Source: Citrus sinensis
Taxonomy: Eukaryota > Streptophyta > Magnoliopsida > Sapindales > Rutaceae
Reading direction: 5' to 3'
Assembly: GCF_022201045.2 (NCBI RefSeq)
Contig: NC_068560.1
Location: 29,777,501-29,841,500 of the forward strand
DNA length: 64,000 nucleotides
Position 1 is the stretch's first letter. Every line of letters begins with the position of its first letter. A model generated the notes under the pieces. That model made no database searches and was not told the origin of the DNA. It saw only the letters and a program-made list of their open reading frames with translations. Of the stretch, positions 1 to 64,000 are shown one piece after another. The position numbers were made by a program, and so were the translations under genes.

Positions 1-3000
1 TTAGTTTTTTGTTTTTTTTTTTCTCTTTTAATTCTTTATTTTCTACTTTGTTTTTATTTTTATGAGATTTTTATATTCGTGTATTTTATTGTATACATGG
101 CCTCTTCTTTTTCTTTTTTTTTTTTCCTTTTTTGACCTTTCTTTTGAGCACCACCCTATTTTAATTTTTTTTAATCTTAATATTGGTTAGCTTTTTGTTT
201 TATTAAGATAGATTAGTTTATTAATCAATTGGGAAATGCCAACTAATTTTGGTTGGACAATCAACCATAACTTTAAGTGAAAAACAAATAGGTTTTCTTC
301 GGTGCATGTTTCTTAAGCGAAAACGTTTGCTTTCGTATTCCAGAAATTCCAACCAAAGAATTAAAAAAAAAAAAATGATGATCCTTCTTTCAAGTAACCA
401 AAAAGATGAGTTATCAAATTTCTGATGTGTAAAAATATTGATTAATGTTCACTGTCATCAGTATAATGTTTTTTATATATAAAAATGTAACGTTGTTATA
501 TTGTATCTTTATTTTCATTACAATGTATTTTATTAATATTTACAATGGGTCTAGTTGAAAATTAGAAGAAAATCATTTTGTATAAAGCACACAATAAATA
601 GTCTTGAAAACTCAAAACTTTTGAAAAAAAAAAGAAAGAAAGAAAGAAAGATGAGACAACCACTTAATTAATTGCATGATTTGCTAAGTAATGTGATATT
701 TTTTCAAAATTTGTCACGGCAGAGTTTTGAAAATTAAAGTTTGAATTTTGAAATATGGAATGGGTAGGGTAGGTTGAAAAATGGTAACAAGGGTGGATTC
801 ATATGAAGTGTAAATGAAAATTTTACGTGTTATTAGATGAATTTATGTAAATTCCAGTGGGTGTGATTTACCGGGAAGAGATCCTCTGACACAAATGGAT
901 ATTTGTGAGATACGAAATCGCGAATAATGAGGGAACAGTGGGGAAGCACAGCCCCACCAGGTGGCCCTGACAGGAATTAGAAAGTTTATGTTGTTGATGA
1001 AAATGGAGCCAATTTCCAAATTGGTGTTGTGAACAAAACAGCTTCATGACATGTGCCTCGATGGCCCTACTGCAAATGACCACCGACTTTCAGGCCCACC
1101 CTACAACTTTATAAAATGGCTTCCATGTGATCATCAGCTGTTTGTGTAAATGCCTCAAACAAAAACCAAAAGTAAGTACTTGGTGTGTGCACATGCTATT
1201 TGGAGACGAAACATTTATGGTCTAAAGACAAGTTTTAGCCCAGCCCTGCCCCCTCACCAGTAAGCCCCCTTTTCTAATCTCTCCCTCCCTTCTGTTTTCC
1301 TATTAAAAGCCCAACACGTGTGCTTCTGCCAATACCTAGCTGTCAATTTTAGTGGCATCCCTATCAAGGGCTTTATTTATTTATTCATATTTTAAATTTT
1401 TGGAGCCAACATGCATATGTATCTAGGTCATGATGATGGGTATTGGGTTGAATTGAACGACCACACCACACATGATTTGTTCTTTTGTAGATTTTCCCAA
1501 CTCAAAATTGCTTTATTTTGTGTGCTTTCATTTCAAAAATCATACATTTGCCTTTGCACCCCCACACACACAAAACCCCCCATCTATTTTCACATGCTTC
1601 CATGTGCTCTCATTTAAGAAGCCATCTTTTGCTTTCCCTTTTTTGGGCAAGTTACTACTTGTATCGTGCACTGGGACGAACACCTGTTAGGCCTATTTAT
1701 CTGTTGGATTTGATAGCCAGAATCAACCCTTTATTACCATTTTTTTTTTTTCTGTTTGGCCCACTAATTGAAATTTTTTGCATGAAGCTAACTTTGAGGC
1801 TTAACTTACCTGCAATTTCTCATTTTCTTAAAGACTCTAATCAAAAGGAGATACAGAGCCCCCTTTTTTTGAGTCGATTTTTTGTTTGTCAAAAATTGGT
1901 ATGAAACCATGAATTTGAGTAAATGGGACCATAGATTTGTTACTCATAATAGGTTAATACTAGAGCCAAAATCATCTCTGATTTGTGGTACACACTTGAT
2001 GGTGACCTGACTTGAACTCGTACGCAACTCTGAAAGCAAAATACAATTTGCATCGTTTAAATCTCAGGGTTGCTACTTATTCCAAAGGCGCCTCGCTCGT
2101 CAATGTATATAAAGCCCTTATAACCTCCTCCGCCGTGACTTGCCCATCAAAGTCTGTCGGTATCTACTGGAAAACTCCCAACACGAGTTCCGGCCTAACA
2201 CACCACTTGTTGCTTTCTCAGTGGTACCTGGTCCAGACTCGCGGCTACCATGTGTCGCTCATTTAATTTCCCTCACATCCATCCAATTTACATGTTGATT
2301 CATCTGCCCCGCATATTCTGCTCCGTTATTTTCTTTAATCAAAGCTCTTTTCATATTGACAATGATCATTCCAAATCCATTCATAATAAAAACACAAATC
2401 GGAGGTTCAATCTACAATATACCGGCTGTATTATTACGATCACCAATTTTTTATTTTTGGGCCATATTTTCTAGTAATTCGAATAATGTAATGAATATCT
2501 AAATGACTGTAATTTTTCGGATGATAAATGCAATTTTATGTCTCTATCGTATAATACCATTTTAATATAAAGTATAACCCATTGCAAGTTTGTGTTCAAA
2601 ATTGAATATTTCAGGTAAATCTTTAGGTCGAACAAATTTTAATTCAATTTTTGCCGAACTAAGTTTCTACTTTTAAATTAAATAAATACTTATGATCATT
2701 AGATAAGTCATATCGAACGTATACTAAATTATTTACTTTAAAATTTACGAGATTTACTGCATTGAAGAAACGACAAAGGAATTTACTTTTGAGTTGCCAA
2801 AAAGCCAGCTCCCCAACAAAACTGTACAGATTGAAAGAAAATGAGAGTTGGGGTGGGGGGGGGGGGGGGGGGAAGAAGACAAACTGTGTATCAATATATA
2901 ATAATAACAATAACAACATGTTATTTGTTATTTGCCTCGCCCACTTGTGTATGTGCTAATGTCTTTTATTGGCGTTGTGTTTGTGTGGGTGACATAAATG

Positions 3001-4007
3001 AAGCTCGTGGCACTTACTATTAGCACACATGGTGTCTTCATTTCATTATGATCCCCTGTCTTGCGACAAATTTGTTGACCCTTTAAATATACGAATAGTA
3101 AATAACATTAAGTATACGGAATTTGTTGGGTATAGGGGTGAGGGGCCCCGATGGGTCTTTACCACACGTGGATCCCTGGTGGCCGTGATAATGACGCCCT
3201 GGCCTTTTCTTTTGGCGCAGTTGATGGACTCGTGCAAAACCTTTTCCTTGTTAATGGATAAGGGTTCAAATGGCGACGCCTGGCTAAGAATCTATTGGAG
3301 CAGAATTTAGATTTTTTAGGGACCTATCTAGATTCTAGCCGAACTCGAATTATTTGAGTCCCTATCAAAACTCGACTTTACGCCCTTAAGGCATGGTGGA
3401 ATATTTTGGGCTTTGCGTCAGCTATGAAGGACGGAGCTTTGGACTTTCACTATGGGTGTATGATGTGTGTGGGCTGGAAATTGGGATGCCCAGAGTTATG
3501 TAATGGGCAACTCAGATTTGTTTTTCTTTTTATTTGTGGTTTGTGACATCTAGATAGAGATGGACTTTTAAAGTCATACTTATTATAATTGTGCTCGAAA
3601 ATCTACACTAATAAAAACGAGAAACCACTCAGCTTCAGTTCCAGGGGGATTATTAATTCTCGGGTACGCAACTCAGATTTAAGTACATTAATTCTCGTGA
3701 AACTTTACTTACCTCTTTTAGATATTCCTATGCATCTTTTTTTTTGGGACTTGTCTATGCTTCTTGTTTAATGTTATTACTTATTAATTTGCTCAAATAT
3801 TCAAAGACTCTTTTAAGAAGTTTTGATTTTTGTTTTATCAATCGAATTAAGGATGGCTTTTGGTTTTAGTCTTAATCTATATAGATATCCAATGCCATTA
3901 ATTATAACAAAAGGGCTCTCCGTTTTCCCCTATGTTAATTCTATCTTTACTGTTGCTGTTCGTATTTAAACACCAAAAAGATAATTCTTATATTCTTGAC
4001 GTGGGCC
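1..4007. other. AT-rich intergenic region, no gene recognised
   Basis: No open frame here resembles a known protein and none has convincing splice structure. The stretch is rich in A/T runs and short microsatellites, such as (GAAA)n near 630-650. Two moderately GC-richer islands (about 870-1110 and 2020-2270) stand out in composition but show no conserved frame that I recognise; the second contains a TATATAAAG string at about 2105. Either could be an untranslated transcript or an old promoter, but the sequence does not decide this. Confidence 0.5.
2855..2872 (+). repeat. poly-G run of 18
   Basis: An uninterrupted run of 18 G follows a GGGGT stretch. It is the shortest of three long homopurine G tracts in the window, the others being at 5688 and 31402. 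Such runs are length-variable and prone to sequencing error. Confidence 0.9.
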
Positions 4008-4016
4008 TATATATAA
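4008..4016 (+). promoter_or_regulatory. TATA box of the intact exonuclease-like copy
   Basis: A TATATATAA string lies about 35 bases before the first ATG of the 203-codon frame. With usual plant TATA-to-start spacing, transcription would begin only a few bases before the ATG, giving a very short leader. Alternatively translation starts at the second ATG (4084), which matches the start of the region conserved with the decayed copies. Confidence 0.45.
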
Positions 4017-4050
4017 GTGCATGCATGTGAGAGTGAATTGAAAATTCAGG

Positions 4051-4662
4051 ATGAATAATATACCAATCCATTTTCTATCCAAAATGGGAAAATATGAACT
4101 TGATATTCAAGGTAACAACATGAAAGTTACTGTGGTTGATCATGCTGCTCTGATAGATGACAACGTGGCTGCATTAAAGGCTTTATTAAAAAGGCAACGT
4201 GTAGTCGGTATTGATGTAAAGTTCAATCACAGATGCACCAAGAAAGCTGAAATGTTAATACTTTGCGCAGGAAATCGCTGCTTAATTATTCAACTATGCC
4301 ATCTAGGTCAAATTCCTGAGAGTCTGAAGAAGTTTCTTGCGGATGAGACAATTTGCTTTGTGGGAATTGAAATGAATGGTAAAGTTGATGGCCTAGGTAG
4401 GTGTAACTTGAGGTGCAAGACTGCGGTGGAGCTAGGGCATTTTGCTGCTAGGGTTCTTAAGAAGCCTCATATAAGTTCATTTGGTTTGGCAAAGTTGGCT
4501 AGGGAAGTTGGAATTCATAATTCTCTGGCTTCTGGTTTCAATGGGTATGCTCCAAGCTGGAGTGCTAGGGCGTTTTCAAATGAGCAAATTAAATTTGCAG
4601 TTCATGAAGCTTTTGCTTACTATGTTATTGGAGATAGAGTGTTGAGTTCGCTGGATGCCTAA
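4051..4662 (+). CDS. Werner-syndrome-like 3'-5' exonuclease homolog, likely catalytically dead
   Basis: A single-exon 203-codon frame with the layout of the plant WRN-exo/RNase D-like (DEDDy) family: a strand with V-V-G-I-D near residues 51-55, a conserved C-L-I-I-Q-L strand near 77-82, F-V-G near 103-105, and a C-terminal helix with F-A-V-H-E at 182-186. In active members motif I is D-x-E, motif II has an Asp after the F-V-G strand, and motif III is Y-x-x-x-D. Here motif I reads D55-V-K57, the motif II position aligns with K111, and motif III is F182...E186. Only the first Asp remains, so nuclease activity is unlikely; a binding or regulatory role, or simple decay, is possible. Length is close to the usual 200-240. 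The start could be 4051 or the in-frame ATG at 4084, where similarity to the other copies begins. It heads an array of broken copies running to 10.7 kb. Confidence 0.7.
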   Translation: MNNIPIHFLSKMGKYELDIQGNNMKVTVVDHAALIDDNVAALKALLKRQRVVGIDVKFNHRCTKKAEMLILCAGNRCLIIQLCHLGQIPESLKKFLADETICFVGIEMNGKVDGLGRCNLRCKTAVELGHFAARVLKKPHISSFGLAKLAREVGIHNSLASGFNGYAPSWSARAFSNEQIKFAVHEAFAYYVIGDRVLSSLDA

Positions 4663-5254
4663 CTATTAATGTAATTGCACGGCTCAGCTTTTTATTTTGG
4701 GTTTCGATTCATATGTATATATATGATGAGTGGTTATATTAATGTAAAATATGATAAGAGCTCGTAACCAACTTATTTCTAATTTGTTATGCTACTCTAC
4801 ACGCGCGCGCACACTTACACACACTAATTGGTTGGTGTAAATGGCGAATCAGGAATTAGCGTTTGTAAAAGTTGGTATAAATGTCGAAGCAGTGATTAGG
4901 GTTTATATGCACGATTAGGATTCTCTACTGATCTGATCATGCTCTGAGTAAATAAATCAATCACTGATTGGTTGTTAATAAATAAAAAATTAAAAGAAGT
5001 TAAATTTTATCCATATACTACTACTAAAAGATACATGGCAAAAGATCATTAAAAACTCAGTAATGCTCAGATCAGAAGAGGATCATGTTCCTTATATGCA
5101 ATTTTTTTTTTTTTGTTTCATTCGTCATGTGTTAATTATACACTAGTGACTTCTGCAATGGTATTTGAGCTTTTGGGTTCAATCCTTTACTCATCTTGAC
5201 TTGTGCAATTGTCTTTTTAATTAGGGTTGGTACGAGGAAACGTTGAGCGTGTGA

Positions 5255-5520
5255 TGAAATGGATATCAAGCCGGCGGTTGAATTGGAACAATTGGCAGCT
5301 GAGGTCCTAAAGAATGCTGACCTTATCAGTGCATGTGGATTAGCAGAGTTGGCTAGGCATGTTGTAATAAATAAATAGGGTTTCTCTTCTGGTGCTGGTT
5401 TAAAGTTGAACTATTTGACTGCGAAGCTAGGGCCTTTAAGCACGATCAAAAAAAGCATGCTGTTCATAATGCTTTTTATTGTTTTCTTATCGGGAACAAG
5501 TTGATAGAAATGTTAATAAG
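5255..5520 (+). pseudogene. C-terminal remnant of exonuclease-like copy (copy B)
   Basis: Translation shows the C-terminal half only: A-V-E-L-E-Q-L-A-A-E-V-L-K followed by G-L-A-E-L-A-R, closely matching the helix region of the intact copy at 4051. An in-frame stop follows I-N-K, and the rest of the frame is disturbed. The N-terminal half with motif I is absent. The sequence shows a partial duplicate in the same orientation as its neighbours. Confidence 0.65.
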
Positions 5521-5687
5521 TACTAATCGTATCTATCTAGCTAATGAGCTCATTACATGGATTTAACAGTTTACTATTAGATGTTTGTTGAATGTGAAGT
5601 GGGCTCTGTAAGTTTGTGGGCATGTCATATGTCCTAGCGTCTTGTTTATTGTCAAATATTGTATTGATAATTTTTGTTTTGTTTTGT

Positions 5688-5719
<32 letters not shown>
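5688..5719 (+). repeat. poly-G run of 32
   Basis: Thirty-two consecutive G residues preceded by TTTTGTTTTGT. This is the longest homopolymer in the window, lies between two decayed exonuclease-like copies, and could form G-quadruplex structures. Its true length is uncertain because such runs are hard to sequence. Confidence 0.9.
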
Positions 5720-5720
<1 letters not shown>

Positions 5721-6489
5721 AATTCCAAGAATCAAGCTATATTATATCTTAAGATTTTTATTGTATTTTTAGCGTCTTGTTTATTTTTATAGAAGGTGAT
5801 TGAACTTGATTGGTGCTATAACGATATTAATATGTGTATTAATTAACTATATATGAAATCAGGCTAAAAGATGTAAACTTGAATCGAGGCAAGTCGACGG
5901 AATTTCTGAGTGATAAAAGAATTATTTGGAGTTTGATTCTTATCATTTATAGTAAAAATGAGAAAAACAGAAGTTACGGTTAATTTTTCCAGAAGAGTTT
6001 GCATGAATTTAGTTAGTAGAAGCTTAAAAGACAATAGTATAAGAAATACAAAAGATTCAATGGAAGGTGCTCGTGACGGTGAATTTTGGGACCAACCCAA
6101 TATGAGTTAATGCATCGGTTAAATGACTGATTTTTTTTATTTTTTATTTCTTTTTGGTTTGTCTTGAGAAATAATAACTCGATACCAAGAGGGCATTGTC
6201 ATGATTAATGACACGGTTTAATAATTAAGAATATGTCAATTATATTGATCTCCTAAATATAAGGACCATTCTTAAAGATTACTGATACAATATTCAGATA
6301 ATGCCCCAAAATCGATGAACTTAAATTGTTCTTAATTATATTCTAGGATATCGGAATGTACCTACTGTTGGTTCATTTAATCCGAGCAACTCAATCACTT
6401 AAATTTCACTTAATTATACAGACAAATTCATTTTTAAGTTTCTACAATTATTTCTTCGTTAAAGATTATTAGCAACATATAAGACAAGA

Positions 6490-7130
6490 TTGAATCAAAA
6501 GAACAAGATGATGATACCCACCCAGGTCGTTTCAAAAATGGGTATCTGTGAGTTGGAAATTAAGGACTTTCAATTTGAAGTTAGCGTAATCGATAATGCT
6601 GCTGTGATGGACAAAAAAATTTCTGAACTCAGGGGGATGATTAGAAAGGCGACGCGTCGTAGGCTTCGATGTTAAGTTCGATTCCCAGACCAAAATTCCT
6701 GAGATGTTAATCCTTTTTGCAGTAGATCTCTGCTTGGCGGTTCAACTCTGTCGTTTGAGCAAGATTCATGAGAGTCTCAAAACCGTTCTTGCTGACGAGA
6801 CTATTTGTTTTGTTGGCATTGGCGCGGATGACAAAGTTAGAAGCATTCGCGGAAACTTAGATTATACTCCATTGTTATACTGGCATTGGTCTGGGTCGTT
6901 TGGCTGCTAGGGTTCTTAAGAAGCCAAAACTTACTGAACTGACAGGGATTGCGGAGTTGGCTAAGGCAGTTGGAATTGATCATAGTTCATTGTCTAATAA
7001 GGAAATAGAAGCAGTGACTCTACCGAACTGGAGGGCTTGGGTTTTCACAGATAAGCAGGTCCTGTATGCAGTTGAAGAAGCTCGTGGATGCTATGTTGTT
7101 GCTGACAAGATGTTGTCATTGCTTAACCGA
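6490..7130 (+). pseudogene. Broken exonuclease-like copy (copy C)
   Basis: Nearly full-length copy of the WRN-exo-like gene, spread over three reading frames. The first part carries S-K-M-G-I-C-E-L-E-I; after a frame change near 6655 come V-V-G-F-D-V-K-F and P-E-M-L-I-L, then C-F-V-G-I-G; after a second change near 6860-6900 come A-A-R-V-L-K-K-P and Y-A-V-E-E near the C-terminus. Motif I again reads D-V-K instead of D-x-E, and motif III keeps Tyr but has Glu for Asp. The copy is therefore both frame-broken and descended from an ancestor without motif I Glu. About 190 bases before its start resemble those before copy F (about 6290-6490 versus 10235-10450), so the duplicated unit included upstream DNA. 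Confidence 0.75.
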
Positions 7131-7429
7131 TGCCAATCTCTGAAATATGCTAATTATGATCTAGCTTGTGTTTGTTTTCTTAAGCAACTTTTTTTTTTCT
7201 CATCTTGATCCTTTTCTATACTTAATTACATATCTAATTATAAGTGTGGTACTGTCGCTTTTAATCGATATCTATTTTATAAAATAGAAGGTAAACAGTT
7301 TTTTTTTTTTAATGACTTTTAAGTCATAATTTTTATTCATTTATTTTTTTTATAGCTCCAATCTAATCGATCACATGGATTCGATTGATGCTAATTTATC
7401 CGAATTAAACGGGTCAGGTCACAGTACAA

Positions 7430-7622
7430 TGTTTCAGGGCTCCATGTGAAGATTAATAACCAGAGCGAAAAAGCAGAAATATATGCTAGTTCTTTGGGCA
7501 GGAAATTAAATCGTTGCTTGATCATTGAACTATGCAACGATTTTCCTCATTTTTTTCCTGGTAGTCACACGGAATTTCTGACCGACAAGAGTACTTGCTT
7601 TGTTAGTATAGCAATGGATATA
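7430..7622 (+). pseudogene. Short exonuclease-like remnant (copy D)
   Basis: In one frame this reads H-V-K-I-N near the motif I position, R-C-L-I-I-E-L-C for the conserved strand, and D-K-S-T-C-F-V-S for the motif II strand, followed by a stop. It matches the middle third of the intact copy. The motif I position again has Lys, and the preceding Asp is His. Both ends of the gene are missing. Confidence 0.6.
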
Positions 7623-7917
7623 TAACAAGGTTAAGAAGTATATGCAGTAGTTGTATAATGAAATACTGATGTTGAATTAGAGATATAATATTTTTAAAGT
7701 AAGAGATAAAATAAAAGATAAGAAAAATATAAAATTTAATGCCGTGTATGTATTTAATCGTATTAGAATTTGTATTTTTCTGTTATTAAACTTATTTTTA
7801 CTCCCTACCATATTAAAGGATGAGATTCCTTATTACAAAAGAAATATATATGTATATAAAAGGATCCAAAGGCAGAAGGCTCTTTAACAAGCAATTAGTA
7901 TCAAAATAAAGGGTGAG

Positions 7918-8215
7918 ATTAATTTGAAAAATTACGGAGTTAATATTAAGGTTAATGTAATGGATCATACAAGCTTGGTGAACAAGAATCTTTCGGAGTT
8001 AAAGTCTTTGTTGCGTGCGTAGGCATCGATTACTGTTGTCGACATTAAGTTGCATCCTCTGACCAGTAAAGAGGTCAATTGATCATTCTCTTTGTATGCA
8101 ATCGTTGCTTCATCATTCAAGGATGCCTTATTTACCAAGTTCCAAATACTCTTAACACAGTTTCTCGAAGACAAGAATATTGTTTTGTCGGTACAAGAGT
8201 TTTTAGTCTCAGTGA
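7918..8215 (+). pseudogene. Broken exonuclease-like copy (copy E)
   Basis: Translation gives N-V-M-D-H-T-S-L-V-N-K-N-L-S-E-L-K-S-L-L, a stop, then T-V-V-D-I-K-L-H and later R-C-F-I-I-Q-G-C and Y-C-F-V-G. These follow the order of the intact copy with an early stop and a frame change near 8080. Motif I reads D-I-K, the same Glu-to-Lys state as elsewhere. The C-terminal half is not detectable beyond about 8215. Confidence 0.65.
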
Positions 8216-8577
8216 CTCTGATTCCTGGATATATAGCAGCCATACATATTATCGTAGGCTTTGCAGCGGCGTTAATATGTTGGCCATTTGCATTGGATAC
8301 CCGCAGTTCCTAATCCCAATATCACCCTTTTATATTTTCCAATTCGACCCTTTTATCTGATTGTTTAATTCATGAGAAGTATTTTTTTCGTGCATGACCT
8401 GTTTATTGATAGAGCTAGCTAGTTAAAGACTACTCCAATTGTTTGGATAATCAAGATCAAGTTAAATCAGTGTATTCAATCTAACTCAATTTAATTGTAC
8501 TCAGTTTGATCAATATTTCATGAATTTTAGATGACATTAATAAATGAACATAACACAACACATAATGGAAAAAAGTC

Positions 8578-8716
8578 TTGGGTGCCTTTGGAGCACTACT
8601 TTTTTCCATTCATTCCCTATCACATGTATGTTTTAACCAATCACAATAATATATATACACATACGTGTCACGCAAAGCAATGAATGGAAAACAAGTGATG
8701 CTCCAGAAGCACCTAA
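8578..8716. mobile_element. Small inverted-repeat element (MITE-like)
   Basis: The two ends are imperfect inverted copies over about 35 bases: GGGTGCCTTTGGAGCA on the left pairs with TGCTCCAGAAGCACCT on the right, and both continue inward to CCATTCATT / AATGAATGG. The whole unit of about 140 bp can fold into one hairpin. I saw no clear target duplication, so the family is not assigned. Confidence 0.55.
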
Positions 8717-8921
8717 TTCATAACACTAATTCATCAACTCGATCAAAGTTATTTTTACAATTTTTATGATACTACGAATAGTTTATGGTTGGAAAAGAAT
8801 ATATAGTAGACAGGCACAATACATATATTGAGTTTGGATTCTTTATCTTTTTTATCAAAATTAGAAAAATAACATGTACACAAAGTTTATTTGTTGTTTG
8901 AATTAATTAAGTTTAATGGTT

Positions 8922-9187
8922 AACCACTGGGCCTTAGTCCAGTGGCTCGAGTCAGGCCTTCACAAGTGTGAGAAAATTGGTTCGAACCCCCACATAAATA
9001 TTGTGAGTGGTTTAGTTTAAATTTCCTTCATTATCTCTTGAGTGAAGTTAAAATCTCTCGAATATTAGAGATGACTAAACTATGTATTATTCTATATAAG
9101 AATTGTTGTAAACTAGTCCAAATTATTATGTGATTTTAAATACTAGTTATAGTATCATGTAATATGTTGTATCTTATTAAAAAAAAT
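8922..9187 (+). mobile_element. tRNA-derived SINE with exact 16-bp target duplication
   Basis: The 5' part carries a box A-like TAGTCCAGTGGCTCGAG and a box B GGTTCGAACCCCC, as in plant tRNA-derived SINEs. The 3' end is A-rich. The identical 16-mer ATTAAGTTTAATGGTT flanks the element at 8906-8921 and 9188-9203, the expected scar of LINE-driven retroposition. Its 3' half contains CTCTCGAATATTAGAGAT, also found in the SINE at 36821. Length is 266 bp. Confidence 0.85.
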
Positions 9188-9639
9188 ATTAAGTTTAATG
9201 GTTGGCCTTCAGTTTACGCTTACTGTGTTCGATCGGATTAAATTTGCCCTTCTCGGTCTATCTTCCCGATTATGTATCAAACTCCTTTGAGGAACTTATT
9301 CTTTCCAACTTTGATTGCTCTAGTGATCCTAAAATTTCCGAGGTTGTTCGGAAGAAATCATCTACCCTTTGGTGGAAGCTGGTTAATTGTGAACCTGAAT
9401 TAGAATCCTCTGAAAAAGACGACTTTGTCGTTTCTGGAATTGAATAAGAAACGACAAAGCAGACAAACAGATAACACTGCCATACGACAACAAGCCTCTA
9501 TCATACGAAAAGCTTAAGTAATGCACGTGACTTGCACGAGCACCAACGGAATCAAGCTTTAGTTAAACGGCAGCTACTGATGCCGTTTCAATCTGAAGAA
9601 CTGTTACAGACGGTTAGAGTTGGCGGGAATTTTCTGGGT

Positions 9640-9965
9640 TTGTTGAATAAGAGCTGGTTTACAGCTCACACATCTGGATCCCTTTCGAGTTGTATAAATA
9701 GCCTTCAGGGCTACTCTTAGAGTAGATCGTTCCTTGTAGCAATTACTCTAAAAACTTGTAATCTGTTAAAGCATAAAGAAAAGCTATGGCTTCTGTTTCT
9801 CAAGAGGATGTAGGCTGCAAAGCCGAACCTCTATAATCCCCTTTGCATTTCGTTTTGCTTTATCCTTTCTTAATTCCTGTCTCTGTTAAATACCCTTATT
9901 CTTAATCTGATTTCTATATTGATCCTTCATTCTTGCCTTATCAAGACCAGTGTATGGTGATTTCT
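9640..9965 (+). mobile_element. Fragment of an LTR, probably solo or truncated (fossil)
   Basis: A TATA-like GTTGTATAAATAGC is followed by an R/U5-like region with GTAGGC...GCCGAACC, a hairpin-forming motif seen in many plant copia LTRs. No matching second LTR or internal region of the same kind is visible nearby. Ends and target duplication could not be defined, so this is read as an old solo or partial LTR of the Ty1/copia type. Confidence 0.4.
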
Positions 9966-10002
9966 TGGGTTAAGGAATTAAGGTTATTCACTCTTAATTA
10001 CA

Positions 10003-10092
10003 ACAAAGCTTAATACAGATGGTCTGTCTAAAGGGAATCCAGTTTGTGCTGCAGGAGACGGTTTATTTCGAGACATGGTTGTTTTCATTCCT
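10003..10092 (+). mobile_element. LINE RNase H-like (RVT_3) scrap
   Basis: One short frame reads K-L-N-T-D-G-L-S-K-G-N-P followed by G-D-G and F-R-D, matching the start of the RNase H-like domain that ends many plant LINE ORF2 proteins (consensus K-x-N-x-D-G-A-x-K-G-N-P). About 30 residues are recognisable. Reverse transcriptase is not seen next to it, so it is a stray fragment. Confidence 0.5.
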
Positions 10093-10434
10093 CTTGGTGT
10101 TCACGACTTTGAGAAGGTCTTCATGCCACTTTACATGTACCCATTCTTGTCAGGATATTATTTTTGAAAATCCAAACTCACATTGAAAGGCTTTGTGCTT
10201 GTTTAATTAAGATATGTTGAATCAAATTAATTTAGGGATAATTTATAACTCCAAAATCAATGAACCTGATCAAATGGTTAATTAACATTCTGGAATATTG
10301 AACTGGCTGGTTCATTCAATCCATACAACTCCATCACTTGAACTTTGCTTCTATTTATACAAACAAATTCATGTAGAAGTATACACAAAACCATTTCGGT
10401 ATTTCCTAAAGATTAGTAGTAACAGAGAGATCAG

Positions 10435-10740
10435 AATATTGAATCAAAGGAACAAAATAATACCAGCCGATCAGATTTCATCTAAAATGGGTGTATATGA
10501 GCCTCAATTTAGGATTAATTTAGCCGATCATGTTGCTGCAATCAATAAGAAAATTCAGAATTCAAGACCTAAGAACACGACTTGTTGCAGGGTTCAATGT
10601 AAAGATCAATCCTCGGAGCGAACCAAGTGTTGATTTGTTAATCCTTTGTGCTGGAAAATGTTGCTTGATCATTCAAATATGACACTCCCGTGAAACTTCT
10701 TGCTGATAAATTTGTTTTGTTGGAAAGGGACGGATCACAA
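10435..10740 (+). pseudogene. Broken exonuclease-like copy (copy F)
   Basis: The start resembles copy C in both leader and protein (S-S-K-M-G-V-Y-E-P). After a frame change near 10590 it reads G-F-N-V-K-I-N at motif I, then L-I-L-C-A-G-K-C-C-L-I-I-Q, a stop and a degenerate L-A-D-K-F. The motif I Asp is Asn here and the Glu position is Lys. Similarity ends near 10735, immediately before the UNC-13-like pseudogene. Upstream DNA from about 10235 matches that of copy C. Confidence 0.65.
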
Positions 10741-11020
10741 ATTCAGTAGTACTGGAACAATCTTTGGTGAGAGGGACAAAGTTTTTTCAAGGGAATGGAT
10801 GTAGAAGACAAGATAATGCAAGGTGTTGAGGCAGATATAAAGGCGTTGTGTTCCACGGCTTGTTGACCGACGAGGATGGTGACCTTCGTTCGATCCATTA
10901 ATCTGTTACACATCCTCTACAGCAACAGTACAAGGGCTGGCCTTTTTCCAGAGTTCGCTGAACTTTGAATCGCGGTTGCATCTTTTAAGAGGAGGAAGTG
11001 TTGGAAGATAGTTGTGTCTT

Positions 11021-11360
11021 TGAAAGAAACTTAGTTCTATAGTGTTTGGCAATCAAGAAAATAAAAGAAAATGAAAGAGAACTCTTTAGAACCTTTTTAT
11101 TATTTTCAAGTTAATCAACTTAATGAATACAAATTGACATTTATACTAAGCTACAACCTGCTCCACACACACGAGTTTGTTACATCACATAACCATTTGC
11201 TGCATAACTAATTTTACACATCAGCTCAATCAGCTAACTAACTTTGACAGGTCAGCTCAGTGAGTTGATATGCTACAACCAGCTACACAGCAACAGCATG
11301 CTCTGCTCTAGCTATACAACAACATCATGCTCTGCTCCAGCTTCATCCAATTCACTAACA
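11021..11360 (-). repeat. 3' LTR of the copia element
   Basis: Begins TG and ends CA on the plus strand. It matches the LTR at 15943-16282 across its full 340 bp with about five differences. A polypurine tract (GAGGGGGGA on the minus strand) adjoins it at 11361-11372, marking it as the 3' LTR of a minus-strand element. Confidence 0.95.
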
Positions 11361-14300
11361 TCCCCCCTCAAGCTGAAATGTTTAGGATGAACATTCAGCT
11401 TGTCTATGAAGTAACTAAATTGTTTGAAAGTAAGAGCCTTAGTCAACACATCTGTTGTTTGATCTTGACTAGGCACATAGCATACTGGAACTTCTTTAGC
11501 AGTGACCTTATCCCGGATGAAATGTATATCCAATTCAACATGCTTAGTCTTAGCATGATAAACTAGATTATAAGCTAAAGCAATGGCCCCTTGATTATCA
11601 CACAACATCATAGGAGTAGAGCTTAATTTGATACTAAGTTCACCAAGTAAAGATTTGATCCAGGTAACCTCTGAAGCAGCATGAGCAAGAGATCTATACT
11701 CAGCTTCTGTGCTGGATCTGGAAACAACATCTTGTTTCTTTGATGACCAGGAAACAATATTAGGACCTAGATAAACAGCAAAGTCAGCCACTGACTTCCT
11801 ATCATCATGATCACAGGCCCAGTCAGAATCTGAAAAACAATGCAATTGCAGAGCTCCTTGATTGGAGAAATGCAGCCCCATATGGATAGTGCCTTTTAAG
11901 TACCTCAATAACCTTTTACATGCTTCCCAATGTTGAGTTCTAAGACTAGAAAGAAACTGACTTAACTTGTTTACAGAGAAAGCAATGTCAGGTCTGGTAA
12001 GAGTAACATATTGAAGAGCTCCTATAACACTTCGATATTGAGAAACATTTTCAAGTGGCTCTCCTGAGGCTTTGGTGAGATAAAAACCTGTAGACATTGG
12101 AGTGGGCATAAGACTGCAGTCTGTCATGCCATGTTTGTCCAGAATATCAGCAATGTACTTGGCTTGTGTCAAGGAAACCGCTTGTGAAGATTTGCTGACT
12201 TCAATCCCCAGAAAATAGTGAAGTTCCCCCAGGTCTTTTAAAGCAAAAGCTTGATGCATATTCTGGATAACTTGTTGAACTATGGATGGACTGGAACCAG
12301 TGATAATAATATCATCAACATAGACCAAAACAATAGTTAGATGACCACTGTTCCAGGCATAAAAGAGAGAGTTATCAGACCTTGAATGCTGAAAATGCCA
12401 CTGGAAAATTATTGCACCCTTAAACCTATCAAACCAGACTCTAGAAGTCTGTTTTAAGCCATACAAAGCCTTATTTAGCTTACAAACATGAGTAGGTTTA
12501 GTTGAATCAACAAAACCTTGAGGTTGAGCCATGTACACATCCTCAATTAATATGTCATTTAGAAAGGCATTGTTAACATTCACCTGCCTTACAACCCAGT
12601 GATTCAAAATTGCTAAGCTTAGAATAACTCTAACAGTGGAAGACTTAACCGCTGGACTGAAAGTTTCTGTGTAGTCAATCCCATGTGTCTGATGAAACCC
12701 TTTAACCACAAGCCTGGCTTTATACCTTGAAACTGAACCATCTGAGTTATACTTTACTCAAAATACCCACTTGCTGCCAACTATCTTCACTGGAGTAGCA
12801 GGTAAGACTAAATCCCAGGTGTGATTGGTTTTAAGAGCTAGATACTCTTCTTGCATAGCTTTATACCACATAGGATCAGAAAGTGCTTTGGAAACAGAAG
12901 TTGGTTCTAATTTTTGGGCTAGTAAAGCTGACGAATAAACCTTGGGCTTGAAGATGCCTGCTTTTGACCTGGTTATCATTGGATGACCAGATAATGCAGG
13001 TTGTGACAAAGTATGTGGAGGTGAATGATGGGATGGTGGAGAATGAGAAGAAGAAGAAGTGGAATTGAAATTATCAGAAAAGTAAACTGGAGTAGAATTT
13101 GGGAATGAAATAGAAGCATTTGATTGAGGATCATTAAGATGATGTTCTGATGATTCTGCTAAAGGTGCTTGTAACTGAGTAACAGAAGGAGTAGAAGAAC
13201 TAAAAGAATACTCAGAATGTGTGGATGACTGACAGCTTGAAAAGACTGAAGAAAAATCTGCTCTTGACTCATAAGGAAAAGAACTTTCTTCAAAGGTTAC
13301 ATGATTTGAAATATACACCTTCCTAGAAGAGTGAAGACACTGATACCCCTTGTGTTGTGAACTGTAGCCAATGAAAATACATCTAGCTGTTCTGAAATCA
13401 AACTTATGTCTATTGTATGGTCTGAGTGTTGGATAACAAGCACAACCGAAAATTTTAAGTGTTGAATAATCTGGTGGGGAATGAAACAACTTTTGAAAAG
13501 GAGAAATACTGTTTAGAACTGGAGTTGGAAGTCTGTTTATCAAATAGACAGCTGTATGGAATGCATTCCACCAAAATTTGAGTGGTAAATGTGCTTGAGC
13601 TAATAAAGTCAGCCCTAAATCAACTATGTGTCTATGTTTCCTCTCAATTTTGCCATTTTGATGATGAATGTGGGGACAAGGATGTCGAAAATGGATACCA
13701 GAATTAGTGAGTAATAATGAAAAAGTTCTGAACTCCCCTCCCCAGTCAGTTTGGACAGTTTTGATAGAAAGTTGAAGATGCTTTTCAATGAATGTTTTGA
13801 AATTGTTAAAAACTTCAAGAGCATCAGAGTTTGCTGACAAGGGAAATATCCAGGTAAACCTACTGTAATCATCTAGGATTGACAAGTAGTAATTATATCC
13901 TTGGGTAGAACAAACATGAGAGGGGCCCCAAAGGTCTGCATATATCAGTTGTAAAGGTGCTGAAGTTTTTGTTTCTACTGAATCAAAATGCAGCATGTGA
14001 TTTTTCCCATATTGACATGCTAAACAAAATTTCAAACTGTCAACTTTATTAAAAGCAGTAGAGTTGTTACAAGCTTTGAGAATAGTTTTGAGAGTATAAG
14101 ATGCTGGGTGTCCTAATCTTCTATGAAGAAGATTTACATCAATAGAACCCTTTGCAACAACTGACAGACATGACTTTTTATTCAACTCATAAGAACTAAC
14201 AGTAGAGAGCTGAGCAGAATTAAAAATAGGAGAACAAGCAAAAAGAGACTGAATTTTGTTTTGACCAACTGAACTGAGAAAGACTGAATAAGCAGCAGCA

Positions 14301-15930
14301 TGTGAAGAGACTCTATACAAGCCACCTTTAGCAACACTTTCAAGTAAAATTTTCCCTGTGTTCCTGGCCTTTATAACACACAAATCACCAAGAAATTCAA
14401 CAATAACTGGATTGTTAGCCAATAATTTTGAGATGCTAAGCAAATTCTTAGTAATAAAAGGGACATGAAGAACATGGTTAAGAAATAAAGATTGAGAAGT
14501 TGAAGTGTTTAGCACAACTGACCCTACATGTGTAATGGCTAATGCATTTCCATCTCCAACAAATAACTTTTCAGTACCAGTATAAGCTTTTGAATCCAGA
14601 AGCTTACCTAGATCATTTGTAATGTGGTTTGTTGCTCCACTATCAATATACCAAGAAGGATCTTCAATGTGTTCTGGTGGAAGTGAAGAAGACATAACTG
14701 AGCAAGATGAAGTACTTGACTGTCCAAGATTATTATATCCTTGACCAGAAACAAAATTAGATGATCCAGGGGTGAATGAGTAATAAGCAGATGGGTTGCT
14801 CTCTGGATATACTATATTTCCTTGATAGCCAAAACCCCTGGGAGCATTACCAAAACCAACATTTTGTCCAAACCCAGCATTTGAACCAAAACCTCCAAAA
14901 CCTCTTCCACTATTACCATTAAAGGCTCTTCCTCTACCGTATTGCCCTTGATTAAAACCTTTGCCACCATTCATATTACCTCTACCATGATTCCTCTGTG
15001 GAACAAAAGATGAGTTGAACCTATTTCTGCATCTATAGGCTGCATAACCAGGTATGAAGCAAATTTGGCAAACAACTTCAGAGGAACTACTACCATTGTT
15101 AAACTGACCATATCCATATCCATTAAAACCTCCATATCCAGAATTGTTACCACCTCCAGAGTTATTTCCATACTGTTTCTGAAAATTTCCATTATTCTTT
15201 CCAGCATATGAGTTCTTCTAAACAATATTTGCTGTCATGTTATGCATCACATCACCGGCAATTTTTCCTTTCTTTTGCTCAACTCTATTTTCATGATTCA
15301 ACAGCAAAGAATATAGTTCATCTAATGTTATTTTTTCACCTCGAGCTAACACAACAATGACTAAAGATTCATAATCTGATGAATCAAGACCAGTTAATAC
15401 ATGCATCACAAGATCATTTAACTCAACAGGTTTTCCAGCTAGAGCTAAAGTATCAGCTATACGTTTTACTTTTACAAAGTAATCAGACATATGCATTGCA
15501 CCTTTCTTAATAGTTTGAATCTGCATTCTAAGCGTTTGAATTCTAGCTTGTGATTGAGAGATAAACATACTAGCAAGAGTCTCCCAAAGCTGTTTTGAGG
15601 TTGTTGAGTCAATCACAGTAGCAAGCAGATTTTGCTGTATCGATGACATCATCCAACTCAGCAGAAGTTGATCAGCCTTCATCCAAGCTATGAACTCTGG
15701 ATTAACAGATCTGGATCCAGATTCAGTTAAAATTTCAGCTCCATTGTTGTTGCTAGAAGAAATAAATTGTTCAGGACATTCTCGATCACCATTGATAAAA
15801 CCTTCCAAACCATTCCCTTTGATCGAAGCTAGAATTTATGTGCGCCACAAAATATAATTGTTTTGATCTAGCTTTATAGACATAACAAAACTAAAAGAGT
15901 TGTTGTTTTGAATTGTATTTGCCATTTATG

Positions 15931-15942
15931 GCTCTGATACCA
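15931..15942 (-). other. Primer-binding site of the copia element
   Basis: TGGTATCAGAGC on the minus strand, complementary to the 3' part of plant initiator tRNA-Met and directly adjacent to the 5' LTR, as is standard for plant copia elements. Confidence 0.9.
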
Positions 15943-16282
15943 TGAAAGAAACTTAGTTCTATAGTGTTTGGCAAGCAAGAAAATAAAAGAAAATGAAAGA
16001 GAACTCTTTAGAACCTTTTTATTATTTTCAAGTTAATCAACTTAATGAATACAGATTGACATTTATACTAAGCTACAACCTGCTCCACACGCACGAGTTT
16101 GTTACATCACATAACCATTTGCTGCATAACTAATTTTACACATCAGCTCAACCAGCTAACTAACTTTGACAGGTCAGCTCAGTGAGTTGATATGCTACAA
16201 CCAGCTACACAGCAACAGCATGCTCTGCTCTAGCTATACAGCAACATCATGCTCTGCTCCAGCTTCATCCAATTCACTAACA
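15943..16282 (-). repeat. 5' LTR of the copia element
   Basis: Partner of the LTR at 11021-11360, same length and TG...CA ends. It is followed on the minus strand by TGGTATCAGAGC, the usual copia primer-binding site, which marks it as the 5' LTR. Confidence 0.95.
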
Positions 16283-18561
16283 GTCTTGCTCTTGGAAAAA
16301 TAACACGAAGACATAAGAAATCTTACGGTTTGAACTGAAGTAACCCCCCTTTGATATTTTAGAGATTGCTTCTTACCACATGACGCAACAAAGGTTGTAT
16401 ATTCTCTGAAGAGTTGTTGTAACCCATCAGCAAGATCATGAACCAAATCATCGGTAATTCCTATTGGAATTTCAAAGAAATCATCCAAAGTATCCTTGGC
16501 ATTTCTCATTAGCTCCACAGCTGACTGCGCGTACGGCTCAGATTTGGACTTGGGATTCCATGTGTGCAAATACAAATTGTAATGAACTAACTATCGTCAC
16601 AAACAAATAAAATTTCATTTTGAATCTTTCTTCATGCGTAAAATTAAGCACGTACTTCTGATTCTTTAGCTCTCAGATAACATTCCTTCCCTTTATTTAT
16701 TCTCTCTTGAATCCACAATCTCAATTGTCTTAATATGATCGAATCAACTTCATATGGAATCATCTCTCTGACAATGCCTTTGCCTCCATCATCACACCCA
16801 GCAGAGTCTTCAACCACCATTTGGACTAAAACTTTTTCAAGCTTTCCAGCTCTTTGCAGCACATCAACTGTATCATTTTTAAGTGTCCCCGTCTCAGACA
16901 GATACTGCTTCAACACTGCCCCATAGCATTGGTGGAATGTGACAGTCGCAACCCCAGCTGCAATCGAGTGCCATCTCTTAAGTACTGGACTAAAACGTTC
17001 CCTCTCTCTCAATGCCAAATCCTCTGCTTCTTTAGCCAGTTGAAGTAAAGCTCCTGTTTCCCCTAAATCGTTCCCATCGCTATCTTCAGTCCTCAAGTTC
17101 CCATTCTCAATAATCTGCTGCAATCAAAGACACAAGCAATGCAAACATAAAGAACATATTCTAACAAGAATCAAAAGCAAATATAATAACCCCCTGAACT
17201 CATTAGCGTTGGGTTACATTAGTGAAGGCATTTTTCACCGAGGAACGAATATAATGATATCAACACGATCGCCGGTTGAATCCATCACCACTTTTGTATC
17301 TCCTCTCTCAAGCCCACCTTCAGTAATGCTAACATCTTCACCCAAAATCTTCGATGCCAATAAAGCTAAAGGAAGAAGGTTCTCAATTTGCCCAACGGTG
17401 CCTCTATGAAAATAATCATGATACCTAAGCAACCTTTTCTCTGCCCACCCTTGCATCGAGGCCAGAACGGACGCCAACATTCTCACATAAATCGCCTCTC
17501 TATCCGGCTTCTTAGCATCATTAGCCAACTCCGCTAATATAGTATGCGCCGCGCATAAAAGATCAGGCTCCGACAGAGAAGTCCCAACGTATTGTTGAAA
17601 CAAAACCCATGTGAAACAGACATATTGTGTATTGGCCGATTGATCCCCAGGGTCGACCATGTCTTCTTCATCAGCTCCAAAAGCTCATCAACCTCATCAA
17701 GGACTAATGTCTCGTCTCTGAAATCGAATATGGATTGAAGCAGATCTATGTGGAGGTGGACATTGAGGGGAAAGCCATCAGCCCAGTGGCAAACATCGGT
17801 GGGAGTGCCATTGGCGATTCTCCAAGATAAAGAAACGACGCTGTTGCATAATGCTCGCATTGTGTCCGAATTCTTGCCGGTGTCTATAGGTTTTGTCTCA
17901 CTTGCGCGGACGATTTCAAGAAGACGTATAGCGAAAGTGTTGGATTTGTCTATTGGGACTGATGGGTGTTGGAGGAGACCGGCTTCGAGGATTTTGAGTT
18001 GGCGCCTCTGCCATAGATGGTACTCGTGTCCATCATTGAATTCTGATGGTTTTAGATGCCGAAGCAGCTCTAGTGGAAGAATTGTCGTCTCCGCTCGCCG
18101 TCCCATCTGTTTAAGCATGAAAAGATGACAATGGTTAGGACGGAGCCGGAAATTTCATTAAAAGCGACAGATGACAAAGACTTTTGACTTACAAGAAAAG
18201 AAATTATAAATTATAGGGAGAAATTTAATAGATTTTATTAGAATATAGAGATTCTCCAATTTGGCGGGATATTGTTGTGCTTAACCCTGTCGATTGGTTG
18301 TATGTACAACAGTGGTATAGAAGAATTAATTTAATTCTCGCATGCAAGACAATAAGATGAGGAAACATAAATGACTCCTCGTACGTGCATGCACATGCAT
18401 ATATGCAAATTGTAAATGTTTACGTACTTGGCCAACAAGGGTTCTCATGAGAGAATTCCGGCGGGCTTGGTGGGTCATTAAATGAAGAAAGTGGGGAGAT
18501 AAAGGCCAGGTGCTAACTAGTAAGGGTGCCTTCACTAGATAATTATATATACACACACAAA

Positions 18562-18660
18562 AATGCTAAGTGTCTAGAGCGCAAGAGAAACGGCACACAG
18601 TAATGCCGTTTTTCTCCCCACTAGCTCGCGCTCTTGCCCTTCCAGACAATAAGCAGCACT
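18562..18660. repeat. Imperfect inverted repeat, possible small MITE
   Basis: The left arm TGCTAAGTGTCT pairs imperfectly with AGACAATAAGCA on the right. Inside, AGAAACGGCA pairs with TGCCGTTTTTCT. No target duplication is evident. It could be a small decayed inverted-repeat element or a chance hairpin. Confidence 0.35.
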
Positions 18661-18661
18661 C

Positions 18662-18699
<38 letters not shown>
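18662..18699 (+). repeat. (AT)n(TG)n compound microsatellite
   Basis: A run of AT dinucleotides passes directly into about a dozen TG dinucleotides. Likely length-polymorphic. Confidence 0.9.
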
Positions 18700-20544
18700 A
18701 TTTACGTATGTATCATTATTTGTATTGTTTAAATTTTTCTTCCCTTTAAATAAATAAAACAGTAATGTTAAGAATATTAATATTTGAGTGTTGATTTAAA
18801 TCAGAATTGATGTGACATTCATCTATTGATGATATAATAGAGTAATAACTAATTTTATATTTATTATTTAATAAATGAGTGACATTTAATATTGGACTAT
18901 TGGACTCAAATGTTGGTACTCAAGCTTTATTCTAAGTAAAATGGTTGGTTTGATCTTTTAACATATTTCTAGAAACGTAATCAACTTGGTAGAATAAAAT
19001 ATCATTGGCTAGCATTCATGATCTACCGACTAAAAATTGTTTCGGAAGAATTTTGAAACTTGAACTCGATCCAAATCCATCAGGAGCATCAATCCGGTTT
19101 TAATTCATTTAATTGGTCCAAAAGTTGAAATAAACACTAGTGCTTATCTAGAAAAATATTCATCGTACTCTATATACGAGGTACGTAGCAAGGATCATGC
19201 AAATCATTAAATATTAAAATAAATTACTTTAAAAACTGTGAAAGATTAGTCAACGCTTGACGAGTACCACAACTTATTTTGAAATGAATATTCTAGTGGA
19301 AGTTTTCGGATGTTTAGTATTATTTTTTCCCTTTAAAATAAAATGAAAACGCTCATTATGTGATATAATTTAAATCTGATATGAAAATAAAATATTCAAA
19401 TAGTGAATACAATCAATTTTTATAGATTTTTAAACGTGATTAATTACATTACACCATCATTTGCGTCACAAATGGCACATCTCATAATCTATGATAAACA
19501 TAGGTTGATTCTATTTTTTGGGATAAAAAAGTATGGGTTGATTCTAATTTTTTTATATAAAAAAAGTGCTTTATGTTCACATATGGATGTGATCTCTTTA
19601 TTAGCACTTTTTAAATCCAAAATCTAGAAAAAAAAAAAGTATTCATAAAAAACTAAAATTGCTTTCAGCCTAATGTGGTGACAGGTCACCAGAATTTGAT
19701 AGATTATAAATCAAAATTTTGAAGGACTAAATAATGCAGCCATTGGTACAATCAAATAGAATATGATCACCATAAATCTCAAATAACAAAAAAAATAAAC
19801 CTAAATTGCCATTGTTTTTAACAACTAGTATAAGATTATGATGGCATCATAAATTAAATATAAAAATTATAAATAATCAGATTCAAACTTCGAACCTCTT
19901 ATCTCCATTTAAAAGATTTATCATTTGAACTAATGAACATTCACAACAATTTTAAATAGTTGTTGCCAAAATACTTTTACAAATTATGTATGTATTCACT
20001 TTTTAAGGACTAAATAATGCAGCCAGTTGGTACAATCAAAATATATTCATATCATAATACCTAAAATGCCCCGTTTTGAATTTTGAAAATTCTGTTCATA
20101 TCATAATTTTAATACAAATTGTTTCACGCGGTGTTCTACTGTGTTATTCTCTCCCGCATTTTGAACGTTGAAAATGTATCATCAAATTCTGAATAAAAAT
20201 ATCTAAAATTAAAAAAAAATCATACATAATAGTTATATTGTGTTATTGATATGGTAATTTTATAATTTATATCACATCAATTGAAATACAAAATTCTGCA
20301 ACCATTTCTTGGCAGCAATGGGAACCTCCTCACCTTGTTTTTGGGGTTGGATTGAGGATTTGAGTATTTTCATGTGTATTATAAAAGTTAATTTTCTTTT
20401 AAATATTTCTAAATCTATCCAATCCATTCTAGACCCGGATATTTAGCTCGTTTGAACAAACAAGCATCACAACAATTTCAAATAATTGATGCCAGAGTTC
20501 GGAATACTTTTACAAATAATGTATGTATTCACTTTTTCTTTTTT

Positions 20545-20745
20545 CTTTTTCTATTTTTAATGGAAAATCTCAATTTCAATTGCATCTTTGTTGGCCCGCG
20601 TTTACCTTTCTCATTCAACTAGAAGCCCCTGCTGTTTCTTACGACTTTACTAGTCAAAAGAAGAGTGAAAGAGTCGTGGAAAATCAAGGCGACGCACACA
20701 ATCATCCAAGAGCCAAAGATTCTGTGAAATAATATAATTCGTGCA
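20545..20745 (+). repeat. Duplicated ~200-bp segment, copy 1
   Basis: This segment, starting near TATTTTTAATGGAAAATCTC, matches 22335-22545 with scattered substitutions and small gaps. Shared landmarks include TTACGACTTTACTAGTC and GTGAAAGAGTCGTGGAAAA. No coding content is recognised. Both copies lie upstream of the NPF gene in the same orientation. Confidence 0.75.
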
Positions 20746-21299
20746 TCCGCAGCTTCCTGCTTTCAATGGTTTCTAATAATGTATGATAAACATAGGTTGA
20801 TTCTATTTTTTGGAATAAAATAAAATGAAAATGTTCATTATGTGATGTAATCTACATCTGATATGAAAATAAAATATTCAAATAGTGAACACGATCAATT
20901 TTTATAAATTTTTAAACACAATTAATTACATTGCGCCATAATTTGCGTCACAAATGCCACATCTCATAATCTATGATAAACATAGGTTGATTCTAGTTTT
21001 TGGGATAAAAAAAGTGTATGTCGATTCCATTTTTAGAGATAAAAAAGTGTAGGTTGATTCTATTTTTTGATATAAAAATGTGTTTTAATATGCCGGCGCC
21101 AACAATAATTTTTTGTGTGAATATGAGACTTCACACTGGTGTTAAGTACTTTTATATTGGCATGAAATAATATTCCAATAGTTTACAACATTATAAAGGC
21201 ATTAAATTGAGCTAGTATGAAATCTCAAATTCTTTAAAATGCGGGCGCCTGAAGATGTAGAAAATAAATCAATTCGAATTAAAGAGTTAATAGAAAGGA

Positions 21300-21445
21300 A
21301 AGGAAATTAATCAACCTTGAGAGCAGAAGTGGATACTTGAAGGATCCTAGCGTCAGCAAAGGGATTAAAGAGAGACTTAATATCCTCACTATTATAAGAA
21401 TATCGAGTGTCAAGGCGATAATCCAAGACCACCTCCTCAAGATCT
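21300..21445 (-). mobile_element. Probable LINE ORF2 scrap
   Basis: On the minus strand one frame reads D-L-E-E-V-V-L-D-Y-R-L, then S-E-D-I-K-S-L-F-N-P-F-A-D-A-R-I-L-Q-V. This resembles the linker between reverse transcriptase and the zf-RVT region of plant LINEs (W-x-x-x-L-I-x-x-L-F-x-P-F-D-A-x-x-I-L-x-I-P). About 45 residues are readable before a stop. The match is from memory and short; an unknown exon fragment remains possible. Confidence 0.4.
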
Positions 21446-21564
21446 AGTTTTTGGGATAAAAAAAGTGTATGTCGATTCCATTTTTAGAGATAAAAAAGTG
21501 TAGGTTGATTCTATTTTTTGATAAAAAAATGTGTTTTAATTCATTATTTGGATTCGGATATAAG

Positions 21565-21830
21565 AGCACCTTTCATTACAGTATTTCTGAACAAGTTCCT
21601 GGATAACAAGCCTAAAGGTTTTCTTATTGATGATATCGATGATGATAGTGACGATATTGATCGTGACATTGATACAGAGCTGGAGCTTCTAACTATGATG
21701 AATGCATTAACTATCAATATGATGTCGGAAATAGACCGATTTTATATCACCCTTCAATTCGAATTAGCAAAAGCAATGTCTCCTTGCATAATATGGATTC
21801 CAAACATTCATGATCTGGATGTGGAGTTGA
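21565..21830 (+). pseudogene. Plastid ycf2 fragment in nuclear DNA (NUPT)
   Basis: The frame reads [18 protein letters not shown] and later [11 protein letters not shown] and [13 protein letters not shown], which is the AAA-like region of the plastid-encoded Ycf2 protein. Ycf2 has more than 2,000 residues, so only about 90 are here. The aspartate-rich stretch is shorter than in the plastid gene as I recall it, and similarity stops just after H-D-L-D-V. Both flanks are nuclear repeats, so this is a transferred fragment rather than a gene. Confidence 0.9.
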
Positions 21831-22334
21831 ATACCTCATTCAAGAATTGTTTTTGCTCTAATCCGTAGGAAAAAAATAAAAAAGGCAAATCCCTTATGAG
21901 TTATTGATAAAGTGAATAAATCTGCCATTTCTTGAAATCTCTCTTTTTTTTTTTAATTTGTAAAGTGAGTTAACATTAAACTAAAATCCAAAATAACTAA
22001 CTCATAAGAATTGTGCATTTAGATTAGGGGCAATTTCGAAACTTTTCAAATCAATTGGGACATATTTTGCAATTTTAAAACTCTAGTAGGACATTTTTAT
22101 AAATTTAAAGAAAACAAAGTTTGCTTTCATAACACGATTTCATTTTCCTCAGCATGACAGTGATATGGCAATAAATGAAATAATTTATTGGCAAATTTTC
22201 ACATTATTCTTATCATGAATTGATAATCCAAGTACATGTTCGTTGAAATTTTTTAGTCAAAAGAGAGAGAGAGAGAGTTGAAACACATAACCCTTTCCTT
22301 TTTCCTTCTCCTCGTATGATCTCCTCGTTTTTTT

Positions 22335-22545
22335 TTTCTATTTTTAATGGAAAATCTCAATTTCAATTGCATCTTCGTTGGTCCATGTTTACCATTCTCA
22401 TTGAACTAGAAGTCTAGAAGCCGTTGCTGTTTCTTACGACTTTACTAGTCGAAAGAAGAGTGAAAGAGTCGTGGAAAAACAAGGCAACACGATCATTCAA
22501 GAGTCAAAGATCGTACGTGAGAAGCGAGATAATATAATTCGGGAC
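22335..22545 (+). repeat. Duplicated ~200-bp segment, copy 2
   Basis: Partner of the segment at 20545-20745, with the same order of landmarks and a few small insertions such as an extra AAGTCTAG. It lies about 900 bp before the NPF start codon. Confidence 0.75.
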
Positions 22546-23453
22546 GTAATCCTCATTCATAATACTTGGCGTTGATATTAGTTTATTTAGAAAAAAAAAA
22601 AAAGACATAAAATAATCCTCATTCATGTGGTCCAAATTTAGAGATTAAATAACAAATTAATAAGATAATGGAAATAATTGTGATCTTAGTTATAGATAAC
22701 GTTGTGCAAATTTTTGGTACTTACGGTGTTGGTGTAGAAATAATTCATAAGATAGTGATATGGCAAAAAATGAAATAATTTATTGGCAAATTTCACATTA
22801 TTCTTATCATGAATTTGATAATATGGGAGCAGTCGACAAAATTATTTTGTATTGTTAATAAAATAAAACAGATATATTAAAGTTTTAAAAAAATAAGGAA
22901 GGTGAATTAAAAATAATCAATTTATGAGGGGAATAATCTGATATTAATCTTTATTTTATTAAATGATTATATTGAAACAATGTCATACTAGTTTTTCTTT
23001 TCATTAAGTTTTCCTATAATCATTTTTTTTTAATTTTTTAAAAAGCATCTCATTAATATGAATCGATATCCTTTATTAATCTGAAATTTTGCTTGAATTT
23101 TTGCTGAAGTATATTTAAAATTTAATAACTCTTACATGTATATTATTATCTACTAACCATCACTCTATTAGTGACCCATTCAGAATGTATGCCGATCCAA
23201 GTATTGTTGGTTGAATGTTTTAGTCAACGACGAATTCTTATCCACCTAACCTAACCTCCCCCTCCACCCCCAAGGAAAAAAAATGTCGGAGGAAGAATGG
23301 TGACGGCATGTGGGTAAATTTACTAATTATCTTCCCGGCGAAGGGAAATTGAGTGGCTATAAATTTGACGATATTATACATCTATGGACACTCTTAACTT
23401 AAACTGACGAACAAGAAGAAAAGAAAAGGAGGAGACAATAATTAAATAAAAAA

Positions 23454-26277
23454 ATGAGTGGTGAAGAAGGAAATATAGACGATTATACACAAGATGGCAC
23501 CGTGGACCTCAAAGGCAACCCTGTTCGCAGATCCAAGCGTGGTGGATGGAGAGCTTGCTCCTTTGTTGTTGGTACAATATTTGAACTTCTCTCGGTTTAA
23601 TCCTACATAAGTGTATGAGTTGTTATTATTTCTGTTCATGGCCGTTCAGGATTCAGCCAGCCGTTTTGCTTGCTCGTTTCTTTTACGACACTTTTGTCTC
23701 ACCTTGCAATCGCATATGCATGCCTTTGTTCCATATTCTATATTTCCTTGGAACCCTTTTTTCTTTTTCCTCCTCCTCGTGTGCATAAGCGAGCTTCGAA
23801 CTTCAGATTTCTTGTACCAGTTCCAGAGATTTTAGTGAATCTTTAAACTGTAAAAGTAAGCCTTAATCAGACATAGCTCAAAAACTTGGAGTTGTCAAGG
23901 ACCCCACGAGTGGTTACCAAAAAGCGGTCCTTTTCCATCCATCTCTCCAAATCAAATCACGACTTGTAGTCATAGCTCAAAAACTTGGAGTTGTCAAGGA
24001 CCCCACGAGTGGTTACCAAAAAGCGGTCCTTTTCCATCCATCTCTCCAAATCAAATCACGACTTGTAGTCACGTTACTTTCTAGGAGATATTTAACAAAA
24101 CTGTTCAATTCCCAACTGTTTTATAAATCTTTTATTGGCTACTTTTTGGCTTGCTGTCGTTATTTGCAGTATACGAGGTGTTTGAACGTATGGCCTATCA
24201 TGGGATATCGTCAAATTTGGTGATGTATTTGACAGACAAGCTGCATCACGGCACTGTGAAGTCAGCGAACAACGTCACCAACTGGGGTGGCACCATTTGG
24301 GTCACTCCAATTTTTGGCGCTGGTGTTGCCGAGGCCTATCTCGGCCGCTACTGGACCTTCATCATTGCTTCTTTTTTTAACCTCATGGTATGTATGTTTA
24401 TTCATTATGTTCAGCGATTATTTAATTAATTTATAAGATAATTTAGGTTTTTTTTTTAAACATGCAATCCTCTCATGATATTTAATCAGTAAGCCATACG
24501 ATGTCGGGTTGTCGGTGTCTGATATAAATTAATGATAATACCAGGATACATGACAAAATTTCACCATAATTTTAAAGATCGGAGCACATGGTTTAATTGC
24601 TCTTTTGTTGACCTGTTAAAGACAGACAGAGAAGCGTATATATAAATTTTGTCTGTATCCTTTTTAACGATTTTTTAATTTTATATTTTCTTTTTCCTGG
24701 TTACAGGGGATGATTGTACTAGCACTATCAGTGTCATTATCTGGGTTGAAACCTCCTCCATGCAATGATATTAACAGTCAAGACTGCAGGAAGGCTTCAA
24801 CATTACAATTAGGTACCTTCTTTGTTGCACTCTACACGCTGGTTGTGGGAACCGGAGGAACCAAGCCCAACATCTTGACGATCGCCGCGGACCAATTCGA
24901 TGAATTTGAGCCCAAGGAGAAGGCCCATAAGCTCTCCTTCTTCAACTGGTGGATGTTCAATATCTTTTTTGCGACACTCTTAGGCAATACAGTGCTTGTC
25001 TACATACAAGAGGATGTGGGCTGGGTCTTGGGTTATGGGCTTCCTGCACTAGGTCTTGCTATAGCCATTGCGATTTTCTTGGCGGGCACACCCTTCTATA
25101 GGCACAAGAAGCCCGCAGGAAGCCCATTCACAAGAATGGCAAAGGTCATTGTAGCTGCCATAAGAAAAATGAATGTGCCTCTCCCTACTGACCCCCAAGA
25201 ACTGTATGAACTTGACTTGGAATATTATACACAAAAAGGGAAGTACAGGATTGGTTCCACCCAAAATTTGAGGTTAGTGTCTTAGTTGCATATTTTTATT
25301 TATTTATTTACTTTTTGGTCCCATTGAATATATGGCAGGCTCACATGCACATTTTGTTTAATTGTGTCTTCTTGTTTGTTCTTGCGTGCAGGTTCTTTAA
25401 CAAAGCTGCAGTCAAAACAGGTGCAACAAATCCATGGATCCTGTGCTCAGTGTCTCAAGTAGAGGAAACCACGCAAATGTTAGCAATGATCCCAATCTTG
25501 GTTGCCACGTTTGTTCCCAGCACAATGCTTGCTCAAATCAACACCCTTTTTGTAAAGCAAGGCACTACCCTTGATAGAGCTATTGGTAGCAGCTTCAAGA
25601 TCCCCCCCGCAAGTTTAACAGGATTTGTAACCTTATCAATGCTTGTTTGTGTCGTCTTATATGACCGATGCTTTGTCAGGATTACGCGAAGGTGGACTAA
25701 GAATCCTAGAGGGATCACTCTTCTTCAAAGAATGGGAATTGGCCTAGTCATTCATATTATAATTATGGTTATTGCTTCTTTTACAGAGAGATATAGACTA
25801 AGTGTGGCCAAGGACCATGGTATAGTTGAAAAAGGACAGCAAGTTCCTTTAACAATATTCATTATGCTTCCTCAATTTGTGCTTATGGGAACAGCCGATG
25901 CATTCTTGGAGGTAGCCAAGATTGAGTTCTTTTATGATCAGGCACCAGAGAGCATGAAGAGTCTTGGAACTTCTTATTCAATGACTACTTTAGGAGTTGG
26001 AAATTTCCTTAGTAGCTTTCTGCTTTCAACGGTTTCTGACATAACCAAAAGGCATGGCCACAAAGGGTGGATTCTGAACAACCTTAATGTTTGTCATTTG
26101 GACTATTACTATGCCTTTTTCGCAATATTGAATGTCTTGAACTTTGTTTTCTTCTTGGTTGTGGCAAAGTTCTATGTGTACAAGGCTGAAGTTTCGGATT
26201 CAATGGAGGTGCTTACCGAAGAATTAAAGGTGATGAGATTAAGGGCATCTGCACAAGAAGCGACTGTGGCTAACTGA
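23454..26277 (+). CDS. NRT1/PTR family transporter, NPF5.2/PTR3-like
   Basis: Four exons (23454-23571, 24170-24387, 24707-25272, 25392-26277) with GT-AG borders and consistent phases encode about 595 residues, the normal length for the proton-coupled nitrate/peptide family. NPF proteins are 12-helix plasma-membrane or vacuolar carriers. Visible signatures are the proton-coupling E42-x-x-E45-R46 in the first helix, the PTR signature G-T-G-G-T-K-P-N at 121-128, and F-F-N-W-W-M-F. The long central loop and tail (F-F-Y-D-Q-A-P-E-S-M-K-S) match Arabidopsis PTR3/NPF5.2 most closely from memory. That relative transports small peptides and is stress-induced; substrate here is inferred. The N-terminus Y-T-Q-D-G-T-V-D-L-K-G-N-P is typical. 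Intron 1 contains an exact 99-bp tandem duplication. No lesion is seen. Confidence 0.92.
23872..24069 (+). repeat. Exact 99-bp tandem duplication in NPF intron 1
   Basis: The segment beginning CATAGCTCAAAAACTTGG at 23872 is repeated without any difference I can see from 23971. Two head-to-tail copies of 99 bp lie wholly inside intron 1, about 100 bases before exon 2. Identity implies a very recent event or an assembly error. Confidence 0.95.
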
Positions 26278-26582
26278 TTCGGTAGTTGATTCACACGAGA
26301 ATCAGAACTGAAGCTCAGTTTCTGGCCAGGCTACTATAGAGATTTAACTGATAATTTTACTTTGGGGTTGATTGTTTGATAGAGCAGTGTGTGTTAAATT
26401 TCCTTCACACCAGTCACAAGAATGTTTTAGCTCAAAAAAGAATTAATATTTGATTATCATGTTCTGGAGTATCAACGTAGTGCTGCTTGTAGTAAAATAA
26501 ATTTGACTCGTGAAGGACTAGAAATAGAAAGTGCTGCTAATGGTCCAAAATGTTGTTATGGTGTTGAAGTAGGCAATTTGGA

Positions 26583-26662
26583 ATTTGGATGCTAGGGTTC
26601 TTAAGACCCTAACCTCTGGATTAACATATGTGGCCAGGAAAGTTGGAATAGAACATTCAATA
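26583..26662 (+). pseudogene. Stray exonuclease-like fragment (copy G)
   Basis: One frame reads L-D-A-R-V-L-K-T-L-T-S-G-L-T-Y-V-A-R-K-V-G-I-E-H-S, matching A-A-R-V-L-K-K-P...G-L-A-K-L-A-R-E-V-G-I of the intact copy at 4051. Only about 25 residues survive, 300 bases after the NPF stop codon and about 16 kb from the rest of the array. Confidence 0.6.
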
Positions 26663-28350
26663 TTTTTGTTAATTAGGTGGATGTAATATTGGTATTGTAT
26701 ATTTCACATATTTTGCAGAGTCTCAGTATATAGTTTTATTCGGTACTTTTGTTCATCAAATGTTAATCCCATTCACTTATTTGACTGTGATCGATTGCCT
26801 CAACTTAATTTGCTAACTAATCAAAATTTCTATATTCAAGTTAATTTTATTTATTTATGTATGTTAGTGAAACTTTTTGTCCAAAAAGTGTATATAAACT
26901 ATGTAGTGAGACTATTTACACCCTAAGAAATACTTTGAATATCCCTTACTTTGTACATCTATTTAATAAATTTTAAAAATTAATAATTACTTTACACACT
27001 CTGATCACTAATGCCAAAATAATCCATAATCAAACCTAAATAAAAAATTTTGATGTTCTTTTACACACAAAATATTCCTCACAAATAAATAGGTGTTAAT
27101 TCCCATAAACTTATTAGATACCTACTTCTTTAACTCCTACAGTCTCTTCTTCGTCAAACCTTTTGTTATCTTCTCATTAACCTTTTGGAGTATAATACAT
27201 TAAATTGTCCTAAAAAGTAATTAATTGAAAATGTTATTTTTTAAAATATAATTTTTTATAAAAAAAAATAAGTGAGATTATTTGAACCCATAAAAATACT
27301 CTTTTCATCCACATTTTAATTAATTTTTTATTATTAAAATACCCATAACATAACATTACTATAGCTGACAATATAATACTTCAATTAAAAGGAATTTCTC
27401 TTTACACTCATCATGTACAACCTCCCTAACAAAAGTAAACCTAAACGACACAACTCATCTAGTTTTAAACTCATTTTTTGTTTGCTTTATTCATATCAGT
27501 CATCAAAACTATGCAAACAAGTAAACAACATTAGAATAATATCAACATAACAGTTGCTTCAGATTACTTGAGTTCAAGTAATAATAGAAGACAAAAATGA
27601 GTGTTCAGTGGTGGTTGAGATTTTTCATTCCCACAAAACATGTTTATATTGTGGTGGGAGCGACTAGATTGTAACAGTGGTAATTGTATGCATTTGGATT
27701 GTCAAATTACTTTATCACATATAACTAGTTTAGGTGGTAATTTTGTAACCAGCACAATAGTAATCATCAAATAATTAAGAGTATGTGTTTTGACACCCCT
27801 CAAAATTTCTTATAAAACCTCATTTTAATTAAAGTTATTCTAATTACCTAATACAAATTAATTCATTTCTTGTATTGAATAAAAATTCAATCAAACACAT
27901 AGATATTAGATAAATTATTCTTTTAACAAACTTTTTACACCCACCCTATTTCACAAATTTATGAAATTTATTAAAAAAATTTTGAGAAAATTATAAGAGT
28001 TTAGAGTTATGAATATAGAAATTATATAATAAAAAATTAAGATAAATTTAATATTTTAGCATTTGTATGCAATCTAAAAAGAAATATTTGTTTAGAGTAA
28101 AATTTTATGGAAATATGGATTATTCTAATATTTGAATATGTATTTCATCGATTAATCTGGGTATTTTAAGAAATAACAATCAATAGGGGAGTTAAAAGGT
28201 CACTTATAAATAATTATTTATATAAGTTAAAATCCTATATATGAATCTTTCAAAATTTGTGTATGTTTATTAGTAAGTAGCCGAAAGGTTTCATAATTAG
28301 CAAGAGGTTGATAATGTAGATGATGGGGGCACTTTGGAGGATATTAAAAA
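26663..28350. other. AT-rich intergenic region
   Basis: No gene seen. Very AT-rich, with recurring short phrases such as GTGAGACTATTTACACCC near 26905 and GTGAGATTATTTGAACCC near 27272 that suggest old duplicated or mobile sequence, but without definable ends. Confidence 0.45.
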
Positions 28351-28365
28351 TAAAGTTGCTGATAC

Positions 28366-28592
28366 CAACAAAGTGTTGGCTCTACTGACAATGGAGTCCC
28401 TTTAAGTGGTTTGACTGGGTTTGCTCCCCAGTTCGAGTCGCAGGAAAGTCGCATTTGTTGGGAGAACCTGTGCCTCTCGGTTCGAGCAGAGACTTCTAGT
28501 CTGGGTTGTGGTACGGGCTTAAAAGTGCCTCCTACAGTTTGGGCCATCCCCAGGTCACCTCGTGGTCAAAATTTTTAAAAAAATAATAATAT
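28366..28592 (+). mobile_element. SINE-like retroposon with exact 15-bp target duplication
   Basis: The exact 15-mer ATAAAGTTGCTGATA lies at 28351-28365 and again at 28593-28607. Between them is a 227-bp unit with box B-like CAGTTCGAGTCGC and GGTTCGAGCAG strings, a weaker box A-like GGCTCTACTGACAATGG, and an A/T-rich tail. This is the pattern of a tRNA-derived SINE. It does not share the tail motif of the SINEs at 8922 and 36821, so it belongs to a different family. Confidence 0.75.
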
Positions 28593-28607
28593 ATAAAGTT
28601 GCTGATA

Positions 28608-30246
28608 ATTGCACTTGTTATGACACTATTTTTTGGGTTGGGGGAATCAAGGTGGAATTCTTGATCAAACTTCTACATATGGAGGAATGTGTGGGTTTTT
28701 CAGCACATGTCATTTTGATTATTGATAGCTATCATCCTTTATGAATAAGGGAAAAAGAAAATGAAAAAAATCACCTCTTTATTATAAAAAAATATTTGCT
28801 ACTGTGGAAAATTTATGATGTACTTCATAAAAAATAAAATTAATGCACAGTTAGTAAATAAACATCCACCTGATAAAGTATGTAAATGAAAAATTCCAAA
28901 AAAAGATAGTAACAGAATTAATATTTTGATTTAATTGGGGCGTTAATTGAAAAATAAATTTAAGAAGGTCATATGAAATTCGAATCTCTCTTTTAAGGAG
29001 AGGATTTGATTGCCATCAAGCTAAATTTAAATAATTAATTGATTAATTTATTTGTGTATGTAAATTTTCACCCACAAATGATTTTTTATTTTTGCATTTT
29101 CGAATGCAGCCACAAATAAGGTTTGAAAGTCTATTTGGCCTACTATGAAACTTCTAAATTGAGGGAGATGAATTAAATAAGTACAAAGTACGACAAAGCG
29201 GTCAAACAGATAAATTATAAACGACAATGCGTACAAGAATTGGCATTTTTGTTTTGCCTCTCTGTTTCCACTTTTCAGACTTCTGCTCTCTCCCTCTCTC
29301 TCTCTCTCGGAATTTTCTCTCGGCAATGAACGGTACGTGCATTATGATTTCATTTCCATTTTTCACTTTTCTGTTCGTTTCCCGAGAAAATCCATGTATA
29401 GAAAACAAAAGAAAGCTTCAAAAAAGTTGTTTTTTTCTTTGTAATCTAATATATAGTTTCACAGTTTTCGTTTTTATTTTCTGGTTTGTCCCAAAATGGT
29501 AAATTGATCTCAGCCGAGCGACGTTGATTTAATTACGCGCGAGTTAAGGTCGTGTTTTTCATTTCTCCCCTGCTATTTCGAAAATGAAAACTTTACCTTT
29601 TAAATTCTGTTTTTTCTGTTGTTTCTTAGAATAATGTTTTGTTTGCTTTTGCAAAATCACGTATTTGAATTGGGCTAATAAGTTCTTAAAAGCGTTTTCC
29701 TGATCAATTACATTGTTTAGGTTTCTGTATATGATTTTTTTTTTTTTGAAGTTTTCCTTTTGGTTATATCCAATGTAGGAGGAAGAAATATGAAGAAACG
29801 AAGATAATTGTTTATTTTTTTCAAGTTGATGAGGCTGGTGGCATTTATAATTGGAATATAATTGGATAATGGAATTATGGAAGTGGTGTTTAGCTATATT
29901 TTTGAAAATCAGAAAGTGGGAAAAGGTGGTTTCTTGCCTGAGATTGTTGAGTTTATTGCGAAGACAAGCAAGAACTTGATCTTTATTTTCATTGATGTGA
30001 TGTGATGGATTAATTGAACATTCTTTTGCGGGCTTTCTTTGTACGATGTTAAAGTTATTCTGTTTGATATTAGAAGGTTAGGCGCGCAGTGGTATCATTT
30101 AACTTCATGGCATTGACTGTTTCAGTGGAGAGAATTGTCTCAAAACAAGATTTTCATTTGGTGTGATGGGTTAGAGAAATTTTCTGTGGCTTTAGATATA
30201 TACATCATTTTGGAGGGTGAAAGCAAAAATTGAATAGATTAGGCAT
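28608..30246. other. Intergenic region and probable 5' leader of the next gene
   Basis: From about 29280 a CT-rich stretch (TCTCTCCCTCTCTC) leads to GGCAATGAACG/GTACGTGC, which looks like a 5' untranslated exon ending in a splice donor. A leader intron would then run to shortly before 30247. The short ATG in this leader would be an upstream open frame. This is inferred from splice signals only. The rest shows no gene. Confidence 0.4.
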
Positions 30247-31330
30247 GTGATGGGTCATATGGATTCAAGGGAGAGTAATTCAGATGCTGATTTGGAATAT
30301 GGTGAGATTAGAAGGCGAGATGACCAAAATAAAGGGCAAAGTTGTATTGGTCAACATTCAAATAAAATGGTCGATTGGGAGTGGAATATGGTTAGGGGTT
30401 CAAAAGGATTAGTAAAAGATGATAATCTGTTAACTGCATGCAAGAATGTCTTACATTCTGGTGAGAATGTGGAGATATACGTGGACGAGCTAGGAGAGGA
30501 GGCAGCAAGTCTTGTGAAGAAGAAAATGGTGGCGGAGAAAGGGAAATCAAGCTCTAAGAAGCCTCCTAAACCACCTAGGCCTCCTGGAACCCTGTCGTTT
30601 GATGAGGCTGATATAAAACTGTGCAGAGAAATTTCTGAGCTTGCGAGACTGAAGTATGCAAGGATTCGACAAATGAAAGAATTGAAGAAAAAGAGGGTTG
30701 ATAAGGTGTCATCACCAGTGGTTAGCTTTTTTGCAATGATCATAACCATTTTATTCTGCTACGTGATAATCTTCCAAGGTAATTAGACTGTTTCTATGGT
30801 TTCTTATGTTGTTGTTATCTCATTGTTTCTCTGTTTAGGCTAGCAATGTTAGTTATATGCTTGCAGATTTAATCTTATCCTACAAGAAGGTTTTGCCGTT
30901 TTGATACTTCTTCATAACTTAATAGAGAGTTCCATATATTTTTGCTGCTCTGTAGTTAACTTTGTATCTTTACCTAATGTGATCACATTCTTTTGAGATA
31001 AACTATAAAAACAATATCAGACAGCATCGGACCAAAATCTGAAATTTATGTGATTTTCTTTTATAAGAAAGTTCTTTTTTACGGTTTAATTTCAACCAAA
31101 GCAAATATAAGGAAATAAGCAACCAAATTATAGAGGGTTCAATGGAACAGCTGACATGCAGTCCAAATATTTATGCTAAATTGCTTTTTTTTTTTTTTTC
31201 CCGTGCGTGTGTGTTAAGCTGTATTCTAGTCTCTCTTGCTACTACAATTTTCTTATGGTTTTCCATCACATGTGTATGTCAAATTTTTTATATTTTCTAA
31301 CTTACAGGCATCTTGGGTTCACGTATATGA
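30247..31330 (+). CDS. Plant-specific single-pass membrane protein of unknown function
   Basis: Exon 1 (30247-30778) and a very short exon 2 (31308-31330) give about 184 residues. Splicing at CCAAG/GTAATT and TTACAG/GCATC adds only G-I-L-G-S-R-I before the stop. The protein has an acidic start (D-S-R-E-S-N-S-D-A-D-L-E-Y-G-E-I), a basic proline-rich middle (K-K-P-P-K-P-P-R-P-P-G), a charged helix (K-E-L-K-K-K-R), and one C-terminal hydrophobic segment of about 20 residues (V-V-S-F-F-A-M-I-I-T-I-L-F). That places almost all of it on the cytosolic side in a tail-anchored-like topology. I do not recognise a named family. The ATG at 30247 and the ones 3 and 12 bases later are in frame; the true start could be any of these. 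Confidence 0.7.
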
Positions 31331-31401
31331 TGTGGTACGTGTCAAGTTCAGTGCATGGATATCCTTACTCTGGTTGGCGACCCTTCTTTTTTTTTGTTGT
31401 T

Positions 31402-31421
31402 GGGGGGGGGGGGGGGGGGGG
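31402..31421 (+). repeat. poly-G run of 20
   Basis: Twenty consecutive G followed by further G-rich sequence (TGTGGGGGGTTGGTTGGGG), just downstream of the membrane-protein stop codon and so possibly in its 3' untranslated region. Potential G-quadruplex. Confidence 0.9.
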
Positions 31422-31439
31422 TGTGGGGGGTTGGTTGGG

Positions 31440-32393
31440 GGGTGTGTGGAGTTCCAATTGCTTGGATAGCAGCTTTGTTGAATAAGCTGACTTGCCATTT
31501 CATCAGTTAACTTTTGTAAATACTTCAAGCAAAATCAGGTTTTGTAACATTGCTGAATGAGCTGCGTACTAGTTTATTTATTCCTTCACTTTTTAAATAT
31601 TATGGAAGATACCGTGGTTTTGATTATAATAAAGGACCTGTTTGGGGCAGCTACCGCAAACGGATCTAAATTCTGCTAAATTTCAAGCTACTTTGTGTTG
31701 GATATCTTTTACTACTATCATGTCCATTGCGATTGAGTACTGACATTGCTGGGCAATCTTGGAGGTGAAGTGGTGTTATAATGTCACTTGAAACACAGGC
31801 CTTTTAGTGCTGTTCTTACAAATTGCAAGCGATGAAAAGAGGACTGAATGAACTGATAAATCTGAAATTCAAAAGATACATAAATGTTTTTAATCTTGAG
31901 ATGGAGTGGCATTTGGAATTTTTCTATTAGCCATTTTGTATCCGTGTATCGTATGGGAACAACGCATAACATCTGACACAATTTTATCATCAATCAACTG
32001 AATGGCACTTCAACAGACAACAATCTTCTTTACATCTTTTGAACTAGAGAAATTATGTTCACATTTTACAACTCCGCCGTTCAGCCCATTCATGGAACCA
32101 TTACAACAGATTCTGCAAGCTCCCAAATCTGTTTTGCTAGAAAAATTTTTATTTTACAGCAACCCCCCGGTGAATTCTCAAACTAAGTTTTATAATCAAA
32201 ACAAAAAAAAAAAAAAATATTTTGAACTACCCAAATTTTGTTCATTAAATTCTATAATGTACATATGACGTGAGATTACATATATCAAAGGCAAAAACTC
32301 GAAAGTTCCACATTTCATTCTGAATTTTCCAGTAGTGAAAGCAAGCGAACATTCATATATGAGTCCTCAAAGAACTAGTTTCTTTCAAAATTA
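31440..32393. other. Intergenic region between convergent genes
   Basis: No gene is recognised. It should contain the 3' untranslated regions of the membrane-protein gene on the left and of the minus-strand mS41 gene on the right, which converge here. Confidence 0.5.
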
Positions 32394-34045
32394 TTAGGCT
32401 TTCGCAGGTGCAGCTCTTGGCCTCCACAGTCCCAGCCTATATTTGTGGGTGTGTTTCAGTATCAGCTTCCTCTGGCAAACAAGAAAACACAAGTCAAAAC
32501 TTGTAAGTTGTAACAAAAGGAATTCTGGAAGCAAAAAACAATAAAAGTTTCATATTCACCATGAGTAAAAACTAAAGGACATGCATACTTCAAAACTTAA
32601 TAATATTTTCAAATTCCTGAGATACACTTTGTGCCACTATTTCTTTGTACAATGGTAAATGCATATGAATGTCAGAATTTTAACTTGACAATGCAACCAA
32701 CCTTGATAATTCATAACCATATACAGGATATGACAGATAGCAAGCAGAAATTCAGAATATTGCATACAACATGTAACCCGCTCTTCCATATATACAACCT
32801 AAAACATTTGCAAGTATTTGGATGTTGTTTATGCTCAGAGCTGGACACAATGATAATTAGCCCACTATCATTATAGCTAAAACCATGCATATAATTTATG
32901 GAAGGATTCTACTTCTTATAGTTAATCTAGATGTAGCAGATTAGTAGCTGCTGAAATCCAATACATGAGAAACCATGTACTTGAATGAGGTACTAATAAT
33001 AATAATTGTGTTTGTGTGGACTATATTGGTTATCAGGTGTATCTGATATTCATAACATAATGAGATTTATCAAATCTTGCCAACAATAAATGTATCTTTC
33101 ATTTCCCCAAACAAACAACAGGACATATATTGAAATAAAAGCACCAGCAAAATTCGAAATGCTTACATGCTTGCAAGGAATGCCAAGTTTCTTGAGCTTA
33201 AGAGTTCGGGTTACAAGCAATCTCTGAAAGTCACCTATCTCAGATTCAAGCTTCGCCGAATGGGTTTCCACTCCTTTCCCTATTCCATTCAGAAACTCTG
33301 GTATCCCAACCTTGACTGCAAAAGCACCAATAACTCTCTCAAATCCCAATTTCAGCTTTCTAAAAGACTATGAAACTCATGTTGTGGTTATCACTAAACG
33401 AAGAACCAAAAAAAGGCTTTTTTTTTCTTTAATGGACAGTCAACATTCCATTTTGGACATCTAACGACAATACCTCAACTCAATCAGCTGTATTTCAACT
33501 ACTTAATTGCTCCTAGTCTTTACCCAAGAGATGTCCCTGAGAGTCAATAAGAAAATTGTCTCTTTGCTTAATATAGGGACATTTTAACATATTTTTCAAA
33601 ATTCAAAACAAGCAATATTAAAGATATGATTCAATCTCATTCTAGATAAACTCAAACAGCTCAAATTATGAAACCCAAAATTTTCTTGAAACAACCAGAA
33701 AGAGCCAGAATTTCCCTTTCCCTTCTTTCATGTTTCTAAATTTTCCCATTAACCAAACAAAGCCAAACTCAGCCTTATACATCTTAACACTAGCCGCTCC
33801 TTGAAAAAGTTTCTCATTTTTACAAAAACCCTAAACAACACAACCCAGAAGACCCAATAGTTTTCACTTAATTATCAATTCAACCAAAAGATAAAAGCAA
33901 CAAAAAGAAATCCAAAAATAACGGAAAATAGAATGGGGATACCAATGTATTGATTTGATGCTTTGGAGGTGAAGAATCTAGAAAACCCAGATACTGCTAC
34001 CATCGAATTTGCCCCCGCGTTGTTGAATATTTGCCTCCAAGCCAT
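32394..34045 (-). CDS. Mitochondrial small ribosomal subunit protein mS41-like (IGR motif)
   Basis: Three exons on the minus strand (34045-33943, 33315-33167, 32471-32394) with consistent phases give 109 residues. The first exon is a typical mitochondrial presequence: basic, Ser/Ala-rich, ending F-S-R-F-F-T-S-K. The second and third hold the IGR-motif fold: I-P-E-F-L-N-G-I-G-K-G-V-E-T-H, then L-K-K-L-G-I-P-C-K-H and R-K-L-I-L-K-H-T-H-K-Y-R-L-G. This matches the yeast Fyv4/mS41 family, a component of the mitochondrial small ribosomal subunit. Start choice: ATG at 34045 gives the presequence directly. Assignment rests on motif recognition from memory. Confidence 0.75.
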
Positions 34046-36175
34046 TCTTCGATCTGTGTATCCGCTCACTCACTCTCAGATGTTAGGGTTTTGGGTTTAG
34101 CTCTTTTTGGAGAATTTGGAGATGAAAGCGTTAGCTAAAAGGGCTCCCCGGTTAAACGCTAAAAATAATTTAATATGGTTTATATTTTCTTTCACCAACC
34201 TAAAAATATTGATAATTATAATTAAATTACATTTAAGCAAATTAGAAATACACAAAATTTCTGTCTCTCAACAACCATGCGAGTTAGAACTTTTAAAAAT
34301 ATAAAATCCTCAAAATATAATAATTAAAATTAAATAGACATTTCCCCATATTTCTTCAATTAGTGCTTCCTTTATTTTTTTATCCACAAATTAAAAAAGA
34401 CATAATTCACATGTTAAGAAATTAAGATCCAAATTTAATACCTTTTAGTTGCTTATCAACTGGTAGTTGAGAAAATAATAAATTCCTCGTCCATTATAAC
34501 ATTTCAAAACGTAAACATAAATATTTAAACTTTTAATTCCCAAAATTAACATCAAGAACTAATGTGTTTTGTACTATGCAATTATGGGAAAAATTATTAT
34601 GCAATTGTTAATTGGGTAAGACTGATTACACAAAAAATTACTCTAACCACTCTAATTTTATTATAAAAATATCCATTATATGAATTACTATTATTAAGGG
34701 CAATTTATTATAAGTCAATATTATGTAATTATTTTGAACACCCATATAACATACTCATTATCTAGTGTATATAATTTTCATACTTTAAACTTTTAAATTT
34801 TTATTTTTTACATCTTAATATATCCTTGGATAAATAATGATGAAATCAATATTTTTATTTTCATAACTAAAATAAATTTTACACTCATTATTTTTTTAAA
34901 AGAAAATAAAAACAAATTATACAAAAGTACTGAAAAGCATCTTTTTTTTTTTTGTTTTTGCTTTTGACCTCTTCTTTTACTCCGTCTTCTTCTAATCTAA
35001 TGTTGACCACAAATAAACAAAATATTAATAACTAAATTTTATAAAATAATTTGCTTACAGCTTGACTTGATTATATTGTTATAAAAATTTAATAAATCTC
35101 TTAAAATTGGCTGCATTGAATGGCTTTATTGGTATATTAAGTAAATAAAGTTAATTAATTTAAACCGATTGAGTAAGATTTTTTAAATGAAATTTAAAGA
35201 GCATATAAAATGAAAATTTGATTTTTTAAAATTATATATGAATTTACGAAGTAATAAAGTGATCAAATTAATTTTTTTTAGTGTAAATAACCTCATCTTT
35301 ATCGACTTTTTAATTTTATATCGATTCATATTTTTATTTATGAAAAAAAATTAAAACTTAATCTTTTGAGTTGTCTTGTGAACGCTCATGATAAATCTGT
35401 TCAATGAAATGTTTTTACATAATTATCTTCATTAAATAAAGAGTAATGATACAATTACAAACTCTTATACAAATTTATTTTATATAAACTGACGTGTCAT
35501 TAATTCAATGGTTTAATGAAAATATAAAATAATAAAAATCAAATCATGTGAACCGAATGATATTTAATTCGACTAATCTTATTATGTCACATTAGTTTAT
35601 ACAAAATAAATTTGTATAATAATTTGTGACTATATCATTACTCTTAAATAAATAACCTAACATTTGAAAGATATGATTACATTTTTCATGTGCAATTTTT
35701 ATTGTAGATCTAAAAGTAGTTGATTTTTAAAAAATTAATTGGTTCACCAATCTTTTTTGTTTCCTTGTAGAATGTTATTTTGTTAAATATAATTACGGGT
35801 CCAGCCACCTACCATGCAACAGTTGTAAATTGTCCATATAATTAATTACCTGCAAACATTATTGCTTGTACATGTTCTTCTAAAAGTAATATTGAAAAAA
35901 TTGCTATTTAATTTTCTCATAGCAAGAAAGAAGCAAACAAAAATAGGGAAAAAAATAAAAGAGTAATAATAATACCAAGTCTACTAAAAAGTTAAAAACT
36001 TAAGACACATGCAGTACTGTACTGTTCTAATCAACGGCGAATTAGAACAAACGAGCCAACGACCTAGAAATAACCGCCACGTGACTGATCCAGCAACTCA
36101 AACAGACTGACGACGTCAGAATCCGACACTCAAGATCCGCGTGACGTCACCAATGTCGGAAAGTGTCCGAAGATT
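34046..36175. other. AT-rich intergenic region
   Basis: No gene is seen. It includes the promoter side of the mS41 gene (a short leader before 34045 is likely), a MITE at 35440 described separately, and otherwise low-complexity AT-rich sequence. Confidence 0.5.
35440..35644. mobile_element. MITE with ~60-bp inverted ends and 7-bp target duplication
   Basis: The ends AGAGTAATGATA and TATCATTACTCT are inverted, and the pairing continues inward for about 60 bases (ATACAAATTTATTTT on the left against AAAATAAATTTGTAT on the right). TAAATAA flanks both sides (35433-35439 and 35645-35651). Length is 205 bp. No coding capacity. Confidence 0.8.
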
Positions 36176-36379
36176 TTAAACGGTGCAGCCACAGAAGAGA
36201 AAGAAGAAGCAGAACATGGAGAGAAGAGCCACCGACTCCACGGCCGTCACCACGCTCCACACGACGTCGTCCACGAAGCTCAGCTCCCGCGTGATCCACG
36301 TCGACGGCCACGACATTGCTGTCAAGTAGTGCTGCGGCCACCGTAGTGCTGACGCGCACCACCACCGTCCCCACGCCAT
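36176..36379 (-). CDS. 67-aa tryptophan-rich membrane microprotein
   Basis: A single exon on the minus strand, in a local GC-rich island that contrasts with AT-rich flanks. The protein starts M-A-W-G-R-W-W-C, has aromatic-rich R-W-P-Q-H-Y-L-T-A-M-S-W-P-S-T-W, then E-L-S-F-V-D-D-V-V-W, and ends in one hydrophobic segment (A-L-L-S-M-F-C-F-F-F-L-F-C-G-C-T-V). A TATA box lies about 105 bases upstream. I believe similar short unannotated proteins exist in other plants but cannot name the family. The frame is open for 68 more codons upstream, but that part is AT-rich and lies beyond the TATA box, so the ATG at 36379 is preferred. Function unknown. Confidence 0.6.
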   Translation of the reverse strand: MAWGRWWCASALRWPQHYLTAMSWPSTWITRELSFVDDVVWSVVTAVESVALLSMFCFFFLFCGCTV

Positions 36380-36480
36380 TCGCGATGGAATTGTATTTAA
36401 TATTCTATACGAATCTGAATCTTCCTTTTTGAAAACGTAAATGTTCTTTCTTGGGCAAAGGGTGATGGACTGGCCGTGGG

Positions 36481-36490
36481 CTTTTATATT
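36481..36490 (-). promoter_or_regulatory. TATA box of the 67-aa microprotein gene
   Basis: CCAATATAAAAGCC on the minus strand, about 100 bases before the ATG at 36379, would give a leader of roughly 70 bases. Position and match to the plant TATA consensus support a real promoter for the small gene. Confidence 0.5.
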
Positions 36491-36820
36491 GGTGTGATTG
36501 TGGGTGGGAAGGTATACGGTGTGGTAAGAGTGCACGTTAATGCATGGATTAGTGGGGTCCAAAGAGGCTGAAATCATGGACATTTTTGTGAATCAGACAA
36601 ACATTGTTTCGGTTTGAAACTTTGAAAATTGTTTAGATGGAGGGAAAATTTTTGAATCATTGACACAATTGAATTTTTTGGATTTTCTTTTAATGATCTG
36701 GGTACATAATTGATTGGAATTAGTTGTATTGCACTAAACTTCTTATAAAGAATCAGCTAATGTCACTTCAAGCCGTTCATAGATACACATGCCACAGATC
36801 TAAATTCTTTACTTTAATAA

Positions 36821-37144
36821 CGGCCTTTGGTCAAATAGAAAAACTCTTGCACTTACAATATTGAATGTAAGAATTCGATCCTCTGTAAGAATATTATGGA
36901 TATTAGTTTCATTACTCCCTTAATTATCAATAAATTGAGTGGAGACAGTCTCTCCCTTACGAAACGTGAGCGGAGCAGGCACCTCTCGAATATTAGAGAT
37001 AATTTAAAGTATTTGAGTAAATGTTTCAGTGGGTTAATATATGACGGTGGTCCTAGTTGTTTAATACGATTATAAATATTGTAATTGTAATGTTTGATGT
37101 GATATCAGTAACCATATGTGTATTACAAAATTAAAAAAAAAATA
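36821..37144 (+). mobile_element. tRNA-derived SINE with exact 13-bp target duplication
   Basis: TTTACTTTAATAA flanks the unit at 36808-36820 and 37145-37157. The 5' part carries a degenerate box A region (TTTGGTCAAATAGAAAAACTC) and a box B-like GAATTCGATCCTC, and the 3' end is a run of A. The CTCTCGAATATTAGAGAT motif in its middle is shared with the SINE at 8922, although the 5' parts differ. Length is 324 bp. Confidence 0.8.
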
Positions 37145-37412
37145 TTTACTTTAATAATGAGATGAAAATGGGCTCACCGCTAGGCTAGTTAATATTTTAA
37201 ATAAATGAAAAACGAGTAAACGAGTTTTTTTTTTTTTTTGGGTTGCTTGATGCATAGACTATATTACTATATTAGTCATTGCGACAAATAATTTAGGCAA
37301 TAAGCCGATAATGCTATTCAATTTTATTATTTACGTAAGAAATGAGAAGGTCTGGAGGAAAAGAAAAAATAAGCACCAGACTTTGACTCTTGGAGTGGGT
37401 TATTATTATTAT

Positions 37413-37808
37413 TAGGGGTGGACATTTTACCCGATCCAACCCGACCCGACCCGATAAATTTCAGGTTTGGGTCGGATCGGGTCGGGATCGAAACCCGATC
37501 GGTTTGAAATTTACAAACCCGATCGGGTTGTGATCGGTTCGGGTCAAACCCAACCCGATCCGAATACCCGATCGGGTTCTTAAAAAAAAAAAATGTACTG
37601 ACCCAAATTGACTTGATTTCAACCGACCCGAACTGACCCGAATTGACCCGAACTGACCCGTACTGACCCGATTTCAACCGATCCGAATTGACCCGAACTA
37701 ACCCAAATTGACCCGAACTCAATCCTACCCATTTTAAATCCAACCCGATCCAACCCGAATATAACCCGAATTAATGATCCGACCCGAACCCGATTTTGCC
37801 CACCCCTA
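37413..37808. mobile_element. Non-autonomous hAT-like element built of CCCGA-type repeats
   Basis: Ends TAGGGGTG and CACCCCTA are inverted, and ATTATTAT flanks both sides (37405-37412, 37809-37816), the 8-bp duplication typical of hAT transposons. The interior is a degenerate tandem of ACCCGA/GGGTCGG units with no coding capacity. The flanking duplication falls in an ATT microsatellite, which weakens it alone, but three similar elements at 55749, 61219 and 62009 have non-repetitive flanks. Confidence 0.7.
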
Positions 37809-37816
37809 ATTATTAT

Positions 37817-39438
37817 TATTATTTTAAGGGATTGGGTGTTGTTAAATTTATTATTTTTGTTGAACTCTTAAAATATCTTCTGTAATGAGTAATCCTTTCT
37901 CTTTAGATTTTTGTTTGGAATATGAACACAACAATCCAAACCCTTCACTTTCATGGATTTTGAATTTTTCCCATTCCTGGCCAATTTCTTCTAAATCATA
38001 TTTTTGTCTTTCTCATTAGCATCTTTATTATTGACATGTATATAAATTTTGAATTTGGAAAACGCTTCGCGTGTATATATTCAATATTCATCCATAAGGA
38101 GTTTTAAGAATTTTAATCTAATAAAAGAACCGGCCCTACATCTACTTAGCTTATTAGACAGTCTCGCCTCTCGTGACATGATTGATTATTAATGCATGTT
38201 TATAATTACATACAATTCTTTTGGCCCTTACCCTCTAATAAACCTCAAATCCATGTTATGAAAATGGTATCAATCTTTTTTTTTTTTAATTACCTTATAA
38301 TTTAGTAACCTTTATAATGAGAACTCCATCATTAATCGCTGAGATTAGGTTTGTAATGAGTGAAAAAAAAAAAGATACATACGGACTTATAACATGTCAA
38401 AACCTATTTTCAAATAATTAGATAAAAAACAAAAACCTCTACAATGCATATGACAAAAACTCAAATTCCCTACACAAGTGCAGAAAAAGAAATGGCTTGC
38501 CACATCATTGAGTGGTTCTCAAAATGATATTAAATTTAGTATTGAGATATTTTATTTCTAAACCGACCACTGTTGTCCTTCATTTTCCTAAAAAAGAGCC
38601 ACTATTACCCAATTTTTCAACGGACATCTTATATTTTTTATGCATTTTACTACGTAAAAAGTAGTTATTTTCCTTTTTTTTTTCCTCTGGTTGTGTCTAT
38701 GATGTATATTTTACATCAATATCTTCATATATGGTGTTAAAAATAGTTGTATTTTACTGTTTTTATATGCTGTGCTTGGTTTTCTTATGGTTTTGCAATC
38801 TCCAATCTTCAAATCTGGTGGATTTCAATCTGTAACAAATCAATTATTGCAAAAAGTCTATTCAAATACTAGTTGAAAGAACCAAACCAAGAGATGGAGA
38901 GTAACATAATAGAGCTATTTCTTGTGAGTAGCTCTCATATGTTGTGTGCATCTCCTTTGTGCACTGCATTTTCCTAGTGAGTTTATGGTGTGAAAATTCC
39001 AATAATTTAACCAATTGTCTGCCTGTGAAAGATCGAAGGTTGGGCTGGAAATTATCTTGAAAGATTGGGCCAAAACATTGGGCCGGTGGGTTTGCCAGAT
39101 AATGAATGAAGCCCGATCAAGTTTTGGGCCAAGACTTAGAACGAAAAAGTAACCTCGAGTCGTCCGATTCTATTACAATAAATCAAATAATCTTTTTTCA
39201 ATAAACGAAAGAATTAGATAATCGTTTTTCAAAAAATATTGATTAAATTGAGTTTTAAGATCATAATAAATTATTCAAAACAATTAATAAGCATACGTGA
39301 AAAGTAATTACTTAAGATCCAAATAAAACTCATTCGCTTGAACATTTTCACCCGATCCCTTCTTCCCTCACGCTCTCTTAATCTCTCGTTCAATTCAAGA
39401 TTTCGTAAAAAGAGCGGAAGAAAGGCCGAAAGAACGAC
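37817..39438. other. Intergenic region upstream of importin alpha
   Basis: No gene is seen. The last 100 bases (CCCGATCCCTTCTTCCCTCACGC and on) are likely the importin alpha leader. A minus-strand open frame that starts inside importin alpha's first intron and runs back to 39271 has no recognisable content and is not a gene. Confidence 0.5.
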
Positions 39439-42400
39439 ATGTCGTTGAGACCGAGCACGCGAGCGGAGGTGAGGAAGAAGGGGTACAAAACGGGAGTCGA
39501 TGCGGATGAGGCGCGGCGGCGGAGAGAGGACAATCTGGTGGAGATCAGAAAGAACAAAAGGGAAGATAATTTGTTGAAGAAACGACGCGAAGGTCTCCTG
39601 CTTCAGCCTCAGCAACAAGGCCTCGATGCCTCGCAAAACGCCATTGAAAAGAAGGTAAAAAAAAAAAACATATTGAAAATGATTGCTTGCTTTGTGAAAT
39701 CTTGATTTTTGACTTGTGGGTTTGCATTGCACTGGTGTTTGGTTGATGGGTTTTTGTGGGATCTTTATATATTTGTGAATTTTGATGATTAGATATTGTT
39801 TGTGTGGGGTGGATAAAGTAGGGATTTGCTGGAATAAAAGAGTTTCGTTGAAATGAGTGTAGATGCAGTTTTTGGTTTTTTGATTTATGATCCGTAAGGA
39901 ATTGGAGTTTGTAAATCTTTTAGTAGAAAGTGGATTAAGTAGAATTGCTTTCTGCAAATGTACTTGGAAGCGAAATCTGGAAAAGCACTTATCGAGTGAT
40001 TCTTGATAAAGGACACAATGTACTTTCGTGCTTTCAAAAAGTAATTTGTATGTTTCAGCTGGACACTTGAATATATTGGATTGGTTACTGATATTCGGAG
40101 AAAACGGTTGTCTGTTTGGCCTTTTTAATGATCTTGGGTCCCCGCATGCTAAATTTCTTGTTCTGCTTCCAATGAAATTGGCTCTTTGTCTTTTTCTTGT
40201 TGAAAAATGACTCTTACAAGTTGTATTCTCCAAAGTTAACTTCTTTATTTTAATTAATTAATTATTGTTGTTATTATTTTTTCATGTTTAACTGGTGATA
40301 TTGGTGTTGTCTAACAGTTGGAAAGTATTCCTTCTATGGTACAAGGAGTGTGGTCTGAGGATCCTGCATTACAGTTGGAAGCAACTACGCAGTTTAGAAA
40401 GCTGTTATCAATTGGTATGAGCATGATTCTGTTGCCAATTAATTCTTTTTCAAGGAACATACCTCTCTGTGCTGTTGACAGTTTGGCCTCTATCATTTTG
40501 TAGAACGCAGCCCTCCAATTGATGAAGTAATTAAAGCTGGTGTTGTCCCGCGCTTTGTGGAGTTTCTAGGAAGGCATGATATGCCTCAACTACAAGTAGG
40601 ATCTGCTTCTGACTTTTTTTTTAAAATTTTTTAAAACCAGGTAATTTGTTTGAAGATATTGATTGACCATCATCTGACTTTACCATTATGAGCAGTTTGA
40701 GGCTGCATGGGCATTGACCAATGTTGCATCAGGGACATCAGAGCATACACGAGTTGTCATTGAGCATGGTGCTGTCCCCATGTTTGTTCAACTTCTTAGC
40801 TCTGGCAGCGATGATGTCAGAGAGCAGGTTGGTGCTTGCCTCTTATGTTTAAAAATCTTTCTTATGCAGGATCATTGTGACAAAACCATGAGATTCTAAA
40901 TCATTTTGAAACTTTTATATTGCATTAATGGGAAAGTTGATAGAAAAGACTTGTGAATTTTTTTGGTTGTTAATATCCAAATTCTTTGCAAGTTTCTGAT
41001 AGAAGTTTGCTTGGCATTGCAGTATATGCATATTGTATTTGTCACGGTGCTTTTTCCCCATTGGATCAGAATTTTCTTTGTTGGCATCTATACTTGTTCT
41101 TTCATTTTTTTCCAGACAATTATTGTATTGAACTGTGGCAATTAATATCTTTCCAAATTTGCTTTGACTTTGTTCATCAGGCAGTATGGGCTTTGGGTAA
41201 TGTTGCTGGTGACTCCCCTAGTTGTAGAGATCTTGTTCTTTCTAGCGGTGCTCTCATGCCATTACTAGCTCAGTTAAATGAACATTCAAAACTATCCATG
41301 CTGAGGAATGCAACATGGACTTTATCGAACTTCTGTCGTGGCAAACCTCCAACACCATTTGAACAGGTGGGGTTCTAGAGATAAGTCTGTGATATATTAT
41401 TATTTTGCTCATTGACTCAATAAGGCTAATACTAGAGTCCTTAAATGATGAAATTATTATCCTTGGTGTCTGTCAGGTGAAACCTGCTCTGCCAATTCTC
41501 CAGAGGCTCATCCACTTGAATGATGAGGAAGTTCTTACAGATGCCTGCTGGGCTCTCTCTTATCTTTCAGATGGCCCCAATGACAAAATTCAGGCTGTGA
41601 TTGAAGCTGGTGTCTGTCCACGGCTTGTGGAGCTTTTGATGTGAGTTCTTTTGTTCTTCACCATTTATTTTTGATATTTTATTCATAATGCATAAGACTT
41701 TGCATTTCTGTTGTTTTGGTTTTACATAGTGTTCAATCTGTTAAGTGGCTGCTACTAATTTAAACTTTGTTTATCCTAGGCATCCATCAGCTACAGTTCT
41801 CATACCTGCCCTTCGTACAGTGGGAAATATCGTTACTGGAGATGATGCTCAGACTCAGGTACCTCCATTATCTCTCTTATATTAGATGTCTATGGTAGTT
41901 TTTTCTTTATACAAGTTCATTACCATTTTATTTAAAGCTGGTAAGAGGGCTTAATTAATTTGTAATGCTGTTGGCTCCTTTTTCAATTAAACTTATTTAG
42001 TGAACACTAATGTAAATGATTGTTATGGATTGGAGTTTGGAAGTAAAAATTTATGAATAAATTAAGTAATTATCTCAAATTCTCTCTCGTGTATATTCAA
42101 ATAAAATTCTATTTCCTTCCCTATTTTATAGCAGCTGATAACTCAGATTTTTGTTTCAGTTTGTAATTGATAATGGAGTGCTCCCTTGTCTATATCAACT
42201 TCTTACTCAAAATCACAAAAAAAGCATCAAGAAAGAAGCTTGTTGGACGATCTCAAATATTACAGCTGGGAATAGAGCTCAGATACAGGTACACGATTCG
42301 TTCCATCTCTTTGTTCTGCATGAAGATTTTTCTTTATATTTTGTTTGACACCTGCGAAGTTGGTTTTGGAGAATTATCTCTTCTGGTTGTGTATCTGATA

Positions 42401-43741
42401 TTAGTTAATTATTTGAGCAGGAAAAGATGGAAGATGGTTTGTGATATATTGGTGGACATCATAATTAAATATATTTTGTATATTTCTAGCCAGCTATTTT
42501 CCCATTTAGGGCTTCACTGTTAAGTTCCTATTGAATGCTGTAGTGGTAAATTGTCTTAAATCTGGTCCTCACCTTTACATCCGGACAACTTGCTTGCTCA
42601 TGTTTGTTTCATTGTAATTTTATGCATTTAAGTCTCATGATTTTCATTAATTTGATGTCAAATGTTGTCTTAATAAATTGTTTGATATTCAGTCAGTGGG
42701 GAAGGACATTTCATCCGGTTCTTCATTGTCCATGCATCATATCTGCTATTTGAACCTATGGCAACCATCCCTATTTTCTTTATCCTTTTTTTTTTCCTTA
42801 AATTAACATTTAAATTTCAATAACATTTGGGTACTGCAAATGATGGATTTTTCCTTTTTGGTGGTTGCCAATTTAAGGATTGTTGATTTGGCCCTTGAGA
42901 GAAACTTCTTAAAAGATTCCAAGATAGTGGTTTATGTGTATGTTAGTTTTTCCTTCTTGCTTGCATCCTGGTATTTTGGTCCCTATAGCATGTAATACAA
43001 TTGCTTGGTTGTCTTTTCTATTTTTGAATGTGACTTCCTCAAAAGTCAAATCTATTTAATGCTGAGGAAATTGCTACTTGAATATACTCGTAATTATAAT
43101 TTGTTGAATTTTTGTTTGACAGGCTGTTATTGAGGCCAATATCATCCTTCCTCTTGTGCACCTTCTTCAACATGCAGAGTTCGAAATCAAGAAGGAGGCT
43201 GCATGGGCTATCTCAAATGCCACATCTGGAGGATCTCATCAACAGATTCAGTATGTTTCTTTTATTCACTCAGTGATGTTCATATGACAGATGTTTCTTT
43301 TATTTATTTGATAATGTTCATGTGATAGAATCACTTATGCTACCGTGTTCTTGCAGATTCCTGGTAAGCCAAGGTTGCATCAAACCGCTCTGTGATCTTC
43401 TGGTTTGTCCGGACCCAAGGATTGTGACAGTTTGTCTAGAGGGTCTTGAGAACATTTTGAAGGTGGGTGAGGCTGACAAGGAAATGGGAATGAATAATGG
43501 GATTAATGTTTATGCCCAAATGATTGATGAGTGTGATGGATTAGATAAGATTGAGAATTTGCAAACCCACGACAACAATGAGATTTATGAGAAGGCTGTG
43601 AAGATTTTGGAGAGATATTGGGCTGAGGAAGAGGAAGAGCAGCTTATCCAAGATGGTGGAGGTATTGGAAATCAGCAGCAGGGTTTTGGTTTTGCAACCA
43701 ACCAGCCCAACATTCCACCTGGTGGCTTCAAATTTGGTTGA
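39439..43741 (+). CDS. IMPA4: Importin subunit alpha (IMPA4-like)
   Basis: Ten exons (39439-39654, 40318-40414, 40504-40595, 40696-40827, 41181-41366, 41477-41640, 41780-41858, 42160-42288, 43123-43250, 43357-43741), all GT-AG and in phase, encode 535 residues, the usual plant length. The protein binds nuclear localisation signals in the cytosol and, through importin beta, carries cargo into the nucleus. The N-terminal importin-beta-binding domain is rich in basic residues (R-R-R-R-E-D-N; K-N-K-R-E-D-N; K-K-R-R-E-G). Ten armadillo repeats follow, with the Trp/Asn pairs that line the signal-binding groove (W-A-L-T-N, W-A-L-G-N, W-T-L-S-N, W-T-I-S-N, W-A-I-S-N). The tail ends P-P-G-G-F-K-F-G, as in the plant IMPA2/IMPA4 group. 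Neighbour order supports IMPA4. No lesions. Confidence 0.95.
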
Positions 43742-44573
43742 AGTAGTAGTTTGAGAATATCTTTACTAGCTTTATAGGGCATTGTTTCTCCCATTGCAGT
43801 GAATTTTGGAATTTTCTAAATTGTCTTGTCGTCGTCGCCAAGGGTCAGGATTTTTGGTCTGGCACATAGGCTTTTTACTTTTATGGAATATGTTAAAACT
43901 TTTCGAGTTGACTTGCAGTTTTCAACTTGAATTGTATTTCTCAATTCGCAGATTCATAGGAAAAATTTTACATTGTGATATGTCTTCATGTGGTGTTGTA
44001 ATTTGGCAAATGCTACATAATACTTATAATGCTGTGGAGTCGTGGATGTGCTTTCTTCGTGGTTACCTAGTCTTGTCTTTATGTATTCTTTTATAATGGC
44101 AACGGTGAATCAAATAAAAACGGAGAATCAAATCTTTAATGCAACGACTGGAAATAAAACTGTTTTCATAATGGCAACTGCACTAATTTTTTTTTTTGGG
44201 ATATTACTTAAATTCTGTTCAAACTTTTTAATTGAGGGTGTGATAGGGATTGAGTTGCGCTGATACATAACAATCACTTGATTGCTTCTGGGTATGAGCA
44301 GAGCTGAATCTGGAAAATTGGTTAAACTGAAATAAATTCAGCTTGCGAACTGGAAAATAAGTTTTTTTTTTTTTTCTTTTTGAAGTATTGGAATTTTTTT
44401 TTTAACCCTCCCTAAATTTAAAAAATTACAAATTTAAAAAAGTAATAATTACGTATTGTGTGAACTGTGAAGGCCACTGTCATAGCTCAGACGGGGGCAA
44501 AGTTAGGGCTTCTGCGGCACTTAATGACTTAAAAGGCTGTGCCAGTGCAATCTCTGTAAACTAAACTAGAACA

Positions 44574-47963
<3,390 letters not shown>

Positions 47964-48817
47964 TGAAATATTAATAACTTTTCTTGATCTGTTCTTGCTG
48001 TGTTACTCTACACATTTATGGGTGACCATTCTACTAAAATTGATATGTTTGGAGGAACGATTTAATTCGTTTTTGTAGCAAGACAAATGACTCAAAGACA
48101 GAAGGACCCCATGAGTCAATAGTACTGTCTCTGAACTGTTCTCAGTAGTTATAAATTAGATCAGTGTTCCGCAGAGAGCTTGCTGCCTTGAAGCTGGCAC
48201 CCAAATTTGTGAATTTTGTATCTCTCTGCTCAAGATATTGAGAAGTTTGTTGGAACAAGAAGAATTTCTTAGCAAATGCAGGTTCCCATTATAGTCCTAT
48301 TGCGTGTAAATGGAAGAGTTCTCTTTCAATTTTTACATGGTTAGATCGAACACTTTCTTTTATGTTGTTTTGTATAATCTTTATCAAGATAAATACTTAA
48401 ACGATATGTCTTATAATTATTATGTAAAAAAAATGTTAACGGATGGGGTTATTTGCACCTAAAATAACTTTTAAACTCCCATATGTGATTAAAAGTGCTT
48501 TATTATTTAATTTTACAAATTAAAAGGACCATAAATTGACATTGGATGTATGTATTTTAAAAAAGCATCATTTACACTAATTTATTTATACACAAATTCC
48601 TAAACTTTAATTGCAAGTCAAAGATTAACAGCACCCCGAAAAAATCTCGACAGGGACTTATGTTTTGGACCAAAAGTGCCGATATAAAAGTTAAACCCTG
48701 CACACGGAACTTAGTTATAAGTTTCGTCCGAGACTCCGAGGTTTAAGCTGTTCAAACAAAGTACAACCCATCTTTCGAACTTCAAAGACAGTTGCAGAAG
48801 AGCAGAAGCTAAAAAAA

Positions 48818-51800
48818 ATGCAAATTCTAATGCGGAAACTACTTCAAAGAATCTCATGTAGACAAGTAATATGTCCTCTGTATATGCCTTTCATGTGTTA
48901 ATAGCATCGTATTTACCAAATTTTTAAAGAAAGTTTCTTTTTTTAATTATTAATTTAACTTTTTGGGCTGAACTCTGAAGTGGGCACTTTGCAGATAGTC
49001 CAGTGAGTAGATAAAATTCATGTTAATTGAAGCTTTTATCTTGAATAAAGATGTGATTTTGGGGCTAAATATTTTGGGAATTTTCATAAGGAATTGGGTG
49101 GCAGAAGCTATTTTATCAATTATATGTTTTTGGGCTTATATGAGTAGCATTTAGGGACTGCTGCTGAGGAATGAGGTTGTTGCTTTGTACTTGCTTTGTT
49201 TTTTGTGTTGAGTGCTGAATTCGTTGGATTATTTGTTGATGGCGGTCTAATTTGCAATTATCAATCACGTTACTTACTTTATCTGTTGATGGATTTTGTG
49301 AATGCCTGCTGTATAATACTTATTTGGCTTTTGATGAATTTTTGTTTCGGTGTTTTGTTAACGGGTTTCTAGGTCAATGGACGGCGTGCATATTCTACAA
49401 AAAAGTTTGTTGATAGTGGACAACCAACTCCAGCGTCCCATCCTCAGGTGCGGCAACTCAATATCTGTGTTTACTTATCAGTATTTTGATTCTTAGGAAC
49501 CTGGTTTGGAAGTAACTAATGTATATTATCAATACATATATACCTGCTGAAGAATTGCATTTATTTAGCAAAACAAAGTGAAATCCTTGAAAGAGAAACT
49601 AGTTTTAGAATATTGCTAAATTGTGTTTAGCTAATAATCAGCTTTAGGGGTGGCTTTGTAGTTAATGAAGGAAGGGGAGATCACACCTGGAATAAGTGCT
49701 GAGGAGTACATCTCAAGGAGGAAAAGGTTATTGGAGATTCTCCCAGAGAATAGTGTTGCCATCCTTGCAGCTGCCCCTGAAAAGATGATGACCGATGTTG
49801 TGCCTTACCCATACCGGCAAGATGCTAATTACCTATATATCACCGGCTGTCAACAACCTGGTGGTGTGGCAGTTTTAAGCCATGAGTGTGGTTTGTGCAT
49901 GTTCATGCCAGAAACATCTGCTCATGTATGACAACTCTCTGGCATGATAGATTTTTCTTAATGCACTACTTTTGACATTGACATGATCCCTGCACAAATG
50001 ACTTGGATATATTGTAATTTTCCCGCCTACATATGTATGCAGTTTGGTGCATGAAACTAAGTACCCAAGCAAATGTGGTATCATCTCTTCTTTATAAAAT
50101 AACATAAATAAATAAATACTGCTCGAGTTACACTCAAATATGCATGTAGAAGCAATACTAGTTATTCCTATACATTGTGATAGCCATAAAGTTTAGTCAA
50201 GGCTAGTTCCATGAATCTCTGCAACTTTTAATATGGACAAAGTTCTGATGTGAGTTTTGATTAAATTGTTTATTTTTAGGATGTTATCTGGAAGGGGCAA
50301 ATTGCGGGAGTCGATGCAGCCGCAGAAACATTCAAGGCTGATAAAGCATATCCAATGAGCAAAATACAGGAGGTGAGTTGAATACTCTGGTTGTGTGAAG
50401 ACTAGGAAAACATTATTGTTGTAATGCATTACAGGATGATTTGGTAGAGTCTACTTCAATGAATTACTAGACATTCCTGTATCTAGCAAACTGGAAATTT
50501 TGGCCATAGTTCTTTTGAGCCTCTTTAGAGATGTATTTGATTTCCGGTCGGTAACAGTAACCTAGCATCTATTCACATGCTTTATGCAGAATTGTTTTAT
50601 GTTTCTTATTCTAATATTGCTGCAGATCCTTCCAGATATGATAGGGAGATCTTCCAAATTGTTCCATAATCAGGAGACAGCTGTACAAACATACACGAAC
50701 TTGGAGGCCTTCCAAAAGGCAGATTTCTATGGCGCAGTTAGAAATCTTTCTAGGCTTACACATGAGTTGAGGTGGGTAAAATCACCTGCTGAGCTCAAGT
50801 TAATGAGAGAATCTGCATCAATTGGTTGCCAGGTACTTCCAAGTGTGTGTTGTAGCTAACTATCTTCAATTTAAAGTCCTCTTCTCATATAATATAGATA
50901 AAATTAGAACTTCAGTCCCATTAGATCAGCCTTAGATTTATATATATATATATATATATATGTGGAAAAAATATTATTTTTAACTTATTATTTTTACTTC
51001 TTTTATTTCTTGAGATTTTCATAATTTTGCTGTGACTGCTGTCTTTTTCAGATGGTTAATTATGGTTGTAATTCGGAACCCCTGTTTGATATTTTATGGA
51101 TTAAATTTATTTTCTTTCAGGCCCTTTTACAGACAATGCTGCATTCAAAGTCACATCCTTATGAGGGTTTGTTAGCAGCAAAGTTTGAATATGAATGCAA
51201 AATGAGAGGTGCCCAAAGAATGGCGTGAGTATTTTCCTTTCAAATGGTTGGAACCAGAGAAATTATTTAAATTATATACTTTATTCTTTTACTTTATGTG
51301 CTATTGTGATGTTGGGTGTGACAAGATATAAAATTATAATGGATTCTAGCCTGAAGTATTATATACTGTAAAATTTTCAGATGATTAATGAATGTGATTC
51401 CTTTTTGCTAGATTTAATCCTGTCGTTGGTGGTGGCCCTAATGCTGCTGTTATACATTACTCTCGGAATGACCAGAAAGTATGTTCACTTATCAAAATGT
51501 GGATTTCATTCTCACCAAAAATCCTATTGTGACTATCTTTGCAACATATTTTGCAGATTGATGATGGGGATCTTGTTTTAATGGATGTTGGGTGTGAATT
51601 GCATGGTTATGTCAGTGATATGACACGTACCTGGCCGCCAAGCGGTAGCTTTTCTTCGTTAGAAGTACGCACTGCTTCATGTTCTCCTGCTATTTAATCT
51701 TGGACAAAAAATAAAATGGTATTTATATGCACCATGTTGTGCATTAAGTTTTGGAACATCTGAAACTGCTGTAATTCTAACAGTTTTTTGTTTACTTAAT

Positions 51801-54150
51801 TCATTTTCTTTCATTGGTTTTGTCATTTAAAAATTTTGTTATTCTCTAGTGCTTTAAGCCATAATGAATGAATGTTGCATTGTTGATGTTTATTTTCTAC
51901 TTTCTAGGAAGCGCTTTATGATCTCATACTTCAAACAAACAAGGAATGTCTGAAGCTGTGCAAGCCTGGCGCTAGCCTTCTACAAATACACCACTATTCA
52001 GTATGATCGTTAGAACCTAAAATTGTAGTTACTCTGTTTTTCCTTTGAATCGATTCCCCTTGCCTGAAGAATGAAAGGATGGCACTTCATGTCCTCATTC
52101 CTTATAATTTGTTGTCACTTTGTGCCAAATGACGTGATGGCTCACTTTTTTATGACTCCTTGTTTATATGCCCTTGTTTATATAAATTATCTTATTATTG
52201 GACATATTTCTCCTGATAAAGTAATATGGTTTTATCTAGTTTAAGCTGCTTGATGCTTCAAACAAACATTTAACTGTAAGCAATTTTATAGTCCTGTTGA
52301 CTTTGTGCTTACATAGGTTGGAATGCTGCGGAAAGGACTGAAGGAAATTGGAATTGTGAATAGCGATGGGACTGATCCCTACAACGAGCTAAACCCAACT
52401 TCCATAGGTTTGTCCAAACTTCACCCATCATACATGTCAGCTCGTCCTTTTGTCTATATAATGTACAATAACATATGGCTTTATTCGCACTATTCAATAA
52501 TCTCTCCAAAATATTCAAGATAAGTTAGTTTCTAACCTAATAATAAATTAGAAAAGTGACACCAAAGGTGTAATTATTTATGTTACCGTTTCTTCATTTA
52601 TTTTGATGTCCAGGTCACTATCTGGGAATGGATGTCCATGATAGTTCTGTGGTTACCTATGAACGTCCCTTGGAGCCAGGTGTTGTAAGTTGACATCCTG
52701 ATGTGGTTTTATCCTTTTCTACTACTTTTTAGTGGCGTTTAAGAAATTCAAGACAGAAAAGAGGGGGGAGAGAATGTGAACCAGGATGTTGGTTTAACCT
52801 GTAGATAATTTGTCTTCATAAAAATTGGGTTTTTATGTTACATTATTCTTTGTAATATGTGTCGAATTAGCAAGTGGCAACATTAAAAGTATTGCTGTTC
52901 CAAATCTCCTATAACTTTACCAAAAAATGATTAGTGGCAATGAGAGTTTCTTTTGGAGGGCATGCTACATAGCCAACTTTCTCTGCTTTGGTAGTTTCTG
53001 ACCAGACATATCGAAACTGCTTGTTTGCTTGCATCAGCATAGTTCACTTTTTCTTTTTTCTTTTTTTTTTTAAGGATTTTGTTAAAAGTTTGCAACAACT
53101 TTGCAGGTGATAACTATTGAGCCAGGAATCTATATCCCACGTTCTTTCTCTGGTCCAGAGAGGTACTTTTCAGTTTTATTGTGTATTACTGTTTCATCAT
53201 GTCTTCAAAATTCATAAAATGAAGTTCCTTGAAGTCACACTTTAATACTGGTATATTGAATCCTCCTCTTGGAAAAAAAAAGGGGGATTGTCATCTGTTG
53301 ATCATAGCAAAACAGGTCAATACTCTTTTTATTTTTAGTTTTTTTTTTCCAATGAGATCAATAGTTTGTTGAGTTCATTAATAATACCTGTTCTGTCTTA
53401 TTTTATCTGTTTTAACAAATTCATCATCAAAAACTTGGAAAGTGATTGTCATGCTGCTCTTCTAATATGTTCAAAATTAGCCACTAGTTTGTGAGATTAT
53501 ACTATGACTCCTAATTGTTCCTGATTGGATAAAAAAATTTTTTCCAGGTTTCGAGGAATTGGGATAAGGATTGAAGATGAAGTTCTTATCACAGAAACTG
53601 GTTATGAGGTATACAGTTTTGATTTAGTTTGCATTTGGTTATATGAGTTTCGGGCAGCTAGATGGCCATTCCAATTCTCTTGATTTTTTCCTTTTATATG
53701 ATGCTACTACCATCAAATATTTCCTTTGGTTGTGTGATTCAATGCTTTTAATCTGATGCAGTTGGAACTGTTGAAACGAACGATAACTTTTATAGTAGTA
53801 GTTAATATTACATCTACCGTTACTTCACCATTTTGAAATTCATTTGAAATACGTTGATATATATTTTCTCTCACACCTTGGCTGCTGTAATAGTTAATTG
53901 GTACATCATCTATGCAAGTAATCTTATGTCCTCCGAAGCACAAATACGTAAAACTAAAAATAACAAACTGGTGATGGTTTTTTTTTTTTTCCTAACATTC
54001 TTCGCTTTTGACTACCTTTACAAATTGTTGGAACAGGTCCTTACGGGCTCCCTGCCAAAAGAAATCAAACACATCGAATCCCTGCTAAATAACTTCAGCT
54101 CCGAAACAGGAAGGGAGAACCATATTAATGCAAAAGCTGCAACCAGTTGA
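48818..54150 (+). CDS. ICP55: Mitochondrial intermediate-cleaving Xaa-Pro aminopeptidase (ICP55-like)
   Basis: Fourteen exons (48818-48865, 49373-49447, 49662-49925, 50280-50372, 50626-50832, 51121-51224, 51412-51478, 51557-51664, 51908-52000, 52317-52407, 52614-52684, 53107-53162, 53548-53608, 54037-54150) encode 483 residues. ICP55 is an M24B metallopeptidase of the mitochondrial matrix that removes one N-terminal residue from imported proteins after the main processing peptidase. The first 40 residues form a presequence ([15 protein letters not shown]). The N-terminal AMP_N domain contains [12 protein letters not shown]. Metal ligands are present: Asp in M-D-V-G-C-E and S-D-M-T-R-T-W, His in [12 protein letters not shown], and Glu in I-E-P-G-I-Y and I-E-D-E-V-L-I-T. 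All phases agree. Intron 5 carries a (TA)n tract near 50940. Confidence 0.93.
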
Positions 54151-55082
54151 ACATTGCCTTGAAATTTCTGAGTTGAGAAGCCAAAACGGCAGCTTATTGG
54201 TGCATGAAATCACTTCCAAAAGCATCTTTTGAATTAGATTGGTTTCATTTTGCCCCGCGACAGTTATTATTATACAAATATGGGATTACATTGTATGCAA
54301 GTTGTTTTGTAAATTTTTGTCCTTCCAATTCATTCCTGGAAAAGCCAAATAAGTAGTGGAGAAAATAAGTTGGTAACACTTAACACAATGACTGATTGTT
54401 ATTATCCACAGTATAGGTTGTGCATACACTTCCAAGTTTCTGTCAGTACTCAGTAGTGGGTTTGAGTCTAATCGCCAGGACAGAACCACATAAAAGTTGG
54501 ACCAACTATTCAGAGGAGGATACGTAGGTCCTTCTGTCGGTTGGTATGGTTCTGAAGATCATTAACTAGGTTTGGTCGCCCATTACTACGCGGCCACTCA
54601 ACGGTAAGCCTGAAACCAAACCAGAATTTAATTGGGTTTAGTAATTAATTTCTTTTTCTCTATCTCGAGGAATGTTTAGTGGGACCCAGATGGATTTGCG
54701 TGGCCCTAGCAAATTAAGGACACGTGTCCTTTTCTCTGCATTCTGCTTTGCTGTATAATTAGTAACTGACAAGTGTGGTAGGATGGATTATCAATAATCC
54801 CTTTATATCGCAATAACACACTTTATGTAATGGACTAATGCCTTTAAAACACTTGTTCAATCTATTTTTTGGAAAAAAAAATAAAAGGCGGCACATTACA
54901 ATAAAAATTGAGTCAATACTAAATTACAATTATTAAAAATATTGTACAAGTAAATTATTCATAGACAAGTCACCAAATTACATAAATTTATTAGAATCTA
55001 TCTGATCTATTCTATTAAGTAATTTGAATATTTAAATAAAAAATTTAATTCAAAATAAGCTAAATACATCACATTAATATAT
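54151..55082. other. Intergenic region after ICP55
   Basis: Begins with the probable ICP55 3' untranslated region and then becomes AT-rich. No gene is seen. Confidence 0.5.
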
Positions 55083-55225
55083 AGGGAAAAACTGTGGTGC
55101 AACTGTGGTACCGTGCCATAGTTGCACCCAGCCGTTGGCTTCCAATGAACCCCACTTATCTAAGTGGATTCAATGGCTGGATGCAACTGTGGCACAGTAC
55201 CACAGTTGCACCGTAGTCGGACCCT
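55083..55225. mobile_element. 143-bp hairpin MITE
   Basis: The unit starts AGGG and ends CCCT. The inner arms GTGCAACTGTGGTAC and GTACCACAGTTGCAC are perfect inverted copies, with a second imperfect pair inside, so the whole unit folds into one long hairpin. AATATAT adjoins both ends (55076-55082 and 55226-55232), a possible 7-bp target duplication in AT-rich sequence. No coding capacity. Confidence 0.75.
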
Positions 55226-55748
55226 AATATATAAGTGAACATATTAATTTTAGAAATCAATTTCTGAGAAGAAATCTCAATTTTACTTGTAAACATCATA
55301 ATAAATAGGCTGAGAAAAACTAGTAATGGTATTTATTTTCTTGAATCTGATTAGAAATAAAATTTTGAATAAGAAATATATCTGTAAAGTATTATGCTAT
55401 ATTAAACAAGAAGCGTTATAGTTAATTTAAATACTGAAAGCGAGTGATGCGAACACTGCTCTACTAAATTTACGAAATGGTCCATAAACATTTTTCAATT
55501 TTCAAAAACACAATGCTTATTCATCTCGCATTCTAAGAAAGCATATACTAATTTTGTTAACAATCCACACATAGGTGCTAAGATTTTCAGGATTTTTTTA
55601 AATATGAAGGGGTTTCTTTTCTTCCCCATTAAAACGTTTCACCAACTTGCGATAGAATAATAATTAAAAAAAAAATGTTTATAGTGTGATGTCGTTATGA
55701 ATTCTTAAGACAAAAATTATTTTTTACTCGGGCCCGGATATTCAAAGC

Positions 55749-56497
55749 TAGGGATGACAACTGGATCGCTCCATAATGGATATCCATAATATCCATCCAA
55801 TTGGATCGGATAATATCCATCCAAAAATTTTTGGATCTTGAAATAGATATTTTAAAATTATATCCAGATGGATATAGATAGATATAGATAATTATTTTTA
55901 TCCAATGGATATCCGTTTAACCCAACACAAGTTTAAAAAGTTTTAATTTTATAAAATTAAAAATAAAAAATATAATAAACAAACAATTGTAAAAATATTA
56001 TATTAACTAGTGAAAAATTTAAATTCCTCTTATATTAAAAACTAAAGTTTTCAAAATTACCTTTTAATTTTTTAACTTATTTAATACTATTAATAATTAT
56101 TATTTTATTTTATTAATTTAATATTATAAATGGACCTCCACCAAAAAGTTGTCGGACCACCACCGACCTCGCCGGAAGGTCCCCAGACCTCCGCCGAAAT
56201 TCGCCGGAAATTTGCCGGACCGCCGCCACCGACCACCGAACCGCCATTTTATTTTATATATATATTATTACTAATATAAATAGTTTAATAGTTAAATTTG
56301 ATATTAGAATTTTAACTATTTTATATTATTATTTTTATATAATAAAAATAAAATATCCATGGATCTCCATAACTATATGGATATCCATGTCTAATATTAA
56401 ATATTGAATACGAATATGAATATATCCATTATGAATAATTATAAATTTGTATTTAGATGGATATTATCCATTCATAATTGGATATTTACCATTCCTA
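55749..56497. mobile_element. Non-autonomous hAT-like element built of GGATAT-type repeats
   Basis: TTCAAAGC flanks both sides (55741-55748 and 56498-56505), an exact 8-bp duplication in non-repetitive sequence. Ends TAGGGATG and CATTCCTA are near-inverted. Most of the interior is a degenerate repeat of GGATATCCAT/ATGGATATCC. A GC-rich insert near 56150-56240 (CCGCCG-rich) interrupts it. No transposase is seen. Length is 749 bp. Confidence 0.8.
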
Positions 56498-56744
56498 TTC
56501 AAAGCTGGGCCCGGCCTTCTCGCTGGCTGGGCCGGGCATTTTTGCCAGGCCTCCTGTGTTCTTTCCCAACCAGTACTTCGATTTATCAACTTGAATAAAA
56601 TGATTATAATTTATACACTGTAACTGAAGTACTTGCAATACCACGTGAACAACAGTAGTTGGTATTAACTTGGTACTTAAAATTAAATCCAAAAAGAAAA
56701 AGAGAATGAACATACGTACATGTCATCAACCACCCACTAAAGGA

Positions 56745-56842
56745 TTTTGCTATGTTACATGCACAACTCATAAGAACCACATAATTATGTGAGTCTCGTA
56801 ATTTATGTGGTTCTTATGGGTTATGTATGCTACATTACATAT
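56745..56842. repeat. Inverted-repeat unit, MITE-like
   Basis: CATAAGAACCACATAA near 56777 is mirrored by TTATGTGGTTCTTATG near 56803, and pairing extends outward (ATGTTACATGCACAACT versus GGTTATGTATGCTACAT). A hairpin of about 95 bp results. No clear target duplication. It lies roughly 400 bp upstream of the DUF538 gene. Confidence 0.6.
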
Positions 56843-57231
56843 AATATAGGGACTCCCCCATTAAATAGGATCCTACTTCCAACAACATCACCTACACGTG
56901 GCAGTGTCTCATTGGTGACTCCTTTCAACCTACAGTTTTGCCCTTTAATTCCGCCATAAACTCCCAACTGCATCATAAATGCAAACGACCTTCTCCACTC
57001 TGATACGCTTCTTGTTTAACAAATTTACGACCTAGTAAGTTAAACGAACCAAAGCAAAATTCACAATGGCATTTTTACATATTTGTCCGAATATCAAGGG
57101 CAAATTTATAATATCACTTGTATAAATATTCCTGGAACCATTTTTAACTGCCACACCACCGCACCTCCCATCGGAAACCAGAAAGCCAAAAAAGGGAAAT
57201 TTGGAGAGAAATTGTTGCGAGAAAAACAAAA

Positions 57232-57729
57232 ATGTCTCTTGTGACGGAAGAGATCAGAGCCAAGGCAGAATTGTACCGTGGAGACGAGATTTGTCAGGAG
57301 AAGTCAAAGTTTTTGCTCACGGAAATAGGGTTGCCGAATGGGTTATTGCCCTTGCATGATATTGAGGAATGTGGGTATGTGAAAGAGACTGGCTTCGTGT
57401 GGCTGAAGCAGAAGAAGAGCATAACCCACAAGTTTGAAAAGATCGGCAAGCTTGTCAGTTATGCAACTGAGGTCACCGCCGTTGTTGAGCCTAACAGGAT
57501 CAAGAAACTCACCGGGGTCAAGAGCAAAGAGCTTTTGATTTGGATTACCATGAGTGATATTTATGTTGATGATCCACCTACCGGTAAGATCACTTTCCAA
57601 ACTCCTGCAGGGCTATCAAGGTCTTTTCCTGTCTCTGCTTTTCAGGTTGAGGAGCCAACTAAGAACGCCAAGGACAGCAAGAGCAAGGATGTTAAAGATC
57701 CGGCTGCTGTGGGCGTCAGGGATGTATAA
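57232..57729 (+). CDS. DUF538 family protein
   Basis: A single-exon frame of 165 residues, standard length for this plant family. The DUF538 fold is seen from about residue 5 to 145: a helical start (A-K-A-E-L-Y-R-G-D-E-I-C), L-L-T-E-I-G-L-P-N-G-L-L-P-L near 28-41, E-C-G-Y-V-K-E-T-G-F-V-W-L, and a C-terminal beta-rich half ending G-L-S-R-S-F-P-V-S-A-F. Family members have a bactericidal permeability-increasing-protein-like fold; their biochemical role is not settled. The last 25 residues are Lys/Asp/Ser-rich and probably disordered. No signal peptide is visible. It lies downstream of ICP55, as At1g09310 does in Arabidopsis. Confidence 0.9.
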   Translation: MSLVTEEIRAKAELYRGDEICQEKSKFLLTEIGLPNGLLPLHDIEECGYVKETGFVWLKQKKSITHKFEKIGKLVSYATEVTAVVEPNRIKKLTGVKSKELLIWITMSDIYVDDPPTGKITFQTPAGLSRSFPVSAFQVEEPTKNAKDSKSKDVKDPAAVGVRDV

Positions 57730-59076
57730 GAGACATTAGAAAAATGCTCCGAGGCTCTATTTGCCCGTAGGTTCTGTCTTTATATCCGTTGCGTGTACTG
57801 CTGTCCTCCCCTACTGTCCTAATTGTTGTAATAAAATCAACTTAAAATTTCATCTAATGGTTCCATACTTTCCATGTTTTGAGATCTGTGTTTGTTACTA
57901 GAGTTCTGCAATTTCTTTTCTGGTTTTACAAGATCCGAGCGGCATCCTGTGGTCCTAAGTACGGCGTCTAGCGGATATGGCTGTTTGTCTTTACATACCA
58001 CAATCAATGGCCAAAAGGATGAGAATTCCTTTTTCTTTTCTTGTTGGGGCATCAAATTTCGATTAAGATATGTCCTAAACCTATCGGTATATCTTTATTT
58101 TATCCTGAAACATGCTAAAGGAAGAGATCCGTTTTTCTCAAGTGTCGTTAGTACTAGACAATGAACAAAGAATGGCGACCACGGAAGTAAACCTAAGTAA
58201 GGCATCTTGATATGGGTATTTAATTTCCTAATTGACAGCAATTAATGGTCATTATTCCTTGGATTCTTTATTCTGGCACTTGGAACTTGCGGTTGCTTGA
58301 TTAGATCAACCATAAGTAACAATGAGAACCCTTTTTTTTTTCTTCTTTCGCCTTTTTGAAGCATCAAAGTTCAGTCCACACACAGCCATATAGGGTCACA
58401 AGCCTGTCTTTTTATCTTTACTTTGGCCTGAACCTGCTAAAGTAAAGACCATTTTTATCGAGTGCCTTTACTGTAGACAATGAACAAAGCATGGTAGACT
58501 GGTAGCCTCAGAAGTTGTATAACATACGGATTTAATTTCAGACACCGACTCCATTCAATGCTTGCAACTACAGAATTCATGTCATTACACAGAATCAGAC
58601 TACAATACTTCATGTGCAGAACAATTAATAGCAGCAACAGAAAAGTCTTTCTCAGTTACCAAAGTGAATGCAAACAGTCAATCCGACAGATGGATTTTAC
58701 ATCATTGTAACTTCTAGAGACAGTAGGATTTACATCATAAGCTGTAATCAATTAAAAGTAAAATTTTGGAAATTCGTGTTTATTTACATTCATAGAAAGT
58801 GCCTAAATTGGGAAAACAAGGCAACGACCAGTCAAAAAGTGCTGAAACTTGTTAAGCAGCAATGCAGGGAAAATTTAACTCATCCTATCACCATAGCTAG
58901 GGTTTAGACATGGAATGCGATCCTCTGCTCGTCTATTTCCCTCTCCAGCAATCACCATCTCAAACCCTTGATAAATTTCATAAACAGACAAACCATCAGT
59001 AACAAGTTTTAATCATGTTTCACAATTTACCAAACAATCTGTCAGAGCATCATAATAACTCACAAGAGCATGGGAG
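57730..59076. other. Intergenic region with a diverged tandem duplication
   Basis: About 58020-58190 and 58330-58500 share a series of phrases in the same order (GCATCAAA, TCTTTA, CCTGAA, TGCTAAAG, AGTG, TAGACAATGAACAAAG), so one block of about 170 bp was duplicated and then diverged. No coding frame is recognised. The left end holds the DUF538 3' region. The right end (58910-59076) may hold a terminal exon of the agenet gene. Confidence 0.5.
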
Positions 59077-61043
59077 TCATACCTGGGAAGCTGTTACCCA
59101 TTTGCCATTAATCCAGTCCTGATGTAGCCTTAAATCAGAATGCTCAAACGTGAGTTCCTCCTTGGTAGTCTTAAAATAGACGACGTACTTTGAGTTGCTA
59201 CAAACCTTAGAAATCACACCCACCCACCAACCATCATTGTACAAGGCATCAACCTCATCAAGCTTATTGAAACGATCAACCATTAGAGTTTCTGGCGGAG
59301 AAGGTCTTATGTGTTTAATATCAATCTCTTCCTTCAAAAACTCTTTATCATCTTCTGTTCTCAAGCTCTGATACTCAACGAGATACTTGTCCTTCCCTGT
59401 TGGTTCAACAATAGTTGCAGCAAACCAAGCACCTTGAAAACCATCTTCATCACTGCTAACCTCAACTAATGTCCCCTTGCAAAATAGCCCTTCTGTGTTA
59501 AATTTGTCAGGCTCCTCTTCTGGTTTAGAATTCGAAAATAGCTCTTCAGTTTTAACTTTGTCAGGCTCCTCTTTAGAATTAGTTGCCAACTTCTGCAGTT
59601 CCAGATTTGAAAAGCCAAAATATTAACCAACTAACAAGAAACAGAATAAAAAATTATACCACAAAAACAAAAAAGGAGAATGGCATATGATTATAAGAAC
59701 GATGTTTCTTGAGAAAAAAGGCCGTCTGCACCCTTTGCATTCACCACCTCATATCTCTAATTTACCAGAACCTATCACTTGACTATTTATGTATCAAAAA
59801 GCATATAATTATTAAGCTTCAGAATCGTCATAAAAGTCAATTCCCAAGTTTGATACATCCAATCAGTTTGTTACTTTCAAGTAACCAAAGTACATCAGCA
59901 TTACAACCAACACCAAAGGGAGAAAGAAAAAGGTTTCTGAAAATAAGTAGAAAATTTAACCAGTCCTTCTTTCTCAATAGAGTTAAATATCCACAGACTA
60001 ATTCCCTTAATATTACATTTTATGTTTCTAATTCTAAAACCAAAGGCAGTTGACAGGGAGGTTTCCTCACAGCCAAAGACCAACAGCTACCATTGTGAGT
60101 TAATAAACAATTCAATCAAGAAGATCCGTTTGTTTATCTTTAAAAATCAGATAAAGACATTTTAAGCCTTCAGTATATAACACTCGAATTTCCGTTCAGA
60201 CTTCTAGCCATCTTTTCATAGTTACACTCGTCTGTCCAATTTTTACATGCCTTTAATTATCAGGAATCCAAGGGTAACCCACTACAATTGACTTTCACTA
60301 GCATATGTTAACCTGGTCTCATTAAATAATGATGCACGCCAGGCCAATTCACAATCACACCAGGCATGAAATCAGTCTATTCTTCCAAAACCCAATAAAT
60401 ACTGTCAATTCTCCCACACACACACAGACACACGAACATACAAAAAGAGGCCAAAACTACTTTCCCAAAATCAAGAATTCAACATGCATCACATACTATA
60501 CCATCAAATCAATTCGAAATTAAAGCAATCTAAGAAAAAGAATGCTACCTCAGTCTCAGTATCATCTTCCAAAGGAGGTTTCCACTCACCCTTAATCCAC
60601 TCTCTATGCAACCTCAAATCCTCAGCAGCAAACTTAATCTGCTCCTTCGAATTCCTGAAATAAACAGCAAATTTTCCATCATCAACCTCAGTTATAACCC
60701 CTTCCCACCACCCATCATTATAAAACGCATCAACTTCTTCCCCTAACTTAAACTGCCTCTCCTTCTCTCTCGGCGCCAACGGCCTCAGCAGATCCAAATC
60801 CACCACTTCCTTCAAGGGCTTTTTCCCTGCTTCGGTTTCGAACAGGCGGCTGTATTCGACCAAGTACTTTGTGGGGTTTCTTGCCATTGGCCGCCGAATT
60901 ACGGTGCCCATAAACCATGAACCGCGAAATCCGACGTCGTTCGAGGAGATTTCAACCTGTGAGCCGGGATTGAAGGGCGTTCCTGAGTTGTCGGTTCTGG
61001 GTTTCGGACTCTTAGTCAGTTTGGATTTGGGTTTTCGAGGCAT
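59077..61043 (-). CDS. Agenet-domain (DUF724-like) protein
   Basis: Exon 1 (61043-60549) and exon 2 (59592-59077) on the minus strand, joined at GACTGAG/GTAGC and CTGCAG/AAGTTG, give about 336 residues. Each exon encodes a pair of agenet (Tudor-like) modules: the first of each pair has F-R-G-S-W-F or F-Q-G-A-W-F-A-A-T, followed by K-Y-L-V-E-Y, and the second has V-D-A-F-Y-N-D-G-W-W or V-D-A-L-Y-N-D-G-W-W and V-Y-F. Agenet domains are plant relatives of Tudor and chromatin/RNA-binding modules. The N-terminus is basic (P-R-K-P-K-S-K-L-T-K-S), suggesting nuclear location. The frame ends at 59077, but the last codons contain CAG/GTATGA, a usable donor, so a short further exon near 58980-58900 is possible. 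Arabidopsis At1g09320 is the likely counterpart. Confidence 0.82.
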
Positions 61044-61218
61044 TCTTTGTTTTTCTTGGTTAGGGTTTTAGATTTTGGCGGGAGAGGGAAACTGAGGGCG
61101 TTCCGTTTCCGAAAGACAAATTGTCAACGTCAGCTTTAGGTATCAGTGCGTTTTTCTTTTCCAAAATGCATGTTTATTACTGTACTAATTAGCAATGAAG
61201 GCAAGAGTCCATTTTTAG

Positions 61219-61921
61219 CAGGATATTCAGAATTTAATCTGATTTATTTAATTTGTAAAAATTTGATTCAAGGATTAAATTACATTAAAAATTTATAGTC
61301 GGTGGATTGGATATGGATTTACTTCTATAAATTCACAAAAATTCTTAAATTCGTAAAAAAAATATTTATTTAGTAAAAAATTTAAACTTAATGTAGCATT
61401 ATACTTACGAATAAATAAATAAGTTAAAATATAATTACATTAATATCATATTATATCTTATCCGATAATAATATAAATATAAATAATTAAATAAAAAAAT
61501 ATAACTTGCTAAGCAGTTAATTTTTATATGCTAATCTAAACAAAAGAATTTTTTTTGTGTATTATATTTTGAAACTTTTTAAGTATTTTTGAACTTTATT
61601 GAAGCAATTAATTTATTTAAATTTATTTAATTTTGAATTTGATCAGTAGTAAAATTATTTTTATATTAATTTTTTTTATTTAGTTAATTTGTAGATAGGA
61701 CATAATTAAAAAAAAATTAGTCTACAAACCAATCCTTAAAATGGTGCATTGGATATGAATTTGGTCAAATCCGCATCCGATCCGCAGACGCATAGATTAG
61801 ATTTATATTGAATTTCACCAATTCGTGGATTGAATTGAATTAAAAATTTATAATCCACAAAATCATGGATCGGATATGGATTGATGTTCAATCCACAAAA
61901 TCCAATATGCGAGCACCCCTA
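61219..61921. mobile_element. Non-autonomous hAT-like element built of GGAT-type repeats
   Basis: ATTTTTAG flanks both sides (61211-61218 and 61922-61929), an exact 8-bp duplication. The right end CACCCCTA matches the other elements; the left end CAGGATAT is more diverged. The interior is rich in GGATTGGATATGGATT and its complement. Length 703 bp, with no coding capacity. Confidence 0.65.
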
Positions 61922-62008
61922 ATTTTTAGCTTTATTTTTATCTTATTTCAATCGAATTAAAATATTTTTAATCATATTAATATTTTTTTCAGTCGAATAA
62001 GGTTAAAA

Positions 62009-62695
62009 TAGGGATGACATAATCCTACACGAGTTTAGGGTCTTATGGAGCTTCATTCCAAATATGGTAAATTTTGAATAATGTTTGGAGAATGAAAGAA
62101 AAATAATCTCCAAATTCTTAATGGGCGCGATATTTGGTTTTGTACTCCCCACCTCACCTCCACCCTAATCCCCATTACATCTAAATGTTTTTCAATTTTT
62201 TATTTAATAATTTTTGTTTTATCAATTGCATTGTTAGTTAATAAATTTTATTTTTCTTTTTCTTTTTCCTTGATATAAACAGGTTATAACTAAAAGAAAA
62301 CTCTATAATATTATTTTTATTTAACGTTAAAATATTGTTATATTTTTTTTCTCTTAAGATACTGTTCTCTTCAAATATTTTTCAATTTTAATATCATTTC
62401 AAGATATTGTTTCAAATATTTAGAGATTTCTTAAATAATTTAAATATTTTATAATGTAGTAATGATTTTATTTAAGTATTTAATTTTTAATTTATTGAAA
62501 TCATATACCTATATTTGTTATAAAATAAATAAATAAGGATTGGGAGTAGGAATGGATAAATCATCCTCTATGTAAGGATTCTCTATCCACACCCCCACAA
62601 AATTTATTAGGAGATGAGGTCGAGAATGAAGACAAGATTTTTAATGAGATGAGGAATAATGGAGGTCTCCGCACCCCACCCTATTGCCATTCTTA
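62009..62695. mobile_element. Non-autonomous hAT-like element next to the previous one
   Basis: Ends TAGGGATG and CATTCTTA are near-inverted, and GTTAAAA adjoins both sides (62002-62008 and 62696-62702). The 3' part has GAGATGAGG-type repeats and CACCCCACCCTATTGCCATTC, as in plant elements of this kind. It starts 87 bp after the element at 61219. Length 687 bp. The middle part is low-complexity AT-rich and could include a second nested piece starting near 62547 (TAGGAATGG). Confidence 0.55.
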
Positions 62696-62881
62696 GTTAA
62701 AAAAAAAATATTTTTAACCGGTTTTTTATTTAAATACTCCCCATTTGTACTAAAATAGCAAATTTATACTCCATTACATATATATACCTCATAAAAGTGT
62801 AAAAAGTAAAAAATATCCTAAAAACCCCCATTTATTTATATTTTCTTTCTCTCTCATGTCTTTTACATAATAATATAATCA

Positions 62882-63225
62882 AAGTCGAGTATAGTTGACT
62901 TTTTACCGAACTTAATTAAAAGAAAAATTTTCATTTCAATTTAAGTCGAGTATTCTCGACTAATTACCGAACTTTCATAAAAAGTCGAGAATTTTTATTG
63001 TATGAATATTGGATAAGGTTAAATTAAGGTAAAATATTCCCGTCTCTTTACTCGACTTATTTGAAAAAATCGAAAATTCTCTAAATAATTTTTATTTCAA
63101 TTGAAGTCGAGTATTCTCGATTATTTACCCAACTAGCATGAAAAAATTGAGAATTTATATTGAATTACTAATTATGCATGATTTGGTTGAAGTCAAGTAT
63201 TATCGACTATTTACCCGACTTTGAA
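62882..63225 (+). repeat. Diverged repeats around a GTCGAGTATTCTCGAC palindrome
   Basis: At about 62882, 62943, 63103 and 63190 a unit reads AAGTCGAGTATTCTCGAC followed by TAnTTACCGAACTT, with growing divergence. The core is a 16-base palindrome (GTCGAG-TATT-CTCGAC). The second and third units are followed by an extra AAAAAGTCGAGAATTTTT-type element. Spacing is irregular (about 60, 160 and 87 bp). It lies some 300 bp upstream of the PPR start. Confidence 0.7.
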
Positions 63226-63533
63226 GATATATGTTCAATTTCATATTACTTAGTTATGATTATTTTTATACTTTCTTTAGTTTTTTAAAATATATATATA
63301 TGTAAAACTTAAGACTGTTATAATTTAAGGTGTATATTAGGTATTTTGAAGGGAATGGGGGTATATCCCACGTAATTCTCTCTTTTTAAACCTAAAAAAT
63401 CGCTCAAGTGACATGGTCGAAGTCGAAGGAGTCCATTGCTTAATTAAAGTCCATTCTATCACTTTATTCAAGATAGCTAAGTGCAGAATCCCCTGCTTGT
63501 AGTAAGAAGCTTCATTTCTGTCCATTCACTCTT

Positions 63534-64000
63534 ATGACTTTGGCAACAAAACTGGCCCATCTATCCTCTACGATCAAATCTTCTGTAAATGCGAAACCCA
63601 TCTTCAAACCAACTATCAACCTCTCAATTTTAGAGACCCATTTGCAAAAATGTCAAAGCTTCAAACAGTTTACTCAAATACTTTCTCAAATGATTCTGAC
63701 AGGCCTTATCGCAGACACCTTTGCCGCAAGCAGACTTATCAAGTTCTCCACTGATTTGTTACCTTTCATTGAAATGAGTTACTCTTTTAAAATCTTTGCT
63801 TTCCTTGAGAGCCCAAATGGGTTCATTTTTAATACCATGATGAGAGCTTATATTCAGAGAAATGTTCCACAACAGGCTATATGTTTATATAAATTAATGT
63901 TGAATAACAATGTTGGTGTTGATAATTACACTTACCCACTTCTAGCTCAAGCTAGTGCATTACGTTTATCTGTTTTCGAAGGCAAGTTGATTCATGATCA
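63534..64000 (+). CDS. Pentatricopeptide repeat (PPR) protein, 5' part, cut by the window end
   Basis: From ATG 63534 the frame stays open to the last base (155 codons). It reads S-I-L-E-T-H-L-Q-K-C-Q-S-F-K-Q-F-T-Q-I-L-S-Q-M-I-L-T-G-L, then P-N-G-F-I-F-N-T-M-M-R-A-Y-I-Q and D-N-Y-T-Y-P-L-L-A-Q-A-S-A-L. These are the N-terminal and first P/L/S repeats of the plant PLS-type PPR family, proteins that bind organelle RNA and often act in editing. The first 30 residues are Ser/Lys-rich and fit an organelle transit peptide. The C-terminal E/DYW class cannot be told because the gene leaves the window. Confidence 0.85.
   Translation, partial: MTLATKLAHLSSTIKSSVNAKPIFKPTINLSILETHLQKCQSFKQFTQILSQMILTGLIADTFAASRLIKFSTDLLPFIEMSYSFKIFAFLESPNGFIFNTMMRAYIQRNVPQQAICLYKLMLNNNVGVDNYTYPLLAQASALRLSVFEGKLIHD

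Follow-up and report, generated by a model that had tools for sequence, protein, structure and literature searches.

We found an array of WRN-exo-like sequences in a 64,000-nt stretch of the Citrus sinensis genome (GCF_022201045.2, NC_068560.1, positions 29,777,501-29,841,500 of the forward strand; hereafter the window, to which all coordinates refer), consisting of one intact gene, copy A, and five decayed copies, B to F. Copy A appears to have been maintained by purifying selection since the copies split, as supported by the codon-based fits described below. The reading which we favour, and regard as fairly probable, is that the founder of the array was a WRN-exo-like gene with a rebuilt metal site and that copy A was retained as a non-cutting binder.

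Organization of the array

The array was identified by tblastn with the copy A protein as query and the window as target (Table 1); the remaining six matches all had E values of at least 2.0. For copies E and F the tblastn matches covered 8019-8192 (E 5.5e-6) and 10569-10724 (E 1.6e-6), respectively. Copy A is one of 14 ORFs of at least 150 aa within the window, its 203 codons contain zero frame-breaking changes, and the encoded protein is small and basic (pI 9.2). It matched PF01612 with 25.3 bits, above the cut-off of 23.6, with residues 38-187 aligned to positions 9-158 of the 173 in the profile, and a comparison with NCBIfam profiles returned two matches, both far under the cut-off. An AlphaFold2 model of copy A, for which seven array fragments were supplied alongside, reached a mean pLDDT of 38.6 and was unusable. 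A promoter common to the whole array was considered and rejected: the 5′ flanks of copies C and F are alike, while the region upstream of copy A gave nothing significant against these two flanks (best E 0.31).

Table 1. Features of the WRN-exo-like array in window coordinates
Feature	Position	Strand	Evidence or remark
Copy A, intact, 203 aa, one open frame, WRN-exo-like (DNA_pol_A_exo1), altered active site	4051..4662	+	
Motif I of copy A, Asp55-Val56-Lys57 (D-V-K; GAT GTA AAG), D-x-E replaced	4213..4221	+	
Motif II position of copy A, Lys111 (AAA); Asp in D-x-E paralogues	4381..4383	+	alignment and codon
Last motif of copy A, Phe182...Glu186, Tyr...Asp replaced; Glu as in RICE1 E187	4594..4608	+	
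Copy B, decayed, C-terminal half only, two frames	5268..5515	+	tblastn E 1.9e-7
5′ flank of copy C	6306..6512	+	aligned to 5′ flank of copy F (10251-10461) in 222 columns, 69% identity
Copy C, decayed, full length, three frames; D-V-K, motif II Lys, last motif Glu	6514..7127	+	tblastn E 7e-38
Copy D, decayed, N-terminal half; motif I H-V-K	7404..7619	+	tblastn E 8.6e-8
Copy E, decayed, N-terminal half with stops; motif I D-I-K	7932..8192	+	extent from DNA alignment
Copy F, decayed, N-terminal half; motif I N-V-K, motif II Lys	10457..10757	+	extent from DNA alignment

Active-site residues

In place of the DEDDy set (D-E-D-D plus Tyr), copy A carries Asp55, Lys57, Lys111, Glu186 and Phe182; catalytic residues are replaced, as expected of a pseudonuclease. 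Since copy B spans the C-terminal half only, motif I can be read in five copies, and all five have lysine at the position of the Glu (Table 1). The codon is AAG in each of them, while the neighbouring Asp has been altered in two of the five; of the 53 codons that copies A, C, D, E and F cover, 3 are identical, this one included. At motif II, Asp is replaced by Lys in copies A, C and F; Ser is aligned in copy E, copy D is missing there, and the letter of copy B (Glu) lies outside the reliable part of that copy. The last Asp is replaced by Glu in copies A and C, and by Asn in copy B; copies E and F end before this position, and the letter of copy D (Ala) is outside its aligned core. The ancestor of the array probably already carried the altered metal site, because the lysine, with the same codon, is common to all five readable copies.

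These residues agree exactly with the motif I letters given in the initial annotation of this DNA, which had also noted that copy A lacks the Asp of motif II and of the last motif, where Lys111 and Glu186 stand. Its proposal that the founder had been altered before duplication is supported by the shared AAG and by the separation of the array in the tree described below.

Related sequences in the genome

Four open paralogues (L011, L013, L014 and L015; 209-254 aa, single open frames) have the same domain as copy A and a similar length, but keep Asp-x-Glu and the Asp of both motif II and the last motif, where copy A has Lys, Lys and Glu. A profile of copy A and the array fragments matched the profile of these four with a probability of 99.4 (E 4.9e-21, 185 columns), and copy A matched L011 with 64.4 bits. 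Scanning the genome for the PF01612 family yielded at least nine places, the array being absent among the matches listed, and the paralogue search gave 15 matches, including a weak one at C6:738341 (E 3.6). An open relative on C3, L017, has a separately altered motif I (N-C-K). L016 is a broken near-copy of L013 with the motif DTK and was used for its motif only. In prokaryote contigs scanned with the four paralogues, 29 pattern matches and zero relatives were obtained.

In the protein tree, the array stood apart from every other sequence with 99% support. The branch of copy A was the shortest of the array (0.21 versus 0.67-1.60 for B-F), and nodes within the array had support values of 34-76. 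Array and paralogues were grouped apart from RICE1, WRN and EXD2 with 67% support only. As indicated by alignments and tree, copy A is by descent a WRN-exo-like relative other than a canonical DEDDy exonuclease, and a single origin of the array, with changes common to the copies, appears well supported.

The genome was also searched with a 123-residue stretch of RICE1, which matched eight places. Six of these are known paralogues (best E 3.1e-6), the others being copy A (E 0.79) and a weak place on C5 (E 3.2); a RICE orthologue in this genome was rejected on these matches.

Selection on the intact copy

Masking was applied in the codon fits to everything in copy B upstream of codon 120 and to those end parts of copies C-F that lie outside the aligned cores, whereas the protein tree was unmasked. 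Neither the tree nor the rate tests included L016, C6:738341 or the four partial matches (two on C3, two on C2) among the nine PF01612 places listed. Estimates with branch lengths at the set limit were disregarded, namely dN/dS values of 0.068 and 0.09-0.11 for the stem of the array and 0.06 for L017.

In array-only fits, the copy A branch had a dN/dS of 0.10-0.17, and a value of 1 was rejected with likelihood ratios of 7.1-23.5. Under MG94 with four topologies, dN/dS was 0.148-0.169 (likelihood ratio versus 1, 11.0-23.5), and under GY94 it was 0.096 (16.1), with 0.117 (7.1) and 0.148 (18.7) for two subsets of the array. A site bootstrap (n = 200) gave 0.03-0.24. A likelihood ratio of 16.1 was reached in 0 of 300 null simulations; the copy A estimate itself fell to the observed value or below in 24 of the 300. 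With outgroups and at least three array copies, dN/dS of copy A was 0.114-0.185 in all six trees (likelihood ratio 6.95-22.4). When A and C were the sole array copies beside the outgroups, it was 0.417 (ratio 0.19), indistinguishable from 1, and another fit with these two copies and outgroups gave 0.715 (ratio 0.03). Purifying selection after the change, which is likewise expected of a pseudonuclease, was found in the array-only fits and in six of the seven outgroup trees, the two-copy fits being undecided.

Branches other than A had dN/dS values of 0.40-0.59 with at least three array copies and 0.255 in the A-C tree; in the subset ABCF, the difference between copy A and one common ratio was not significant (GY94, test value 3.0). 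In 20,000 neutral simulations, 0.4% of frames remained free of stops at a divergence of 0.3 substitutions per site, and none did at 0.7; with branches as short as those of the neutral fits (0.063-0.077), 18-24% of the simulated frames stayed open. Of six indels in copy C relative to copy A, four were multiples of three and two were frame-breaking; the corresponding in-frame fractions were 2/6 for D, 1/3 for E and 2/7 for F. As non-A branches evolved at dN/dS values of 0.40-0.59 and the indels of C are mostly in-frame, some array copies were probably working genes first and decayed later.

The initial annotation had described one copy with an open frame of family-normal length, which fits the length of copy A beside its paralogues, and had named dN/dS as a check, for which the values are given above, those for copy A being well below 1 in all but the undecided two-copy fits. 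It had further proposed independent decay from a pseudo-nuclease founder. The founder part of this proposal accords with the shared lysine; decay alone is too simple a history in view of the same non-A ratios and in-frame indels of copy C.

Discussion

Under the favoured reading, the founder would have been a plant WRN-exo-like gene in which motif I Glu and motif II Asp had changed to Lys and the last Asp to Glu before duplication. The two lysines may stand in for the metal ions in the two-metal pocket, so that the copy A protein would no longer cleave via the usual two-metal route and might instead act as a binding or competing subunit that holds a partner protein or the 3′ ends of nucleic acids. 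Some of the other copies would have worked for a while before decaying, with copy A as the survivor.

It is unlikely, though worth serious consideration, that copy A is functionless, constraint having been lost recently or the frame being open by luck, and that all copies are relics. Five of the six copies are broken, the two-copy dN/dS tests are indecisive, and a very recent loss of function would be compatible with a low dN/dS. This view has to be set against a copy A dN/dS of 0.10-0.19, with 1 rejected in the array-only fits and most outgroup trees, and against an intact frame over its whole length. We consider it very improbable that the motif I lysine was gained separately in each copy during decay from a D-x-E founder. 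Glu to Lys requires one G-to-A change, and Lys occurs at this position elsewhere in the genome (L016, L017); separate gains would nevertheless have to account for an identical codon next to a variable Asp, and for the motif II Lys that A, C and F also have in common.

It seems improbable that copy A has remained a nuclease, its site rebuilt and perhaps metal-independent in the manner of RICE1. In PMC5451212, Arabidopsis RICE1 is described as an active exoribonuclease with the active-site set D52/Y54/D114/E187; it works although the motif I Glu is missing, and it is not blocked by EDTA. It forms a hexamer, for which Arg47 is needed, with an active site where two subunits meet and where basic residues from the neighbouring subunit contact the two Asp of the metal site. 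Copy A retains Asp55, has Glu186 at the E187 position, and aligns Arg50 with RICE1 Arg47 and Lys123 with Arg127, as a RICE1-like enzyme might. It departs from the set described there at Lys57 and at Lys111, which leaves the Asp114 equivalent absent, and RICE1 D166, K102, E113 and K119 correspond to F163, E99, G110 and G116. The match between copy A and RICE1 is weak (18.1 bits, versus the L011 match above, obtained with a different program and database), and the tree sets array and paralogues apart from RICE1, if only at the support given above. Metal-dependent cutting by copy A has likely been lost, because copy A, unlike RICE1, also lacks the motif II Asp. Since RICE1, according to the same source, cuts with an unusual active site (D-x-Tyr and a final Glu), the earlier verdict "catalytically dead", which had been judged by the D-x-E rule alone, was too strong. 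A binding role for copy A is a candidate function and our best guess from the sequence.

Beyond the retention of copy A as a binder, we tentatively raise a wider possibility: plants may repeatedly have made WRN-exo-like enzymes into metal-free binders via a lysine in the two-metal site, at least twice here in open genes (the copy A lineage with D-V-K/K/E, and L017 with N-C-K). The array lysine itself would then have been selected, fixing the pocket charge within one chain, and a small family of binders that went through birth and death would have left the array as its remains. Should copy A prove to be a non-cutting binder, plants would have an example of a RICE1-related binding protein with a DEDD fold, and it could then be asked whether such proteins compete with active exonucleases in pathways of small RNA or DNA. 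A missing D-x-E alone is poor ground for calling a plant WRN-exo-like gene dead.

Comparison with known systems

The best Protein Data Bank profile match of the six-member family was the human WRN exonuclease domain (2fbt, E 3.5e-26). WRN has an intact DEDDy set in the aligned stretch and is part of a helicase protein, whereas copy A is a lone domain with a changed site. Nuclease folds that have lost their catalytic residues are described as RNA-binding in two sources: the MAEL domain of metazoan Maelstrom, with RNA binding and inactivity measured for the Bombyx protein (PMC4408791), and Ssd1 and other Dis3L2-derived pseudonucleases, fungal Dis3L2 having lost its catalytic residues on at least four occasions (PMC8097288). 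Maelstrom (MAEL, animals) and Ssd1 (RNase II, fungi) belong to families other than that of copy A. RICE1 (At3g11770) and RICE2 (At5g06450) are, as copy A, small plant DnaQ-fold proteins, and AGO binding is a feature of the RICE exoribonuclease family. Going by PMC5451212, RICE1 resembles copy A in the replaced motif I Glu (Tyr54) and in the change of the last Asp to Glu, and differs in keeping Asp114. In the wider reading raised above, RICE1 would fix the pocket charge with basic residues of a neighbouring subunit, whereas the array lysine is proposed to act within one chain.

Sequence searches, tree and codon models

The copy A protein was searched against the whole genome (299.7 Mb, 11 contigs), in which the window is C5:29777501-29841500. 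Counts from genome scans are lower bounds, because the scan with PF01612 missed the array. The protein tree comprised 14 sequences and was unrooted, and the array split was read from the tree string. Codon models with dN/dS fitted separately for copy A were run in MG94 and GY94 versions. Outgroup fits included five paralogues and gave the outgroups, the stem, the decayed copies and copy A a rate each.

The array and its surroundings

Features of the window and two separately altered relatives
Feature	Position	Strand	Remarks
Copy A, open frame, 203 aa	4051-4662	+	matches PF01612, 3'-5' exonuclease
Copies B-F, five broken	between 5268 and 10724	all +	tblastn within window
Run of 32 G	5688-5719		between copies B and C
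LTR retrotransposon	11021-16282	-	just past copy F
Its LTRs	11021-11360; 15943-16282		98.5% identical over 340 bases
Self-complementary stretches	35431-35653; 55077-55232		72-73% over 229 and 168 aligned columns
Agenet-domain frames, neighbouring	59077-59589; 60504-61043	-	apparently tandem pair
L017, WRN-exo-like, open, 198 aa	C3:46238832-46239428		L017 stretch 1525-2121
L016, broken near-copy of L013	C8:19438466-19438984		L016 stretch 1501-2019; three stops

The window carries WRN-exo-like, Agenet, DUF538 and POT-family genes, a content that suggests a plant. At least 15 matches to copy A were obtained genome-wide, namely eight in the array, six relatives on contigs C3, C6 and C8, and one noise match (E 3.6); the best outside the array was the open paralogue L011 (64.4 bits, 32% identity). 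The PF01612 scan gave at least nine places, the array not being among them. Relative to copy A, copy C carries 6 indels, of which 2 break the frame; the corresponding figures are 6 and 4 for D, 3 and 2 for E, and 7 and 5 for F. Copies C and F have about 210 bases of 5' flank in common (69% identity), and their coding identity, from alignment counts, is 67%, near the flank level. Copy C, at least, seems to have been a working gene before it broke, which makes the array look like a birth-and-death family, and a stillborn set is less fitting.

The retrotransposon is, judged from its proteins, probably of Copia type, and the identity of its LTRs suggests a young insertion. The G run may be a sequencing or assembly artefact, and the self-complementary stretches are possibly hairpin-type transposable elements.

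Active-site residues and the shared lysine

The four open paralogues L011, L013, L014 and L015 have D-x-E as well as the Asp of motif II and the last Asp; Tyr is retained in three, L015 having His. Copy A reads Asp55-Val-Lys57, Lys111 and Phe182...Glu186, which bears out the initial annotation in that the motif II Asp and last Asp are missing. Its further claim, that the readable copies share Lys for the motif I Glu, also held: Lys stands at the Lys57 place in C, D, E and F too, encoded by AAG in all five copies. Only Lys57, Cys77 and Phe103 are identical in these five among 53 covered codons, and Cys77 and Phe103 are invariant in the six-member family alignment too. This comparison of codons is post hoc and no more than suggestive.

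Lys also occurs at this place outside the array. L017, just below the PF01612 cut-off (23.4 against 23.6 bits), has N-C-K with codon AAG and has also lost the motif II Asp. It clusters with the D-x-E paralogues L011 and L014 (88% support), so its Lys is of separate origin on that tree. L016 has D-T-K with codon AAA. Glu to Lys thus is an easy change. For the Lys in all five array copies, descent is the best explanation. The array was set apart from all other sequences with 99% support. Copies A, C and F show Lys at motif II, and in A and C Glu replaces the last Asp; from the observed letters, the simplest history would be an array ancestor already bearing Lys, Lys and Glu.

Selection on copy A

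Branch lengths were 0.21 for A, 0.67 for C, 0.68 for F, 0.78 for B, 1.20 for D and 1.60 for E. With MG94 on the array only, four topologies put dN/dS at 0.148-0.169 on the A branch and at 0.546-0.577 on the others, with likelihood ratios against dN/dS = 1 (from lnL) of 16.1, 16.1, 23.5 and 11.0. GY94 gave 0.096 for A and 0.426 for the rest (ratio 16.1), and A was at 0.117 (ratio 7.1) in subset ABCF and 0.148 (ratio 18.7) in ACF. Against one common dN/dS, the GY94 ratios were 9.0 (full), 3.0 (ABCF, not significant) and 4.7 (ACF). Bootstrapping of sites (n=200) placed A at 0.03-0.24, with one replicate above 0.5. When A was simulated as neutral, the ratio peaked at 9.61 and so stayed below the observed value in all 300 runs, although 24 of these gave an estimate as low as observed. 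The dN/dS check proposed for the intact copy thus yielded 0.096-0.169 in array-only fits, with 1 rejected.

With outgroups, all six trees with at least three array copies agreed (A 0.114-0.185, ratio 6.95-22.4). The A-C tree with outgroups allowed no decision against 1 (A 0.417, ratio 0.19), nor did a cruder A+C fit with one background rate (0.715, ratio 0.03). The latter is read as underpowered, since it also failed to reject 1 for the open D-x-E paralogues L014 (0.738, ratio 0.16) and L015 (0.633, ratio 0.28). On branches other than A, dN/dS was 0.40-0.59 in fits with at least three array copies; the A-C tree gave 0.255. The array-only fits and those with three or more copies back retention of the intact copy; the undecided two-copy fits still count against it.

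Of 20,000 simulated neutral frames of 203 codons, 0.4% were still open after 0.3 substitutions per site, and after 0.7 none was. At the short lengths fitted under neutrality (0.063-0.077) the share was 18-24%, and an open frame by itself therefore proves little. That the copies share the Lys, and that copy A is retained, are both better supported than by the sequence reading alone.

Comparison with known altered nucleases

The initial annotation took copy A to be catalytically dead on the basis of D-x-E. This is unproven, as the Arabidopsis exoribonuclease RICE1 (At3g11770) cuts RNA without the Glu of that motif. According to the RICE paper (PMC5451212), its site consists of D52, Y54, D114 and E187, it cuts single-stranded RNA, EDTA is no inhibitor, and Asp52 and Asp114 contact Lys102 and Arg127 of the adjoining subunit. 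Among the titles and abstract openings listed, which for some topics were 20 of 86 or 12 of 73 matches and included few subscription journals, none apart from this paper dealt with plant WRN-exo-like proteins with altered sites. The sequence scores between copy A and RICE1 (18.1 bits; E 0.79) do not speak for a RICE orthologue, and the tree split between the two had only 67% support.

The Asp and final Glu are present in both proteins, whereas copy A has Lys at the positions of Y54 and D114 and lacks several of the RICE1 contact residues. Our best guess from these residues is that copy A has lost ordinary two-metal cutting and that its two lysines would keep a metal-free pocket stable for the binding of nucleic acid or a partner. 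Maelstrom (PMC4408791) and the Dis3L2-derived pseudonucleases (PMC8097288), in both of which a nuclease fold has shed catalytic residues and is reported to bind RNA, are precedents.
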